A DNA stretch of 64,000 bases from Ctena decussata (taxonomy: Eukaryota; Mollusca; Bivalvia; Lucinida; Lucinidae): the NCBI GenBank assembly GCA_963989385.1, contig OZ022512.1:24759899-24823898 (forward strand), in the 5' to 3' direction. This document shows, one piece after another, positions 1-64,000 of the stretch (position 1 is the first letter of the stretch; each line of letters opens with the position of its first letter). Both the position numbers and the translations under genes were made by a program. Below the pieces are notes generated by a model. It saw nothing but the letters and a program-made list of their open reading frames with translations. It was not told the DNA's origin and did no database searches.

Positions 1-205
1 CCACCCTTTTTGTCCTTACATCGTCCAGGTTCATCAAAGCTGCATATTTTTCTATGGACTTTACCCATTCTTTAAACTTTTTGGCTTCCCCCTCAAATGG
101 AAATACTATTTGATTTACTCCTTGAGCCCCTAAAGCGGTGGAAACATTTCCCATTTCCACAGCCAGGTTTTGAAAAACCTGCCCCACAACGTCCTGGTCA
201 GCCAT
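1..205 (-). CDS. LTR retrotransposon Gag-like protein, N-terminal fragment
   Basis: An open frame of 68 codons starting at 205 and running off the left edge. It begins MADQDVVGQVFQNLA and contains FEGEAKKFKEWVKSIEKY, the kind of capsid N-terminal segment found in retrotransposon Gag proteins. It lies directly downstream of an LTR and primer-binding-like site in the same orientation. The superfamily cannot be decided from this much sequence. Confidence 0.6.
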   Translation of the reverse strand, partial: MADQDVVGQVFQNLAVEMGNVSTALGAQGVNQIVFPFEGEAKKFKEWVKSIEKYAALMNLDDVRTKRV

Positions 206-348
206 TTCTATGTTTTAGAAATAAAGTAGACTTAACTTACCAGACCACAATGTCCTGGAGCACGAACTCAATATTCCAGAGGAAGAAACTAAATGTTCAG
301 AATAAAGTGAAGTCCATCCTGGTCACGGCACCAAAATAAGTCCAGTGG

Positions 349-1000
349 TGTTGCGTAGTGACCACACAAGTGACCACTGCCCGGGTGGCTTGGGGGTATA
401 AGTACAACTCAAGTCACTGGTCTATTTTCTAAGTCATTTTATCTAAACTCTTTAACCACAGGAGCCATTCTACACCATGCACACTCGTATACAAATGTAT
501 CAACTGATCAAGAAGACTACTACTGCATATTCTCCCCGCAACCACACTCTCTCCCCCTTTTATACAGACTTCCGAACTTCTATTTTTAACAATATACATT
601 ATGTCACTTACTAATAATAATGATTCAATCTACCGGACTTCGCCTTATAAGGAGACTTTCGGTGACCAAGAACTAATTTTAGGATGCAAAACTCAGTCAA
701 TTCTATGACGTATATTGACCTGACCGAAAAACTGTTATCTAATTTATGGCTGAAATAGTGTCAAAACCGTCTGGCAAAGGGTAATAAATTGTCTGGATTC
801 TAAGTAAACAAAGTAATAAAAACTGATACCTGTCTAACCCACCCATGATTATGAACTCAGAATAGAAGAACAAGATAACCTTATCAGAAGCTACTACGTC
901 ATTGCCCTACATCTCAAGAGTACATTTTAATATAATTAAGACCAATATTCTACTCTGATTTTACTTGCGGATTTTAGAGGCCACTAGCCATTACGCAACA
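349..1000 (-). mobile_element. 5' LTR of a retrotransposon extending off the left edge
   Basis: Bounded by short inverted termini tgttgcgta and tacgcaaca (TG...CA). Immediately inside, on the minus strand near 336-318, is TTTTGGTGCCGTGACC, a typical tRNA primer-binding-site context, followed by the Gag-like frame. It interrupts a MITE-A copy whose remaining half is at 1005-1072. The second LTR would be left of the window. Confidence 0.75.
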
Positions 1001-1004
1001 CCGG

Positions 1005-1072
1005 ATGCCCAGGCTGATCTGTCTTCGCTGGGAGCACATGCCACTTTGTCTGTTTTGTCGTGTCACGGCGCA
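1005..1072. repeat. Half of a MITE-A copy, split by the LTR element
   Basis: Matches one arm of the family at 2743-2980 (gcccaggctgatct, then the arm end tcgtgtcacggcgc). The other arm is missing because the LTR element was inserted here. Confidence 0.65.
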
Positions 1073-1757
1073 AAATGTCCTGACATACCTACTAAAAACA
1101 TGCTTTTTCAGAGATATTGATGTATGGCCCAAACAGTATCTAGCCCTGTAGCCGATGTACCGGCTTATGTTTCTTTACTGTTATAAATGGGCATCTGCAC
1201 TGACTTACATTAACATCGTTTTGTATTGTTTTTTCATACCATATCTGAACAGGCTGATCAAGAGGCTTGTAGACAGACACCACTGACATTTTGTGAAGGA
1301 ATTTATTTTTAGAATATTTTACAAATAGAAAACACAAAGAAACTATAAAGTAAGACCCGTATCAAAATGTAGCTAAACATAAAACTATATAAAATTTAAC
1401 AAGAATAAAGATTTCTATAACTATAAAAAGATAAATTCTATATGAACATCTAACAAAAATGCATATTAAATATACAGCCTGGATCCAAAATGTGTTGCAG
1501 GGCAACGAAGACTAATGCATCCCTGGATTCTGTGAGCATCACTGTAATACCTACACTAAAACACTCCAGTGAGTTACATCAAAAGAACTGTCTTTAATGT
1601 GTTTGGGCACACCACCATCTTTTCTGCCATGTCTACAAAGGGGAACAACTTTTGTGACCCCGTTTTCTGCCCTTTTTTCTGAAACCCTTCCAAAAGACCA
1701 AAAGTGGTCTTCTCTTTAAAGAAAGGGTGTGTTCCTGCTTTATGTGATTTTCAGAGC

Positions 1758-1990
1758 TAGGGTAAAGTCGGGTAAATTCGGACAGTAACATTGTTTCCTT
1801 TATATGCCATTTGTTTGGAATTAAAACAAAATTAACTGGGCAAACAGTGAAATCCTGATGAGACGGCTCATTATGAGCCGTCTCATCTGGATTTTCACTG
1901 TTTGCAATGGAGCCGTCTCATCTGGATTTTCACTGTTTGCAATGGTATGTCCGAATTTACCCGCTGTCCGAAGTTACCCGACTCGACCCT
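1758..1990. mobile_element. Palindromic MITE in the 3' flank of the NWD-like gene
   Basis: Terminal inverted repeats: agtcgggtaaattcggacag at the left and its near complement at 1946-1990. The centre holds a nested hairpin of gatgagacggctcat, with one half tandemly duplicated. It ends 20 bp past the stop codon, so the primary transcript must run through it. Confidence 0.7.
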
Positions 1991-2009
1991 ATAGTAAAAT
2001 AATACTGTT

Positions 2010-2376
2010 TTACAAAGATAAATATTTCAAATTTCCTGTTGCCTCGCCTGCCAATACCACGTCACCAAGGAAACATGCATTATTCACCGGCGCATAATAG
2101 ACACTTATCATCTTGAAATTGGCTTCAACGTCCCAAATGCGCAGGCTCAGATCTCCTGTCGTCAACATCCGGGTTCCTGATTCATTAAATTCTATATCTT
2201 TAATGTATGCTGTATGTGTTGTCAGTGTGGTCAGATGGTCAACGGAATCGTCCGAGAGTTTCCAAATGAGAACTTCCCCAGAATCCAGTCCGATTGCAAG
2301 GTATTTCCCGTCATGTGATATGACGCACACTAAAATGGAGTCGCCAAACTCGTCCATTTCTTTCATTGCTTCATAC
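2010..2376 (-). CDS. NWD-like exon 15: last WD40 repeats and stop
   Basis: Residues 1503-1624 and TAA. Blades: DSILVCVISHDGKYLAIG with SGEVLIWKLSD; HTAYIKDIEFNESGTRMLTT with DLSLRIWDVE; and a final half-blade DVVLAGEATGNLKYLSL. Acceptor 'actcattttag'. An inverted-repeat element starts 20 bp past the stop, so the 3' UTR is probably element-derived. The nearest clear AATAAA on this strand that I noticed is near 1300. Confidence 0.94.
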
Positions 2377-5300
2377 CTAAAATGAGTGATAAAAGTTTTG
2401 TTATTACCCTAAATAAAATATATAAAATTTCTGGGATAGTTTGATTTTCGTGGAACTTCACAACATCTTTCATAAACATTATGCATTTCTAGTCCACATA
2501 ATAAATTGCATTTATTTCTGACCTATTGCATATAAAACGTATTTTTATAGCGTTTTCGGCGCGAAATAGCCTTTTTTGTGCTGATGTGGCGTAAAGTCCA
2601 TATCACTCACTCACTTCACCAAATAAATCAAATGGGTCCTTAATTCTTGGAGTATGTGTCTAATAAAACACTGAAGATTGACATCTGCTTGCATTTAAAA
2701 TAACATCTGATTAGGGTTTGCAGTGTTTCTCTTTGCAAAATATGAGCCGCGACACGAGAAAACCAACAATGTGGTTATGCGCTCAGCGCAGACTCAGATT
2801 AGCCTGGGCATCCGCCCAATCTGATCAGACTCTTCACTAAGTGCTTAAAGGGTAGCTAAGGGACTGAGCTACCTCCATGCGGACAGCGAAGACTCTGGTC
2901 AGACTGGGCGGATGCCCAGGCTGATCGGAGTCTGCGCTGAGCGCACAACTATATTGTTGGTTTTCTCGTGTCGCGGCTCAATTATGATTTTGATTCAGAG
3001 CCGGATAGCAAACACCAACATGATACTTCTGGTACATATTTAACCCATTCACGTCCAGCGTCCCATGAACGAAGGGGAGGGTGGGGAGGGGTTCTTAGCA
3101 AACAGTGAACACCCAGATCAGACGCTTTAGATCGCGGCGTCTAATCAGGAACTAACTGTTTTCATTTATATCGGTATGTTTCCGTTTTCATGGGGGAGGG
3201 GGTGGGGGGAGGGTACAGAAGACAATTATTGTGTTATTGTATTGGAGGGTGGAATAGAGAGGACACTTATTGAATTTAAAATGGATCCGTCCGGCTTGTA
3301 AGATAGATGAGTCTAATTGAGTATGGGTAAAAGTGTTTCATTATTTTTGTTTATTACGTTACGTTTCCTGTTGTTTAGTTACCTTGTGTTCCAAACTGTA
3401 GCTTTCCTTCCTGAGCACGTGACAAGGTGTCCGTGCGTACGAGAATAAGCCATGTTGGTGACCTTCTCCCCAGTCTGCCAGTTTGCCACGCAGTCTAATG
3501 TCTCAAGGTCAAATATTGAAACATTACCACTTGATGAGCCTGAAAAAAAGATAAAATGATAGAAATATCATTTAGGTGTCTGGAAGTGGGAATGGTTCAA
3601 CGCTTGTTTAATACTGCTACATCACTGAAATGGAGGATTTTACACGAGTGGTCATTTTATATGAAATTTGAGGAGTAGAGCCTCAGTAGGCTAAGTGCTG
3701 GCTTAATGACCTAGCGGTCATGGGTTCGAGACCCGCTTGAGACGGGAATCTTTTCAGCCCGGTGGGGTTCATTTGCACAAAGCCTTTCATTATCACCCTT
3801 CCATCTTCCCGATATGACTGAAATACTGTTGAAAAGGACGTTAAATCGCAAGTCAAGTCAGTGCGATGTTGCATCAACATTGTTTAAGAAATGCATCAGC
3901 TCTAGTAGGATTAGCGGAACATATCCGTAGTTACACCTCTTGGCACTCTAGTAGAGTAGCCCTAAGTTTTACAGACTGGTTGTAAAATGGATACAAAAGG
4001 TAGGTTCAATAACTTTTATTTTCAAAGAGTAACACAATGTCAGACTAGTGGTTAGTCTTAGCGCATAGGAAAGAGGCTCCGAGTCTACGTCCTCCTACAC
4101 TCGATGATGACTCTTTGCAAACAAAGGCAGAACAAACTGATACTACAAAAATAAGTGAGCCGCGACACGACAAAACCAACAATGTGGTTGTGCGCCCAGC
4201 GCAGACTCAGATCAGCCTGGGCATCCGCCCAGTCTGATCAGAGTCTTCGCTGCCCGCATGAAGGTAGCTTAGACCCTTAGCTACTCTTTGAGCGCAAGGC
4301 GGAGAGTCAGATGAGACTGGGCGGATGCCCAGACTGATCTGAGTCTGCACTGGGCGCACAACCAAATTGTTGGTTTTCTCGTGTCGCGGCTCAAGTATGC
4401 ACTGGGTCAAAATATAGTTCCCAGCTCCCCACACTTTCTGCGAGAGAGTATCTGTTATTTGAGCCACATCATGTGATTCCAAACAATGTAGCTTTGGTGA
4501 CAAGCAAAGGCTCCGGTCAGTCTGATCAGAGCATTCAGTTGTCACATCAGCCATCTATAGCATCAATTATAATTGGCCCAAGCAATACAGTCAACAATTA
4601 AGCCTCTATAAACCCGAAGTAAACGAAAATGATGCTCTGAATGTCATCTGACAAAATTGCCTGATTTTGGAAGTCACGTGATGTTGATTTTGTTATTGTT
4701 GCTGCATTAAGTTATTAACATCTAGAGCTAGGAAAATGAAAAAAAATATTACCAGCTGCAATAAATTTGGATCCAACAGAAAATGCTGTCGGAGAGCTGA
4801 TGCGAAGACCATTAGAGATTGTCTGACAATTTGGAAGAGATATTATCTTTACTGCTGCATTCTGTTCCGAGCCAGTCTGAAAAGAGTATACAGAATTTGC
4901 GTCGCGTGAAAAGTCAGCTTATACCATAAAACAAACAGGGAAGCTCAGATCAGCCTGCGCATCCGCGCATTCTGGTCAGACGGTTTCCTTTCTGCATATT
5001 AACTATGCATCATGCCGAACTTAAAAGCTCAAAATTAAAGACTATTGGCCTAACGTCAGGTGTTGGTGACAATTTCATTTTCAAGCCATCTTTATAATTT
5101 TCCCCTGATACGGTATATCTAACGGACGAGCGAACATAATAAATTTTATACCATTTAAAAGGTTATTTATTGAGTACTTGGAAGATAAAAAGAAAATCTT
5201 CATTTATGAGACATAAAAATAAATACATCGTCTTGAAATACCAAACAACGTCAGTTTTTACGCTGTAAGATGTTGCAACACACTCGCAATGCAAATATGT

Positions 5301-8300
5301 TATTTCAGTTTAAATTGCAAACCATAGCTCAAAAACCAACACAATTTTCACCGTCGATGCGAGTGAAGTAATGTAAACCAACATCGGAACGCCAATAAGT
5401 TGAGCCTTTCCGTCTAGAAGAAAACTTAAGGTTTATCGATTCAAGAAAAACGTAAACTTCAGATTTTCGGCACTAAGAAACGGCACCCGACGAAGATCAA
5501 GGGACAACTAAAGAACATTACGCAGCAGAAGAAGAGTAGAAAATTTACTAGCATACAATACCTATTTGGAATTTTTGAGCTGTGAAATCAGACTTCGGAA
5601 TGTATGATCCGATTTGAAGTGATACCAAATTTTCCAAATCTAGCGGTTTTGTCCGCAAGCTAGATTTCTTTATTTTGCATACTGGGTGGCATTTTTTGAG
5701 CATAAGAATCATATCGAATTTCAATTTAAAGCAATTTAAATCAGACGTTCATGAAATACCTATTCCGAATAATTCTTCACCAGAAATGTTTTTGGAATTT
5801 ATTTCGGAGAGCCGATGCAATATACGAATAAGCAAATCTAGCGGTTTTGTCCGCAACTGTATTTGACATTAGTTACGTTTTATTGAAATCAATGGAAGGA
5901 TGGATGACTTGCGATTTTATGTACTTTTCAATAGTATTTCAGACATATCAGGACGATGAGAGGTTGATAATGAAAGGTTGTGTGCAATGGAACCCCGTTT
6001 ACATTTGAAAAGATTCTCATTTCAAGCGGGGATCAAACCTGGGACTGCAAGGTCAGCAGACCAGCGCTTAAACTACTTAGCTACCGGGGCTCCCTATTGC
6101 AATCGAGCAAAATCCTAAATTGTCCCGAAAATTAATAACTTCCGATTTATGCTGCTAGCAGCTGCAGCTGGCAATTAACTTCACATTTAATGACTATTTA
6201 TCAGAACAAATTGAAGAAATTCGATGAGGCCGTTGCAGTGAACTGACACAAGAGCTCAAAATCTGACGCTTTCTGACGTTACGCTTATTGTCACCAACTT
6301 TTGACGTTACATTTAGCTTAATATTTAGTGCCCATTTTAAAGGTTATAATGGCGTTTATAGCATGTCTAGACTCAGTCTGTACTGAAAGTCTTTACTGTA
6401 GAAAAATAAGATAAGTACATGTAGCGCTTTCGGTACAAAGCATGTGCATTTTTATAGCAAAATGTTTGCTATGTTATTCAATATTAACAAGTTCAGTTTG
6501 CTAACGTTGCTTTAAACAACTGGGCCCATTGCAAATAAGCTAATGGATTCTTGCCATTTTTTTTACCTTTACCGTTCATTTTCTTTTGTTACTTTCTCGT
6601 TCTCTTTTATTGTCCTTTATGTTGAATAACTTGTGCAGACTTTTATAATGACATAAAACTTCAGTGATGTAATAATCACTACAGAATTTAAATAAGAATG
6701 CTATACACAAACTAAATTTAGAACACAAGTACCTCATAGCCACCACTGTGGCCTGTGTCCAGAGTGACAAGTTTTGTTCCGTCAGGACTAAATTCCGCCT
6801 TTTTGATAAATCCATGATGGCTGGCAGAAGTACCAAGATTTGCGTCTTCCGCTATAATGCTGCAGTTTTTTCTCCAACCATGTGATGCCACAACATACTT
6901 TTTGCTTTCGAAGGCAGTGCAGGTATTAAAATGCATTCCACCAACGGGCGGAACTTTGCCCTGCTTCAGCAGTTTGACGTCCCATACTTTCAGAGATCTG
7001 AAATGAGGTCTCATTTGCAAATATGTGACAGTGCCTGGCATTTTGAGCCTTGTGGAGGTGCGACGTTGACGTCACGAAACGTGAAATGAAAGTGACGTCA
7101 TAAAATTTGCACGTATAGTGAAATTTGAAGATCATCCCGGATTCTAGAATTCGTAACATTGTTTCTAAGGGTCCTAAGTATAGATTCCCTTCCCATATCG
7201 ATTTCAACAGATGTAGGGAAGAAATTGCATCTGCATTAAATGATTTTGGTAATCGTTGGTGTAAACGAGAGGGTGTTGAAAGTAACGCTTTAAAAATGGA
7301 AACTAAGTATCTTTAATATTGTGGATAAACGTATAAAGTTTTATTCACACAATACTAATCTTTTACCTCCTAAGCCTAAATCTTCCTTTAGATATTTGAA
7401 GCAGGGTATCCAGGATTTTCATAGGAAGTATGTTTTGGTTCCTGCTGACAAGGCCGCAAACAACATTGTTGTTGTTTGTCGGATGCACTATATTAACACT
7501 TTGAAGCAGGAACTTAACGGCACCACGGCTTACGAAGAGACTTTTACAGATGAGAAGACTGTCGTTAATAGCCACTCAAATAATTTGCCTTTAAAGTTTG
7601 CTGTAAACGTTAAGAAACGCCAAGACAAACTTCCTACGATGTATTGGTTACCTAAGCTTCACAAAAAACCGTATAAAGCTAGATTCATTGCCAACTCTAG
7701 CTCTTGTACTACTACAGAATTATCTAAATTATTAACTTCTTGCCTCACTGCTGTGAAATCTCGTGTCATTTGGTACTATGAGACAGTGTATGAGAGGTCA
7801 GGGAAAAATATGTTTTGGTCTTTAAAAAATTCTGGTGAGGTACTTAGTAAACTGAAGTCAAGAGGGTTCCGTGCGACTGGTTTGTCCACTTATGATTTTT
7901 CTACTCTTTATACCACATTACCCCATAATTTAATAAAGGAAAAACTTGTTGATTTGATTGAGAGGGCCTTCAAAAAGTTCTCCAAAAATGAAGATACCCT
8001 TTATATTGCCTGTAACGATAAGAAAGCGTTTTTCACTTCTACTGACCGTAAAATATATAGAGGATATAGTCTTTGGTCATGTCAGAATGTATGTGACGCC
8101 TTATCATATCTCTTAGATAATATTTACATCAGATTTGGTAATAAGTTATACAGACAAATTGTTGGTATTCCGATGGGTACAAATTGTGCTCCTCTTGTGG
8201 CCGATTTGTTTTTATTTTGTTATGAAAGAGATTTCATGACTTCTCTTTCGGTTGATAATCAAGCTGATATCATTGAGGCATTTAACTCTACCTCTAGATA

Positions 8301-11300
8301 TTTAGACGATCTTCTGAATATTGATAATCCTTATTTTGAAAGCATGGTTAACCAAATTTACCCACCTGAACTTAAATTGAATAAAGCTAATACTTCAGAT
8401 ACCGAGGCCCCCTTTTTGGATTTACATCTATCTATTTCTAACGGTTTTGTATCTTCTAAAATTTATGATAAACGTGATGACTTTGACTTTGATATAGTTA
8501 ATTTTCCATTTTTGGATGGTGACGTTCCACGTCGTCCCTCTTATGGAGTGTATATTTCTCAACTTATAAGATTTGCTAGAGTGTGTAGTCATGTAGATGA
8601 CTTTAATGCTCGTAATAAATGTTTAACTGCTAAACTTCTTCAACAGGGCTATCGGTATCATAAGCTTAGAAAGGCTTTTTCTAAATTCTATCGCAGACAC
8701 CATGAATTGGTTTCAAAATTTGATGTCGGATTAAAATTTCTTTTACACCAAGGCCTATCGGAACCAGAATTTTATGGTGACTTAGTATACAAATTCAAAA
8801 AGATTAAGGGTAGGACTGATTTTTCTGATCAATTTCGAAAAATAATAATACGTCACAAACGTATTGGCTATAATTTAAATATTATGCGACAGTCTGCATG
8901 CTTAGTGATTAACCCAATCACGGTTGATAACTTTGCTGCACTCTTTAATTGCACACCGGGGGATCGGTCGTCAGACTCTATGACGGCCCCGACCTAAAGC
9001 TATATATTTTAGTTGGTTGGGACCGGAGCCTTTTTGTCTGTTGCTTGGTCCACCGGGGCTCAACTGGTGACCTTCTTTTGCTTCAGATTTCCAGTGGGGT
9101 CGTTTGGCAGGACAGGGATCTCCACCTGTCAGACGGCCCGTTGTATCTGTTGAGTCCTCGTCTTTGCTTCTTCATGGTGTTGAAATTTGATTTATGTGTT
9201 TACCGTGATGATTCATTGACGAGTTAGAGGGTTATCATGCGAACCGAACTACCAACTAAATGTTTTGTACCACTTCAGAAACTGAGGGTGAGGTTGGGCC
9301 TGTAAAATCGATTTAAGCCCCCCAGTAATTCATTACTGACCGTTCCAAGGCGGTAGTTCTGTTGTGGTTCTCTGTTGCCTGTTTTTGGTGTCAGAGTTTC
9401 TGTGATGTTTTACTTTATGTATGTTCTTATTATTTTTGGTTCGGTTTGGGTTGCTGAGTGGCCACCTTTTGGGAACAAGCTGCTCACTCGGTTGGCCATA
9501 TGTTCTGTGTATCTTGATTATTTGTAATCTTAGTTGTTTCCAACTATGGTTTGAGGGCTGGATTTGGATTTTGATTGTTTCAGTTCCTGGTCTTTGCATA
9601 CTTTTTACTTTAATTCTATTTCCGCTCACTGACTAGTAAATTTCAAAGTGTCACCTGAAAAGAGTGGCTTTATTTCTTTGTGCTTCTCGTAATGTATTCT
9701 GGAAGCACTGATAGATATGAAAATGTTAAAAAAAATCCTATTTTCGCCCCATAAGGCTCAAAATGCCAGACACTGTCACATATTATTTGCCTCTCTTGTT
9801 CACCATGTAGGTGATTCATATCTACAAATGGGCCTAGTCTTAAACTCTTTGAAGAGAGAGAGAGAGCAAATTATTTTCTTATGAGAAAGAAGGAATTGTT
9901 TCTCTCATACTGATAGCACAAGGAGGTGAAGCCATATACCTGAGGGTGTCACCCCCCAAAATCGTACGCAGTATTCAGTACGCAGAGTCATGGTACGCAG
10001 TATTCAAGAAAAACAGCAAATCGTACGCGCACTCGCATAAAAGGATATAACTAGACAATCACTAAAGGTGATGAATGCCCCCGCCATATGCCTCACTAGA
10101 AAAGTAATGTGTTAAAACATATTTGTGTGAAGTTACATCAAAAGCTGTCAATAAATAAAGGTGTTAGAGGGATGACTGAGTTTTTCTTAAAAATAGCAAC
10201 TGTGACCTTGACCTTGGAACTACAACCCTGAAAGGTTTACTTGTCCAAGATATTGTCATACTTAATATATGTGTGAAGTTCTATCAAAATCAGATAATAA
10301 ATAAAGGCGCTAGAACCATGACAAGGATTTACATGTACCTATAATAGCATCTGTGACCTTGACCTTGGACCTACAATGATGAAACGTAAATTTGTCCCAG
10401 ATATTGTCAAGCTAAATATTTGTGTCAAGTTATGCCAAAATCATTCCAGAGGGATGACAGCATATTTTCAAAAATAGCAAATATGACCTTGACCTTTACC
10501 CTGAAATTCTGGATCACGAACTTGTCCAAGATATTGTCGCACTAAACATTTGAGTGAAGTTACATCAAAATTGTCAATGAATAGAGGAGTAGAGGAATGA
10601 TAAAGTTTTTTTCTAAAAATAGCAACTGTGACCTTGACCTTGGACCTGCGGTGCTGAAACAGTAATTTATTCAAGATATTGTTATACTTAACATTTATGT
10701 GAAGTTACATCAAAATCGATCTATAAATGAAAGCGCTGGAGCAATGCCCTAGTTTTTCTGAAAATAGAAACTGTGACCTTGACCTTCATCCTACAAACCT
10801 GAAACGCAAAGTTGTTCGAGGTCCTGTCATACCCAATAAAGCTGTGATGTAATACCAAAATCTGTTAATAAATGAGGCCGCCAGAGCGACGATAAAAGGT
10901 GAGATTGTATTTAAGCTATGGAAATATGGTCAAAATATGTATGTTATTCAAGGGGACATAATTCTGCAATAAAGACCTGACTGAAAGTTCTGTTTCCTTT
11001 ATGCACATGTTCAATGCATGTCTGAACTGTGTTGCAAGTTTCAAATCCCTACATCAAATACTATTGGAGGAGTTGCAGAGACAAGAACAGTACTACAAAG
11101 TGTGAAATATGGTCAAAATATGCATGTCATTCAAGGGGATGTAATTCTGCCATAATGACCTGGATCAAAGTTTTGTTTCCTTTATGCACATGTTCAATGC
11201 ATGTCTGAACTGTGTTACAAGTTTCAAATCCCTATATCAAATACAATTGGAGGAGTTGCAGAGACAAGAACAGTACTACAAATGTGAAATATGGTCAAAA

Positions 11301-14300
11301 TATTTATGTTATTCAAGGGGATATAATTCTGCAATAAAGACCTTAATCAAAGTTCTGTTTCCTTTATGCACATGTTCAGTGCATGTCTGAACTGTGTTGC
11401 AAGTTTCAACTCCCTATATCAAATACTGTAGGAGGAGTTGCGGAGACAAGAACAGTACTCAGATGTGAAATATGGTCAAAATATGTATATTATTCAAGGG
11501 GACATAATTCTGCAATGAAGATCTTAATCAAAGTTATGTTTCCTTTATGCACATGTTCAATGCATGTCTGAGCTGTGTTGCAAGTTTCAGCTCCCTGCAT
11601 CGAATACTGTAGGAGGAGTTGCGGAGACAAGAACAGTACTATAAAGTGTGACGGACGGACGTATGGACGTATGCACGTATGCACGGACGGACAAGGGCAA
11701 AACTATATGCCCCTCCCCACTTCGTGGCGGGGGCATAAAAAATATATATAAACAGAGATGACTGTTGTATGACCTGACAATTGTAGAGAACTAAAGCAAA
11801 AACACCTCTTGAATACCTTTCACATTTCATCAAGTAGCAGAAGGTATCCAACAGGTGCTTTTGCTATAGTGTGCGAGGCCTGATGCCGAAATGTTTGTTC
11901 ATATCACGCACTTACAGAGTTAAGAGAAAATGTCAGTGTCTGTTAATATCAACAGGGAAAGTCAGTGTCTATTCATTTACAAGGAATAAAGAGATAAATG
12001 TTGCGTTTATAAAACGCAGTATTTTGTCAAAATAAAATTGACAAAGTCCACAAAGTTCCATGCTTTCAAAGAGGCAAGAGGGTGCGGAGTGGGGAGGCCT
12101 ATGCATATACCTACTACGTCAAAACAAAACGTACATGTTTACATACTTTAATGATCACAGAGATCGTCAGTTAGAAGGAAATGGCTTTTTTCTAATGGTT
12201 GATGACATCCTACCTCTTTGGGTGTTTGGGTCTAAGTATACTATCTTTGCGATAAATTTGACATTATGTATCTCTACATAAGTACAAGGAAACTTTAACG
12301 TCGATGTAAAGTGACTACATTGAGTGTTCATACAACGCAACGTTTGTCAAGACATCGTCTGCTAAGTTCCACCCCTACCCAGAGACTCCTAGGCATACCA
12401 TTCCCAAACCATATAATTTACGATGCAGTTTACATCTCTAAATGCCCACAGAGAGCTTCATTTGAATCGGTTCACTAGTTAGAAAGATATCAATCTGTAG
12501 ACTCTCCCCCATCCCTGAGATCCCGAGGCTGGGACCTTAGTCTGTAATGTTTGTGCGCATGTAGACATGGTACCCGACCATACCAGACACAGTAATTTTT
12601 CATGTTCCTGCCGTTAGGTGTCGCATTTGTGACTTGTGACTGAAGAATGGCCTGGCTGAATGACTGTAGGAGACTTTCTTGGTAAAGTTCAGATATAACT
12701 ACCCAGCTCTCAATGTGTGAAAACTTGTTACGATGACAAAACCGCAGGCAAAGACCCCAAAATATATAATAGCAAGGCATTCAATATATTATACAGTGAG
12801 GCTCCTATCCATAAAGACTTTGTGAAGATTAAATGTGACCATATGCATTCAATTTGAACAGGCATCATTTAACTTGTGCATGAATCAGTTGCTGCGACCC
12901 ATGGCTCCTTATAAAACGCCGATCATGCACAAGTGGGGACTTTTGACTTCTTTCCCCGCTTCTTTCAGCAGTCTGCGCTATGCAGAGATTCCTTCTCAGT
13001 TTCATGTCCTTTTAAAAATCTTTTCACTAGTTTGCCTAATATCTGATCGAAATTTTAATGGTATGCAGCTCCGATTAAAACAGGGAGCCGACTAAACAGG
13101 GAGCAACCATGCCATGCCTGCATATTTTCGGAGCTATGGGAGCAGCTACCGTCGCGACATGACCATAGCTGTTTACCGTGGACGTAAAGCAACAAATCAA
13201 TCAATCAACAATGGGGGCAGCTGCATTCATTTTAGGGGTTTGGGGAATATGGGAATAATGTTCATATTTAACATGGGATATTTTAAGAAGATGGGGAAAT
13301 TTTGGTATTATTTTCAAGGCACACACTGTTCAGCACCTCATCTCTCCTACCTCACCCCAGGCTGAGATAAGCTAACAAGCTTAGGAGTTGGAGAGTACAC
13401 GCTGAAAAATGCAATGAAACGACAAACGAGGCCGAACTGTGAAACTTGTTAAACTGAACAGTCTAGTTAGTCAGACAGACAGACAGACAAAAACTTTTAT
13501 TTCACTCAAGTCATATAAAACATGACATATGAGGATTAACATATAACTCTTGAAATTATAAGTAGGCAACAGTAGTGAAGGTACGAATCTAACGGATAAC
13601 TAAGACTGCCTCACAAGCATCATCTTTCTACTAGCCTGCAACATTTATAGGCTTTGCTTATACCCCCATTCCACTGGATGACGCTCTGACTGCGCTCACG
13701 GCGATCATGGCGCTTCTTCAAAATTTTCGAAATCGCCGCTGAAGCGTAAGCATTTGCAAAAACTTGGGACTTGTGCGCTTCCAGTACGCTGCCAGTACAC
13801 TTCTAATACGATCTCGCTACGCTAGTCACGTTGCTGCTGCGACAAAGGATTTCAAGCTACGCTTGATCTACGATTATTACGATGCATTTGCGACCGTGCT
13901 ACGACCTAAGTGCCGGAGCTGCGCTCATGCTGCGCTTTGTAACCGCTTACTATGTAAATCAGCGGAGAATCGGGGTTCAACAGAACTTAGCCACCATCCT
14001 GCAAACAAGATTGATAATGTAACAATTCCAGTGGCTATGATCCAGCTGGCAATCATAAGCTAGTGACTTCTTACACCTCTTCTTGTTCTTTTTGAAGTTC
14101 AGGCTCAATTTAGGCCTCTGCTCGGCGTTCTGAAGGACCGTGTCTGGCTCCGTTTCGAGAGCAAGAGTCTGGGGAGCAGGAGTTGGGGTACCTTCTCTCG
14201 CGGTACAGGTTGCGTGAAAATAGTCTCCTGTCCAGGCCTGGGTGTGGATTTCGCCTTCTGCTTTTGACGGGGGTGCATCTTGAATGAAACATGAGAATCG

Positions 14301-17300
14301 AGTTCTGAAACGTTTTGATCGCGAGCAAATATTAAAGATCGCCGTGGAAACACGGCGCTTTTATGCCCAGATCGCCATAAGAGCAGAAGAAACGCAGATA
14401 AAGCGCCAAGAGCACAGCGGAAGCGTCGTGGCTGCGCTATTCATAAAGAATAGAAGTAAAAAGTATGCAAAGACCAGGAACTGAAACAATCCAAATCCAA
14501 ATCCAGCCCTCAAACCATAGTTGGAAACAACTAAGATTACAAATAATCAAGATACAGAGAACATATGGCCAACCGAGTGAGCAGCTTGTTCCCAAAAGGT
14601 GGCCACTCAGCAACCCAAACCGAACCAAACATAATAAGAACATACATAAGGTAAAACATCACAGAAACTCTGACACCAAAAACAGGCAACAGAGAACCAC
14701 AACAGAACTACCGCCTTGGAACGGTCAGTAATGAATTACTGGGGGGCTTAAATCGATTTTACAGGCCCAACCTCACCCTCAGTTTCTGAAGTAGAGTCGC
14801 AGTGGAAGCGGCATGGGCGCCACGAGAGCGTATAGAATGCAACGGGAGCACAAAGAGCGTAGCAGAAGCTTAGCTGGGTCGTGGACGAATCTCCAAGGCG
14901 CTGTCAGCGAGATTCCACTTCGCTGGTGATGCGTTGCTTGCGCTGCTGCCTCAATACTGCTGCGTTCATGAAATTCGTGCTGCGCTATTACTACGCTTTC
15001 GTTGCGCTTTGTGTCCACGGCGATTCCGCGACGTAAATTTTGATCACGGTCAAAACAAGCTCCGTGACTTGGTGATCATGCCGCTTCAGATACGCTTTCA
15101 TTGCGACTTAGACACCTCTGCTGCGCTGCTGTAGCTTCTGCTACGATTCATGGCGGTATATCCAAAATTTTGAAGCGCAACAGAGGCGCCATCCTGTGGA
15201 ATGGGGGTATAAGCAATCATTTTTCATCGCTATTGATAAATTGGCTTCAAAATCTATAATAAAATCAGCTTTTAAGCATATTGCTAAAAGGTTTCTTAAT
15301 ATTTACTAGGATTTTACATTGCGCTACTCCCTAAATAGTATTCAAGCCGTTTTCAAACAGCTTTCAGTATTCAAGCTCAAAATTAAACGGTATTCAGTAT
15401 TCAAGGGGGGAGGGGTGACACCCCCATACCTTAAATCATTACCTATCAAGTGATGACGTCACCATCTTCTCCTCTTTTCCGGGTTGTATTGACGCCATGC
15501 TGACCCTGTGAGAATGACCTCCGACGGTAGCGATCACGTTCCAACCCCCGTTGTCTCTCCAGACCTACAAGTTAATGCATTCACAATAATTATCCCATAT
15601 CTGCCATTAAGGATCTAACTTTTAATAGACATTGCCACTCGGGGGTGGTTGGGTGGTGCGATGGTGCTGGGTATAACTTCCAGTGCCGGGGCGTCCTATT
15701 GATTTGGATAATAGTAGGGCAAGGGCCTACTGTGCTTGCAGTAGGTGCGGGTGGGAGTTGTTTGGACATTTTTTCTTTGATCTTTCATTTCTCTCTTCTA
15801 TTTCCCTCTCTGAGAGACGGTCCGATATAGACTGGAACACTGTCTGAAAGGGCCGTTAAACCCAAAACAACCAACCAAACAACCAAAATTGTCACTCAAA
15901 AATCTGTACAAAAATCCAATGTTTATTATGCTACAACATATCATCTGACCAGTAACCATACGCGCAGATATTACTTACTATTTGCACTCGTGTACTTGTA
16001 TATTCATAAGTAACCAGCAGTTTTACCAAATATTCAGCTGACGGTTCCATACAGTTTGCAACGTCTTTGGTGAAGCTGCTCATTTTCATTTTTTTTTATT
16101 GCATTACATGTAATGGAAAGCATTTTATACAAGCAACAGAAAAATCGGAATTTCCGTATTTGTTACGTTTTGATAAAAGAATCATTAATGAGCCGCGACA
16201 CGACAAAACCAACAATCTGGTTGTGCGCCCAGCGCAGACTCAGATCAGCCTGGGCATCCGCCCAGTCTGATCAGAGTCTTCGCTGTCCGCATGTAGGTTT
16301 CGCTGTCCGCATGTAGGTAGGTTAGACCCTTAGCTACCCTTTAAGTGCGTAGCAAAAAGTCTGATCGGACTGGGTGGATGCCCAGGCTGATCTGAGTCTG
16401 CACTGGTCTTACAACCACATTGTTGTTTTCTCGTGGCGCGGCTCAATCATTTGGATACCTGTTGCCACAGTTTCGTCGTTTTGAAGAAAATTAGCAAGGC
16501 TCCGTTTGCACTTAGGAGCTTAAAAACCATACCTTCATAGATCTGTCAGATGAACATGTGAACATGTAGTCCCCTTCTTTGGTGAACTGTATAGACCATA
16601 TCCAGGCGGTATGTTGTCTGAGAGATTGCACCAGTCTTTTCTGAGTAACGTCCCATATAGAAACCGAGGAGTCATCTCCCCCTGTCATTACCTGAGGTAA
16701 AGAGAGTGATAAATGACACTGATATAACGCTTCAAAGAAGGTCAAGGTTTTCCGTAGACTAGTGACCGTAGGGGCAGTGGGGGCTTAGATGCCCACTGTA
16801 TCCTAGACAAAGCATATGAAAGGCAGAGCCAGAGCCCATCCCGCTCTTTTCGCTGCCTTCTCCTTCCATGATTTGAAAAAGGGTGCCCAATTACTGCTTG
16901 GTTGAAAGGGAAAGTTTTCCAGTCGCTGGCTGGCTGAACCTGGGTTTGAACATGCAACTATCTGCACCCGAAAACCGTCTCTAGCCACTCGACCATGGCA
17001 CTTCTCTTAATAATGCCTTAACCGTTCCCAAAAGAAAATTCTGGCAAACAGTATAAGCCCATACCAGACAATACAGAACGCGGCGTCAATCAGGGCCTAC
17101 AATTTCTGCAAGAAAAAACACAATAAAATGTGGTGGAGTTGTTTCCATTTTTGTAATGATGGTAAAAGTAGAGAGTTTGGACAAAAATGTTTTGATAACT
17201 TAGGGAAAAAAAGAAACACATATAAGACACCTGCAGACAGTGTAACAACTAAATACACAGCAGACTTTAAAGTTTAAGCTGATATTGAATATGATATGCA

Positions 17301-19433
17301 AACTGTTAAAATAAATAGAGAACCTGGTTTTTGGTTGGATGGAAGGTACAGCAGAGATTCAATCCGTTTCTCCTACCACACCATTCTAAGTTGTAGCTGT
17401 TTGTATCCAATATTGCAATCCCTACGTAAAAATAATATACGTTACATGTATTTCATAATAATTCTCCTCCAAACAAAAACATATTTTAGCAACACCTAAG
17501 TATTTGGTAGTCGCTGATCCGGCAGGTAGCGAGTCTTGGTATTGTCCGGTGAACCATGAACTCAGTATGCTTTGGGGTTTAAGCCCCGCCACCTGGGGCT
17601 CTGTGTCCAATATAAAGCAGGAATGTAGGTAATAAGGAGCACCTGTTTACAATCTGAGATGCTATTCCATAAGATTGATCAAAAAATGTAAATTAAAAGA
17701 AAAAATTATTTTTTGTTGGTGTTGAATTAATATATCAAAATAAGGATTGACTGAAATACATATATATTGAAATATATGTAATGACTTCTCACTGGAATCG
17801 CCTCGCTGAGGCGATTCCAATGAGATGTCATAACATAATATATATTTAAAGGTAAACATCATATTATCTTGATTTTTCATCAAATACTCTATTTTATCTA
17901 GAACCCTGATTATGGCCTCTTTGTTTGGGCCCTAACCCCCACCAGTTGTCCAGACTAAGCCCCGCCAGCTACTATAGTTGTGATCTGCATCCGGCCCTAC
18001 CCCTGGCACTTGAGCCTTGACCAATACTGTGTATATATGTTTAACACTGTTCCCACGAAAAAAAAAATATTTCCTTGCTCAAAAAATATAAAACCTTAGG
18101 GACGAGTCATTTATTACCAGGTGGGGGGCCGGGTACATTTAGGGGGGGTCGGAATTTTTTTTGTGATGTGCTGGGGGCGGTCGAAAATAAAAAAAAGTCA
18201 TGGAGTAGGGGTGCCATATATTTTATTAGGCATATTGGGGGGGGTCAGAATTCTTCCATCGGTCTCCATTTCTTAAAAATGTCTCAGCTTCTGGGGGGCT
18301 TTGCCCCCAGACCCCCCATTACTCTTAACATTTCAGACTCTATTCTATCAAATTTAGAAACATAAGGGCATTTGTAGGAATGAAACACAAAATTTGGGCA
18401 GCTTCTGTTAAAAAACAGATATTTTTATTAGCTTGCTACTTGCTGGTAGAACAGTGTACAATTGTCTATAAAATCAGGTCGAGAAGACGATTTTATTCTC
18501 AATTAAATTTAATGCCTGTCTTTGTAATACCAGCTTGTCGGCAGCAAAGCTACTGTGGCTTCAGGGGGCTGCGCCCCACACCCCGTCTCCCCATTATCAT
18601 TATTAACAGTTTATTGAGCATTCGACAACAGTTTTCAAGATGCCCATAAGCGTAAGGACTGGAAAGAATTGCAGACAAAATTTAAACAAACCATTAATCT
18701 GCATGATTAATTAACATACATGTCAGAATAAGCATGTTCTTTATGTTTCATACAGGTTTTGATCGAGATCAGTCTGACATAAGATAGGTAATATGGTGTG
18801 TGTGTGTGAAGGGTAGCTGGGATGTGGAGTGGAGTAGGGGGGGGGGGGGTCATAAACTTTTTTGTCACCAGTCTGGGGGGGTCGGGAAAAAAATTCTGGT
18901 GAGACTGGGGGGGGGGGCGGGGGGGCGGAAAAATTTTGGTGAATCATATGAAAATGTACCCGCCCCGCCCCCCCCCCCCCTGATTATAAATGACTCGTCC
19001 CTTATTTATATTTTTTGCAAGGAAATATTTTTTTTCTAAGAAATACTGTTGGTCAAGTGCCAGTGGGCCCCACTACTGAACTAAGAATAGTAACATACAG
19101 CTCTGCAGAGCAGGTCAACTTCGAAAGTGTATAAAAAAAGATGGCATTTGTTAAAAGTTTCGAATGTTAATGCGGTATCTAATATACCAGTATCAAATAT
19201 TTTGAACTTATTAAACCAGTTTCTACATCCGCACGTGGAGATAATCCAGGAGCTTAAGGGAGTGGACTATCGACTGTACAGATAGACAAACTGTGGTAGA
19301 ACTATTTTATACCATACTAATCTATGCAGACCTTGCCCTCTAAGAAATATTTCATTCTGAATTTTACTTTTTGTAGCAAATATGGTATCAATACATCTTA
19401 TTTATTTTCCCATTCGTAACTACGCACTGGTCG

Positions 19434-19491
<58 letters not shown>

Positions 19492-19530
19492 GTGCAAGGA
19501 TTATATCAGGTTCGGTTTTGCTACTGCTAT

Positions 19531-19585
<55 letters not shown>

Positions 19586-22500
19586 AAGAATTATATCAGG
19601 TTCGGTTTTGCAACTGTTATTTGGTCTCTGTGATCCGCATTCTTGGTATCAAACAGTCCAAAGATCAATTTTATGTATTCGAAAACCGTATGACATGTTT
19701 TCAAAATAGAAGTACCTTTTCTATATCAAGAATGTAAATTGTTCGTATAAAAAAAAATCAAATTTTCCCTGTCAAGAAATGATCTTTTACTTTTGCAAGA
19801 ATTCGATTTTTCTATAAAAACAATGTATCCATTTTGTTTTTGATATTAAAATATAGGCAACCTATAAGTATATCTTCTTAGTCGGCCCCTCTTTGCTCAG
19901 TCTCATACCTGGAAGACATGCAACAGCAAGCTTCTTCCCGTCCGGTGAGTAGTGCAACCCAGTCGTCTCCATTTGCAGACTCGTCGTCGCCACGTGACTT
20001 AAGTCGTCTGCTTTCCAGATCATCACTTGACCATTCTTGAAACTAGTTGCAACGTGCGCGTTGTCTGGTGAAAACCCAACGTATGTAACTGCATTGTTCC
20101 CAGTTTGTACTTCTTTTAGCTACAAAAAAGTTGAAAGAGTGGAAAGACTGTCAAGGGAAGCAACTCTGCAATTTTCACATTTTCCTCCCTTTTACAATCT
20201 GGGTCAACCCTTAAAGTATAAAATGGCTCTATAAGAGCTGATTCTTTTCTTTCAGAATAGACCTGGCCCCAAGGTGATAAAACTTTGTCCATGCTCAACT
20301 CAGCTGAGCATGAAATTTTACCTGCTAATAAATAGCAAATTACTGATATGTACAGTTGTTTTCTTGCTCAGTTTAGCTGAGTATGAAATTTCTCTGCTTA
20401 TGAATATGAAAATGCCAACATTAGTTGACATTTTCATATCTATCAGCAGAGAAAATTTCATGCTCAGCTGAGTTGAGCATGAAAAGTGTTTTATAGCCTC
20501 GGGTCCTCTTTTTCGAAGAGCTTCTTTTTCAACGTGTTTACAGTTGCTCATGAATATTGCTCCACTTTGTAAAATTGGTGGTAAAATATGGGGTGTAACA
20601 ACACATGTTAATGCCTAGCATACCAAAGATTGAGAGAAGAGATTTCTTTTTCTGGCAAGAAAACGGCTTATGTTAACAGTCGTAAAAACAAACAATATTG
20701 ATAGAAGAAAAGCATACATTTCAGCATTTTTCAAAACTTATCAAGAAGGATTTGCTTTCAGAAACTGTATTATGTTGTTGTTGTTGTTGTTGTTTTGGTT
20801 TATTATTATTATTATTTCGTTTTCATGAGTTGGCCATCTGTAAAGACTGAAAAAATCCCTTTGATAATTCTTAACATTTTAGAAATTACACAGGCAAAAT
20901 GAAACTTCTTGACAGTGGCCAAAGATAAAAGCTCAAAGTCATCACAATCTGAAACTGTGGTCTACTGTCACTAATAATGAGGTTGGCTGATCAGATACAG
21001 CACTGACGTAACATGTCACGTTAGGACCCATGGAAATCAAGACATGAAAAATCAGAAATCAGGTCACGAGGAATTTACTGATGGACAACAAACGAAGAGT
21101 GATCACATTCACTACTGGTGAGCAAAAAACAGGGAGAAATTCCCTGTAATTATCTGAAAAAAAAAACTGACCTGAACCCCCGACACATCCCACAGCATGA
21201 CTTCACCATGTTCAGTTCCGGTACCTATGACGTCACCCGTCCTTGAAAAACAAGACGGGTTCACTGGATGCAGCATAAGCTGAATAGGCTCGTCTTTGGT
21301 TGGCCAAACCGGAAGCGGAAGTGACGTCACTGTCACCAGCTCTGCTCCAGTTATAGTATCCCAAATTCTAAGAGTGCCGTCGTCTGCAGACGAAGCTATA
21401 AGATCACCTGAAAAAGAAAACACCTCTGAAATCTATCTGACTTCTCGTTTAGACTATTTTTGTTTGCAACAGCACCATTTCTTGCACCGTTTTGAATTTG
21501 CATGATAGAGATGAAAATATTTCTATCTTCATCTTCCTTACCAACAGCCCTTGTCAAAGACATTGTATTTATTTGCAGTTTACATCGGCAGTGAATCGAT
21601 CCTTTCCGCTAAAAGAAAATAAAACATGCACTTTGGCAATACACTGTTTCCAAGCGGAAAATCACTACGATTAATTTAAGGGTATTTAATAGATACTCAA
21701 AGTATGTTTCGTATCTGAAACGTTTTTAAATTCTCGTGGTACTTAAAAGGGTATTTAAACAGTACAGCTGGAAAGTGGATAAGTCATATATTTCAAGTAC
21801 CTTTGGGAGAATAGTTGCAACATCGTAATGTTTCTGTGTGTCCTTGTAAGGTCATTTCACATGGATCTTCAAAATCTTCTTCTCGGAGATTCTTCATAAG
21901 TGGGTACGGAAATTCAATGACCTCTTTCAACAGCTTTCTCAAGGAATGACTCGGTGGTAACTCCAGCGCTACCTGATATACAGCAAAGGACTTAAGTGGT
22001 TGCTATGCTGTTGCTATGGCTACATTTCTTTGAAGGAGATTCCCTACAACTATGAAATTTGGTCTGGAGGAACAGTCTTTGTAAGACTGTTCCTCCAGAG
22101 CAAATTTCATAGTTGTAGGGAATCTCCTATATAGATATTTAGCCTTAGCAACAGCATAGCAACCACTTAAGTCGTTTTATGAATACGCTACCTGGTATAC
22201 AGCAAACGGTTCATGTAAGAGAAAAGCTAGATTAGAGCCGACAAATCTCGTAAGAAGCTGAATCGTGTCATTTCCGGAAAGTCTTGTAGCTTCAATTAGC
22301 TCACTTAAACAGTCGTAACCTAACCCTGCCTCAAACTTCACTTCGATATATTCCAACTTTAATACCAGTTTTAGAAATCTTTTCCAATCTTTAAGCTTTA
22401 TTAGATGGTACGGTAGTTCATTCAGTTTCCTTTTGTTTAGTTTACGCCCGGTCTTTCTATCTCCACCAAATATCATATGTTGCTTTGGAAGCTGTCTATC

Positions 22501-25500
22501 TTCCAACTTTGGCTTTGCATCCTTTTTCTTTGGATTTGGATTGTCTACATCCGGATAAAGTTTACCTTCCTCCCATTTGCCATCAAAATAATCTGCAATA
22601 GCTAGGTGAGCCTTGTCCAAAAACGGTTCACGGTTTTCACCAAAAGCCTTGTTCAGATATCTGTCTCGAGCTGTTTCCCAAAACTGTCTGTGGTACCATC
22701 CGTACGTACTTATTCCATCCGTTCCTCGTTCAGCCAGGTAAATACCGAGTTCATTTCTAACTCTAGCCCACAGCAAAGGAGGTATTCTGCGGAAAGGTGG
22801 CGTCCACCATTCAAAGATACTGTCTAGGAGCTCATCATCACAGGAGAGAATGTCTTCGAGCTCAGCCAAAGACAACCCATACTTTGCTACTGTGATATAA
22901 GAAAGAGCATGGTGCACGAAAAGCTCACCGTAGCGAGATTCTAGTCTCTCAAATAGCCTTGTAATCAGGCCTGGCATATCTGTAGCAATATCTTCAGCTG
23001 TTACTTTATCATATGAGTGCCAGCGAAGGGCAATGTCGGCCGATAACCGCAGAAAAAGTGGCAGTGGACAGCTTTCAAACGCTTTTAGAATAATAATTCT
23101 TTGTTCTTCTGTTACTTTTCGCTTTTCCAAACTCAACATTTTATCAAGAATTTCAGGCCCTTCTTTCATATCTAGTTGTCTGACTTCTACCATGTTTTCT
23201 TCCGGTACTGATCTTTTCAATATATCAAGAATACCTGTCGGCAGTGATGAGACTATTAGTTTCACATTGGGCGGTAACTCTTCGTTGAGAGATAGCCAAG
23301 CCAAGTTGTGAGCGAAGTCTTCATGTGACAGCTGATCCAGAGAGTCTAAGTAAACTACCAGCGGTCTGCTCTCGGTCGCAAACTCCATACATGTTCTGAA
23401 ATATTTTATCAAGTCTTTGTAGGACCCAGGCATTTTAGACAGCATTTCATGTTTTCCGTAAAGTCTTAATATTTGAGTGCATGTGCTTTGAAGCAGAGAT
23501 CTTGCAGATCCGGATTGACCCGTAGTTCCTAGAAATCGTAAGACAACCATACTATTTGGTACTGTGACACTTGTTTTCTTGGCGGAAACGGCCATTAGAG
23601 CTGTCTTCCCGCATCCAGACCTTCCAAATATAACAAGAGGCTTTGTATTGTCAGACTTGAGATAATCTGTCACGTGTTTCCTTTCCTTCTCTCTTCCGAT
23701 GAATAGTGAACTCTTATCCAAAGCCAGTTCTCTGTGTTGTATTACTTCTTGGAAAGTTCTGTCAACTGTTATATGAAGATTTTCCTCATAGTACTTCAGT
23801 ATCTTTTCAATTAAATCCTTACAGAGGCGGTCACAGACAGCTTTAATTTCATCCGCTACTTCTTTTGATTGAGCCGTTTCGTAATCAACTTTTAACACGA
23901 TATCATCTGGTGCAGCACGCCTAACTTTCTCTTCTCTCAGCTCCCGTAACTTCTGTTGAGCATACTCATCGACATTACCATCTTTCATATCAACAATCTT
24001 TCTGTGTAAGTGAAAATCACCAAGTGCGTCTTTTAAATCTCTTTCAATGAAGAAAGCTTGTGAATCCAATTTAGGATTAGTAAATACTCCGTTAATAATC
24101 TCAGTTTCTGTAACAGATAAGAAGTATTTGTCGGTTATGTTTTTGTCATCACCAAAACAAGCCGTGGACGCTTGTCTCATCTGTTTCTGCATAATATCTG
24201 AGTTGCTCCACCAATCTTTGTCTTCTTTAGACATTGGTTTAAGGACGTACTCGGCGGGAACAGCATTCTTGTCGACAGTGTAATAGTTCTTAATTAAACT
24301 GGCGTCTTCTTTCTGATTGGTCAAGTAAGCTATCATTTTGTCGAGTTCTGACTGGTCAATAGAAGCAGGAAGTGGGCGGTATCCATACTTGTGGCTTAGC
24401 AGGCAAACGAAAGCTGGACCAGCGCTGTTTTTGATGCATCTGGAATAGAAAGGGTATTTTCCTTTATAATTTACTATACCCGCCATATTATTATTTCAGA
24501 GGATAAAACATGGCGGGTTTAGTATGCTAAGCAGGAGATAATATGCTTACATCTCTGAAAAACGAGGTACGTGCCTTTTCACTGAAATTTTAGACTGAAA
24601 TATACTCAGTTTGCAGTTTGTAACTCGACAAATGTTCTGTTTTGCCTGTATTTAAGGTGTCGGTAAGGTGACATATGATTACTTGTAGAAAACGATGGCG
24701 ACTAGGCATACATCTGAAGTCTTAATGAGGAGGTAACTGGCCCGATATAAAACCTGTAACTTGGTGTGTGGGGGAGGGGGGAGAGAGGGATTGGGGGAAT
24801 AAATCGTCAAATATATGGTTGCAAATATTGTTCCGAGACGCATCAGCGGAACCGTAAATGCAATTTGTGACCATAAAACCTCCCGAAATGACAGTTTTCA
24901 TTATCCACATTCTAATTTACCTTTTTGGACATTTTCATCTATCAAATTGTACTACTGTGCGCCCACAGTAAGTTATGACATTACATCGGGTTGCCAACAT
25001 TTTATCACAGGATAGTAGATTCACATGTTGCGTTATATTCGTAAGTGCATTAGAAATAGTCTGTATGTGCATCGGACGGTAACTGAACATTCTGAGACAT
25101 GGATGATTGGACTTACTTCTGTATCTCTTTAACACACATGTCTACGGTACTATGGTCATTTGTCGCCTCCTCTGTTACTCCCCATCGCATGTCTACAGTC
25201 CCAAAGTCTACACCAAGCCGTCTGCACAGAGTACGCATAAATGGGTACACGTCTACAAACAGTACAATTTTGTACAAATGCATACCACACTGGCCTTTAA
25301 ACGCAAAAATTAGCACAAAATATTTCGTAACATGTAATACCTGCTCTGATGACCGTGGTATACTATATATAGAGACAATGTCGCATGCATCTGTTAGCTA
25401 ACTCTTCAAACCATTGTCTGAACTTCTGGGGTAAAGCGACTCAGAAGGAGCGAATTTGTTTCACTAAATTTGGTACATTATGCTGAAGCCGAGTCTCTAA

Positions 25501-27433
25501 GTATTTTCATTAGTGCAGGGTTTCAAGTTCCTGAAGTGTAGTTAGTCTTTAAATTCGAAATTAACAGTAGCAAGTAGCAAATTTGCCACCTGAAAATCTC
25601 ATTTGCCACCTGAATAAAAAGTGGGTAGCTACCAGGTATGTAAGTTTTGCTACTTGCTTTTTACAGAAGATAGCAAGTACTTGCTACCTGCAAAAGAAGT
25701 TAATTTCTAACACTGCATTACCATTCTGTTGCTTCCCCGTTATTGTTGTGATAGTGAACGATTAATTCTATATCGACACATTTTCTAATTTCAATTATTT
25801 GAATGAAATATAAGTTAATCAATTCTGTCTTTAGACGATACAATCCGTTTTATGAATACTTTAAGTTATCGCCATTAGATAGTAAAAAAGAGTACATATT
25901 CGGCAGCAATGAAGGGTACAGGTTTCCCGTAGCCTTGTGGCCGTAGGGGCACTGAACGACAGTGTGTTAGGGGACGCCGTATCTTGTGTGAAGCATGTAA
26001 AATACGAAACCCATCCGTCTCCTTTCGCTCTATTCAGCCTTTCTTGATAAAAAGGTGCATTATTACTGCTTGAATGACACAGAGAAGTTTTCAGTCCTTT
26101 GTCCGACTGAGATTTAAACCCGCGACATTCTGCCCCCTATTCGAGCTCCTCTAACCAATCGACCGAGGCGCCTCCATGATTCTAATAACAAATACACTTA
26201 CGGCGACTTTTTCCCGGTTTTTTTATTTATTTTTTTAATTTCTGTAGAAACTTGGGTTTCACTTGCCTCTCATCAATATGTTCCTCTCAGCTTTGGTATC
26301 AGTAAACGTGGAGCTCACAAACACTCCTACCTTCGGCTGAGCACTGGGCAACTCATGAAGATCCATCGAGAAATCTCCCTCCAGAACGGTGTGCAATATT
26401 CGCTGTAAACAAATAAAGAGAGAAATTCAAACCATCCACTCAGCATGCAAAAACTATCCCAGCAGGCACATGACGTCGTATTGACGTCGATGCGACGTGA
26501 TGACGTCGCATCGACGTCAGTACGACGTCATTTTAACGTTGGGTGCCCGCTGGGATTATAGCCACGGAGAAACCTAAAGGAACATTACAAGCAACGTGCG
26601 TTATATCAAAACTGCTTATGAATATTTTGGTTTTGCACAATCTTAAAAATAAAGGCGCTTGAAGTTTTTCCATCGAACAATTTGATAGGTGCTTGAGTTA
26701 TTTTTCCATCAAACAATTTCTTCAATTGACTGGCAACAAAATCTTCAAATGACTATGTTTTTGTTTGATGAAAACAAAAACTTAGAGCACTTATTTTATC
26801 TTAAAAACATAGGCGGTAGAAAATTTTGCTTCAGTCAAAAACATAGGTGCTTGAAGTTTTTGTTTCCATCAAACACTTTGCTTGATGGAAAAAAATTCTT
26901 CAAGCGTCTATGTTAATAAGCGCCTATATTTCTAAAACTGTGTGCTATTTTGCTGTGTTGTTTCCTTCAAGACTTTGCCAAACGGTCTCAAGACTTATTT
27001 ACTCAAATGTAGAAAATTCAAATCAAGGCATGTATTAATCCACTTTCGTCGAATTGTAGAGAACACGGAAAGAGACGATGTCGGGATGTAAGAATTATAG
27101 TTATACCACCCTTACCAGAAAATGCCAACTTTAGTACGAAATATTTCGCAATGAGAAAGGTTTACACTGGTAGGGGTGGTACAAAATAGTTATACCATGT
27201 TTTGTCCATCTGTACGGGAGATAATCCCTCGCTAAAGCTCGTGGATTATCTCCTCATACAGGCGGACAAGCCATGGTATAACTATTACATACGTTCCCCT
27301 GAACCCCATGAGGAACATCGGTATGAAATTTGGACCAAAAATAAAGTAGCTATAGTATATATATGTAACAACAAAGTTACAGCAAAACTAATTTATGGAA
27401 AAAAATATTACATGTTTAGTGTAGGCCTATGTC

Positions 27434-27488
<55 letters not shown>

Positions 27489-29492
27489 TGTCTATTAGTA
27501 TCTGTGAGATAGACATTGTATTGTCATTTATTGTTTTCAGAGTTGTACTTTGTATGTACGCTTATGTGGCTTGGTTTAAACAGTATTTTATTAAAGTAAG
27601 CTACATACATATATATAAATTTACAAATCATTTTAACGTAGGATCTGACGGTAAGCCCAATGCTTATATAATAGCCATCTCCTAGGTATAATAGCCATCT
27701 TCTAGATATCCTATGTGGCTTATCAGAATGTCTAAAGGACGAGTGGTTCGCCAGCTGAGCTTCCCTCTTTAGATAACAAGACCTTACTTACTTACTTACT
27801 AAAACCAGTTGCATGCATAAAAGCATTGTGGTTTTATGTATTGCGACAATTGCGACATGAGGACAAGCAATATTAGATTTGTACTTACTTGAGAGATGGG
27901 TTTTCTTGGTTTTCGTGATATCTCGTCTGCTTTATTCAGGTATTCCCGCCATTCCGGTCTTTGTTCCCGCTTCACTCCGTCCCATAAATCTTTGTCTGCG
28001 ACCTGGTCCAAAACTTCCAGCCATGTCATTTCTTTTCCGCCGTCCCCTTCTTTGTCCTTTGAGTATGTTTTGTACATTTTGTTAGATTTTGATGTATTCG
28101 TGCCACTCACTGTAAACAAGAATACGGGTAAAGTACATGTAAATATACGCGACTACGCTGCTCATTATGGTGGCTGGTTTGTGCCATTTCGTCTTTTCGT
28201 CTTTTCGCCGCGAAAAGACGCCAGGCGAAAAGACGAAAAGACGAAAAGACGCCATGCGAAAAGACGAAATGACGAAAAAACGCCAGGCGAAAAGACGAAA
28301 AGACGAAATAACGCCATGCGAAAAGACGAAAAGACGAAACCCGCCACGCGAAAAGACGAAATTTCAGCGCGAAAAGACGAAAAAAACGCCATGCGAAAAG
28401 ACGCCATTTGAAACTCTTAATTTGTCGTCTTTTCGCGTGGCGTCTTTTCGTCTTTTCGCCTGGCGTCTTTTCGTCTTTTCGCATGGCGTTATTTCGTCTT
28501 TTCGCATGGCGTTATTTCGTCTTTTCGTCTTTTCGCGTGGCGTTATTTCGTCTTTTCGTCTTTTCGCGTGGCGTTCTTTCGTCTTTTCGTCTTATCGCAT
28601 GGCGTTATTTCGTCTTTTCGTCTTTTCGCATGGCGTCTTTTCGTCTTTTCGCATCACGTGTTTTGCATTAAGATGTATCAATAAATCCTATTCTAAATGC
28701 AGTTAATACTTTGAAAACTTAGACAGGTGTTTCTTTTTTTTTTAAACTGTGTAGACCCTGATCAGAATGCAATCTGTAAAGAAGTGTACTAATCACGGTT
28801 TGCAGTTTTTGCCGCTAAACTGTTCTTTTAAAAACATTACCAAAAATATGAGGAAAGAAGTCATTATGGTACTTCTACTGAACGGGCAGAAAAGAAAAGG
28901 AGCCGTCCTAATGTTTTGGAGTAAAATACTCCAAACAAGTTTCAACATATCTTAATTTTGATCTTAAACTGCCTAAAAGATTAACCACTTGTTGACCATG
29001 TAATCTCTCTCAAACTATGGAAGACGAAGGTGTCTATACAAACATTGAAACACTGTTGCACATCGCTGTAAGTGTTATGATATGAAAAAATAATGATACA
29101 GTATTTTCCCTAATTTGACATACATTTAACTGCAGCTAACCCAAAATTTGAACAAGTTTATAGTTTTCTAAAGGCGTGCCAATCGCAGACAGAGCAGAGC
29201 CTGATTAGACTTCTCTTTGGCTTTCGCATATGTGTCCCAATATATAAGAATTTTATATTGAAAATGTGCCCCCTTCCGCCATTTTTACAAAGGGGCACAA
29301 CCACCGTTACTTCCTCTACAAGTCTTCTTTAAACGACAGGGATGGATTTTGCTAGCTCAACTAGGGCAGCTGAAGACAGGACTTGGTGGAAAAGGAGTGT
29401 TGTAGAGTCATCTGTGGTGCCCCAACGACCTCACAAGATTATGGGATAGACTAGACTAGACTAGCGGTTGCAGTCAGTTCGACCCCCGCCCC

Positions 29493-29539
<47 letters not shown>

Positions 29540-29853
29540 CCTCAGTGGTCCTTCAGATGTGACTCTAAACCGCGAGGTCATGTCTTCATATGACCTTAGC
29601 ATTGGTGGGACATTTTACCCAATTCTCTCGATCTCTCAGTTTGAACAATAATATTGTAACACAGTTTACTCAGAAAATACATTTAGTAGATTAGATGCTA
29701 GCATTAAGTAATAAATTTGGACCATGTTACCATTATGATCCTAAATCCTAGGACATATGTGTCCTAGGAAAACAGTGGTCTGGTCAGGCTCTGCATTGGT
29801 AACCATTCTGCGTATGTTATGATACAGCTCGAGATATTAAAATCTACTTGTTC

Positions 29854-29887
<34 letters not shown>

Positions 29888-32800
29888 CGGTTATTTTTAC
29901 GTAGGATGCATGGAGACACAGGCGTCAACATATTTGTATCTGTGCTTAAGGTGAACGGGACCACTCTCAATGGGAAGCAATTTTGCATTTTTGCCTCCTT
30001 TCTTAAGGAGGGTCAGCTCTTGAAAGTAGAATTTGGTCCTCTAGGAGCAAATTCTTTCCTTGAAGAGTAGACCTATTTAAGAATCTAACTTTCTGTTTGC
30101 TTCACTTTCCTATCTTGGGAAGCAAAGAGAATGTCACAAAAGTTGTTCCTCTTTGTAAATATGACAGAAGGGGACAAAATGTTGGAGGTGTATACATTCA
30201 GCTATTGATTGATTGATTGATTTATTGCTTACCGTCCGCAGTAAACATCTATGGTCATGTCGGGACGGTCAGTTAACCTAACCACACTATTCCTGGGCAG
30301 GCTTAGACCTCCTAAGCGGTTAACCAGTACTAAGTGCACATACTTTCGCCAGTAACTGACAACTGCCCTTCTTGAATCAGCGGAAGGAGAAACGAAAGTA
30401 TGTGGCCAGACCAGGTATCGAACCCAGAACGAACCCAGAACCTCTGACATATGAGTCAGGTGCCCTACCGATTGCTCTACGCGGCCCGGCATACATTCAG
30501 CTATACAGTCAAACCTGCTTATGGTCAGCTATACAGTCAAACCTGCTTATGTGGTCACCTCTATTAAGGGATCACCTCGCTTAAGCAGCCACCTTTTCTT
30601 GGTCCTTTGAACCAAAATACAGTGCAAATGAAATGCATGAAGGGGTCAACTGTCTTAAGTAGCCACTTTTTGTCCTTCCCTTGGGTGACCCCTTAAGACA
30701 GGTTTGACGGTATTTCTCAAAAATGCTTGCGACAACAATGTACTAGGTCTGCCTATGCTCCTCAATGCGCAAATTTGCGTCTGCTAATTTTTAAGTCAAC
30801 ATGGCCCAGATTTTTTAATCAATAACTGTAATTATTGCCGACCCCATACTAATACTTATAGCTATCCTTTTCACTTTTAACAAGTTTTATTTTTCTGTCG
30901 GATAAAATGGAGTTTCAGTGGCAAATCCCTTCTAATTTTCATAAGACTGCTGCTTGACTTGACTGATTATCTTGATTATATCTGTGTTTGATCTCATTCA
31001 ACAAGGCACAAATTTGTTATTCAATCTAAACGGTACCATACTGACCGAAAATGTTGCCGACCCCAGTGCACGTTAATTTTATAGTCTATCCTTACAATTT
31101 TTAGCCGTTAAAAAGATATATTTTATATATTAAAAAAAAGCATTTCAGTGGCAAATTCTGTGATCAGACTGCTTCTGTAGCTGCGTTTGCAGTAGTCTGA
31201 TATGAGTCTATATTGGTTACTCAGACAAACTGTCTTAGTATTAGGAATCAATACAGGAATCAATACAGTTATCAATAGAAGGGTATTTGTGTGTCATTAT
31301 TTCGTCTTTTCGTCTTTTCGCCTGGCGTCTTTTCGTCTTTTCGCATGGCGTTATTTCGTCTTTTCGCGTGGCGTTATTTCGTCTTTTCGCATTTCGTTAT
31401 TTCGTCTTTTCCCGCCGAAAAGACGAAAAGACGCCATGCGAAAAGACGAAAAGACGAAATAACGCCACGCGAAAAGACGAAAAGACGAAATAACGCCACG
31501 CGAAAAGACGAAAAGACGAAATAACGCCATGCGAAAGACGAAAAGACGAAATAACGCCACGCGAAAAGACGAAATAACACCATGCGAAAAGACGAAAAGA
31601 CGCCAGGCGAAAAGACGAAAAGACGAAAAGACGCCACGCGAAAAGACGACAAATTAAGAGTTTCAAATGGCGTCTTTTCGCATGGCGTTTTTTCGTCTTT
31701 TCGCGCTGAAATTTCGTCTTTTCGCGTGGCGGGTTTCGTCTTTTCGTCTTTTCGCATGGCGTTATTTCGTCTTTTCGTCTTTTCGCCTGGCGTTTTTCCG
31801 TCTTTTCGTCTTTTTCGCATGGCGTCTTTTCGTCTTTTCGTCTTTTCGCGTGGCGTCTTTTCGCGGCGAAAAGACGAAAAGACGAAATGGCACAAACCAG
31901 CCACCATAGCTCATACATAACAATTTTACAGTCTGAAATTTTCTCAAATAGATTAATTTAAGTAGCAGCTATGCACATGCATTTACATACTGAAGCTTAA
32001 AAAAATATAATATAATTGAGCCGCGACACAAGAAAATTAACAAAGTGGTTGTGCGGCCAGCGCAGATTCAGATCAGCCTGGGCATCCGTCCAGTCTGATC
32101 AGAGTCTTCGGTGTCCGCATGAAGGTAGCTTAGACCCTTAGCTACCCTTTAAGCGCTTAGCGAAGAGTCTGCGCTGGGCGCATAACCACTTTGTTGATTT
32201 TCTCGTGTCGCGGCTCAATTATCAAATATATCATCTATAATATAGCAGCTGCGTACCACATATGGGCATGACAATTAGGTGAAAACACTTTTAGAATTTC
32301 ACATAGCGATTATAGAATCTGCTAGGCAACACTCCAACCTAAACCATAAACTAACGTTACCTAACACGACATTGACACGTAGACCTGGCCATAAATTAAC
32401 AAGGGTTCATGAGAACGTTGCATACCCAGATCAGCCGGTCCCTAGGCGAGAGTCTGGCCTGGGTCTGTACTGTTTTTAAATATACCTAAAATGATAAGTT
32501 AACTAGTCCAAATACAAGATAGAAGAACCCAACTGTACCGAAGTTTTGCAGGTTCACGATCCTAATTTAAGGTAAATGGATACACTTTCAGGGTAAGCAA
32601 CTCTGCTGTTTTCAGTTTTACCTCCCTTCTAAGTAGGGGTTAACTCTCAAAGGAAGGAACCGAAGAACTAAAGGAAATAGCAAATTCTTTCCTTAAAAGC
32701 AGATCCTTGTTTGGAAGAGCTATGGTTGTGCAAACAGAAAGTCACACAAGTTGTCCTCCTTTCTAAAATGGCAGAAAAACGTGGAGATATATTCATACAC

Positions 32801-33127
32801 CATAATTTAGAGTGGGCTAGCAGTAGAAATGTGTTGTACCCAATAAGTAACCCATTTTCTTGAGAACAAAGATAGAATATATATACTTGTTAATGTTCTT
32901 TTACCTGCGTTAGTGTGTTCCACTCCAGCATAAGTTTCACTGCTTGTCTGAACCACAGCGGCACCGTTCAGTTTCTGTTGTTGCTCGGATCTTGCAGCTT
33001 TGTCCTTTGTCGGTGTTTCTTGGTTATCAAATGTTAAGTTTTCGGTATTAAAGTTTTGTTCATGTGGGTGACTTTTCGATCTTTGGTCTTTAACACTGGC
33101 CTTATTGCTAGAGCAGCTAGCTCCCAT
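2010..33127 (-). CDS. NACHT and WD-repeat STAND ATPase (NWD1/NWD2-like), 15 exons, complete
   Basis: Coding exons on the minus strand: 33127-32905, 28109-27889, 26402-26267, 25252-25117, 24439-22192, 21972-21801, 21407-21172, 20119-19909, 17421-17324, 16691-16533, 15564-15443, 6997-6733, 4876-4753, 3539-3383, 2376-2010. The sum is 4,875 nt, i.e. 1,624 residues plus TAA, and every junction keeps phase. Residues 1-9 form a candidate N-myristoylation signal (Gly2, Cys5, Ser6). About 172-262 is a DUF4062-like module (VFVSSTFTD, VDMRWGV, KYGYRPLP). The NACHT P-loop GRSGCGKT is at 511-518 and the Walker B segment ending DSLDQL near 600-609. A WYHRQF winged-helix motif lies near 820, and WD40 repeats run from about 1030 to the end. 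Family members are multidomain signalling ATPases; vertebrate NWD1 is about 1,560 residues. The ligand is unknown. NWD1/NWD2-like is family-level; no orthology is claimed. Confidence 0.93.
2743..2980. mobile_element. MITE-A copy 1
   Basis: A palindromic 238-bp element with termini tgagccgcgacacgag and ctcgtgtcgcggctca. Each arm includes ctgggcatccgcccaatctg-type palindromic blocks. No coding capacity. In intron 14 of the NWD-like gene. Confidence 0.85.
3383..3539 (-). CDS. NWD-like exon 14: WD40 repeats
   Basis: Residues 1451-1502 and two bases: SSGNVSIFDLETLD, then KVTNMAYSRTHGHLVTCSG and KATVWNT. Acceptor 'atctttttttcag', donor AG|gtaact. Confidence 0.92.
3628..3672. repeat. Fragment of the MITE family at 44213-44308
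   Basis: Contains tttacacgagtggtcatttt followed by atatgaaattt, one arm of the hairpin element seen complete at 44213-44308. Truncated by the adjoining SINE-A. Confidence 0.6.
3671..3866 (+). mobile_element. SINE-A copy 1 (tRNA-derived)
   Basis: The head resembles a tRNA: A-box-like cagtaggctaagtgc and B box ggttcgagacc. The body has the shared cctttcattatcacc and atgactgaaatactgtt blocks and ends ggacgttaaatcgcaag. It is a SINE, not a tRNA gene. Confidence 0.8.
4156..4393. mobile_element. MITE-A copy 2
   Basis: Same termini and arms as the copy at 2743-2980, highly similar, in intron 13 of the NWD-like gene. Confidence 0.85.
4753..4876 (-). CDS. NWD-like exon 13: short WD40 exon
   Basis: A 124-nt exon found from the required phases (0 in, 1 out). 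Reads AAVKIISLPNCQTISNG and TAFSVGSKFIAAG and runs in phase into SSGNVSIFDLE of exon 14, completing a blade. Acceptor 'actcttttcag', donor G|gtaata. It has no long open frame on its own. Confidence 0.85.
5051..6310. mobile_element. 1.26-kb non-autonomous inverted-repeat element, copy A
   Basis: Termini taacgtcaggtgttggtgac and its near complement ending gacgttac. No transposase frame. A SINE-A is inserted at 5891-6093. Shares its full length, apart from insertions, with 51139-52375. Confidence 0.8.
5891..6093 (-). mobile_element. SINE-A copy 2
   Basis: Minus-strand copy with head ggagccccggtagctaagta and B-box-like ggtttgatccc, nested inside the 1.26-kb inverted-repeat element 5051-6310. The related element at 51139-52375 lacks it, which marks the insertion. 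Confidence 0.8.
6733..6997 (-). CDS. NWD-like exon 12: WD40 repeats
   Basis: Residues 1321-1409: RSLKVWDVKLLKQG, then a less regular blade with FESKKYVVASHGW, then FIKKAEFSPDGTKLVTLDTG. Acceptor 'cctcatttcag', donor GAG|gtactt. The reverse-transcriptase element begins about 120 bp upstream, inside intron 11. Confidence 0.93.
7120..7316 (+). pseudogene. Frameshifted N-terminal part of the RT protein
   Basis: Reads RIRNIVSKGPKYRFPSHID and LNDFGNRWCKREG, which I associate with the N-terminal region of this RT family. It ends at a stop overlapping the next frame; a single-base change near 7292 would join it to KLSIFNIVDKRIKFY upstream of 7321. The 5' edge of the element is near 7100 and looks truncated. 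Confidence 0.65.
7321..8997 (+). CDS. Reverse transcriptase of a metazoan retroelement (Penelope-related or similar)
   Basis: 558 codons, with no in-frame stop. RT signatures in order: MYWLPKLHKKPYKARFI (107-123); motif A YDFSTLYTTLPH (191-202); motif B GIPMGTNCAPLVADL (282-296); motif C YLDD (327-330), with both catalytic Asp residues; then APFLDLHLSI and the conserved YGVYISQLIRFARVC. The PKLHKP motif is shared with Penelope-like RTs, but no GIY-YIG endonuclease is visible after the RT, so the exact class is open. The first codon shown is GTG. The real start lies upstream, where IRNIVSKGPKYRFPS at about 7140-7190 belongs to the same protein in another frame, broken by an indel near 7292 in an A-run. 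Whether this copy is active is doubtful for that reason. Confidence 0.85.
   Translation: MDKRIKFYSHNTNLLPPKPKSSFRYLKQGIQDFHRKYVLVPADKAANNIVVVCRMHYINTLKQELNGTTAYEETFTDEKTVVNSHSNNLPLKFAVNVKKRQDKLPTMYWLPKLHKKPYKARFIANSSSCTTTELSKLLTSCLTAVKSRVIWYYETVYERSGKNMFWSLKNSGEVLSKLKSRGFRATGLSTYDFSTLYTTLPHNLIKEKLVDLIERAFKKFSKNEDTLYIACNDKKAFFTSTDRKIYRGYSLWSCQNVCDALSYLLDNIYIRFGNKLYRQIVGIPMGTNCAPLVADLFLFCYERDFMTSLSVDNQADIIEAFNSTSRYLDDLLNIDNPYFESMVNQIYPPELKLNKANTSDTEAPFLDLHLSISNGFVSSKIYDKRDDFDFDIVNFPFLDGDVPRRPSYGVYISQLIRFARVCSHVDDFNARNKCLTAKLLQQGYRYHKLRKAFSKFYRRHHELVSKFDVGLKFLLHQGLSEPEFYGDLVYKFKKIKGRTDFSDQFRKIIIRHKRIGYNLNIMRQSACLVINPITVDNFAALFNCTPGDRSSDSMTAPT
10074..11738. mobile_element. Array element P1 (pearl-like) with two tandem arrays
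   Basis: Termini atgcccccgcc and tggcgggggcata. First array: about five units of 130-150 bp with gtgaccttgaccttggac, starting near 10200, 10350, 10482, 10627 and 10773. Second array: four units of about 185 bp with gaaatatggtcaaaatatg, starting at 10918, 11103, 11286 and 11467. Then a gacggacgtatgcacg microsatellite-like stretch and a terminal hairpin at 11704-11737. No protein coded. Confidence 0.75.
11740..13100. other. Intron 11 stretch with nothing recognised
   Basis: Non-coding; open frames are short and have no splice or domain support. A tail-like tcagacagacagacagac occurs later at 13470-13490. Confidence 0.5.
13147..13209 (+). repeat. SINE-B 3' tail fragment
   Basis: Contains accatagctgtttaccgtgg followed by acgtaaag and an (AATC)n tail, as in the 3' ends of the longer SINE-B copies. 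Confidence 0.6.
13655..15215. mobile_element. Inverted-repeat element with 20-bp perfect termini and CTGCGCT-rich arms
   Basis: Termini tgcttatacccccattccac and its exact complement. Both arms are full of degenerate ctgcgct/acgctt motifs in opposite orientations, plus a shared cttcaaaattttcgaaat-like block. The 3' fragment of the RT element is inserted within. No target duplication recognised. Confidence 0.7.
14453..14791 (-). mobile_element. Inverted, 5'-truncated 3' fragment of the RT element
   Basis: The reverse complement of 9276-9617 with few mismatches, e.g. agaccaggaactgaaac and cttggaacggtcagtaatg. Only non-coding 3' sequence is kept, as expected from aborted target-primed reverse transcription. 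It is inserted inside the inverted-repeat element 13655-15215. Confidence 0.85.
15443..15564 (-). CDS. NWD-like exon 11: WD40 repeat
   Basis: Residues 1281-1320 plus two bases. Completes SMK-VWRDNGG from exon 10 and carries GGHSHRVSMASIQPG and MVTSSLD, joined in phase to RSLKVWDV of exon 12. Acceptor 'taacttgtag', donor AG|gtaatg. The donor lies about 9 bp from the right end of a large inverted-repeat element that fills intron 11. Confidence 0.93.
15636..15892 (+). mobile_element. SINE-like repeat (SINE-D)
   Basis: Starts in a G/T-rich head (gggggtggttgggtggtgcg), contains gagagacggtccgatataga, and ends ggccgttaaacccaaaac with a (CAAC)n tail. The 3' end resembles SINE-A and other molluscan SINE tails. 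Adjoins exon 11 of the NWD-like gene (72 bp away). Confidence 0.6.
16189..16445. mobile_element. MITE-A copy 3
   Basis: Same palindromic family, in intron 10. Carries an 18-bp internal tandem duplication (ttcgctgtccgcatgtag) in the left arm. Confidence 0.85.
16533..16691 (-). CDS. NWD-like exon 10: WD40 repeats
   Basis: Residues 1228-1280: VMTGGDDSSVSIWDVTQKR then HTAWIWSIQFTKEGDYMFTC and SSDRSMK. Acceptor 'ctctttacctcag', donor AAG|gtatgg, phase 0 at both ends. Confidence 0.94.
16742..17004 (-). mobile_element. SINE-C copy 1 (tRNA-derived)
   Basis: Minus-strand head: tggtcgagtggctagagac (A-box-like) and tgttcaaaccca (B-box-like). Body shared with 25918-26176 (ccgtaggggcagtg, gaaaagggtgcccaattac). 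Located in intron 9. Confidence 0.7.
17324..17421 (-). CDS. NWD-like exon 9: short WD40 exon
   Basis: A 98-nt exon found by phase (1 in, 0 out) between exons 8 and 10. Reads GIAILDTNSYNLEW, then LCCTFHPTKNQ, which continues directly into VMTGGDDSS of exon 10 and so completes a blade. Acceptor 'tttttacgtag', donor CAG|gttctc. It lacks a long open frame and is easy to miss. Confidence 0.83.
17755..17845. repeat. Perfect short hairpin
   Basis: Arms ctggaatcgcctcg and cgaggcgattcca with few mismatches outward (atgacttctca / tgagatgtcat). In intron 8 of the NWD-like gene. Confidence 0.7.
17960..19065. mobile_element. About 1.1-kb element with long inverted ends and G-rich interior
   Basis: The left end (17985-18115) and right end (18985-19065) are complementary: ctggcacttga, atatttccttgc, aaaaatata and gggacgagtcattta are all matched in order. 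The interior has several poly-G blocks (18121-18250, 18835-18925, 18965-18985), with both G and C runs. No transposase seen. Confidence 0.6.
19436..19625. repeat. CT microsatellite with tandemly duplicated unique segment
   Basis: (CT)n at about 19436-19490 and 19538-19581, each followed by a near-identical unique block (attatatcaggttcggtttt). The unit of roughly 90 bp, microsatellite included, is present twice. Confidence 0.85.
19909..20119 (-). CDS. NWD-like exon 8: WD40 repeats
   Basis: Residues 1125-1194 plus one base. Blade segments VTYVGFSPDNAHVATSFKNG followed by QVMIWKADD, and LHYSPDGKKLAVACLP. Acceptor 'ttttttgtag', donor G|gtatga. The next blade continues in exon 9. Confidence 0.93.
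20279..20490. repeat. Nested inverted repeats with gctcaRctcagctgagcat arms
   Basis: The left arm at 20289-20315 matches the complement at 20458-20482; a second arm pair at 20374-20412 and 20430-20458 surrounds tgccaacattagttgacatt. Forms a long hairpin in intron 7. Confidence 0.65.
20773..20818. repeat. (GTT)n / (ATT)n microsatellite
   Basis: Runs of gttgttgttgtt and attattattatt in intron 7. Confidence 0.85.
21172..21407 (-). CDS. NWD-like exon 7: WD40 repeats
   Basis: Residues 1046-1124. Contains DLIASSADDGTLRIWD and DVIGTGTEHGEVMLWD, two textbook ends of WD40 blades, separated by a longer loop with LPVWPTKDEP. Acceptor 'tctttttcag', donor CAG|gtcagt. Confidence 0.94.
21801..21972 (-). 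CDS. NWD-like exon 6: entry to the WD40 region
   Basis: Residues 989-1045 plus one base. Begins VALELPPSHSL and ends in the first WD40 repeat (LQGHTETLRCCNYSPKG, completed in exon 7). Its acceptor AG|GTAGCG lies inside a duplicated copy of the exon 5 end; see the fold-back intron entry. Confidence 0.92.
21967..22206. repeat. Fold-back insertion forming intron 5, flanked by a 21-bp exon duplication
   Basis: Positions 21967-21987 and 22186-22206 are 21-bp direct repeats with one mismatch (cgctacctgRtatac plus agcaaa). Between them, about 21990-22079 and 22083-22172 are near-perfect inverted arms with a 3-nt loop. In gene orientation each direct repeat contains CAG|GTAGCG; the first copy supplies the donor (22191-22190) and the second the acceptor (21974-21973). 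The intron is 219 bp, exactly the offset between the repeats, so splicing restores a single copy. Insertion-driven intron creation is inference. Confidence 0.85.
22192..24439 (-). CDS. NWD-like exon 5: NACHT ATPase and helical region
   Basis: A single 2,248-nt exon for residues 239-988. The open frame extends upstream to 24486, but the 'ctattccag' acceptor at 24441-24440 and the phase with exon 4 show that the extra 15 codons are intron. Order: KYGYRPLP (256-262); a Lys/Glu-rich helical linker; NACHT with P-loop GRSGCGKT at 511-518 and Walker B VVYLDSLDQL at 600-609; sensor-like LIVSSLPTG near 633; winged-helix WYHRQF at 820; then a basic Lys-rich stretch (KKKDAKPK, KTGRKLNKRK) before the WD region. 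All nucleotide-binding residues are present, so the domain should bind ATP or GTP. Confidence 0.96.
22873..22992 (-). other. Winged-helix/helical part of the NACHT module within exon 5
   Basis: Residues about 720-760 (LITRLFERLESRYGELFVHH ... AKYGLSLAELEDIL). This helix-loop pattern follows the NACHT core in NWD and other STAND proteins. Confidence 0.6.
24487..25100. other. Intron 4 of the NWD-like gene, no element recognised
   Basis: Ordinary A/T-rich intron with a G-rich patch at 24764-24798 (gtgggggaggggggagag). No exon needed here: exons 4 and 5 join in phase. Confidence 0.5.
25117..25252 (-). CDS. NWD-like exon 4: DUF4062-like core
   Basis: Residues 194-238 and two bases of codon 239. 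Contains LCRRLGVDF and VDMRWGVTEEA followed by KEIQ, all characteristic of this module. Acceptor 'tgtttgtag', donor 'gtaagt'. It joins exon 5 to give KEIQKCIKNSAGP, matching the family pattern in which this helix leads into the KYGYRPLP segment. Confidence 0.93.
25253..26266 (-). other. GC-AG intron 3 of the NWD-like gene
   Basis: The donor is AG|GCAAGT, which otherwise matches the U1 consensus fully, and the acceptor is 'tgtttgtag'. No GT donor nearby keeps the frame between the conserved FVSSTF and VYPFMR segments. A tRNA-like SINE copy (25918-26176) lies inside. Confidence 0.85.
25918..26176 (-). mobile_element. SINE-C copy 2
   Basis: Minus-strand head gcctcggtcgattggttag and cgggtttaaatctc; body includes gtttcccgtagccttgtggc and ttattactgcttga. 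It sits within GC-AG intron 3. Confidence 0.7.
26267..26402 (-). CDS. NWD-like exon 3: start of the DUF4062-like module, GC donor
   Basis: Residues 149-193 plus one base. Contains VGVFVSSTFTDTKAERN, the diagnostic first strand of the module preceding NACHT in NWD proteins. The only frame-preserving 5' splice site is AG|GCAAGT at 26266-26265, a GC donor rather than GT; it joins G to AC of exon 4 and gives ...NILMRDVYPFMR..., which matches the family. Confidence 0.9.
26460..26556. mobile_element. 97-bp palindromic MITE made of GACGTC repeats
   Basis: Ends cccagcaggcac and gtgcccgctggg. The interior is seven gacgtc/gacgtg hexamers, several in TGACGTCR context, arranged as a palindrome. Confidence 0.75.
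26640..26935. repeat. Degenerate short repeats with inverted copies
   Basis: Repeats of ggcgcttgaagtttttcc and ccatcaaacaattt occur in both orientations. An A/T-rich inverted-repeat element is likely, but its edges are unclear. Confidence 0.4.
27098..27290. mobile_element. Two adjoining hairpin MITEs
   Basis: 27098-27190: ttataccacccttaccag ... ctggtaggggtggta. 27187-27288: ttataccatgttttgtcc ... ggacaagccatggtata around a ggagataatcc/ggattatctcc stem. A diverged relative of the second lies at 19215-19310. Confidence 0.65.
27435..27488. repeat. (GA)n microsatellite
   Basis: About 25 GA units followed by ggg and more GA; in intron 2. Confidence 0.9.
27889..28109 (-). CDS. NWD-like exon 2: charged linker
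   Basis: Acceptor 'cttgtttacag', donor 'gtaagt', phase 1 in and phase 0 out, residues 75-148. Very hydrophilic (Lys/Glu/Asp-rich) with one short amphipathic part containing EVLDQVADKDLWD. No known domain recognised. A large CGAAAAGACG fold-back array starts only about 55 bp upstream of its acceptor. Confidence 0.85.
28163..28660. mobile_element. Fold-back array of CGTCTTTTCG motifs, copy 1
   Basis: The unique terminus tggtggctggtttgtgccat is followed by an array of gcgaaaagacg(aaaagacg) units (28205-28400), a 24-bp spacer (tttgaaactcttaatttgtc), and the same array inverted (28427-28650). Unit ends alternate cgccatg, cgccagg and cgccacg. It can form a hairpin hundreds of bases long. Open frames on both strands are by-products of the array. 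Confidence 0.85.
29502..29534. repeat. (AC)n microsatellite
   Basis: About 16 AC units in intron 1 of the NWD-like gene. A poly-A tract of about 28 bases is nearby at 29860-29887. Confidence 0.9.
29946..30200. mobile_element. MITE-E copy 1
   Basis: Family with ends taaggtgaaYgggta and their complement, an inner stem gaatttgctcc / gagcaaattcttt, and the motif ggaagcaaaYaggaagt. SINE-B is inserted at its right end. Confidence 0.6.
30206..30490 (-). mobile_element. SINE-B copy with perfect 14-bp target duplication
   Basis: Flanked by atacattcagctat at 30192-30205 and 30491-30504. tRNA-like head on the minus strand (cgcgtagagcaatcggtagg A-box region; gggttcgatacc B box), body ending ggtcatgtcggga region, tail (ATCA)n. 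Inserted in intron 1 of the NWD-like gene. Confidence 0.9.
30531..30711. mobile_element. MITE-F copy 1
   Basis: Ends acagtcaaacctgcttatg and aagacaggtttgacggta; interior contains agtggctgctt-type blocks and cagtgcaaatgaa. Part of its left end (30505-30530) is duplicated next to SINE-B. Confidence 0.65.
31285..31910. mobile_element. Fold-back array of CGTCTTTTCG motifs, copy 2 (opposite orientation)
   Basis: Same unique terminus inverted (atggcacaaaccagccacca at 31886-31905) and same spacer at about 31648-31670. Arrays switch direction three times (about 31414, 31660 and 31865). Both copies lie in intron 1, about 2.6 kb apart. Confidence 0.85.
32017..32216. mobile_element. MITE-A copy 4
   Basis: Same family with a deletion in the right arm (200 bp), in intron 1 of the NWD-like gene. 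Confidence 0.85.
32569..32808. mobile_element. MITE-E copy 2
   Basis: ttaaggtaaatggatacact ... tatattcatacaccataa ends; same inner motifs. Confidence 0.65.
32905..33127 (-). CDS. NWD-like exon 1: start codon and candidate lipid anchor
   Basis: Codes for residues 1-74 and the first base of codon 75; the donor is G|gtaaaa. The protein opens MGASCSSNK: Gly2 followed by Ser at position 6 fits the N-myristoyltransferase consensus, and Cys5 is a possible palmitoylation site. The rest is polar, rich in Lys, Gln, Asn and Ser, with no predicted fold. The ATG at 33127 is the first in this frame after an upstream 'attattcag', which could be the acceptor of a 5' UTR intron. No TATA box is evident. Confidence 0.88.
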
Positions 33128-33369
33128 AATACTTCACCTGAATAATGATGATAATAATAATAATAACGAAAGAGAACAGCGGGCACAGAAAGTGTACAAC
33201 AATATTGTATGAACGTTGATACAATGTTATGTTGGAACAATCTGTGCCGGCGGAAAACATTCAAATATTACCATCTACTTCCGTTAGGCTACTACATTGT
33301 ATTTTGCGAAAATTTACGTTACGACTATGCGGCTAGAACCCATGTCACTGAAGTTCCTACATTAAAGAA

Positions 33370-33637
33370 CCTGGGCCCAGGTTCACAATCATTCCTTAAA
33401 CTTAAGGACGACCTTAAAGTTAAGGTGTAAAATTTCATGTGTAACTAAAAGCTTACAAAAACTACATGTATTTGATTTTTCTTTCGTATTACATTTCTAT
33501 GACAATTGTCAGTAGATTCACGCAAAAAATGCAGTTTTTAATATGGTTTGAATATGGATTTTCTGAGGGCGAAAATTTCCACCTTAACTTTAAGGTGGTC
33601 CTTAACTTTAAGAATGATTGTGAAACTGGGCCCTGGT
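33370..33637. mobile_element. 268-bp MITE with long inverted ends, upstream of the NWD-like start
   Basis: Ends cctgggcccaggttcacaat and attgtgaaactgggccctgg, continuing inward for about 55 bp (cattccttaaacttaagg / ttaactttaagaatg). Lies 240 bp upstream of the NWD-like start codon, so possibly within its promoter. Confidence 0.8.
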
Positions 33638-33708
33638 CAGACTATATATACTGAGTATATACCTTAGAACATGCATAAGAAATAGTATATGCCACTACTA
33701 CAGAATCA

Positions 33709-33922
33709 AGGTGAATGTGTACCCACTCAGGGGAAGCAACTCTACCATTTTCTTTTTTGCCGCCAATTTCAACGGGACTAAACTCTTAGAGGAAAGAATT
33801 TCCTAACCTTGGATTCATGACACCATTTCAGAAAGATTAACAATTCATCAGCCATGGAAGCAAACACAGAAGTTGTGACACTTCGAAAAATGGCTGAAAC
33901 ATGGAGCTGTACCTATTTACCT
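33709..33922. mobile_element. MITE-E copy 3
   Basis: Ends aaggtgaatgtgtaccca and agctgtacctatttacctt; the inner stem is partly deleted. Between the two gene starts. Confidence 0.65.
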
Positions 33923-34029
33923 TGAACCGGTTCATATATTTATATAAACCAGTCAAAGCAACCTATCCCCGCATTCATACAGTCTGCTAGAAATATTGCC
34001 TGTTTACATTAAGAATATACGGATCCTGT

Positions 34030-34283
34030 GGATGAATGGATGTCGGATGGATGGATACCGGATGGATGGATGTGAATGAATGAATGGATGATTTGCGATT
34101 TCCAAAAGTATTTCAGTCATCAGAACGATGAGACTAGGGTGATAACATAATGCTGTGTGCAATGGAAATCCGTTTACAATTGAACAGGTTACCGCCTCCA
34201 GTGCATAAGTGGGCGTCCGCGGCGAACCAGAGATCGCTAGGTCAGCAGGCCAGCGCTTAACCCACTGAACTATCAGGGCTCCT
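34030..34283 (-). mobile_element. SINE-A copy 3
   Basis: Minus-strand copy with head aggagccctgatagttcagt and a (CATC)n-type tail seen as repeated ggatggatggatg on the plus strand. Shares the conserved body block ctgaaatacttttgg. Confidence 0.75.
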
Positions 34284-34998
34284 GGATCCTATGGAATTTA
34301 TCTAAAGAAAGTAAATCTCTGATCAGACTTGCTTATGCATAGGCTGATCTGAGTTTTCACTCTTCACACGGGTAATAAGGCAGCGTTTCTTATTTTAACC
34401 AGAGGTAATTTGAAAGATTATTGTACATGTAGGTCTATATTCTATAGTGTGAGTTAATCAATAAATATTGACATGAAATAATATAAAAGAAAACTACCAT
34501 ACCTTGATATTTAAGCTAAAGATCCAACGTTAAGTTTGCATTGCACATGTAAAATAAAAATCCCATGCTGTGAAAATCATATTTTGCAATAGTTACCTAT
34601 TTCTGTCGACCCTTCATTCTGTCCATTCTACAGATACCCGTTAATAGATGTCATTGCCCTAACTACAGAAAAACATATTGATTATAATAATGATATTCTA
34701 TACTGTAAGTGGAAATCCTTGAAAAACCAAATATTGAAAGAACAAAAGGAAAAATTGATATATCGTGATTTACTTAAAGAATCGTAGGCGTCGAATTCGA
34801 GTTTAAGAGTCAGTACATACTCAAAATGATCTAAAACATTGTAACGAAGCAGCCATAAAATCCAGAATCAGAATATCGAGGTTGCCTGTAATTCAGTCAC
34901 CTTTGCAAACAGTGCAGAACTGTCTGGGATGGATCTGTCCCAATTCAATGACAAGGTATTAAAGCGAGAGGCTTAGTAAATTTATTCAGATAGAATTA

Positions 34999-35382
34999 AG
35001 GTAAATGGGTAGATTTTTAGGGAAAGCAACTGCCATTTTTTCTGTTTTCCGATTCCCGTCTCAATGGGCTCTACTCTTAAAGGAAAGAATTTGCTCCTAG
35101 GGGGCGGACGGGTGGACGGACACGCAGCGCCAAGTGTGTGCAACTATGGTTACGTACCGCTGAGCCACTTGGGGGACGTCGTTAGGAGAATTGAACTGAA
35201 CTGAAAATAGGGGGCTCAACTCTTACAGGAAGAATTTGCTCCCCTATCAGCAAATTCTTTCTTTTAAGAGAAGAGCTCATTTTGAAATCCTTATCACGCA
35301 GGTTGCAAGCAGGAAGTCACAAAAAATGCCACCCTTTGTCAAAATGGAGAAAAAAATATGGAAGCGTACCCATACACCTTAA
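34999..35382. mobile_element. MITE-E copy 4, interrupted by SINE-H
   Basis: Ends taaggtaaatgggtaga and gcgtacccatacacctta. SINE-H (about 35101-35208) sits in the middle, flanked by a duplicated segment of about 32 bp (cWactcttaMaggaa ... gaatttgctcc). Confidence 0.7.
35101..35208 (+). mobile_element. SINE-H copy 1
   Basis: About 100 bp: cagcgccaagtgtgtgcaac, tatggttacgtacc, gagccacttgggg, gagaattgaactgaactg. Inserted in MITE-E copy 4 between duplicated target segments. Confidence 0.7.
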
Positions 35383-35687
35383 CTGAAAATTTAACAAATG
35401 TGAGTAGCAAAGATCCTGACCAGCTGTATGAGTCGTTGTATATTTTCTTAAGTGTGGGCCAAATTAGGTTGTGTAGATGCGCAGGCTGGTCTGGTCTTTT
35501 GTCATACGCATGTTCCAACTTGCTTTATCCATGCCCAGATTTATTAAAAATAGGCCTAGCTAATCCTAATCGATTAATTAAAAGAATATTTACCTTCATA
35601 TAAACCTATATTTAAAAAAAAAAAAAAAAAAAGTTGAAACCCTAAAAAAGTAAAATGAATTAGGTCAATTAGCCGCGGACAGACTGA

Positions 35688-35985
35688 AACGTAAGTTTAC
35701 GTGGCCGGACCGGGCATCGAACCCGGGACCTTTGGCTCTTGAGTTAGAGGTCTCGGGTTCGATACCCGGCCCGTCCAATTAGGTATATTTTCGTTTCTCC
35801 TTCAGCTGATTCAAGATGGACCGTTGTCAGTTACTGGCGAACATGAAGCATGCTGTGACCTTAGGCCTAGTAGTTTGCTTACTAGGGGTCTGACTCTCAG
35901 CCTGCCCAGGAACAGTGTGGTTAGGTTAACTGACCCGAAACCATAGCTGTTTACCGTGGACGTAAAAGAAACAGAACAACAACAA
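35688..35985 (+). mobile_element. SINE-B copy with a second head in inverted orientation
   Basis: 35746-35985 is a plus-strand SINE-B (tctcgggttcgatacccgg B box, body, tail aacaacaacaac). Directly before it, 35688-35745 is the head of another copy on the minus strand (ggcatcgaacccgggacc). The body is in family form but diverged (cttaggcctagtagtttgct). Confidence 0.75.
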
Positions 35986-36979
35986 CAAAAATCTTATGGC
36001 TGAGTGTGTGGAGTGGTGACATAGGAGTGAGTGAGTGAGTGGGTACGGCGCCGAGAGAGAGTTTCACCATGCGAAGGGAGGCAACAAGTTTAGTTTAGTT
36101 TAGCGAATCAGGGGTTACCGTTCGCTAGTCAACACCAAATATTAATCCGCTTTGTTAGTCGTACAAAACACCGCAAAAGTAGTCCATGAAATTTCCTTGC
36201 ACAACTTCCGTTTCGTATGACTCACTACCGTCTATTACGAGGCAAGCATTTACGGGGGAACGAACGTTTATTTCCAAGGAGCTGTGGAGCACATAGCACT
36301 AGCAATTATTTTCAGGGAGCTGGGGAGTGAGCTACGTTTCGGGGAGCTGGAGAGCACTGTCAGAATGTAATTTTCTAAAACAAAGTGCGTCTGAGGGGTG
36401 GGGGCTGGGGGCGAGCCTAAGACACCCCCCTCGCCACATGTGTACATATCAATATTACCATCTGTTTCATTTAATTGTTTTCGGTAACTGACTTCCAGAT
36501 GAGCATTCACACCTGACACTTTAGAAAAGCAAAAAAAAAAAAAAAAAAAAAAAACTCCATATCCATTTCCTATAATGAAAGGTGTTTCCCAGACAAACAT
36601 ACGCGCCACATATGTTACCTACTTAGCAAGATGGGAATCTCTTCGTATTATGTGCGTGCAGAATAACTGTCTGTGTCAGTGATAGGAAGCGGTGCAGTGC
36701 AAATGATTCAACATATTGGCAACTAAAGAGATCTAAAATAGCTTGTCATCGAAACTTGTCATAGGAAAAGTGGACATTTTTGTGATCGGAAGTGTACGCA
36801 ACGTCTTCGTATTTTGGCTAAAACCTTTTCATTCAACCCTCGTACATATCTTTCCAATGATTCCCTTGCCAATGATTCCCTTGCCATCCCTGCAGTGACT
36901 AGTCTACAGAAACATTTACCTTTGTCATTATTCTTCCGCCCAGTTCTAACAGCGACATTCTCCAGAAGGCTCAAGCTCT

Positions 36980-37080
36980 GCAACTTATGGACATCTTCTC
37001 CCGACTTATGGACATCTTCTCCCGACTTAAGGACATCTTCTCCCGGAGAAGATGTCCATAAGTCGGGAGAAGATCTTTTC
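36980..37080. repeat. Tandem plus inverted 21-bp repeats
   Basis: ttatggacatcttctcccgac occurs in three tandem copies and then inverted (agaagatgtccataagtcgg), forming a stem. Confidence 0.8.
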
Positions 37081-37692
37081 CCATTCAGTAGTCCTCTACA
37101 GATGTCACTTTTAGTTTGCTACCGCCACCGTTAAAAGAATCATAGAGCTCTGGAATATCAGTATCCCACGTTTATGGCACAGATCTAAATATTTTGTGTG
37201 GGATATTTTTCCTTCTTTCAATCCAGCATGTGCATGACCGATAGCGTTTACTAGGCATTTTTAATCTGACAATTATGCGTAACGACTCATGAGCATGCTA
37301 TTTTACCGATTTTTCATGCGGACTGCTCGGTTTCGACACATGAAAATGCAAGCCTCTAACAGCTCCGCCCAGTCTTTCATCAAAGGTAACTTTAGAAACT
37401 AGGCAAGTATTCCCTTTTTAAAAAAGGAACTTTATTCCAAAGCCTGTTGTTTTGTGAAATCGGCTTCCTATAGATACTGTTCTTTTTTTTTTTTTTTTTT
37501 TTAAATATCATGAAGGCTTGACTCAATCAAATTGAGAGTGAGCAATATAAATCACCATAGGCCATAAGAAAATAAGATCTTTGTTTACCTTGCTTTTATT
37601 TGATGACCTAACTAACAATAACACTTTCGTCTTGTTTTCTAATTTCACTAACATACTTTCAGATCTCACTAGAAGATTCCGCAGTTCATATA

Positions 37693-37792
37693 TGTAGGTA
37701 GGTAGGTGGGTGGGTGGTTGGGTGGACGGACGGACGGACGGACGGACGGACGGATGGCCGGCCGGCCGGACAGACAGACAGACAGACAGATC

Positions 37793-37840
<48 letters not shown>

Positions 37841-37865
37841 CAGATAGATAGATAGATAGATAGAC

Positions 37866-37925
<60 letters not shown>
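37693..37925. repeat. Compound tetranucleotide microsatellite
   Basis: Successive blocks GTAG, GTGG, GACG, GCCG, GACA and GATA; adjacent blocks differ by one base in the unit. The last block is over 120 bp of GATA with two GACA interruptions. Confidence 0.95.
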
Positions 37926-37927
<2 letters not shown>

Positions 37928-38114
37928 GCTATGAAATCCAATTCTGTTCCGTTCTGTCTTCTTAATTTCCCTCCGCTCATTTCGAATTCTTCGGAGCCCC
38001 TCAAATGAGGTAGTTATTGGCCTTATGACTTTTGAGGTCAGTTTGGTGGTGTTTCATATACATGTGACGTCCAATATATACCTGATATACCTATGTCGAC
38101 ATCTCCTCAGGCCC

Positions 38115-39150
38115 TCTTGCTTCTTCTGATGCATTCTGGTTGTAGATTCTAATGTCTCTGGTACTTTGCCCGGGTGCGTCTCAGGATGGACTGAACTTTG
38201 TCGGGTAGTCTCGCCAAAACCGGTTTCCCCGGCTTTTGAACGCGTTTAGGGAGGGTGCATTTACAATGTACTCGGTCAGGAAGTTATCGACTACTCAATT
38301 TGAGAAAGTATAAGCGGAATCTTTTCTTAAAGAGTTTTAATGAATGTCCTTAAGTTGTTGTATGTCTGTTCAAAGTAAATAATCTATCTCTGTCAACCTT
38401 ATCAATGTCATGCATTATTTTATAAACCTGGATCATATCAGATCTATCTCTCCTTTATTCTAAAGATGGTAACCCTAGAGCTTTTATTCTTTCAGGGTAG
38501 GTTAGATGTATACATTTAACTAATCTTGTAGCACGACGTTGCACAATTTCAATCTGTATTTTATCCTTTTTATACATGGGCAACCAGATTCTTATCAGCC
38601 CCACTGGAAACCTTACTTTCTGGTACATATTCTTCTACTAATTTGATAAGTTTGTAAGTATTTCCAATGCTTCTGGTAGGCTAAGCCCCATCAAAGTATG
38701 TACCCAATGTGTTTCTTGTAATGTGTTTGTAATTTTTCTACAGTTCCCTTCAAAAAAAAGTTCAGCATTTTAGATGAAGAATTACAAGATTCAGTGTAGC
38801 AGTTATCAGTAAATTCTAAGAACACATGATCACTTTTACCAAGACCAGGCTTGTATATCAGATGGCTAACATGTTTTCCTCATTGGTAAAAATCAAATCT
38901 AAGACACTTGGAACATTTTGGGATCTGTATCTTGTAGGTTCCTTCACATGTTGAAATAAAAAAAAGTCTCTCAGACATCCTAAAAACAAGATAGATATAT
39001 GATATTCATTCTCAAAGGTGCACATTTTATGTTTCAAATGCATTTCACGGATAGTGTTGGGGATTCTGTATATGCATCCTATGATAAGTTTATCATGTAA
39101 AATTATCTTACACCAGACTGACTCCTGAAAATTTCTTACTTGCACTTCTT
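38115..39150 (-). pseudogene. Decayed non-LTR retrotransposon (Jockey/CR1-like)
   Basis: On the minus strand, 39145-38860 retains an endonuclease-domain end (GCIYRIPNT ... PSVLDLIFTNEEN) and 38600-38150 the C-terminal region (IEIVQRRATRLVKC, YPERIKALGLPSLE, then DLIQVYKIMHD-like sequence with stops). Most of the reverse transcriptase between them is deleted. Frameshifts and stops show it is dead. Confidence 0.7.
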
Positions 39151-39291
39151 CAATCGCAGGGATACTTTCTTAAAAAAGCGATTGTTTACATCTCTTAACT
39201 GGTTCTCTATATCAAAATTGTACTAATTCAATTTCTACAGCTCATTTCTTAATCTGCAAAGGTTATTAAACTCTTGTTTATCGCTCTTATC

Positions 39292-39838
39292 TTAAAGGTA
39301 GGTTCCTGTACTTTGGAATGCATCATAATTTTAATGAACTTTCATCCAAGTTGTTGGAAAGCACTTATAAAAGGGAATTAATAAGTTTCACTAAAAAGTG
39401 TAAATCAAAAAAATTTTAGAAAAGATGTTTTGCAAGGGATTTCCTAACTCTGCTTCGCACACCAGTTAGCGCTATTTTTAGTTCGCGCCAAAAATAGATA
39501 ACACAGCTGATGTCATGCTGCATTGCATTTTGGGATAGTTTTAACCCATCTGCCCTGCCAGGACCTCTAGGAGAGCTCACGTCAAGGGAAAATTGACCTT
39601 TGGAGAATGGCATCAGAAATTGCGCACTTATAGGCATAATAAACATAGTTATTTTTAGAACTGGAATTCCAACAAAAGAAAATAAACCAAAAGAGAAAAC
39701 GACTATTTTCTTCATCATCTGACGAGTTTCTCAGTAGCAACAAATTCAGAAAAATAAGAGAATTCAATACTGCTTAGAAAAAGACGAAATTATTTTGTGA
39801 ACATAACTGACAACGCTAGCCCAGGAACCTACCTTTAA
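39292..39838. mobile_element. MITE with TTAA target duplications (piggyBac-type)
   Basis: TTAA at 39292-39295 and 39835-39838 flank perfect termini aggtaggttcctg ... caggaacctacct. About 540 bp, non-coding. TTAA duplication is the signature of piggyBac transposases. Confidence 0.75.
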
Positions 39839-40431
39839 ACATCAGACAGCTAACAGCTTAAAACAGCTGGATTGCAGACGTTTGTTTTCCTAAGCTTTTA
39901 CACAGAAGACTAACTATTAGAGGAGCTGCATGACTGTGATTCCATATAGAAAGACTGCAATCCAAGCTTAATACTGTCTTCCGATACGACTGGAGAGGAA
40001 AACAGTGAACAAGCTGGATTAAAAGGGCAAAACCGGTAACCGGAATATAAAGAAGAAGACTTGACCGACAGACTTTCAAATGCAGATGTTGGCAATGCCG
40101 GACATACTTGAAGCACCATTTTTTCTATGGTGCAAGTACATTTTTGTATGCGGAAAAGCTGCTTAGCATGTGCTGCTCAGAATATGAGCAGTATGTTGGG
40201 ATTAATCATTAAATACTGCATAATGCATATCATGACATACAGACTTTGATTTGATGTCTTTAGTCTCATTTGTTCTAGAGACACCTTATGGCACAGTTTA
40301 CGCCATGAGCCCTTGAGTTTCTCTTCCTCCATAGTTTGCCTTACCAACAGCTATTACCATTACTCACATCTTTATGCATTATTCAATGCATTCATTTTTA
40401 TTTTAATTTTTATATTAAGTAGTAGTACTAT

Positions 40432-40858
40432 TGTGACGGTATAAGGTCACGGATATAAATAGATATGCAAATTACAAACTCGGTAGTTTGTGATCGAGTA
40501 AATGTTGGGGTATATAAGCAAATAAACCGCCCTTGGTGGGTGAGCATGCTTTTCCACTGACGGGGTTTGTTTGCAGGTCGGCCCACGTTACATTTGGTGG
40601 CAGCGGTGGGATAAGGTCAACTGCCAGACCGGAGTTGCCTTACCCATGTCATTCCCAGGCCAAGTCTCGGGACGAGACTTCTCGGAGGGGGAAGTAATGT
40701 GACGGTATAAGGTCACGGATATAAATAGATATGCAAATTACAAACTCGGAAGTTTGTGGCCGAGTAAATGTTGGGGTATATAAGCAAATAAACCGCCCTT
40801 GGTGGGTGAGCATGCTTTTCCACTGACGGGGTTTGTTTGCAGGTCGGCCCACGTTACA
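40432..40858 (+). mobile_element. Complete miniature LTR retrotransposon (TRIM)
   Basis: Two 161-bp LTRs (40432-40592 and 40698-40858), three differences between them, tgtgacgg...cgttaca ends. The 105-bp interior begins tttggtggcagcggtggga, a primer-binding-site context common in Gypsy elements, and ends in the purine tract ggagggggaag. A ctat duplication lies at 40428-40431 and 40859-40862. The LTR includes a TATA-like ggtatataagc and aataaa. No protein is coded. Confidence 0.92.
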
Positions 40859-41983
40859 CTATTTTAATGTGTCCTAAGCTGGTCTGCTAAAGCTAGATTT
40901 TATTGCCAGAATTACCATAAAATCCTAAGTGCATGTATTTGGACTGACAGGGTTTACCAAACAGTGCTATCCCAGATCAGTCTGCTGCTTAAGAAGAAGC
41001 AGTCTGATCGTGGTCCTGGTCTGATCCTGGTTCCTGGTGAATGATTGTCCTTGGACGTATCACCAGTAAACAATTCTGATACACTATGCTGAACCAGGTA
41101 TTGCTGAAACATTTGTTCCCTGTCCACGTTTAACAGTCTGCATTTCACTTAACAAAATCTGGGTTTGCATTGAGGCACCTACACTATTCCTTATTCCTTA
41201 TATTCCCTTGCTGCAGCTGGCTAAGTGATTCTAGGGGAAATATTTGAGGTCATTCAACTGATAAATGGCAGAGTCCTGGGGCAAATGATTATCATCAAAT
41301 TACACATATTTGTAATGGTTTTCGCAAAAATTTTAGAGGAATGATTCTTATCATACTTTTAACTTATATACATTATATACATGTAATAACGGTTTATAAA
41401 AATCTGTAAACATTCTCTTTAACATACAGGAGAAACCTCTACCGGGGGTAAAATCAGAACTAAAACATGAATAGCCTTGGAGTTTGAACTCTTCAATATA
41501 AACTGTGTGAGAAAATCTGGGCTCCGAAGCCGTAGAACATGCTCGTTCGCCAAGAGATGGCTTTTAGACAACTTTTCTTCTGTTTTGTTTCAATTCTCGT
41601 AACGACGTTCCACAACTTGTCTTTTTGACCTGTTTGAACATTATAAGACAGCATGGAATAGAAATAGTTCTGGGCTTGCGGTGTTTTGTAGGACCCAGTG
41701 GATTGAATGTATTTTAGTTTTAAATATTATATTCATATGAAAAGTCACAGATAACTAAACTCCATTCTTAAGTAACAGAAAATAATAAAAATTACTATAT
41801 TTAAGATAGACATGTAGGGATAACGGACGAACAGATTCTGATAACTATTTTTCTACGTGTATGAATAATTTTAGTGTTGTTCGGTCCAGGAAGTTGTAAA
41901 CACGGTCAAAAGATTTTGAGTCAACAGACAAAATAGACGAGAAAACATTTTCTTAGACTTACAAAAAGTGGGGACTGATAAAT

Positions 41984-42167
41984 ATGAATATATTATCATG
42001 TTTTTGTTTTGTTAGTGTGCTGTGTTGTGTGTCAGGGGCAGGCACAACAAAGGGGCCAGACACAAACGGTTCTTCAGAAGCCCCTCCACCCACTTCAGCA
42101 CCCGCTGTAGTCACAACGAAAACAAGTCAGCCTGTATCGACCACACCGGCTTTATCTCCTAAAGAAC
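41984..42167 (+). CDS. PTTG1IP: PTTG1IP exon 1: signal peptide and Ser/Thr/Pro stretch
   Basis: Residues 1-61 plus one base. Starts MNILSCFCFVSVLCC, a hydrophobic signal sequence with likely cleavage after Ser17-Gly18. Then SSEAPPPTSAPAVVTTKTS and similar. Donor C|gtaagt. The open frame continues to 42226 by read-through, but phase with exon 2 places the end at 42167. Confidence 0.85.
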
Positions 42168-42587
42168 GTAAGTTTGTTGGCTCAGAACATATACACATGA
42201 ACATGAAAGTTTGGGATACTGAGTAAGACGTAGTTTTATAGTCTCCTGGTGACTGATTGTCCTTGAACGTATCCCTAGTCCGGTAACGGGTCGTTTCGGC
42301 CTTATTCCCGTTCGGCCCCGGGTCGTTTCTGCCTTATTCCCGTTCGGCCTGGGTCGTTTCGGCCCGATTTCCGGGGTGGGTCGTTTCGGTCCAATTTTAG
42401 CGGGTCGTTTCGGCCTGACTTTTTTCCCACAGTTGTAATAGACAAAAATGTGTCTTTATCCCAGTCATATGAATCTATCCATCTGGCCTGCAGATATATC
42501 ATATATCTATCTATCTGAATGGCTTTGTATGTATGTATCTGGACTGCATATCTATCTATCTATCTATCTATCATATCTATCTATCTA

Positions 42588-42627
<40 letters not shown>

Positions 42628-45600
42628 GTAATCTATCCGATGACAGGCGAGACACACCAGTGTTACATAATTTGTTTTCCACTTAATCTCTTCCTTTGAT
42701 GCCTAATTATCTTTATCGGTTGCCAATTAGTAATGTTTGTACTGTCACTGGTTCTTTAATTACTTAATTACCTATTTTCAAATGTTTTAACTACCCTGTT
42801 TGCTCATTAATTCAGAGGTGTGAAAATTATTTCATTGTAAATAAGTTCTTGAAAGGCGGGGTTTTAAAGAGAAAAGATTTCTTTAATTGCCAAAGACAAG
42901 AAGAGATCGGATTTTTATTGTCTGGAAGAATGTCTTTTACGTGCCGACAATGAGGTATTCTCCCCAGCATCACAACCTTGGAAAAATAGTAATTACTAAA
43001 TAATTAAGGCAGAAACAACTCACCCATAAAATCGGGCCGAAACGACCCACCTCTGAAATTGGGCCGAAACGACCCACCTAATTGGGCCGAAATGGCTCAC
43101 CCCGGGAATCGGGCCGAAGCGACCCAGGCCGAAGGGGAATAAGGCCGAAGCGACCCGGATTCCCTAGTCCTGATTACGTTCCGCTATACTTCACTACAAC
43201 AGCCTTGTAGTAAGACAGAATGTAAGTTTGCTGGCTCAGAACGTATATATGAACATGAAAGCTTGGGATACTGAGTATGACCTAGTTTTATAATCCTGAG
43301 ACTTGTGCAGTTACTTTCCACCAGGTTAGGGAGAAGCTCAAATGGAGCTATATAGCCCGATCGAGCTATATAGTCCGATCGAGGTATAAAAATGAGTGGA
43401 AATTAATGCATTTTTGCTTCTGCATTGCACTGAAGCTGAACTGCAGAATTTAATATGAACAACAGTATAAAGGGTGACAAACCTTTTATGATTTTGTAAA
43501 AAAATTGAACTTCCACCGTTGCGTTTTATGCAAATTGAGGAAAATTTAAATACAAGAATATCTTTGAGATGTCCCCTCAAACTGGACAGATATATCCACT
43601 TCTGTGTCATGGTTTACATGTCAGCTACACTGGGATCATCTCAGAGGTGTCATTGAACTGCAGTTAAACTTAACTACTTATAATTTATAGAAATGTCAGG
43701 GGAATGGGAAGAAACATGTTTACATAAACATGTGGTTCTTTCACAAAAATGCAGAAAAGTCAAATTGCTTTGCATTCCAACATGATTTTCATCAATATTG
43801 AAAGCACAGTAATCAAAATTTTGCAATTACATTTAAAATGGATTCAGGTGAAGAATCTTCAAATTATAATGCAATTTCTATACCTCGATCGGGCTATATA
43901 GCTCGATCGTGCTATATAGCTCCATTTGAGCTTCTCCCTAACCTGTCCACTATGCTATGTACACTACAACGGCTGTGTAGGAAGAGAGTGCACAATGGTT
44001 ATCTGAAAATGGTCTTATAGTTTTATATTTATAAAACTTACAACTCTCTTATTTCATATTTCATTTTCTATTCATATTTTTATTCTGACATTTTCATTTC
44101 TACTTTCATTTTCATTTCAAGGATAGTGATATTTCATCTACCAACTACTTAAACCCTGAGCAAACACTTTTGGTCAAGTCTGGAGAAAACAACAGCTGAG
44201 TAATATACAGAGGATCTTACACTAGTGGTCATTTTATATGAAATTTATGAAACGAGCCTTTGGCGAGTTTCATAAATTTCATATGAAATGGCTACGAGTG
44301 TAAGATTCTGTTTATCATATAGCGCTTAAAAATGGGATTTTATCCCCTTCAAAATGAATGCTTTTTCAATAAGAAAATGCGTTGTTGACACGGATGTTGT
44401 CAATGACATGTGTACGCGCCAAAGTGTTATTACACATGTGGTCATATGATTTTTATGACACAACATTATCCACTGAATAACAGCAACTTCATATGATAAA
44501 GATCAATATGAAACCTTAACCCTTTAAAATCTCCACACAATTGTCTCCACTTTGCTAGATTGAACTGAATTTTCCACTTTCCATTGGCATCCATTTGGTT
44601 TGACAGGATCCATGACATTTCGTCTTTAAGAAAGCCATTTTGTCTAAAAGCCATTTCGTCTAATGACCATTTTGTCTAAATGCCATTTTGTCTAATAGAC
44701 ATTTTGTCGGATACGACAATTTGTCTAAATTTCATATAAAAATGTCTAAATACGTATAAAATTCGTTTAAATTTCGTCTTAAACATAATTTATATGGCAA
44801 ATATTTTTGGAACATCAGTTTTATTCACATATCAATTCAAAGACATTGAAATGTCCTGTAGTTTAGTAGCTCAAGTTATAGCTAGTCCCACGCAGGTAAT
44901 CAAGCACAACGCCATGTATTGTATAAAGTTGATAAAAGTGTACTGGTGCTATAGAGAAGGTTTCATCACCATACCATAGTGTACTCTTGGCCAAATACTT
45001 AAAACCTGAATCAGTGCCAAGAATAATGACCCGAATCTTTCCATCTGCATCAATAGTTCTGTCACTTAACAAAAAGCTCTCCCCTTTAACAGTCTTACAA
45101 ATGACAAGTCCAGGTCAAGAAGACATTTTGACAACTCTGGTAGTTTCTTTCTGCGCTGTCTTTGGATTTTTCTCTCAGGGGCGACATTTCGTCTAAAAAA
45201 TCTTAAAATTATTTTCGACCAAATGTCACACCCGGCTAATTTTTTAGACGAATTGTCCATTAGACAAATTGTCCATTTGACGAAATGTCTATTAGACAAA
45301 TTGTCATTTTGATGAAATGGTCATAAGAAGAAATGACATTTCGTGCACCGGTTCGACAAAAGTCGGTAAATATAAAATTGATAATTAATTTTAAAAGAAA
45401 CTAAATAATTCAATAGAAGCAGTCTGTAGAAACACCATACAATGTAGTATGTTGGACACATATGTATTTTTGGGAAAAGAAACATTTAATATTCAGGGGT
45501 TTCATTAACTTTTTCGGCACCCGGTGAAGACAAAGTAAGAGGGTGATTTTATATGTTTTTCATGATTTCCAAAATATAGGCAGGGAACAAGGCCTGAGTA

Positions 45601-48600
45601 GAAGGGGAAAATCCCCGCCTACGGCCTCTTGATGACACCCCTAAATATGTGATGTGTAGTTAGTTCTATACACATGTAATCAATGGTAAGAATTATTCCC
45701 ATCAATTCTATATTAATTTTGTTACTCCAAGGAAAAAAATTCTTGCATACGGCCAAAATGAAAAAGTCTCTAGTTTCCGCTTACCCTACAGAACCTATGT
45801 GTTTGGGGCCTACTCAAACTTTTTTATGGCCTTATGGGATTTTAAAGTCTATTTTTAGGCTATTTTAAAGGATTTTTGTACATTTTGCATACAAAAAAGT
45901 TTTAAGAGAAAAAAAAGGTTGACTACCAGCCGACCTTAAAAATTTTGGAGACGTAACTGGAAACAAGACATATTTTTCTTTTGGCCTTAGGCTGCTGTTG
46001 CATTATGGGATTTGTATGGATTAGAAGCCATTGACACTAATACCACAGTATCCGAACTGACTGTACCCTACTCCGGATATATCTGGCGTGTATACCGAGA
46101 TGACACAATCTCGCTTATAACGTGTAGTCGGAAATCGGTGTGTTTGGACTTTTAATCAAGCATATACTGCGTAATTCATAGTTGTTCTGCTTGGATAACA
46201 CCAGAGAGGTAGGTTTATATTTATGTTTTCTTCGCTAAAATATTTTATTGCCTTGAATGATAATAAACTCCCTGCCGCTACAGGAATTTTATCCTGCACA
46301 GACAAATGCAACGCGAGCCTGTGGTGAGAAAAACACAGTTATTATCCTGTTATTTAAACAAACAGACTTTAGATTGCTTGCGCCTTCGGATTCTTAAAAG
46401 ACTTTTATCAGATGTATGTGAAAAAGGTTGAAAATGGTGTTCAAATCAAGCCCCTCGGGAAGTAAACACTGAACGCCTTACTACCGATCTAGTGTACGCC
46501 TTGCTAAGAGTAAACGATGAAGTAACTGTACGCCTAACTACAGATGAGCTATGTTGCCCTTGTAAATTTACAAAGCAATGAAGGCCCTGATTAGATGCCT
46601 GATTGCTTCATACTTTTATTTTGTTAATGTACTTTCTTAACAAACATGATAACTGCCTTTTTAAGGAGTTTGGTACCAAAGTGTGTTCAGAGTATTTTTT
46701 TATTATTATTTCTGTTAAATAAAAGAATATAAAAACAATTCAGGTTAGATTCCTTCCTTCGTAAACATTTCAACTGACATCTTCTCTGCCCAGAACGAGT
46801 ACTCGGGTACCCTATTTCGGTTTGGGACCAGCTCTTAGGGTACAAATTTACTAATCTTTACCTGAATGCTTATTGTTATGTAAAGTATAATTATTCTATG
46901 TCACTATTTTATTTCTACTACTATAGTTTGACATCCTAGGGATCTATTGTAGTTGCGATACGTTGTTTCTGTCGAGTCCTCATCTCTAATTCACCATAGG
47001 TCTTATCCGTGATTTGTTTGTTTCTTTAAATAATTCATCGATGGATTAGAAAACCTCATGCGGACCAAACACCTTACTAAAAATTTGGAACCACTGAAGA
47101 AGCAGAGGGCGAGGATTTGAATCCAATAAAACAAGCATTCCGCGGAATGCGGTGTCTCGCCTATGTGCGATTTGTCATAAAATAAAGCTAAACATGGAAA
47201 CAAAGATAACACCGCTGATGACACCAGAAAAGTAATACCAATACTCAATATTGATGTTGCTTTTGAGCTTTACTCTTCCTGATGTATGCATGACCCAAGT
47301 TTCATGGCTCTAGCCCAACTGCGAAAACTCGACAAAAAATTGCTTAGACTGTAAAACGTAAAAAGTAGCTCAAGACAGTATTTATAGTTATCTTTGAGCT
47401 TTACTCTTGCAGATGTAGGCATGGCCCAAACTTCTTGGTTCTAGCCCTTGTAGTACATGCAGACCTAAACGCGAAAACTTGTAAAAAAATACGAAGTCAG
47501 TGTACCGTAAAATGTTGGGCAAGATTCAATATTGTTTGTAGCTTTGAGTTTTTCTCTTCATGATGAAAGCATGGCCCTAGTTTCATATCTATAGCCTTTA
47601 TACTTATTGAGAAATTAACCTAAACGCGAATGCTTGACCAAAAATTGCAGGTCAGTAAATCGTAAAATGTAGGTCAAGACTCATTAGTAATGGTAGCTAT
47701 CAGCTATAGACTTTCAGGTGTAAACAAGTTTCATGGCTCTAGCCCTTACACTTCTTGAAAAATGAACCAAAACGCGAAAAATCTACCAAAAATTGAAAAA
47801 TCAGGATTTTGTAAAAACTTGTTCAACACTCAGTACTATTGTTACTTTGAGTCTTGTTCCTGTAGATGTATGCATGGCCCAAGTTTCATGGCTTAACCCC
47901 TTATCGTTGTTGAAAAACGGACCTAAATGCGAAGCTCGACAAAAATGCAAAATCGGTGAACCATAAAGTGAACGTCATGACTCATAGTTGATGATAACTT
48001 CAAGCTTTACTCACCCAAATGTATATATGACACAAGTTTCATGGCTCTAGCCCTCATAGTTCTTGAGAAACTGAGCTAAACGCAAAAACGCAATAAACGT
48101 TTACGTTGACGACGACGCCGCCGCCGACGACACGGAAAAGCAATACAGAATGATGTGTCGCCTCTCCTGCGCAGGCGAGACAGCTAATTTAAGCGCCATC
48201 CCCTGCCCCCCATTAATCTGTTTCTGACCGTTCCAAGGCTTCTGTTGTGTTTCTTCAATTTTAGATCTTCCTATGTCCGCTTGCCTAGGGTCATCTAACA
48301 ATATGGTAACCTGTATAGATGGCTTGGTAGCTTACTGTTTTGTTTTGTAATTTAAAATAGAAAATAGGTAACAATAGAAGTTACTGGTGTTTTTAGTTAC
48401 GGTACCTGTCAGGAAAACAGCTATTCATTTGATATACCGTGCGTGAACTTTTGTCCATTTGTGTATACACGGTATTTATGCAAATTTACGTAAACGAAAG
48501 TACACGTGACAGGTAAACAACTTTTTTCGAAATTTTTTTCTTAAATACATTTACAATTACTAAATATTTTACAGATCTGTTTCTAAAATGATATTTGGCA

Positions 48601-51600
48601 TATATCCTTCTATCCAGAAACGTTTAGACACTGACGATACCACTTACCGTATTATGCCTGCGAACTGTGAAACATGGCTTTTAAAGTCATGTAATGTATG
48701 AAGTTGAAATCTGATTTAACCGTGGTTGTAAAAACTCACCAAGTAGGTCAATCGCTGATTGGTTAGGCTTTGCAAATGATAAAGGAATAAAGACTGTATA
48801 TGCTGCCTTCATGCGAAGTAATGAAAAAATTAAAAATCTACATTTTTCTTCCCAGAGTGTATCTTCAGAGCCCAAACGTTTCTAGATATAATATTATATG
48901 CCCATTATCGGTGTAAAAAGATCTGTAAAATATTTTGACTGCAGATATATTTCAGAAATAAATGTTAGAAAAAAGTTGTTCAACTGTCACACGCAGTTTC
49001 CCACAATGTCTCGTAGTTAAAACTTTCGTCTACGTAAATTTGCCAACATACCGTGGTATACATTTCTTGCCATTTTAGTTGTTAGGCCGGTATGTAGGAT
49101 CTGAGTGAAATAAAACTTGATCATTGCCTCTTTTTTACTTCCAAAGCAAACAGAGCGCACGTGTGTGTCTTATGTAAATTGCAACCAGATTGCCATATCA
49201 TTTTTAGCTCACCAGAGCCGAAGGCTCCGGGGGAGCTTATAGGATAGGCAGTTGTCCGTCGTCGTCGTCGTCGTCGTGTCGTATGTCGTCGTATGTCGTC
49301 GTCTGTCGTCCGTCAACACTTTCAAACAACATCTCCTCTGAAGCCACTGGGCCGATTGGGCCCAAATTTTATCTGTAGCATCCTTGGGCTGGGGGATTGA
49401 AAATTTGTGTTTTTTATGAAAATCGGCTAATTAGTTTGGTTGCTATGGCAACTTAGAGTTCCCATAGGCTTATAATGGGGAAAATCGAAAAATGGCATTT
49501 ACTGCCAAGCCATTGCAGATATTTTGACAAAACTTTTATAGAAATGTTCCTTAAGAAGTCTTCCATCAGCCATATGTTTTTAGGCCCACTGCTCTTTTTA
49601 TTGGTTGCCATGGAAACCAAAATGCGAAAAAGAACAAAAACAGATATTTAAAAATTATCTTCTCTGAAACCGTTAGGCTGATTGGGCCAAGATTTCATCT
49701 GTAGCATCTTTGGGCTTGGGGATTGAAAGTTTGTGTTTTTTATGAAAATCTGCTTTTTAGTGTGGTTGCTATGGCAACTTAGAGTTCTTATAGACTTACA
49801 ATCGGGAAAATTGTAAACTGGCATTTACTGCTAAGCCATCAAATATATTTTGATAAATCTTTCATAGAAATGTTCCTTGAGAAGACTTTTATCAGGTTTA
49901 TGTTTTTTAGCCCACTGCGCTTTATATTGGTTGCCATGGAAACCAAAATGCAAAAACAGAAAAAAAATACTTAAAAAATTATCTGCTCTGAAGCCAATGG
50001 GCCAATTGGGCCCAGATTTTATCTGTAGCATCCTTGGGCTAGGGGATTGAAATTTTATGTTCATTATGAAAATCGGTTTCTTAGTTTGGTTGCTATGGCA
50101 ACTTAGTTTCATTGACTCATAATTGGGAAAATCAAAAAATGGCATTTACTGCGAAGCCATTGCAGATATTTTGACAAAACTTTCATAGAAATGTTCCTTG
50201 AGAAGTCTTTATAAGCTATATGTTTTTTGGCCCACTGCTCTTTTTATTGGTTACCAAAATGAAAAAATAGAAGAAGAAAAATACCTTAGATTATCATGTC
50301 GGAAACCATTTGCTCTATGAGGCAGAGACTTCATAGACATACAGATCATATTAGCCTTTACAGATTTCATGTTTTCCATTGTCACTGTTCAAAGGACATG
50401 GTTGGTATGGCAACTTATAATGGAAAAGAATAATAAATGGCATTCATTGCTAAGTCATTGCAGATACATGTATTCTGAACCTACATTTTCAGAAATATTC
50501 CTACAGTGGTCTTCAATTAGCCCTATACTTTTTCTGCACACTGCTCATTTTGATCATGGCAACCAAAGGGGAAAATAATCACAAAAAAATTCTTAGAAAG
50601 TTATCCTTTTTTGTTGCCAGGGCAATCAAAATGTGGAAGATAGTTATATATTTTGTTATCAACACAACAGACTGTCAGACTGAGACTTTGTAGTTATATA
50701 TTTTGTATTCACCATTACAAATGTGACAGCAATCTTGAGCCTATATTGATGTGGCAGCAATTTTGAGCTAGAGATCTGGTGAGCTTTGTGGCCCCTGGGC
50801 CTCTTGTTTTATTATATTCCAATATGGAGATTTCTACATTTTGGTACCTTTCTCATGCTATAAGTATTTATCAACGGATTTCCTTCAAATTTTGCATATG
50901 CATTTGTACCGAGAATGTCTCGCTTGGGATTGCTAATGGGCAAATTTCGTTAATTTTTGACAGAGTAATGTAGGAATGTAAATTGCTTGATTGGTTTTTA
51001 ATTATTATTTGCCTAAAACTTGGCCGTTTGCAGGACTTATTGGATGACCCTCGTAGTGGCCAACATAATTATATAAGTATGGGTGTCACATGCTATTAAG
51101 GGGCACAACATAACGAACACCAAACCGTAAATAACAAAGACGTAACGTTAGATGTTGGTGACAATTTTATTTTCAAGCCAACATTATAATTTTCCCCTCA
51201 TACAGTATTTCTAACGGACGAGCAAACGTAACAAATTTAACACTATTTAAAAGGTTATTTATTGAACATTTGGATGATAAAAAGAAAAATTTTCATTTAT
51301 GAGACATAAAAATAGATACGCCGTTTTGAATGCCAAACAACGTCAGGTTTTACGCGGTAAGACGTTGCAACGCACTCGCAGTGCAACCTAGTTATTTTAG
51401 CTTAAATTGGAAACCAGAGCTCAGAAACAGCTAAAATTTTCACCATCGATGCGAGTGGCGTAACGTAAACTCACATTGGAATGCCAACAAGTTAAGCCTT
51501 TCCGTCTGGAAGAAAACTTAAGATTTAGCGATTCGAGAAAAGGGTAAAGTTCAGATTTTTGCACTAAAAAGCGGCACCCTACGAAAAATCAAGGGATCAT

Positions 51601-54600
51601 TAAAGAACGATACGAAGCAGAAGTGAGTAGAAAATTTACTGGCATACAATACCGTTTCTGCATTTTTGAATTGTGAAATCAGACTTCGACGTGTGTAATC
51701 CGATTTAAAGAAATACCAAATTTCCCAAATCTAGCAATTTTGTCCGCAACGCCAGATTTCTTTATTTTGCATACAGGGTGGTATTTTCTGAGCATAAAAA
51801 TCATATCAAACTTGAATATAAAGTAAATATAAATTAGGCGGGCATGATATACCTATTCCGAATAGTTCTTTCCTGTGAATGTTTTTGGAATTTATTTTAG
51901 AGAGCCGATGCAAAATACAAATAAGCAAATCTAGCGGTTTTGTCCGCAACTGTATTTTTACGTTGATGACGTTCTACTGAACTCGAGAAAAGAATCGTAA
52001 GATGTCCCGAAAATTTATATCTTCCGAATATATTATGCTAACAGTTGCAGTTTGCAATTAAATTCACACTCAGTAAGTAGAGGCAAGTCTGTTCTAAGGG
52101 GTAACCCAAGGGACACAAAAAATGGCTGCTTAAGACAGGTGACCCCTTAATACCGGTTCATTTGCACTGTATTCTGGTTCTAGGATCCTGAAAAGTGGCT
52201 ACTAAAGGCAGGTGGCACTTTAATGGAGGTGACCATATAAGCAGGTTTGACTATATTAATTTAGGATAATATTTCAAGAAATGCGCTGTGGCCGTTGCAG
52301 TGAACTGGCAATAGAGCTCAAAATCTAACGTTTTCGGACGTTACGCTAATTGTCACCAACATCTGACGTAACGTCAAAGCGATTCAAGCGCTGATAATGC
52401 CTGACTTGCGGCTTTTAATATGAAATATTCAGAGGCATTCTCTACCAATATACAGAAGCAAGCGGTTACTTTGCAGTTATCGCTTAAAGACTTGTATGCA
52501 CGAGTTATTCAGATTTGGATTTTGGAACAACTGGACAACAAGCAACATCGAGTGAAATATTGAAAGTCAACATGATTTTAATTTGTAAGCTGTTGTTAAA
52601 GGTTGGTCAAAAATTCACAAACCTGACCTGAAACGAGGATTTTTTAAAGAAATTCATAGTGCGTATACATGTAGGTATTTACCAGATAATGGCGAGAAGG
52701 CCGACGAAATGGTGACTAAACAGTTTTGTTATTTTATAGCATCGTGGTTGAATTTATGCAATAAAAACGATAAAAATGGGGTTTCATTGTGTTAAGAATT
52801 TAATATTTGCCAGGTCTTTCGGGGGCCTAGAGACCTGGTAGATATTAATGCATGAAAACCATGTTTGATCCATATTAAAATAACCGCAAATTACGCACAT
52901 TTTTTCCATAGGCTTCCATAGATAAACACATGTGCCAATGTGGTTCTTATGAGAAACCTGGGGGACGTGGTTGTTAACATTCGCACTTGCATACGATCTA
53001 ATATAGGTACTAGAGATGAAAAGTGTCAAAATGCAGAATCGCATACAACCAGCATCTCACAGGCACAAATAAAACGAACAGAAGCGGAAATTTTGTTGAG
53101 TCTCTGCTTTTGCAATTTGACTCGAGTCGCGCCGCGAGAAAACCTTTAAAGTTATTGCGAATCTAACCAGTAGGCCTATGCAATTTAATCAACAGATAAA
53201 TGTTCTACCCAGTAGAACTTCAATGGCTCGAACCCTGATGGCTCGTCCACCCTGCCTGGCTAGAACTCTTTTCTTGGTGCCTAGAGATCACTTTATATGG
53301 AAACTAACCCTGGGTGGCTAGAACTACCCTTGGCTGGAACTAATTTTCACGGCCCCAAGCCTGTTCGAGCCAGTGAAGTTCTACTAATCGCCACTAATCA
53401 GACTGTGCATGTGTACATGCTGATCTGGCCAAACACAGTTCGCATGTACTTTCAGACCGGATTTATGATCAGGAAAACAAACCAAAATCATGAAAAATTG
53501 CTGCCTGAAAAGCAGTGGCCACAAGAGAACTTCTTCTGGACACTAAAGCCTGATCTAACAAGCGATTCTTCACTATTTGTACATTCTGTTTGTGAGAAAA
53601 ACAGATCCAGATCATTTCTACTTGTTGAACAAACCTGCGCAAGTTTGATCAGGTCCACAAGAAAAGGATCGAGATGGACACGGTTTAGTAGTATCAGTAA
53701 ATGCCGAACATTTCTAAACACAGGTCACTTTTATTTGGTGACCAAACTTGCTGGCTGATTGGCTAAGGGTAATTCCTTGCAATCTTACATGAAATCTACT
53801 AGATTAAAACCAAGAACAGGTGAAGATTGACTTGGGTTTGGTAGAGGCGTGATTCGATCACGGTGGCAATCCAAGGACTACACACATTAATGTGTGCTAA
53901 GCGTAGACCCAACCTTTTTGTAAAAGCTAATACTTGTCATTGTTGTTGTGTGGATGGATTGTTTTAGATTGATTTGTTGCTTAACAACTATGGTCATGTC
54001 GGGCCGGTCAGTTAACCTAACCACACTATTCCTGGGCAGGCTTAGACTTCCTGAGCGGTTAACCAGTGCTAAGTGCACATACTTTCCCCAGTAACTGACA
54101 ACTGCCCTTCTTGAATCAGCGGAAGGAGAAACGAACGTATGTGGCCAGACCGGGTTTCGAACCCAGGACCTCTGACATGAGTCCGGTGCCCTAGCGATTG
54201 CGCTACGCGGCCCTGCTGTTTGACTTGCAATTTTACTTCCTTTATATCAGTATTTCAGTGATATCAGGACGATGGTTGGGTGATAATGAAAGGCTGTGTG
54301 CAATGGAACCTAGTTTACGATTTAAAAGATCAACGCTTATAGAAGGGCTCGAATCCGGGACCGCTACATCAGCAGGCCAACGCTTAACCTACTGAGCTAC
54401 AGGGGCTCCTATATTATTGTTGTTATTATTATGACTATTTAAACTGTAATTTATGTAACTAATTTGTAAGACTAACCTGAATCCATTAATTTTTGTAAAA
54501 GGAGCACCGGTAGCTCAGTAGGTTAAACACTGGCTTACTGATCTAGCGGTCTCGCGTTCGAGCTCGACTTGTGGCGGGAATCTGTCCAACCGTAAACGGA

Positions 54601-57600
54601 GTTCTATTGCACACAACCTTTCATTATCATCCTCCCGTCATCCTTATATGACTAAAATACTGTTACAAAGGACGTAAAGTTAGAATTCATTCATCCACCC
54701 TTACTGTTTGTGTGCAAATATTTACCGCATTCGTGCTCGTGATACATGGATTGAAAAGGCTTCAGCGCGTGGAAATGTAAATGCCTCACTGATAGCGTGG
54801 CTGGCTGCTCACAATTCCACGTACTGAGGTATCTTAAACCCATGCACTCTGCGCAGTCACCCAGAAACTACTACATCTCTAATGTACGCTCAAAGAAGAC
54901 GCAGATCAGCCTGGACGGATGCACATCTATGCTATCCCAATGTAGAAAATGTGGGAAGTAAGGTATCTTTTTAAGCGCATAACACCCTGATCAGATTGGA
55001 TTAAGTACCCAGGCTGATCTGAGTCGTCGATGGGTGCACAATAATTTTGTATTTTCATTCGGCTTCTCATTCACAATTATTAAGTCACGTCGCTGATTCT
55101 GAAACCACATTGTTGCAAATGGTATGACTAATGTGATCCCACAAAACAGATTTTTTTCTTATATAAAAATCATCCTTACTTTGTCATATTATGATATTCT
55201 GATATCACACAATAGACGATTTTCATCACAAAATAGACCACAATTTAGATTTTTGATAGAACAATATTATCGTGAGGAAACATGCGCGTGATTAATGACT
55301 GATATCATTATCTTACAGAATAGGTCATCAGGGTAAAGCGTACAATAACTCCTCAATAAGGAATACAGTGGTCTGGACAGACACGAGAGGAATGTGTACA
55401 GCTGTATCTGCAACTCTTCATCAGTTTGACTTGAAACTGTCAACAAAGCTTGCAAACAGTAACAATATCAAGTGTATGTTCATGTCAAAAGATAACTCTA
55501 AATTATATTTAAACAATGCAAATTACATAATTACTTACTTTCGGACATTTAGCGACTCTTGTTTTGCCTCAACTTCGAAATGTTACCCTTCGTTCGAAAG
55601 GAGTTTAATAATAAACTCATGAAACTATTTTAGCAGAGTAATAGGATTTTATTTCTTACCTGTATAGAGTTTACCGAAGCAGAACAACTATAAATGATGC
55701 AGTATATGCTGGATTAAAAGTCAAAACAAACCGATTTCCGACTACTCGTTATAAGCGAATGTTTGTCATCTCGGAAAACACATCAGATACATCCGGCGTA
55801 TGGTACAGTCAGTTCGGATACTGTGAATACAGGAGCTCACTTTTCAATCTTTTTCTCCAATTTACTAGTTAACAGTCAATGGACATGATGGAAAGTGGAT
55901 AATTGCTTTGTCTTTTGATAGGTTTAACATGCACTAAACAAAAGTAGGTCGGTATTTCTTGATAAAGGCGATTTTGTCTGCAACATTAATTGATGTCTAA
56001 AGACACTAAAGAAAAGGTCAATTGTAGATGAGAGATCGGGTAATCAATGAAAGTAAAAATGTAAATATCAGTATAAAAACATAAAATATGGACGTCGGAA
56101 TACCGGATATCTCATATTATGGGGGTGAATATGACCCAGGGTTTGACCTCAAAATAAAAGTAGGTCACAGTGACCTCTATTTCAATTTGTTTTGTTTTGT
56201 TTCATATCCCTTATTGGCCGTGCTAACTCACAAGTTGTCTTGTGAAAATACCTTGTAATGTGAAGTAAATGCAGATCAGTGACCTATGTTTCAGGGTCCA
56301 TTGATTTTGTGTATTTTTACACGTCAAGAAATTGTGCCAGATAGTGGTAGCTCTGTTTGTGCCCTACTAGGCACTTGCTGAGATATTTTTAAAATACTTC
56401 ACTGTCATATATGTCCTATATTTCAGAATGTCAGCAAGCCAATAGTAGCTGTGATGCCTGTGTAAAGGTTGGAAAAGTCCAGGTAATAAGTTGTTTGATG
56501 GTGATTTTATTAAGGTGTATGGACTATGGGTACATTTTGAGGGGAAGCAAGTCTGTCATGTTCAATTTTGCCTCCTGTGTCAATGGGAATCAACTCTAAA
56601 AGGAGAGAATTTGCTCCCAAAGGAGCAAATTCTTTGCTTTAAGAGAAAATCTCAGATTAGAAGGGTTTCATCGCCCAAGGAAGCAAACAGGAAGTTGCAA
56701 AAGTTGGTTCCCTATGAAAAATTGGTGGAAAATGTGGGGATGTACCCATGCATCTTCAGGACCTGACAAATCCATTGTCCGGCTGCCCGGGACAAGTTAA
56801 AATCTTTGCTGGGCAAGTAAAATATTTTCTTACTTGCCCAGAAAAATGTATAAGCTATATAGGGAAATCATTAGAATTTCAGTATTTTGTTGCAGAAGAT
56901 ATGTACCAGACATTCACAAGTAGATCAAATTTTGATTTGTCAAGCCCTGCACAGTACATCACACATTTTACGTTCATTACATGAAAGAGACCCTATGGAA
57001 ATGCTAAAATCATGACCCAGTTATTCTATCAAAGTTGTTAGTCAAGGATTTTTTAAGTGTGTCACTATATTAAAGGCTGCAGAAGGAAGGGGATTGTCTC
57101 CCCCTTTCATAATATGCTGTGCCCAGGACACAGTGGGCCTCTTACTTCCACTGCACCTACAACTACAAAGCTATGGGAAACCTTCACCTACTATCTTTTG
57201 CCGAAAAATTTGGGGGGTAAATAGAATTTCTGCATGTGCATAGATGGCTCTTGCAAATAGGGAAGACTTTGACCAGACTGGATGCATGTGCAGGCTTATC
57301 TGAGTCTTTCCTGTTTATACATGCCCTAAGGCTTGGTGATACTTTGTAGCATAGTTTGACAATTACAAGTGGCAGCTCATATACCTGAGCAGTGAATTCA
57401 GGCTTACTGCATTCACTATTCAGAATAATCAAGGATGGCAATCCAGTTCTTTATTATATACCTATCACTGATACACCCTTTGAACTCCCTGTTTTCTGGC
57501 CACCTGATACAGGAAGCCGTATCAAACTGACATTTTCTGAATCTGTATCACTATCCCTTAAAAGGAGGCTGAGTTCCAGTTTCAGGCGCGTCAATTTTTA

Positions 57601-60600
57601 ATTTGCATCGTAGGAACGAGAACCTGATTAGTGACGTAAAGTCAACGAACACGACAAAAAGCGTGCCTCACTTGCTTGGTCAGTAGCATATGTCTCACGA
57701 ATAGCTGCCTACCTCTGCCATGCAGGTTCAAATCTGGGTTGATGCATTAATGCTGGCAAGTATGAATGGTTGGCTGTCACGTAAGGTATATAATAAACAA
57801 ATTATTATAATAGTAACTTGATCTGGCATACTGTATCAAGTCTCGTGAATGAGCTCATACCATCGGATCACCCTCGATGCAAGTTTCTTGGGTGATCCCA
57901 TGGTGTGAGCTCATCCACTCGACGTGATACAGTACTCCAGATCAAATTACTATTATAGTAACGTGAATGTATTTATTTAGCTATAAGACAGTGGTTTTCC
58001 CCTCCAATAGAAACCCCCAAAATGTAGATCTGTCTTATTTTTCTAGATTTTTGGATTATTGATCTGGTGAAAAAAAACATTTTACCGCAGAATTACAAAT
58101 GACATTTTGGTTTCCGCTATCATCAGTTTCATAAGCCGGAGATCCCTTATTGGCTCAGGAGCATTGCTTGAGAGCTGATAATGGTGGAGGGTTCAAATTA
58201 GAGACCGATAAAGAAAATGCCAGGTTTTAATTTGTTTATCACATATGCAGATCCACTGTTTATTGAGTTATAATGAGTAGCATTATAATATAGAGGCTCT
58301 ATGGTATACTGTTTGTCTTGGACGGACACACAGCGCCAAGTGTGTGCAACTATGGTTACGTACCATTGAGCCACTTGGGGAACGTCGATAGGAGAATTGA
58401 ACTGAACTGAACTATACTGTTTGTTTCAGTGTGTGTGGTGTAACAGTAAAAAACAGTGCCTTCTTAAGAACAAACTAATTCCAACTGACGAGTGTGGATT
58501 GGCTGATGCTAAGTGGGCAGTTTGCTGGTGTAAGTATTACATGCGTGAAAGTTTTCAGGATTGATCCTGATTTCAGGATTTTGATGGCAGCTGCTCCTAT
58601 ATGATGTATAGGCATATTTACCTTTTCAGGGTTAGAAAATCTGGATTTCAGAATATGGATATCTTAAACTTTTCACCCATGGTAATAAACTTTTCACCCA
58701 TGGTAATAATACATGTATAATTCATGTCCAAATGATGAAGCATAATGGAAAGCCATAGCGTTAATTTCTTATATTGTGATGGCTGACCATCACAAAGGAA
58801 AACCCCCTCAAGTACTTTTCTGCTGAGAAGCTGCTGGGAAACCTTGAGTTACTCATTCAGCTACAAAAAAGCAAGCATTATTGATACTTTTGATCATAAT
58901 AGTTTAGAAAAAATAAAAAGAAAACATGAGTACCGACACGAGAAAACCAACAAAGTGGTTGCGCACCTAGCGCAGACTCAGATCAGCCTGGGCATTTGCC
59001 CAGTCTGATCAGACTCTTCCCTAAGCGCTTAAAGGATAGCTAAGAGTCTAAACTACCTCCATGCAGACAGCGAAGACTCTGATAAGACTGGGCAAATGAT
59101 TTGAGTCTGCGCTTGGCACACAACCACTTTGTTGGTTTCCTCTTGTCACGGCTCACATATTGTTTTTAGAAATAAATTGAGTCGACTATACAGCAATTTT
59201 TACCTTATTTCACCCATACTTCTGTAAAAACAACCAAAATATAGACTCTTTCAGGGTGGCCACAAGCTCTGGAAAATAGGGAAAACAGGGAAAATGATGA
59301 AAAAAAAATCCCTGCAGGGAAAAATCAGGGAATTTGAAAATTTGATGAAAATCAGGGAAAAATCAGGGAATTTTAGAAATTCTATTTTGATAACATGAAA
59401 CTTTTCAAGCAGGTATCATGGTTTCTGGTGGTTTCTTACTGCAATTGGTGGTTTCTTTCTGCAATAAAATAAGTGTAAGTCTCAGTTTCAGTTCAGTTCA
59501 ATTCTCTTATCGACGTTACCCAAGTGGCTCAATGGTACGTAACCATAGTTGCACACACTTGGGGCCGTGTGTCCGTCCAAAGTGTAAGTCTCCTTCTGAC
59601 AACTGTATGATATACATGTACAATTTAATTAGTTTAAGGGGTATAGTGCGAAGTATTGAATAAGCATTTTCCTTCCATAGGTCCAAAGTGTAGGTCTCCT
59701 TCTGACAACTGTATGATATACATGTACAATTTAATTAGTTTAAGGGGTATAGTGCGAAGTATTGAATAAGCATTTACCTTCCATAGGTTTCGAACTTTGT
59801 AATGAGCATTTATCTGAAAGCAATGATTTGTAAAAATCTAATACAATAAAAGAGATTTTTCTGTAGTGGAGAATTGAAAAACAATCTAAATTGAAATATG
59901 AATGTCCAGTTTGTGTGGTTACGGTCATGTGTGTTACATAATTCAGTTTTGCATGCTTCTCTGAATTAGCATTGTATGCTTACCTACTTATTTTCTTGAA
60001 ATTATAAAGCTATTTTTGAGCTAACAAAAAGTAGTTTTAGGAAAAAAACACTGAAAGTATTCTATGAGCAGCAAGTTTTCAGCTACATTTATATGCATGT
60101 GTTAATTTACTTTATGGTTCAAATAAAGTATAAAATAATGTGTATGGTAGACTGTCAAATAGCCAAATGTTGACATCAAATGATCCTTGATGCTAAGTTA
60201 CTGACACTGTAATTTAATGAAAAATTAAATATAATTCTATAGAGTGTTAAGTATTGTTTGTGCCTCTAAGTTCAGTTCTAAGTAATCTATACACCAGATA
60301 TGTGTAAGTTATAGAACATTTTACACCACTGGTTTAATGTTGTGTAAGGAGACATTTTGTATTGTCTGAAGTCCTAGGGTCATCTTGTTAATAGTTTAAT
60401 AGGTTTCAAATGGTCTTTTTATTGTCTTCAATACTCAGCTTTGGGCTCCTGAAAGAGAGAAGCTTGCTGAATATCTTTGAGAAATTTGGACCAAACTTTT
60501 TGTCTTCCCTTCTTTTCGATACATATTAGCTTGTAAATTCTCTGAACTGAAACTCAGAAGGAGGGAGCATTTCTTTTTGGCTCAATTTCCCTCAGGCTAA

Positions 60601-62420
60601 GCCTTGGTCTGTGTTTGCACAACACTGCTGTTACATGTAGCTTGGAAATGGCAAAAATGTTTAGACAGTCTACCATGTACAAAAATAAAATAAAAAGATA
60701 AATGAATAAAATGAAATTCTAACACAGTGCGCCTATAGAAGCAATGGAAAGTTACCATGTTTTATTCTGCAACAATTCACTGTCTCGAGGCGCGGGAATC
60801 TAATTGCTGAGGTAACTTGCATTACTGACGTAATTTTGTGACGTTTCGAGACGTTAGACGGTGTAACGTCTCCTTTTCTTTTTAAAATACCCATAATAAC
60901 GTACATTTACGTTAGATACAGTTAAGAATATTGGCGGGAGCATGCATGCGCTGGCATGAAGGTTGGGAGAGTTTGAATGAAAAGAATAATTTTGCAGCGT
61001 TTTCGAGCGTTAGAATCGAAATAGTTCAGCTCTTGCATTGAACGGTTGAGTAATAATTCACTGTTTGTCCGTCAGTTATAAGTAGATATATCACTCGCGC
61101 TCGGCGCTCGTGATATGATCTACTTTACAACTGACCTCCAAACATTCATTTGGAGGTGAAGGTATGGCTATGAGGGAAGGTTGGAGGCCATATAAATATT
61201 TGACCAATTGATTTTCGTTACCAAGTTAAGTAAATTGAAAATTATTAACATTATGAAGTCAGTATATATCATAGTTTGAGGGTTCTTTTTATGAAAAATG
61301 GAGATACTTTCTGTCATAATGACTTCAAAATGAAGGCTTTTGTGACAGTATCAGGAAATTTTATCAGGGAAAATCAAGCCAGATCAGGGAAAAATCAGGG
61401 AATTTGATTCCCAAAATTTTGTGGCCACCCTGTCTTTATACTGAGAATAGATATGGATTGGGCCAAGTATTAATTTTAAGCATAGACGGGTCATTGTGAA
61501 CACTGCCAGTGGATTAAATTGCCTTTTTAGTGAGTTGGATTGAAATATGTAGGGGTTATGACTGACCATCACCAATTTGTATGATGGAAAACCATAAGTC
61601 TCCCGACTGATTACAGTAATAAACTCTATTTATCTAACAGTCAGTGTTCTGTTATTTCACAGTGAATTATGAGGCCTTGATTATTGCTGTGAGTGTTATT
61701 GGAGGTCTCCTGATCCTAGGATTAGCCATCTGCATATGCTGCTGCTGTTGTTGTCGTAAAGGAAACAAAGAGAAGTGAGTAGTAGGCCCCAGTTGGTCAA
61801 AACAACTAACAATGCTGCTATTTAGCAAGACATTAATTTTCAAACATATTAAATGCTAAAACACTGCCATTTTTGCTGAAATAAATGTGTGTAGCTTTTG
61901 CCGTGCAAAAGCTCCTTTTTTTCCAGCAAAAAAGTATCAGCACACCTGATTTTATGTGTAGTAGCAGACTTAGCAAATCCTTGGCTAAAGACCTTGTTAA
62001 GCTATTGACACTTTGAACAACCGGGCACAGGTTTAACTCAAGGAGAAGAAATGGCTGGTCATAAGCACATTATCTGCCCTTATTACTCTATATTTGAGGT
62101 CAGTAGGCAGGCATGGCTTTACATGAATAGTGTTCGACTAAACCATAGAGGAATATAAGGCAAATGAGCCTGGAATTCATATACCTAATTTACTTCATAT
62201 GTATTGCAAAAAATTGACCTAATACATGACACATACCATATTTTTAGCTAAAATACCGCCAACATTTCACATTTCCCAGTCTTTTACAGATATTTAGTCA
62301 GTTATAAGAAAAATATATCCATAGCTTGCCTGAAATTTGGTTTTCATTATACAGGTGGGCTAGAGAAGATGCCAAGTTAGCCAGACAAAACAATGAAAGA
62401 AAGGCAAAGAATGCTGACAA
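41984..62420 (+). CDS. PTTG1IP: PTTG1IP (PBF) homologue, first five coding exons; 3' end outside the window
   Basis: Exons 41984-42167, 56427-56482, 58430-58529, 61663-61774 and 62355-62420 join in phase to 172 codons plus two bases. Residues 1 to about 18 are a signal peptide; 19-61 a Ser/Thr/Pro-rich luminal stretch likely to be O-glycosylated; 63-113 a cysteine-rich PSI-like module (NSSCDACVK, CVWCNSKKQC, KWAVCW); about 118-138 a membrane span (ALIIAVSVIGG...); C139-C144 six consecutive Cys, typical palmitoylation context; then a Lys/Arg/Glu-rich tail. This order and the VCW-(V/L)N(F/Y)EALII junction are those of vertebrate PTTG1IP, a small type I membrane protein that binds securin. The C-terminal coiled-coil tail lies beyond 64000. 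Confidence 0.9.
42282..43160. mobile_element. Mutator-like inverted-arm element with 10-bp target duplication
   Basis: tccctagtcc at 42272-42281 and 43161-43170. Each arm holds about five tandem gggtcgtttcggcc motifs, inverted between arms. The interior carries an (ATCT)n microsatellite (42498-42628). A duplication of 9-10 bp is typical of Mutator-like transposases. Confidence 0.75.
43213..43302 (+). repeat. Diverged duplicate of the PTTG1IP exon 1 / intron 1 junction
   Basis: Matches 42162-42245, including the donor (gtaagtttgYtggctcagaa) and gatactgagtaWgac. Some similarity extends upstream into exon sequence. Separated from the original by the element at 42282-43160. A duplicate of unknown use. 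Confidence 0.75.
43322..43945. mobile_element. Inverted-repeat element with gctatatagcycgatcg arms
   Basis: Ends caggttagggagaagctcaa and complement; arms of about 75 bp contain repeated gatcgagctatatag. Flanked by a tccac duplication. Interior A/T-rich, non-coding. Confidence 0.75.
44213..44308. mobile_element. 96-bp hairpin MITE
   Basis: atcttacactagtggtcatt ... gctacgagtgtaagatt with inner stem atgaaatttatgaaac / gtttcataaatttcat. A fragment of the same family is at 3628-3672. Confidence 0.75.
44620..45345. mobile_element. Inverted-arm element of tandem TTTTGTCTAAT motifs
   Basis: Left arm (44620-44770) repeats ccattttgtctaatagac variants; the right arm (45180-45345) has the complement (gacaaattgtcc, gacgaaatgtc). 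The interior is unrelated. Confidence 0.7.
45350..46040. other. PTTG1IP intron 1, nothing recognised
   Basis: Non-coding, A/T-rich; short frames such as 45683-45868 have no supporting features. 46200-47150 and 52380-53200 are similar. Confidence 0.45.
46044..46200. repeat. Left member of a 150-bp inverted pair
   Basis: cacagtatccgaactgactg ... agttgttctgctt; the inverse is at 55675-55831. Either two independent repeats or ends of a 9.8-kb element. Confidence 0.65.
47153..48181. mobile_element. Array element P2
   Basis: Termini tgtctcgcct and aggcgagaca. Six diverged units of 130-155 bp starting near 47263, 47394, 47541, 47702, 47846 and 47998 (tttgagctttactctt; tttcatggctctagccc). Then a gacgacgccgccgacgac stretch and terminal hairpin 48155-48181. 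Confidence 0.75.
48190..48255 (+). repeat. Fragment of the RT element 3' region
   Basis: Contains ctgaccgttccaaggc and ttctgttgtg, as at 9335-9370 and inverted at 14700-14730. Confidence 0.55.
48470..49090. mobile_element. Inverted-repeat element, about 620 bp
   Basis: Arms aaatttacgtaaacgaaag and tttcgtctacgtaaattt, gtgacaggtaaacaactttt and aagttgttcaactgtcac, and aaatattttacagatctg and complement, in matching order over about 150 bp. Confidence 0.65.
49206..50810. mobile_element. Array element P3
   Basis: Starts agctcaccagagccgaaggc, then (CGT)n, then units of about 325 bp beginning near 49336, 49664, 49988 and 50299 (gggccgattgggccc, ttggttgctatggcaactta), ending gatctggtgagctttgtggc and tgggcctcttg. 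Non-coding. Confidence 0.75.
51139..52375. mobile_element. 1.26-kb non-autonomous inverted-repeat element, copy B
   Basis: Same termini (gtaacgttagatgttggtga ... caccaacatctgacgtaacg) and internal sequence as copy A, in the same orientation, but within intron 1 of PTTG1IP. A MITE-F (52080-52253) is nested in it. Confidence 0.8.
52080..52253. mobile_element. MITE-F copy 2, nested
   Basis: Inverted relative to 30531-30711 (gtgaccccttaataccggt; tataagcaggtttgact), inserted within the 1.26-kb element copy B. Confidence 0.65.
53208..53386. mobile_element. MITE with tagaacttcaatggctcgaa ends
   Basis: Left cagtagaacttcaatggctc, right gagccagtgaagttctact; the interior repeats ggctagaact in both orientations. 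Confidence 0.6.
53955..54215 (-). mobile_element. SINE-B copy in PTTG1IP intron 1
   Basis: Same body as 30206-30490 (tcagttaacctaaccacact, cagcggaaggagaaacga). tRNA-like head at the right end (gccgcgtagcgcaat). Confidence 0.85.
54221..54409 (-). mobile_element. SINE-A copy 4
   Basis: Head gagcccctgtagctcagtag with intact A-box match, then the family body. It sits directly next to a SINE-B copy (53955-54215). Confidence 0.8.
54502..54705 (+). mobile_element. SINE-A copy 5
   Basis: Plus-strand copy with ggagcaccggtagctcagta head, B-box-like gttcgagctc, and body ending ggacgtaaagttag, followed by a cattcatcc tail. About 95 bp from the oppositely oriented copy 4. Confidence 0.8.
55675..55831. 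repeat. Right member of a 150-bp inverted pair
   Basis: The reverse complement of 46044-46200 with about 85 percent visible agreement (gattaaaagtcaaaacaaac, ggtacagtcagttcggata). Confidence 0.65.
55832..56400. other. PTTG1IP intron 1, end
   Basis: A/T-rich with gacctcaaaataaaagtagg and gtcacagtgacct. Nothing else recognised up to the exon 2 acceptor. Confidence 0.45.
56427..56482 (+). CDS. PTTG1IP: PTTG1IP exon 2: first half of PSI module
   Basis: A 56-nt exon after 'tatatttcag', ending CAG|gtaata. Reads CQQANSSCDACVKVGKVQ, equivalent to the CxxxxxxSCDxCL start of the PTTG1IP PSI module. Joined codon CAA (Gln62). Confidence 0.9.
56511..56757. mobile_element. MITE-E copy 5
   Basis: ttaaggtgtatggactatgg ... 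ggatgtacccatgcatctt, with intact inner stem gagaatttgctcc / ggagcaaattctt. It starts 29 bp past the donor of PTTG1IP exon 2. Confidence 0.7.
57812..57966. mobile_element. 155-bp hairpin MITE
   Basis: Arms atagtaacttgatctgg and ccagatcaaattactat; inner pairs tactgtatcaa / ttgatacagta-like and gagctcataccat / atggtgtgagctc around gggtgatcc. Confidence 0.7.
58318..58412 (+). mobile_element. SINE-H copy 2
   Basis: Near-identical to the other two copies (cacagcgccaagtgtgtgca ... ttgaactgaactgaac). It ends 18 bp before PTTG1IP exon 3. Confidence 0.75.
58430..58529 (+). CDS. PTTG1IP: PTTG1IP exon 3: second half of PSI module
   Basis: A 100-nt exon after 'tttgtttcag', reading CVWCNSKKQCLL and then DECGLADAKWAVCW; the donor is T|gtaagt. 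Cysteine spacing matches PSI domains. A SINE-H copy ends just 18 bp upstream, within the branch-point/polypyrimidine zone. Confidence 0.92.
58927..59155. mobile_element. MITE-A copy 5
   Basis: Same family, slightly more diverged termini (tgagtaccgacacgag), in intron 3 of PTTG1IP. Further decayed relatives are near 4935-4985 and 54898-55035. Confidence 0.8.
59484..59579 (-). mobile_element. SINE-H copy 3 with 13-bp target duplication
   Basis: 96 bp, flanked by aagtgtaagtctc at 59471-59483 and 59580-59592. The plus-strand sequence caagtggctcaatggtacgt resembles a tRNA A box; no clear B box. Confidence 0.8.
59575..59786. repeat. 106-bp tandem duplication
   Basis: gtccaaagtgtaRgtctcc begins at 59575 and again at 59681. 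The repeat includes the last bases of SINE-H, so the duplication came after the SINE insertion. Confidence 0.85.
59790..61040. other. Interior of the 2.2-kb hAT-like candidate
   Basis: No coding exon or transposase remnant. Contains ttgtgacgtttcgagacgtt near 60836-60855 and gttagacggtgtaacgtctc near 60863; no further structure seen. Confidence 0.4.
61040..61150. repeat. Hairpin repeat
   Basis: gtcagttataagtagatata and atgatctactttacaactga surround cgcgctcggcgctcg. Confidence 0.55.
61663..61774 (+). CDS. PTTG1IP: PTTG1IP exon 4: membrane span and Cys cluster
   Basis: A 112-nt exon after 'gttatttcacag', donor AA|gtgagt. Reads NYEALIIAVSVIGGLL..., a membrane span of about 20 residues, followed by six consecutive Cys and RKGNKEK. 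The Cys run next to a basic stop-transfer sequence is a hallmark of this family. Confidence 0.94.
62355..62420 (+). CDS. PTTG1IP: PTTG1IP exon 5: start of cytoplasmic tail
   Basis: A 66-nt exon after 'tcattatacag', donor AA|gtaagt, reading WAREDAKLARQNNERKAKN. Alternating charges resemble the coiled-coil tail of vertebrate PTTG1IP. The remaining tail exon(s) and stop are outside the window. Confidence 0.9.
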
Positions 62421-62785
62421 GTAAGTTTACCTTAAAGGCCCCGTTGCTCTATCAGTGTGAAAAATTTAATCGTGAGGTATCGCTGCAAGCTTCTCAGTAT
62501 AGTTTCGTCAATGTAAATGACCATGATTAGCCAGCTTTAAACAAATAAACCATCCTTGAGTTTCACATAAAAGGGTTTGAAAACTTATTTGGGTCATTTT
62601 AGTTGGTAACTAAAATGACCTACTTTCGATTTCATTAAGTTGAATAAAATGGTAAAAATAAAACGTACAAGCGTGGAGTCCCAATCACTATCCCGCCTAT
62701 GTTTATATATATCATTGCTAGATGGGAAACCAGAACAGGAAATTTTAATTTGTGGAGCGATTTGTTATTTTTCAAAAACCAATTT

Positions 62786-64000
62786 TTAGCTCGCCTGAAC
62801 GAAAGTTCAGGAAGAGCTATTGTTGTCACCACGGCGTCGGCGTCAGCGTCCGCATCCGCGTCCGGATTGGATGTTTTGGTTAAAGTTTTTTAAAGACCTA
62901 TATCTCCTTAACCCATGGATGGATTCTTTTGATACTTACACTGTAGTTAGATATTGGTCCAAAGTTTAACAGGGTACCACCCCCACCCCACTCAGTGACC
63001 TTGATGTCAAGGTCATGGACTTAGAAAATTGGGAGTTTTTTTGGACTGGATGTTTTGGTTAAAGTTTTATAAAGCCCAATATCTCCTTAATCCATGGATG
63101 GATTCCTTTGATACTTGCACTGAAGTTAGATATTGGTCTAAAGTTTTCGAAGGTACTACCCCCACCCCCCTCTGTGACCTTGATGTCAAGGTCATGGACT
63201 TAGAAAATTGTCTTTTTATTGATTGGATGTTTTGGTTAAAGTTTTTTAAAGACACATATCTCCTGAACCCATAAATGAATTCTTTTTATATTTGCACTGT
63301 AGTTAGATCTACAGAGTACTACCCCAACCCCACTCAGTAATCTTGATGTCAAGGTCAGGGACTTCGGAAATTTTTGTCTTTTTTAAAGTTTTGTAATTGT
63401 ATACTGATTCATAATGCTTTGCAGAGATTTAGTTTATACTTGAACTGATGTTAGACTCTTTTTGAGTTTTTACAAAACACCTTATACTTACCCCACTGGA
63501 TGACCTTGAAGTCAAGGTCATCGACTTAGAATTTTGTCTTAAAGATTTTGGAGTAAGTTTAATATTTATGAAGACCTAATTTCACAGTGCCAGGATGATG
63601 GAATCAGTTGATACTAATTCTTGGACTGATGTTAGATAATGGTTCAGGGTTTTGATACCTTCTAGCCCCCCCCCCCCCCCCCTCCTTCACGTCAGTTTTT
63701 TTTACCTCGAGCTCATGGACTTTGAAATTTCATTTCATTTTTTTTATTTTAATTTTATTTTAAGACTTATTTCTGAGATAGGACATGCTTTATAAATGTA
63801 TAAATGTGTTTTCATTATGGACATGCTTGCATGAAGTTTTATGCATAGCAGTCCACATAGCCCCGCCCCCACCCCCACCCCTCCCGCCCCCCACCCCACC
63901 TCCTCCCCCCTACCCGTCAGTTTTTTTTACCTCAAGCTCATGGACTTTGAAATTTCATTTTTATTTTATTTTAAGACTTATTTCTGAGATAGCTTTTGTA
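62786..64000. mobile_element. Array element P4, cut by the right edge
   Basis: Starts tagctcgcctgaacgaaagt, with an aacgaaagttcagg inverted end, then gcgtcggcgtcagcgtccgc microsatellite-like sequence, then units of about 177 bp from 62867, 63046 and 63223 (ttggatgttttggttaaag; gaccttgatgtcaaggtca), which decay to the right. Contains long C-rich tracts at 63667-63683 and 63858-63913. Confidence 0.7.

Follow-up and report, generated by a model that had tools for sequence, protein, structure and literature searches.

By sequence comparison, the 219-nt insert in the longest exon of an NWD1-like gene of the bivalve Ctena decussata contains a recently inserted MITE, and it is probably an intron in birth. 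The element has lost both of its tips and is framed by two copies of a 21-bp piece of the exon, each of which carries a potential splice junction. The window analyzed here is a stretch of 64,000 nucleotides (contig OZ022512.1 of assembly GCA_963989385.1, forward-strand positions 24,759,899 to 24,823,898), and unless stated otherwise, coordinates refer to this window.

RESULTS

The host gene and its split exon

The minus strand of the window carries an NWD1-like gene, in which Pfam comparison identified an HTH_NWD1 domain (PF25469, 2.7e-17) together with NACHT and AAA domains (PF13191 and PF05729). Protein search hits for this gene include named Ruditapes, Mya, and Mercenaria entries. Exons matching homologous proteins were placed by tblastn at 28077-27868, 26399-26268, 25253-25098, and 24441-22192, the first exon being uncertain, and further exons matching homologues lie downstream of the insert. 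The longest exon of the gene spans 24441-21801 and is interrupted between 22192 and 21972 by 219 bp. The relevant features are as follows.

22192-24441, minus strand: upstream part of the split exon, with the NACHT/AAA and HTH_NWD1 domains (Pfam; tblastn with homologues)
21801-21972, minus strand: downstream part of the split exon, VALELPPSH...CCNYSPKG (frame, homologue alignment, tblastn)
21973-22191, minus strand: proposed new phase-0 spliceosomal intron, 219 nt, GTAGCG...ATATCAG (frame and sequence, fold, uninterrupted in 21 of 21 aligned homologues)
21967-21987, either strand: 21-bp duplicate, copy 1, of which 21973-21987 would be intronic with the 3' splice site CAG/ (direct-repeat comparison)
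22186-22206, either strand: 21-bp duplicate, copy 2, of which 22186-22191 would be intronic with the 5' splice site /GTAGCG (direct-repeat comparison)

A search for solved structures by sequence found none, and searches of the window with Rfam (gathering thresholds) and for tRNAs gave no match. Near the first exons of the gene lies an inverted array of ~450 bp (28211-28663), whose short repeat units, present in either orientation, translate to VFSSFRLFAWR-like strings.

Structure of the proposed intron

The two copies of the direct repeat (21967-21987 and 22186-22206; 21 nt) are identical at 20 of 21 positions and have a start-to-start spacing of 219. Between them lies an inverted repeat with 103-nt arms (21977-22079 and 22083-22185) that are 89% complementary around a 3-nt loop. 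On the coding strand, the passage reads GAA CCG TTT GCT GTA TAC CAG / GTAGCG...ATATCAG / GTA GCG CTG GAG in phase 0, and each 21-bp copy contains CAG/GTAGCG, i.e. AG/GT in both. Removal of the 219 bp, a length equal to the repeat spacing, joins EPFAVYQ to VALELPPSH with the frame kept in phase 0; at the predicted spliced junction (22192/21972), CAG is joined to GTAGCGCTG. In the unspliced reading, the frame stops after VYQVAYS. An earlier note on this DNA had described a hairpin insertion between 21-bp duplicates with one mismatch, an AG/GT in each duplicate, and an intron whose length matches the duplicate spacing and whose removal keeps the frame, all of which the sequence confirms. Its numbering of the insert as intron 5 has to be revised to intron 4 by the exons that match homologues, subject to the uncertain first exon.

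Folding of the intron RNA gave -143 kcal/mol compared with a mean of -44.9 (S.D. 4.25) for 200 shuffles. From letter frequencies, the chance that a given pair of 21-mers has at most one mismatch is ~3e-11, or ~3e-6 when 300 x 300 pairs are considered. As a control, 2000 pairs of intervals were drawn at random from the window, and 21 of them reached a score of at least 17, which is that of the 21-bp repeat; these 21 are presumably tandem and simple repeats, unlike the exon.

AGGT occurs on the coding strand in 72 of the 2228 21-mers of the exon, which favors an insert that survived because it was spliceable. The donor, CAG/GTAGCG, fits the common donor consensus only as far as +3; it is judged to be modest and is counted against splicing. 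On balance, we consider it likely from these features that the insert is spliced out as proposed.

The insert belongs to an abundant MITE family

A 240-bp query gave 1232 candidates in the Ctena decussata genome (1.66 Gb, 245 contigs), and the 40 that were scored all matched, the intron copy included. The other 39 scored copies were retrieved for consensus building and tip anatomy. Their consensus is 223 nt long, including one base of each target copy, and is 91% palindromic. An intact copy is a palindrome of 221 bp tipped by GGG and flanked by a 3-bp duplication of its CWG target; the layout is CW/G GGGCCGTATTCATAAAAC...GTTTTATGAATACGGCCC C/WG, and the tips of the family are GGGCCGTATTCATAAA. 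Both tips were recognized in 33 of the 40 rows; within these, C was present at L-2 in all 33 and G at R+2 in 29, and the two W bases agreed in 24 and disagreed in 9. The excess of W equality over shuffled pairs corresponds to z ~3, this being the best of 48 length and register settings scanned. Taken more broadly, the target site forms the weak palindrome AAGAYCW/WGRTCTT. Assignment to a TTAA-type or hAT-type MITE was dropped, given that W is repeated directly and not invertedly.

NuwaI is a group in the PIF/Harbinger-ISL2EU-Spy (PHIS) superfamily with a CWG duplication, and the accessible part of its definition specifies terminal inverted repeats of 12-61 bp that usually start with GGG and a DDE transposase with a partner Myb/SANT protein (PMC4482050). 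The GGG start is present in the consensus of the MITE, and the inverted repeat covers the whole 221 bp, compared with 12-61 bp in this definition. In the genome, 153 matches to PF13359 (Harbinger-type DDE domain) were reported, and many of the matches listed lie in long open frames. By these comparisons, the hairpin is a copy of an abundant non-autonomous NuwaI-like MITE, with the CWG target established for the family and not provable for the intron copy. The inner differences between the arms are common to the family consensus, and so the hairpin is older than the insertion. De novo formation of an inverted duplication at a break was rejected, given that the arms carry family-specific asymmetries.

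Two patterns searched for MITE copies in viral contigs gave no match. Copies of the family that start with AGGTGCCG would be one change short of carrying their own donor.

The window is rich in fold-back elements. Two fold-back repeats of ~240 bp (2743-2980 and 4156-4393), which also form a mutual inverted pair (243 nt, 88%), show no long flanking duplication and probably represent another MITE family. Long imperfect palindromes at 54221-54689, 57802-57961, 58914-59168, 20265-20506, and 33369-33637 have best flanking repeats of 7-8, as do random pairs, and across 17 other fold-back intervals in the window no flanking repeat scored >9. A ~325-bp unit with GGTTGCTATGGCAAC-like motifs is present three times at 49430-50110.

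Age of the insertion and continuity of homologues

Of the 197 positions compared, the intron copy departs from the 39-copy consensus at 7, each time in a way that 7-19 other copies share. Its private changes number 0 of 197, against a mean of 1.85 in the other copies; the copies sampled for this estimate are those most closely related to the query, a choice that should not make truly private changes look shared. From the rule of three, we infer a divergence since insertion of below roughly 1.5%. The insertion thus looks very young and is possibly still segregating. With no private changes, there has been little time for selection to prove splicing.

A search of ~5.8 billion proteins returned 23 hits, of which 21 were aligned; P0022 and P0023, weak nematode hits with coverage of 53-66%, were left out. 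The YQ/VA passage is continuous in all 21 aligned homologues at identities of 41 to 94%, the empty site being judged here at the protein level. Identity is highest for P0001, at 94% across residues 600-823. In 13 of the aligned proteins (P0001-P0008, P0010, P0012, P0013, P0020, and P0021), the sequence ends or departs from the alignment where the next exon ends (SPKG), and seven (P0004, P0006, P0007, P0008, P0010, P0016, and P0021) have unrelated residues just ahead of the exon start RCIKN. Such stops and starts look like the pattern of single open frames called on unspliced DNA; for P0007 and P0008, which lie on contigs of 2.7-2.8 kb, the contig end could equally explain the stop. When a 139-aa junction query was run against the Ctena decussata genome, this locus only was found (two candidates at first look), with no intronless paralogue or second haplotype at that sensitivity. 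Given that a second locus is absent at the sensitivity of this search, P0001 derives from another genome.

The combination of uninterrupted homologues and a young MITE copy supports the view, in agreement with the earlier note, that the proposed intron was gained recently when a fold-back element inserted. The note had also suggested comparing orthologues and searching the genome for the hairpin, and the continuity of the aligned proteins and the matching of all scored genomic copies both bear out its reading. Likewise, its remark that 21 bp is unusually long for a DNA transposon holds, as the family duplicates 3 bp, CWG.

Lost tips and a proposed origin of the duplication

Comparison with canonical tips resolved the junctions of the insert into the following features.

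21988-22185, plus strand: tip-less copy of the 221-bp NuwaI-like MITE, with the left tip (~18 bp) and the right tip (~6 bp) missing (genome matches, canonical-tip comparison)
21973-21975, plus strand: CTG, which for a canonical insertion would be the left-hand CWG duplicate of 3 bp (family target, register)
22192-22194, plus strand: CTG, which for a canonical insertion would be the right-hand CWG duplicate of 3 bp (family target, register)
21976-21987, plus strand: ATATACAGCAAA, replacing the left tip and matching the right flank GTATACAGCAAA at 11 of 12 positions; the last AAA is a possible microhomology (canonical-tip comparison)
22186-22191, plus strand: CGCTAC, replacing the right tip CGGCCC and equal to the left flank; the first CG is a possible microhomology (canonical-tip comparison)

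The right-tip replacement, the CTG, and the left-tip replacement add up to the length of the repeat (6 + 3 + 12 = 21 bp), and the sole mismatch between the 21-bp copies (G/A) is the first base after CTG. A CWG is found in 1151 of the 2228 21-mers of the exon, and the presence of CTG is therefore weak evidence for canonical targeting. A long target duplication as a trait of the family was rejected, intact copies having 3-bp CWG duplications; the 21-bp duplication is unusually long, and the 3-bp chemistry of the MITE does not explain it. Erosion of intact tips by point mutation was judged unlikely, as three clustered changes on the right and, on the left, a loss of 5 bp with replaced sequence would all have to match the opposite flank.

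The following course is proposed. A non-autonomous NuwaI-type (PIF/Harbinger-like, CWG-targeting) MITE would have entered the NWD1-like exon at CTG very recently, and both tips of the element would have been lost during or after insertion. Each flank would then have acquired a short stretch copied from the far side of the target (12 and 6 bp), and the lengthened flanks would have been rejoined to the element via the AAA and CG microhomology, with a 21-bp exon duplication around the hairpin as the outcome. The duplicated piece holds CAG/GT, and the upstream copy would hence serve as the 5' splice site and the downstream copy as the 3' splice site, such that splicing would remove the element plus exactly one copy. 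Canonical insertion at CTG, flank-templated repair making two splice sites, and splicing are favored here as a joint reading, to which we give a confidence somewhat short of even. We infer splicing and the order of the repair steps; the identity of the element, the lost tips, the duplication, the uninterrupted site, and the youth of the copy are direct observations.

Other damaged copies of the MITE

A genome pattern search for copies without a tip found 91 places (one for a control pattern), all of them in copies L042, L048, and L051-L137. One-tip scoring covered the 71 hits in L051-L120, with L121-L137 left out. The opposite tip is kept in 59 of these 71, and L075, L062, and L089 exceed the null maximum of 13 (585 null comparisons). 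The right end of L075 is canonical, whereas CTG and 64 bp of right flank stand in place of its left tip; the two copies of this unit (1442-1509 and 1722-1789 of its 3-kb region, which holds two unit copies) are identical at 63 of 68 positions, counting the shared C before CTG, and four of the five differences are C/T. This divergence of 5/68 is above what the age of the element implies, from which a pre-existing duplication is possible. L075 accordingly supports, and does not prove, flank-copy repair. L062, with an 18-bp flank copy starting 26 bp into the flank, is a weaker case, and L089 is a tandem array. Among the 59 one-tipped copies, the proposed scar is thus confined to L075 and perhaps L062.

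A uniform comparison covered 108 of 127 copies, L121-L137 included, the other 19 being without a recognizable core. Scores were 53 for L075, 21 for L089, 18 for the intron, 17 for L010, 15 for L062, and 14 for both L041 and L044, against a null maximum of 16 (600 cross pairs). Given that the two-tipped copies L010, L041, and L044 score near or above the null maximum, the statistic alone is no proof. Three of the 108 copies lack both tips, one being the intron copy itself. A second copy with both tips lost and long flanking duplicates was not found: 12 of the 71 hits have no recognized opposite tip, and the 11 of these that were scored have no flanking repeat >12 nt. Damaged tips with small internal duplications of the tip itself were seen in L060, L087, L103, L111, L117, and L118, for example; judging from these duplications, it is as if MITE ends are often cut and repaired.

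For comparison with introners, 77 other copies were taken together with ~1.5 kb of sequence to either side, and the core could be placed in 76. None of the 76 interrupts a long open frame, an analysis that would miss short exons; the longest open frame joined across the insertion is 165 aa in the other copies compared with 562 aa at this locus. These 76 copies are a sample of the 1232 candidates, and other introns from the MITE family remain compatible with the result. The intact MITE starts with GGG, not GT. Taken together, these results demonstrate neither a burst of introner insertions nor the introner-type status that the earlier note had in mind. In the tip-less copy L088, the joined flank holds an exon-like stretch, HPLEFLMYQTFLAIPAFTVPLHVG, which ends close to the element and which may be hydroxylase-like; this copy is perhaps also an intron insertion.

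Alternative origins

The close rival to CTG insertion with flank-templated repair is a 21-nt staggered double-strand break whose ends, once filled in, captured a broken piece of the MITE through microhomology, with no transposase acting at the target and the insert spliced as proposed. Both exon copies would then come from one step, the tips that a transposase needs are indeed missing, and the AAA and CG microhomology at the joins would fit; moreover, the accessible text on Daphnia neointrons ascribes their 4-12 bp exon repeats to staggered breaks (PMC4202315). The 21 bp found here, however, exceeds that range, the one mismatch coincides exactly with the edge of the CTG, and no second copy with both tips lost and long duplicates was present among the scored copies. 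The direct exon repeat at both intron ends (21 bp, 20/21) does not itself separate the two routes. Such a break is a realistic origin, though we hold it to be the less probable one. The earlier suggestion of another route, such as a staggered break, is thus retained insofar as 21 bp is not the usual duplication of the family, whereas copying of flanks over lost tips is preferred to the break itself.

Either repair route is also compatible with a gene-breaking insertion, and the likelihoods given to these readings are therefore not all exclusive. Here, the insert would remain unspliced, the protein would end after VYQVAYS, the allele would be null or at low frequency, and AG/GT would be coincidental. 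The youth of the insert would suit a broken allele, as would the single locus in the assembly with no intact second copy found, but the scarcity of AGGT in the exon, the equality of intron length and repeat spacing with the frame kept, and the continuation of homologue-matching exons downstream make it unlikely. LINE-driven retroposition of a MITE transcript is very improbable: target duplications of ~20 bp are common in LINE retroposition, and the duplication length and truncated ends would agree with it, but no A-rich or repeat tail lies beside the insert, the family otherwise has 3-bp CWG duplications, and other tip-less copies with 10-20 bp duplications are largely absent from the 108-copy comparison. 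For an old intron in which the MITE later took the place of the interior, no supporting point was found, and this reading is hardly credible given that all 21 homologues (41 to 94% identical) are continuous, that 13 of them stop at the next exon end like single open frames of unspliced DNA, and that the duplicated exon piece would be left without explanation.

DISCUSSION

At this one young event, the element, its target, the uninterrupted relatives, and the footprint can all be read, which offers a rare view of a probable intron birth. Under the favored reading of CTG insertion and flank-templated repair, failed or aborted transposition may turn a non-introner transposon into an intron, the repair taking off the tips and carrying exon sequence over both ends so that a matched AG/GT pair results, a generalization we advance tentatively. 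CAG/G is the exon-junction consensus, and because of this, CWG-targeting elements such as NuwaI may be predisposed to intron formation. Where staggered breaks at new introns have been deduced from direct repeats, some of those repeats may also be repair scars of ordinary transposons.

Rogers and Hellsten have reportedly described intron gain by tandem exonic duplication of a segment with AGGT, in which splicing removes one unit. As in that model, the duplicated AGGT would supply both splice sites in Ctena; here, by contrast, a transposon lies between the duplicates. With NuwaI, as far as the accessible part of its description extends, the MITE shares the CWG duplication, the GGG tips, and an animal host, one mollusc being listed; it differs from the NuwaI elements described there in being a non-autonomous 221-bp palindrome, and the intron copy lacks both tips (PMC4482050). 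The Daphnia pulex neointrons are alike in having a direct exon repeat at the ends of a recent intron, with repeats of 4-12 bp in the portion of that work available, whereas the repeat in Ctena is 21 bp long and surrounds an identified MITE (PMC4202315).

Introners are the other close comparison. Within the accessible text of PMC9860276, introner families comprise 5 to over 2,000 introns, target duplications in earlier families are 3-9 bp, two animal groups are represented, and a Florenciella family takes both splice sites from the insertion site (Fig. 2E legend). Introners and the Ctena case are alike in that a short non-autonomous DNA element turns into an intron, in Ctena probably so; according to the same portion of that source, introners form many-intron families with 3-9 bp duplications, whereas the Ctena case is one event with a 21-bp duplication (PMC9860276). 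Among the literature matches listed (titles and abstract starts, with subscription literature mostly outside), there was no report of a Harbinger- or NuwaI-derived intron or of bivalve introners. In summary, introns from DNA transposons and introns from staggered breaks are known, and the present case is a variant of these in which a single identified MITE has lost its tips and both splice sites would come from a long exon duplication.
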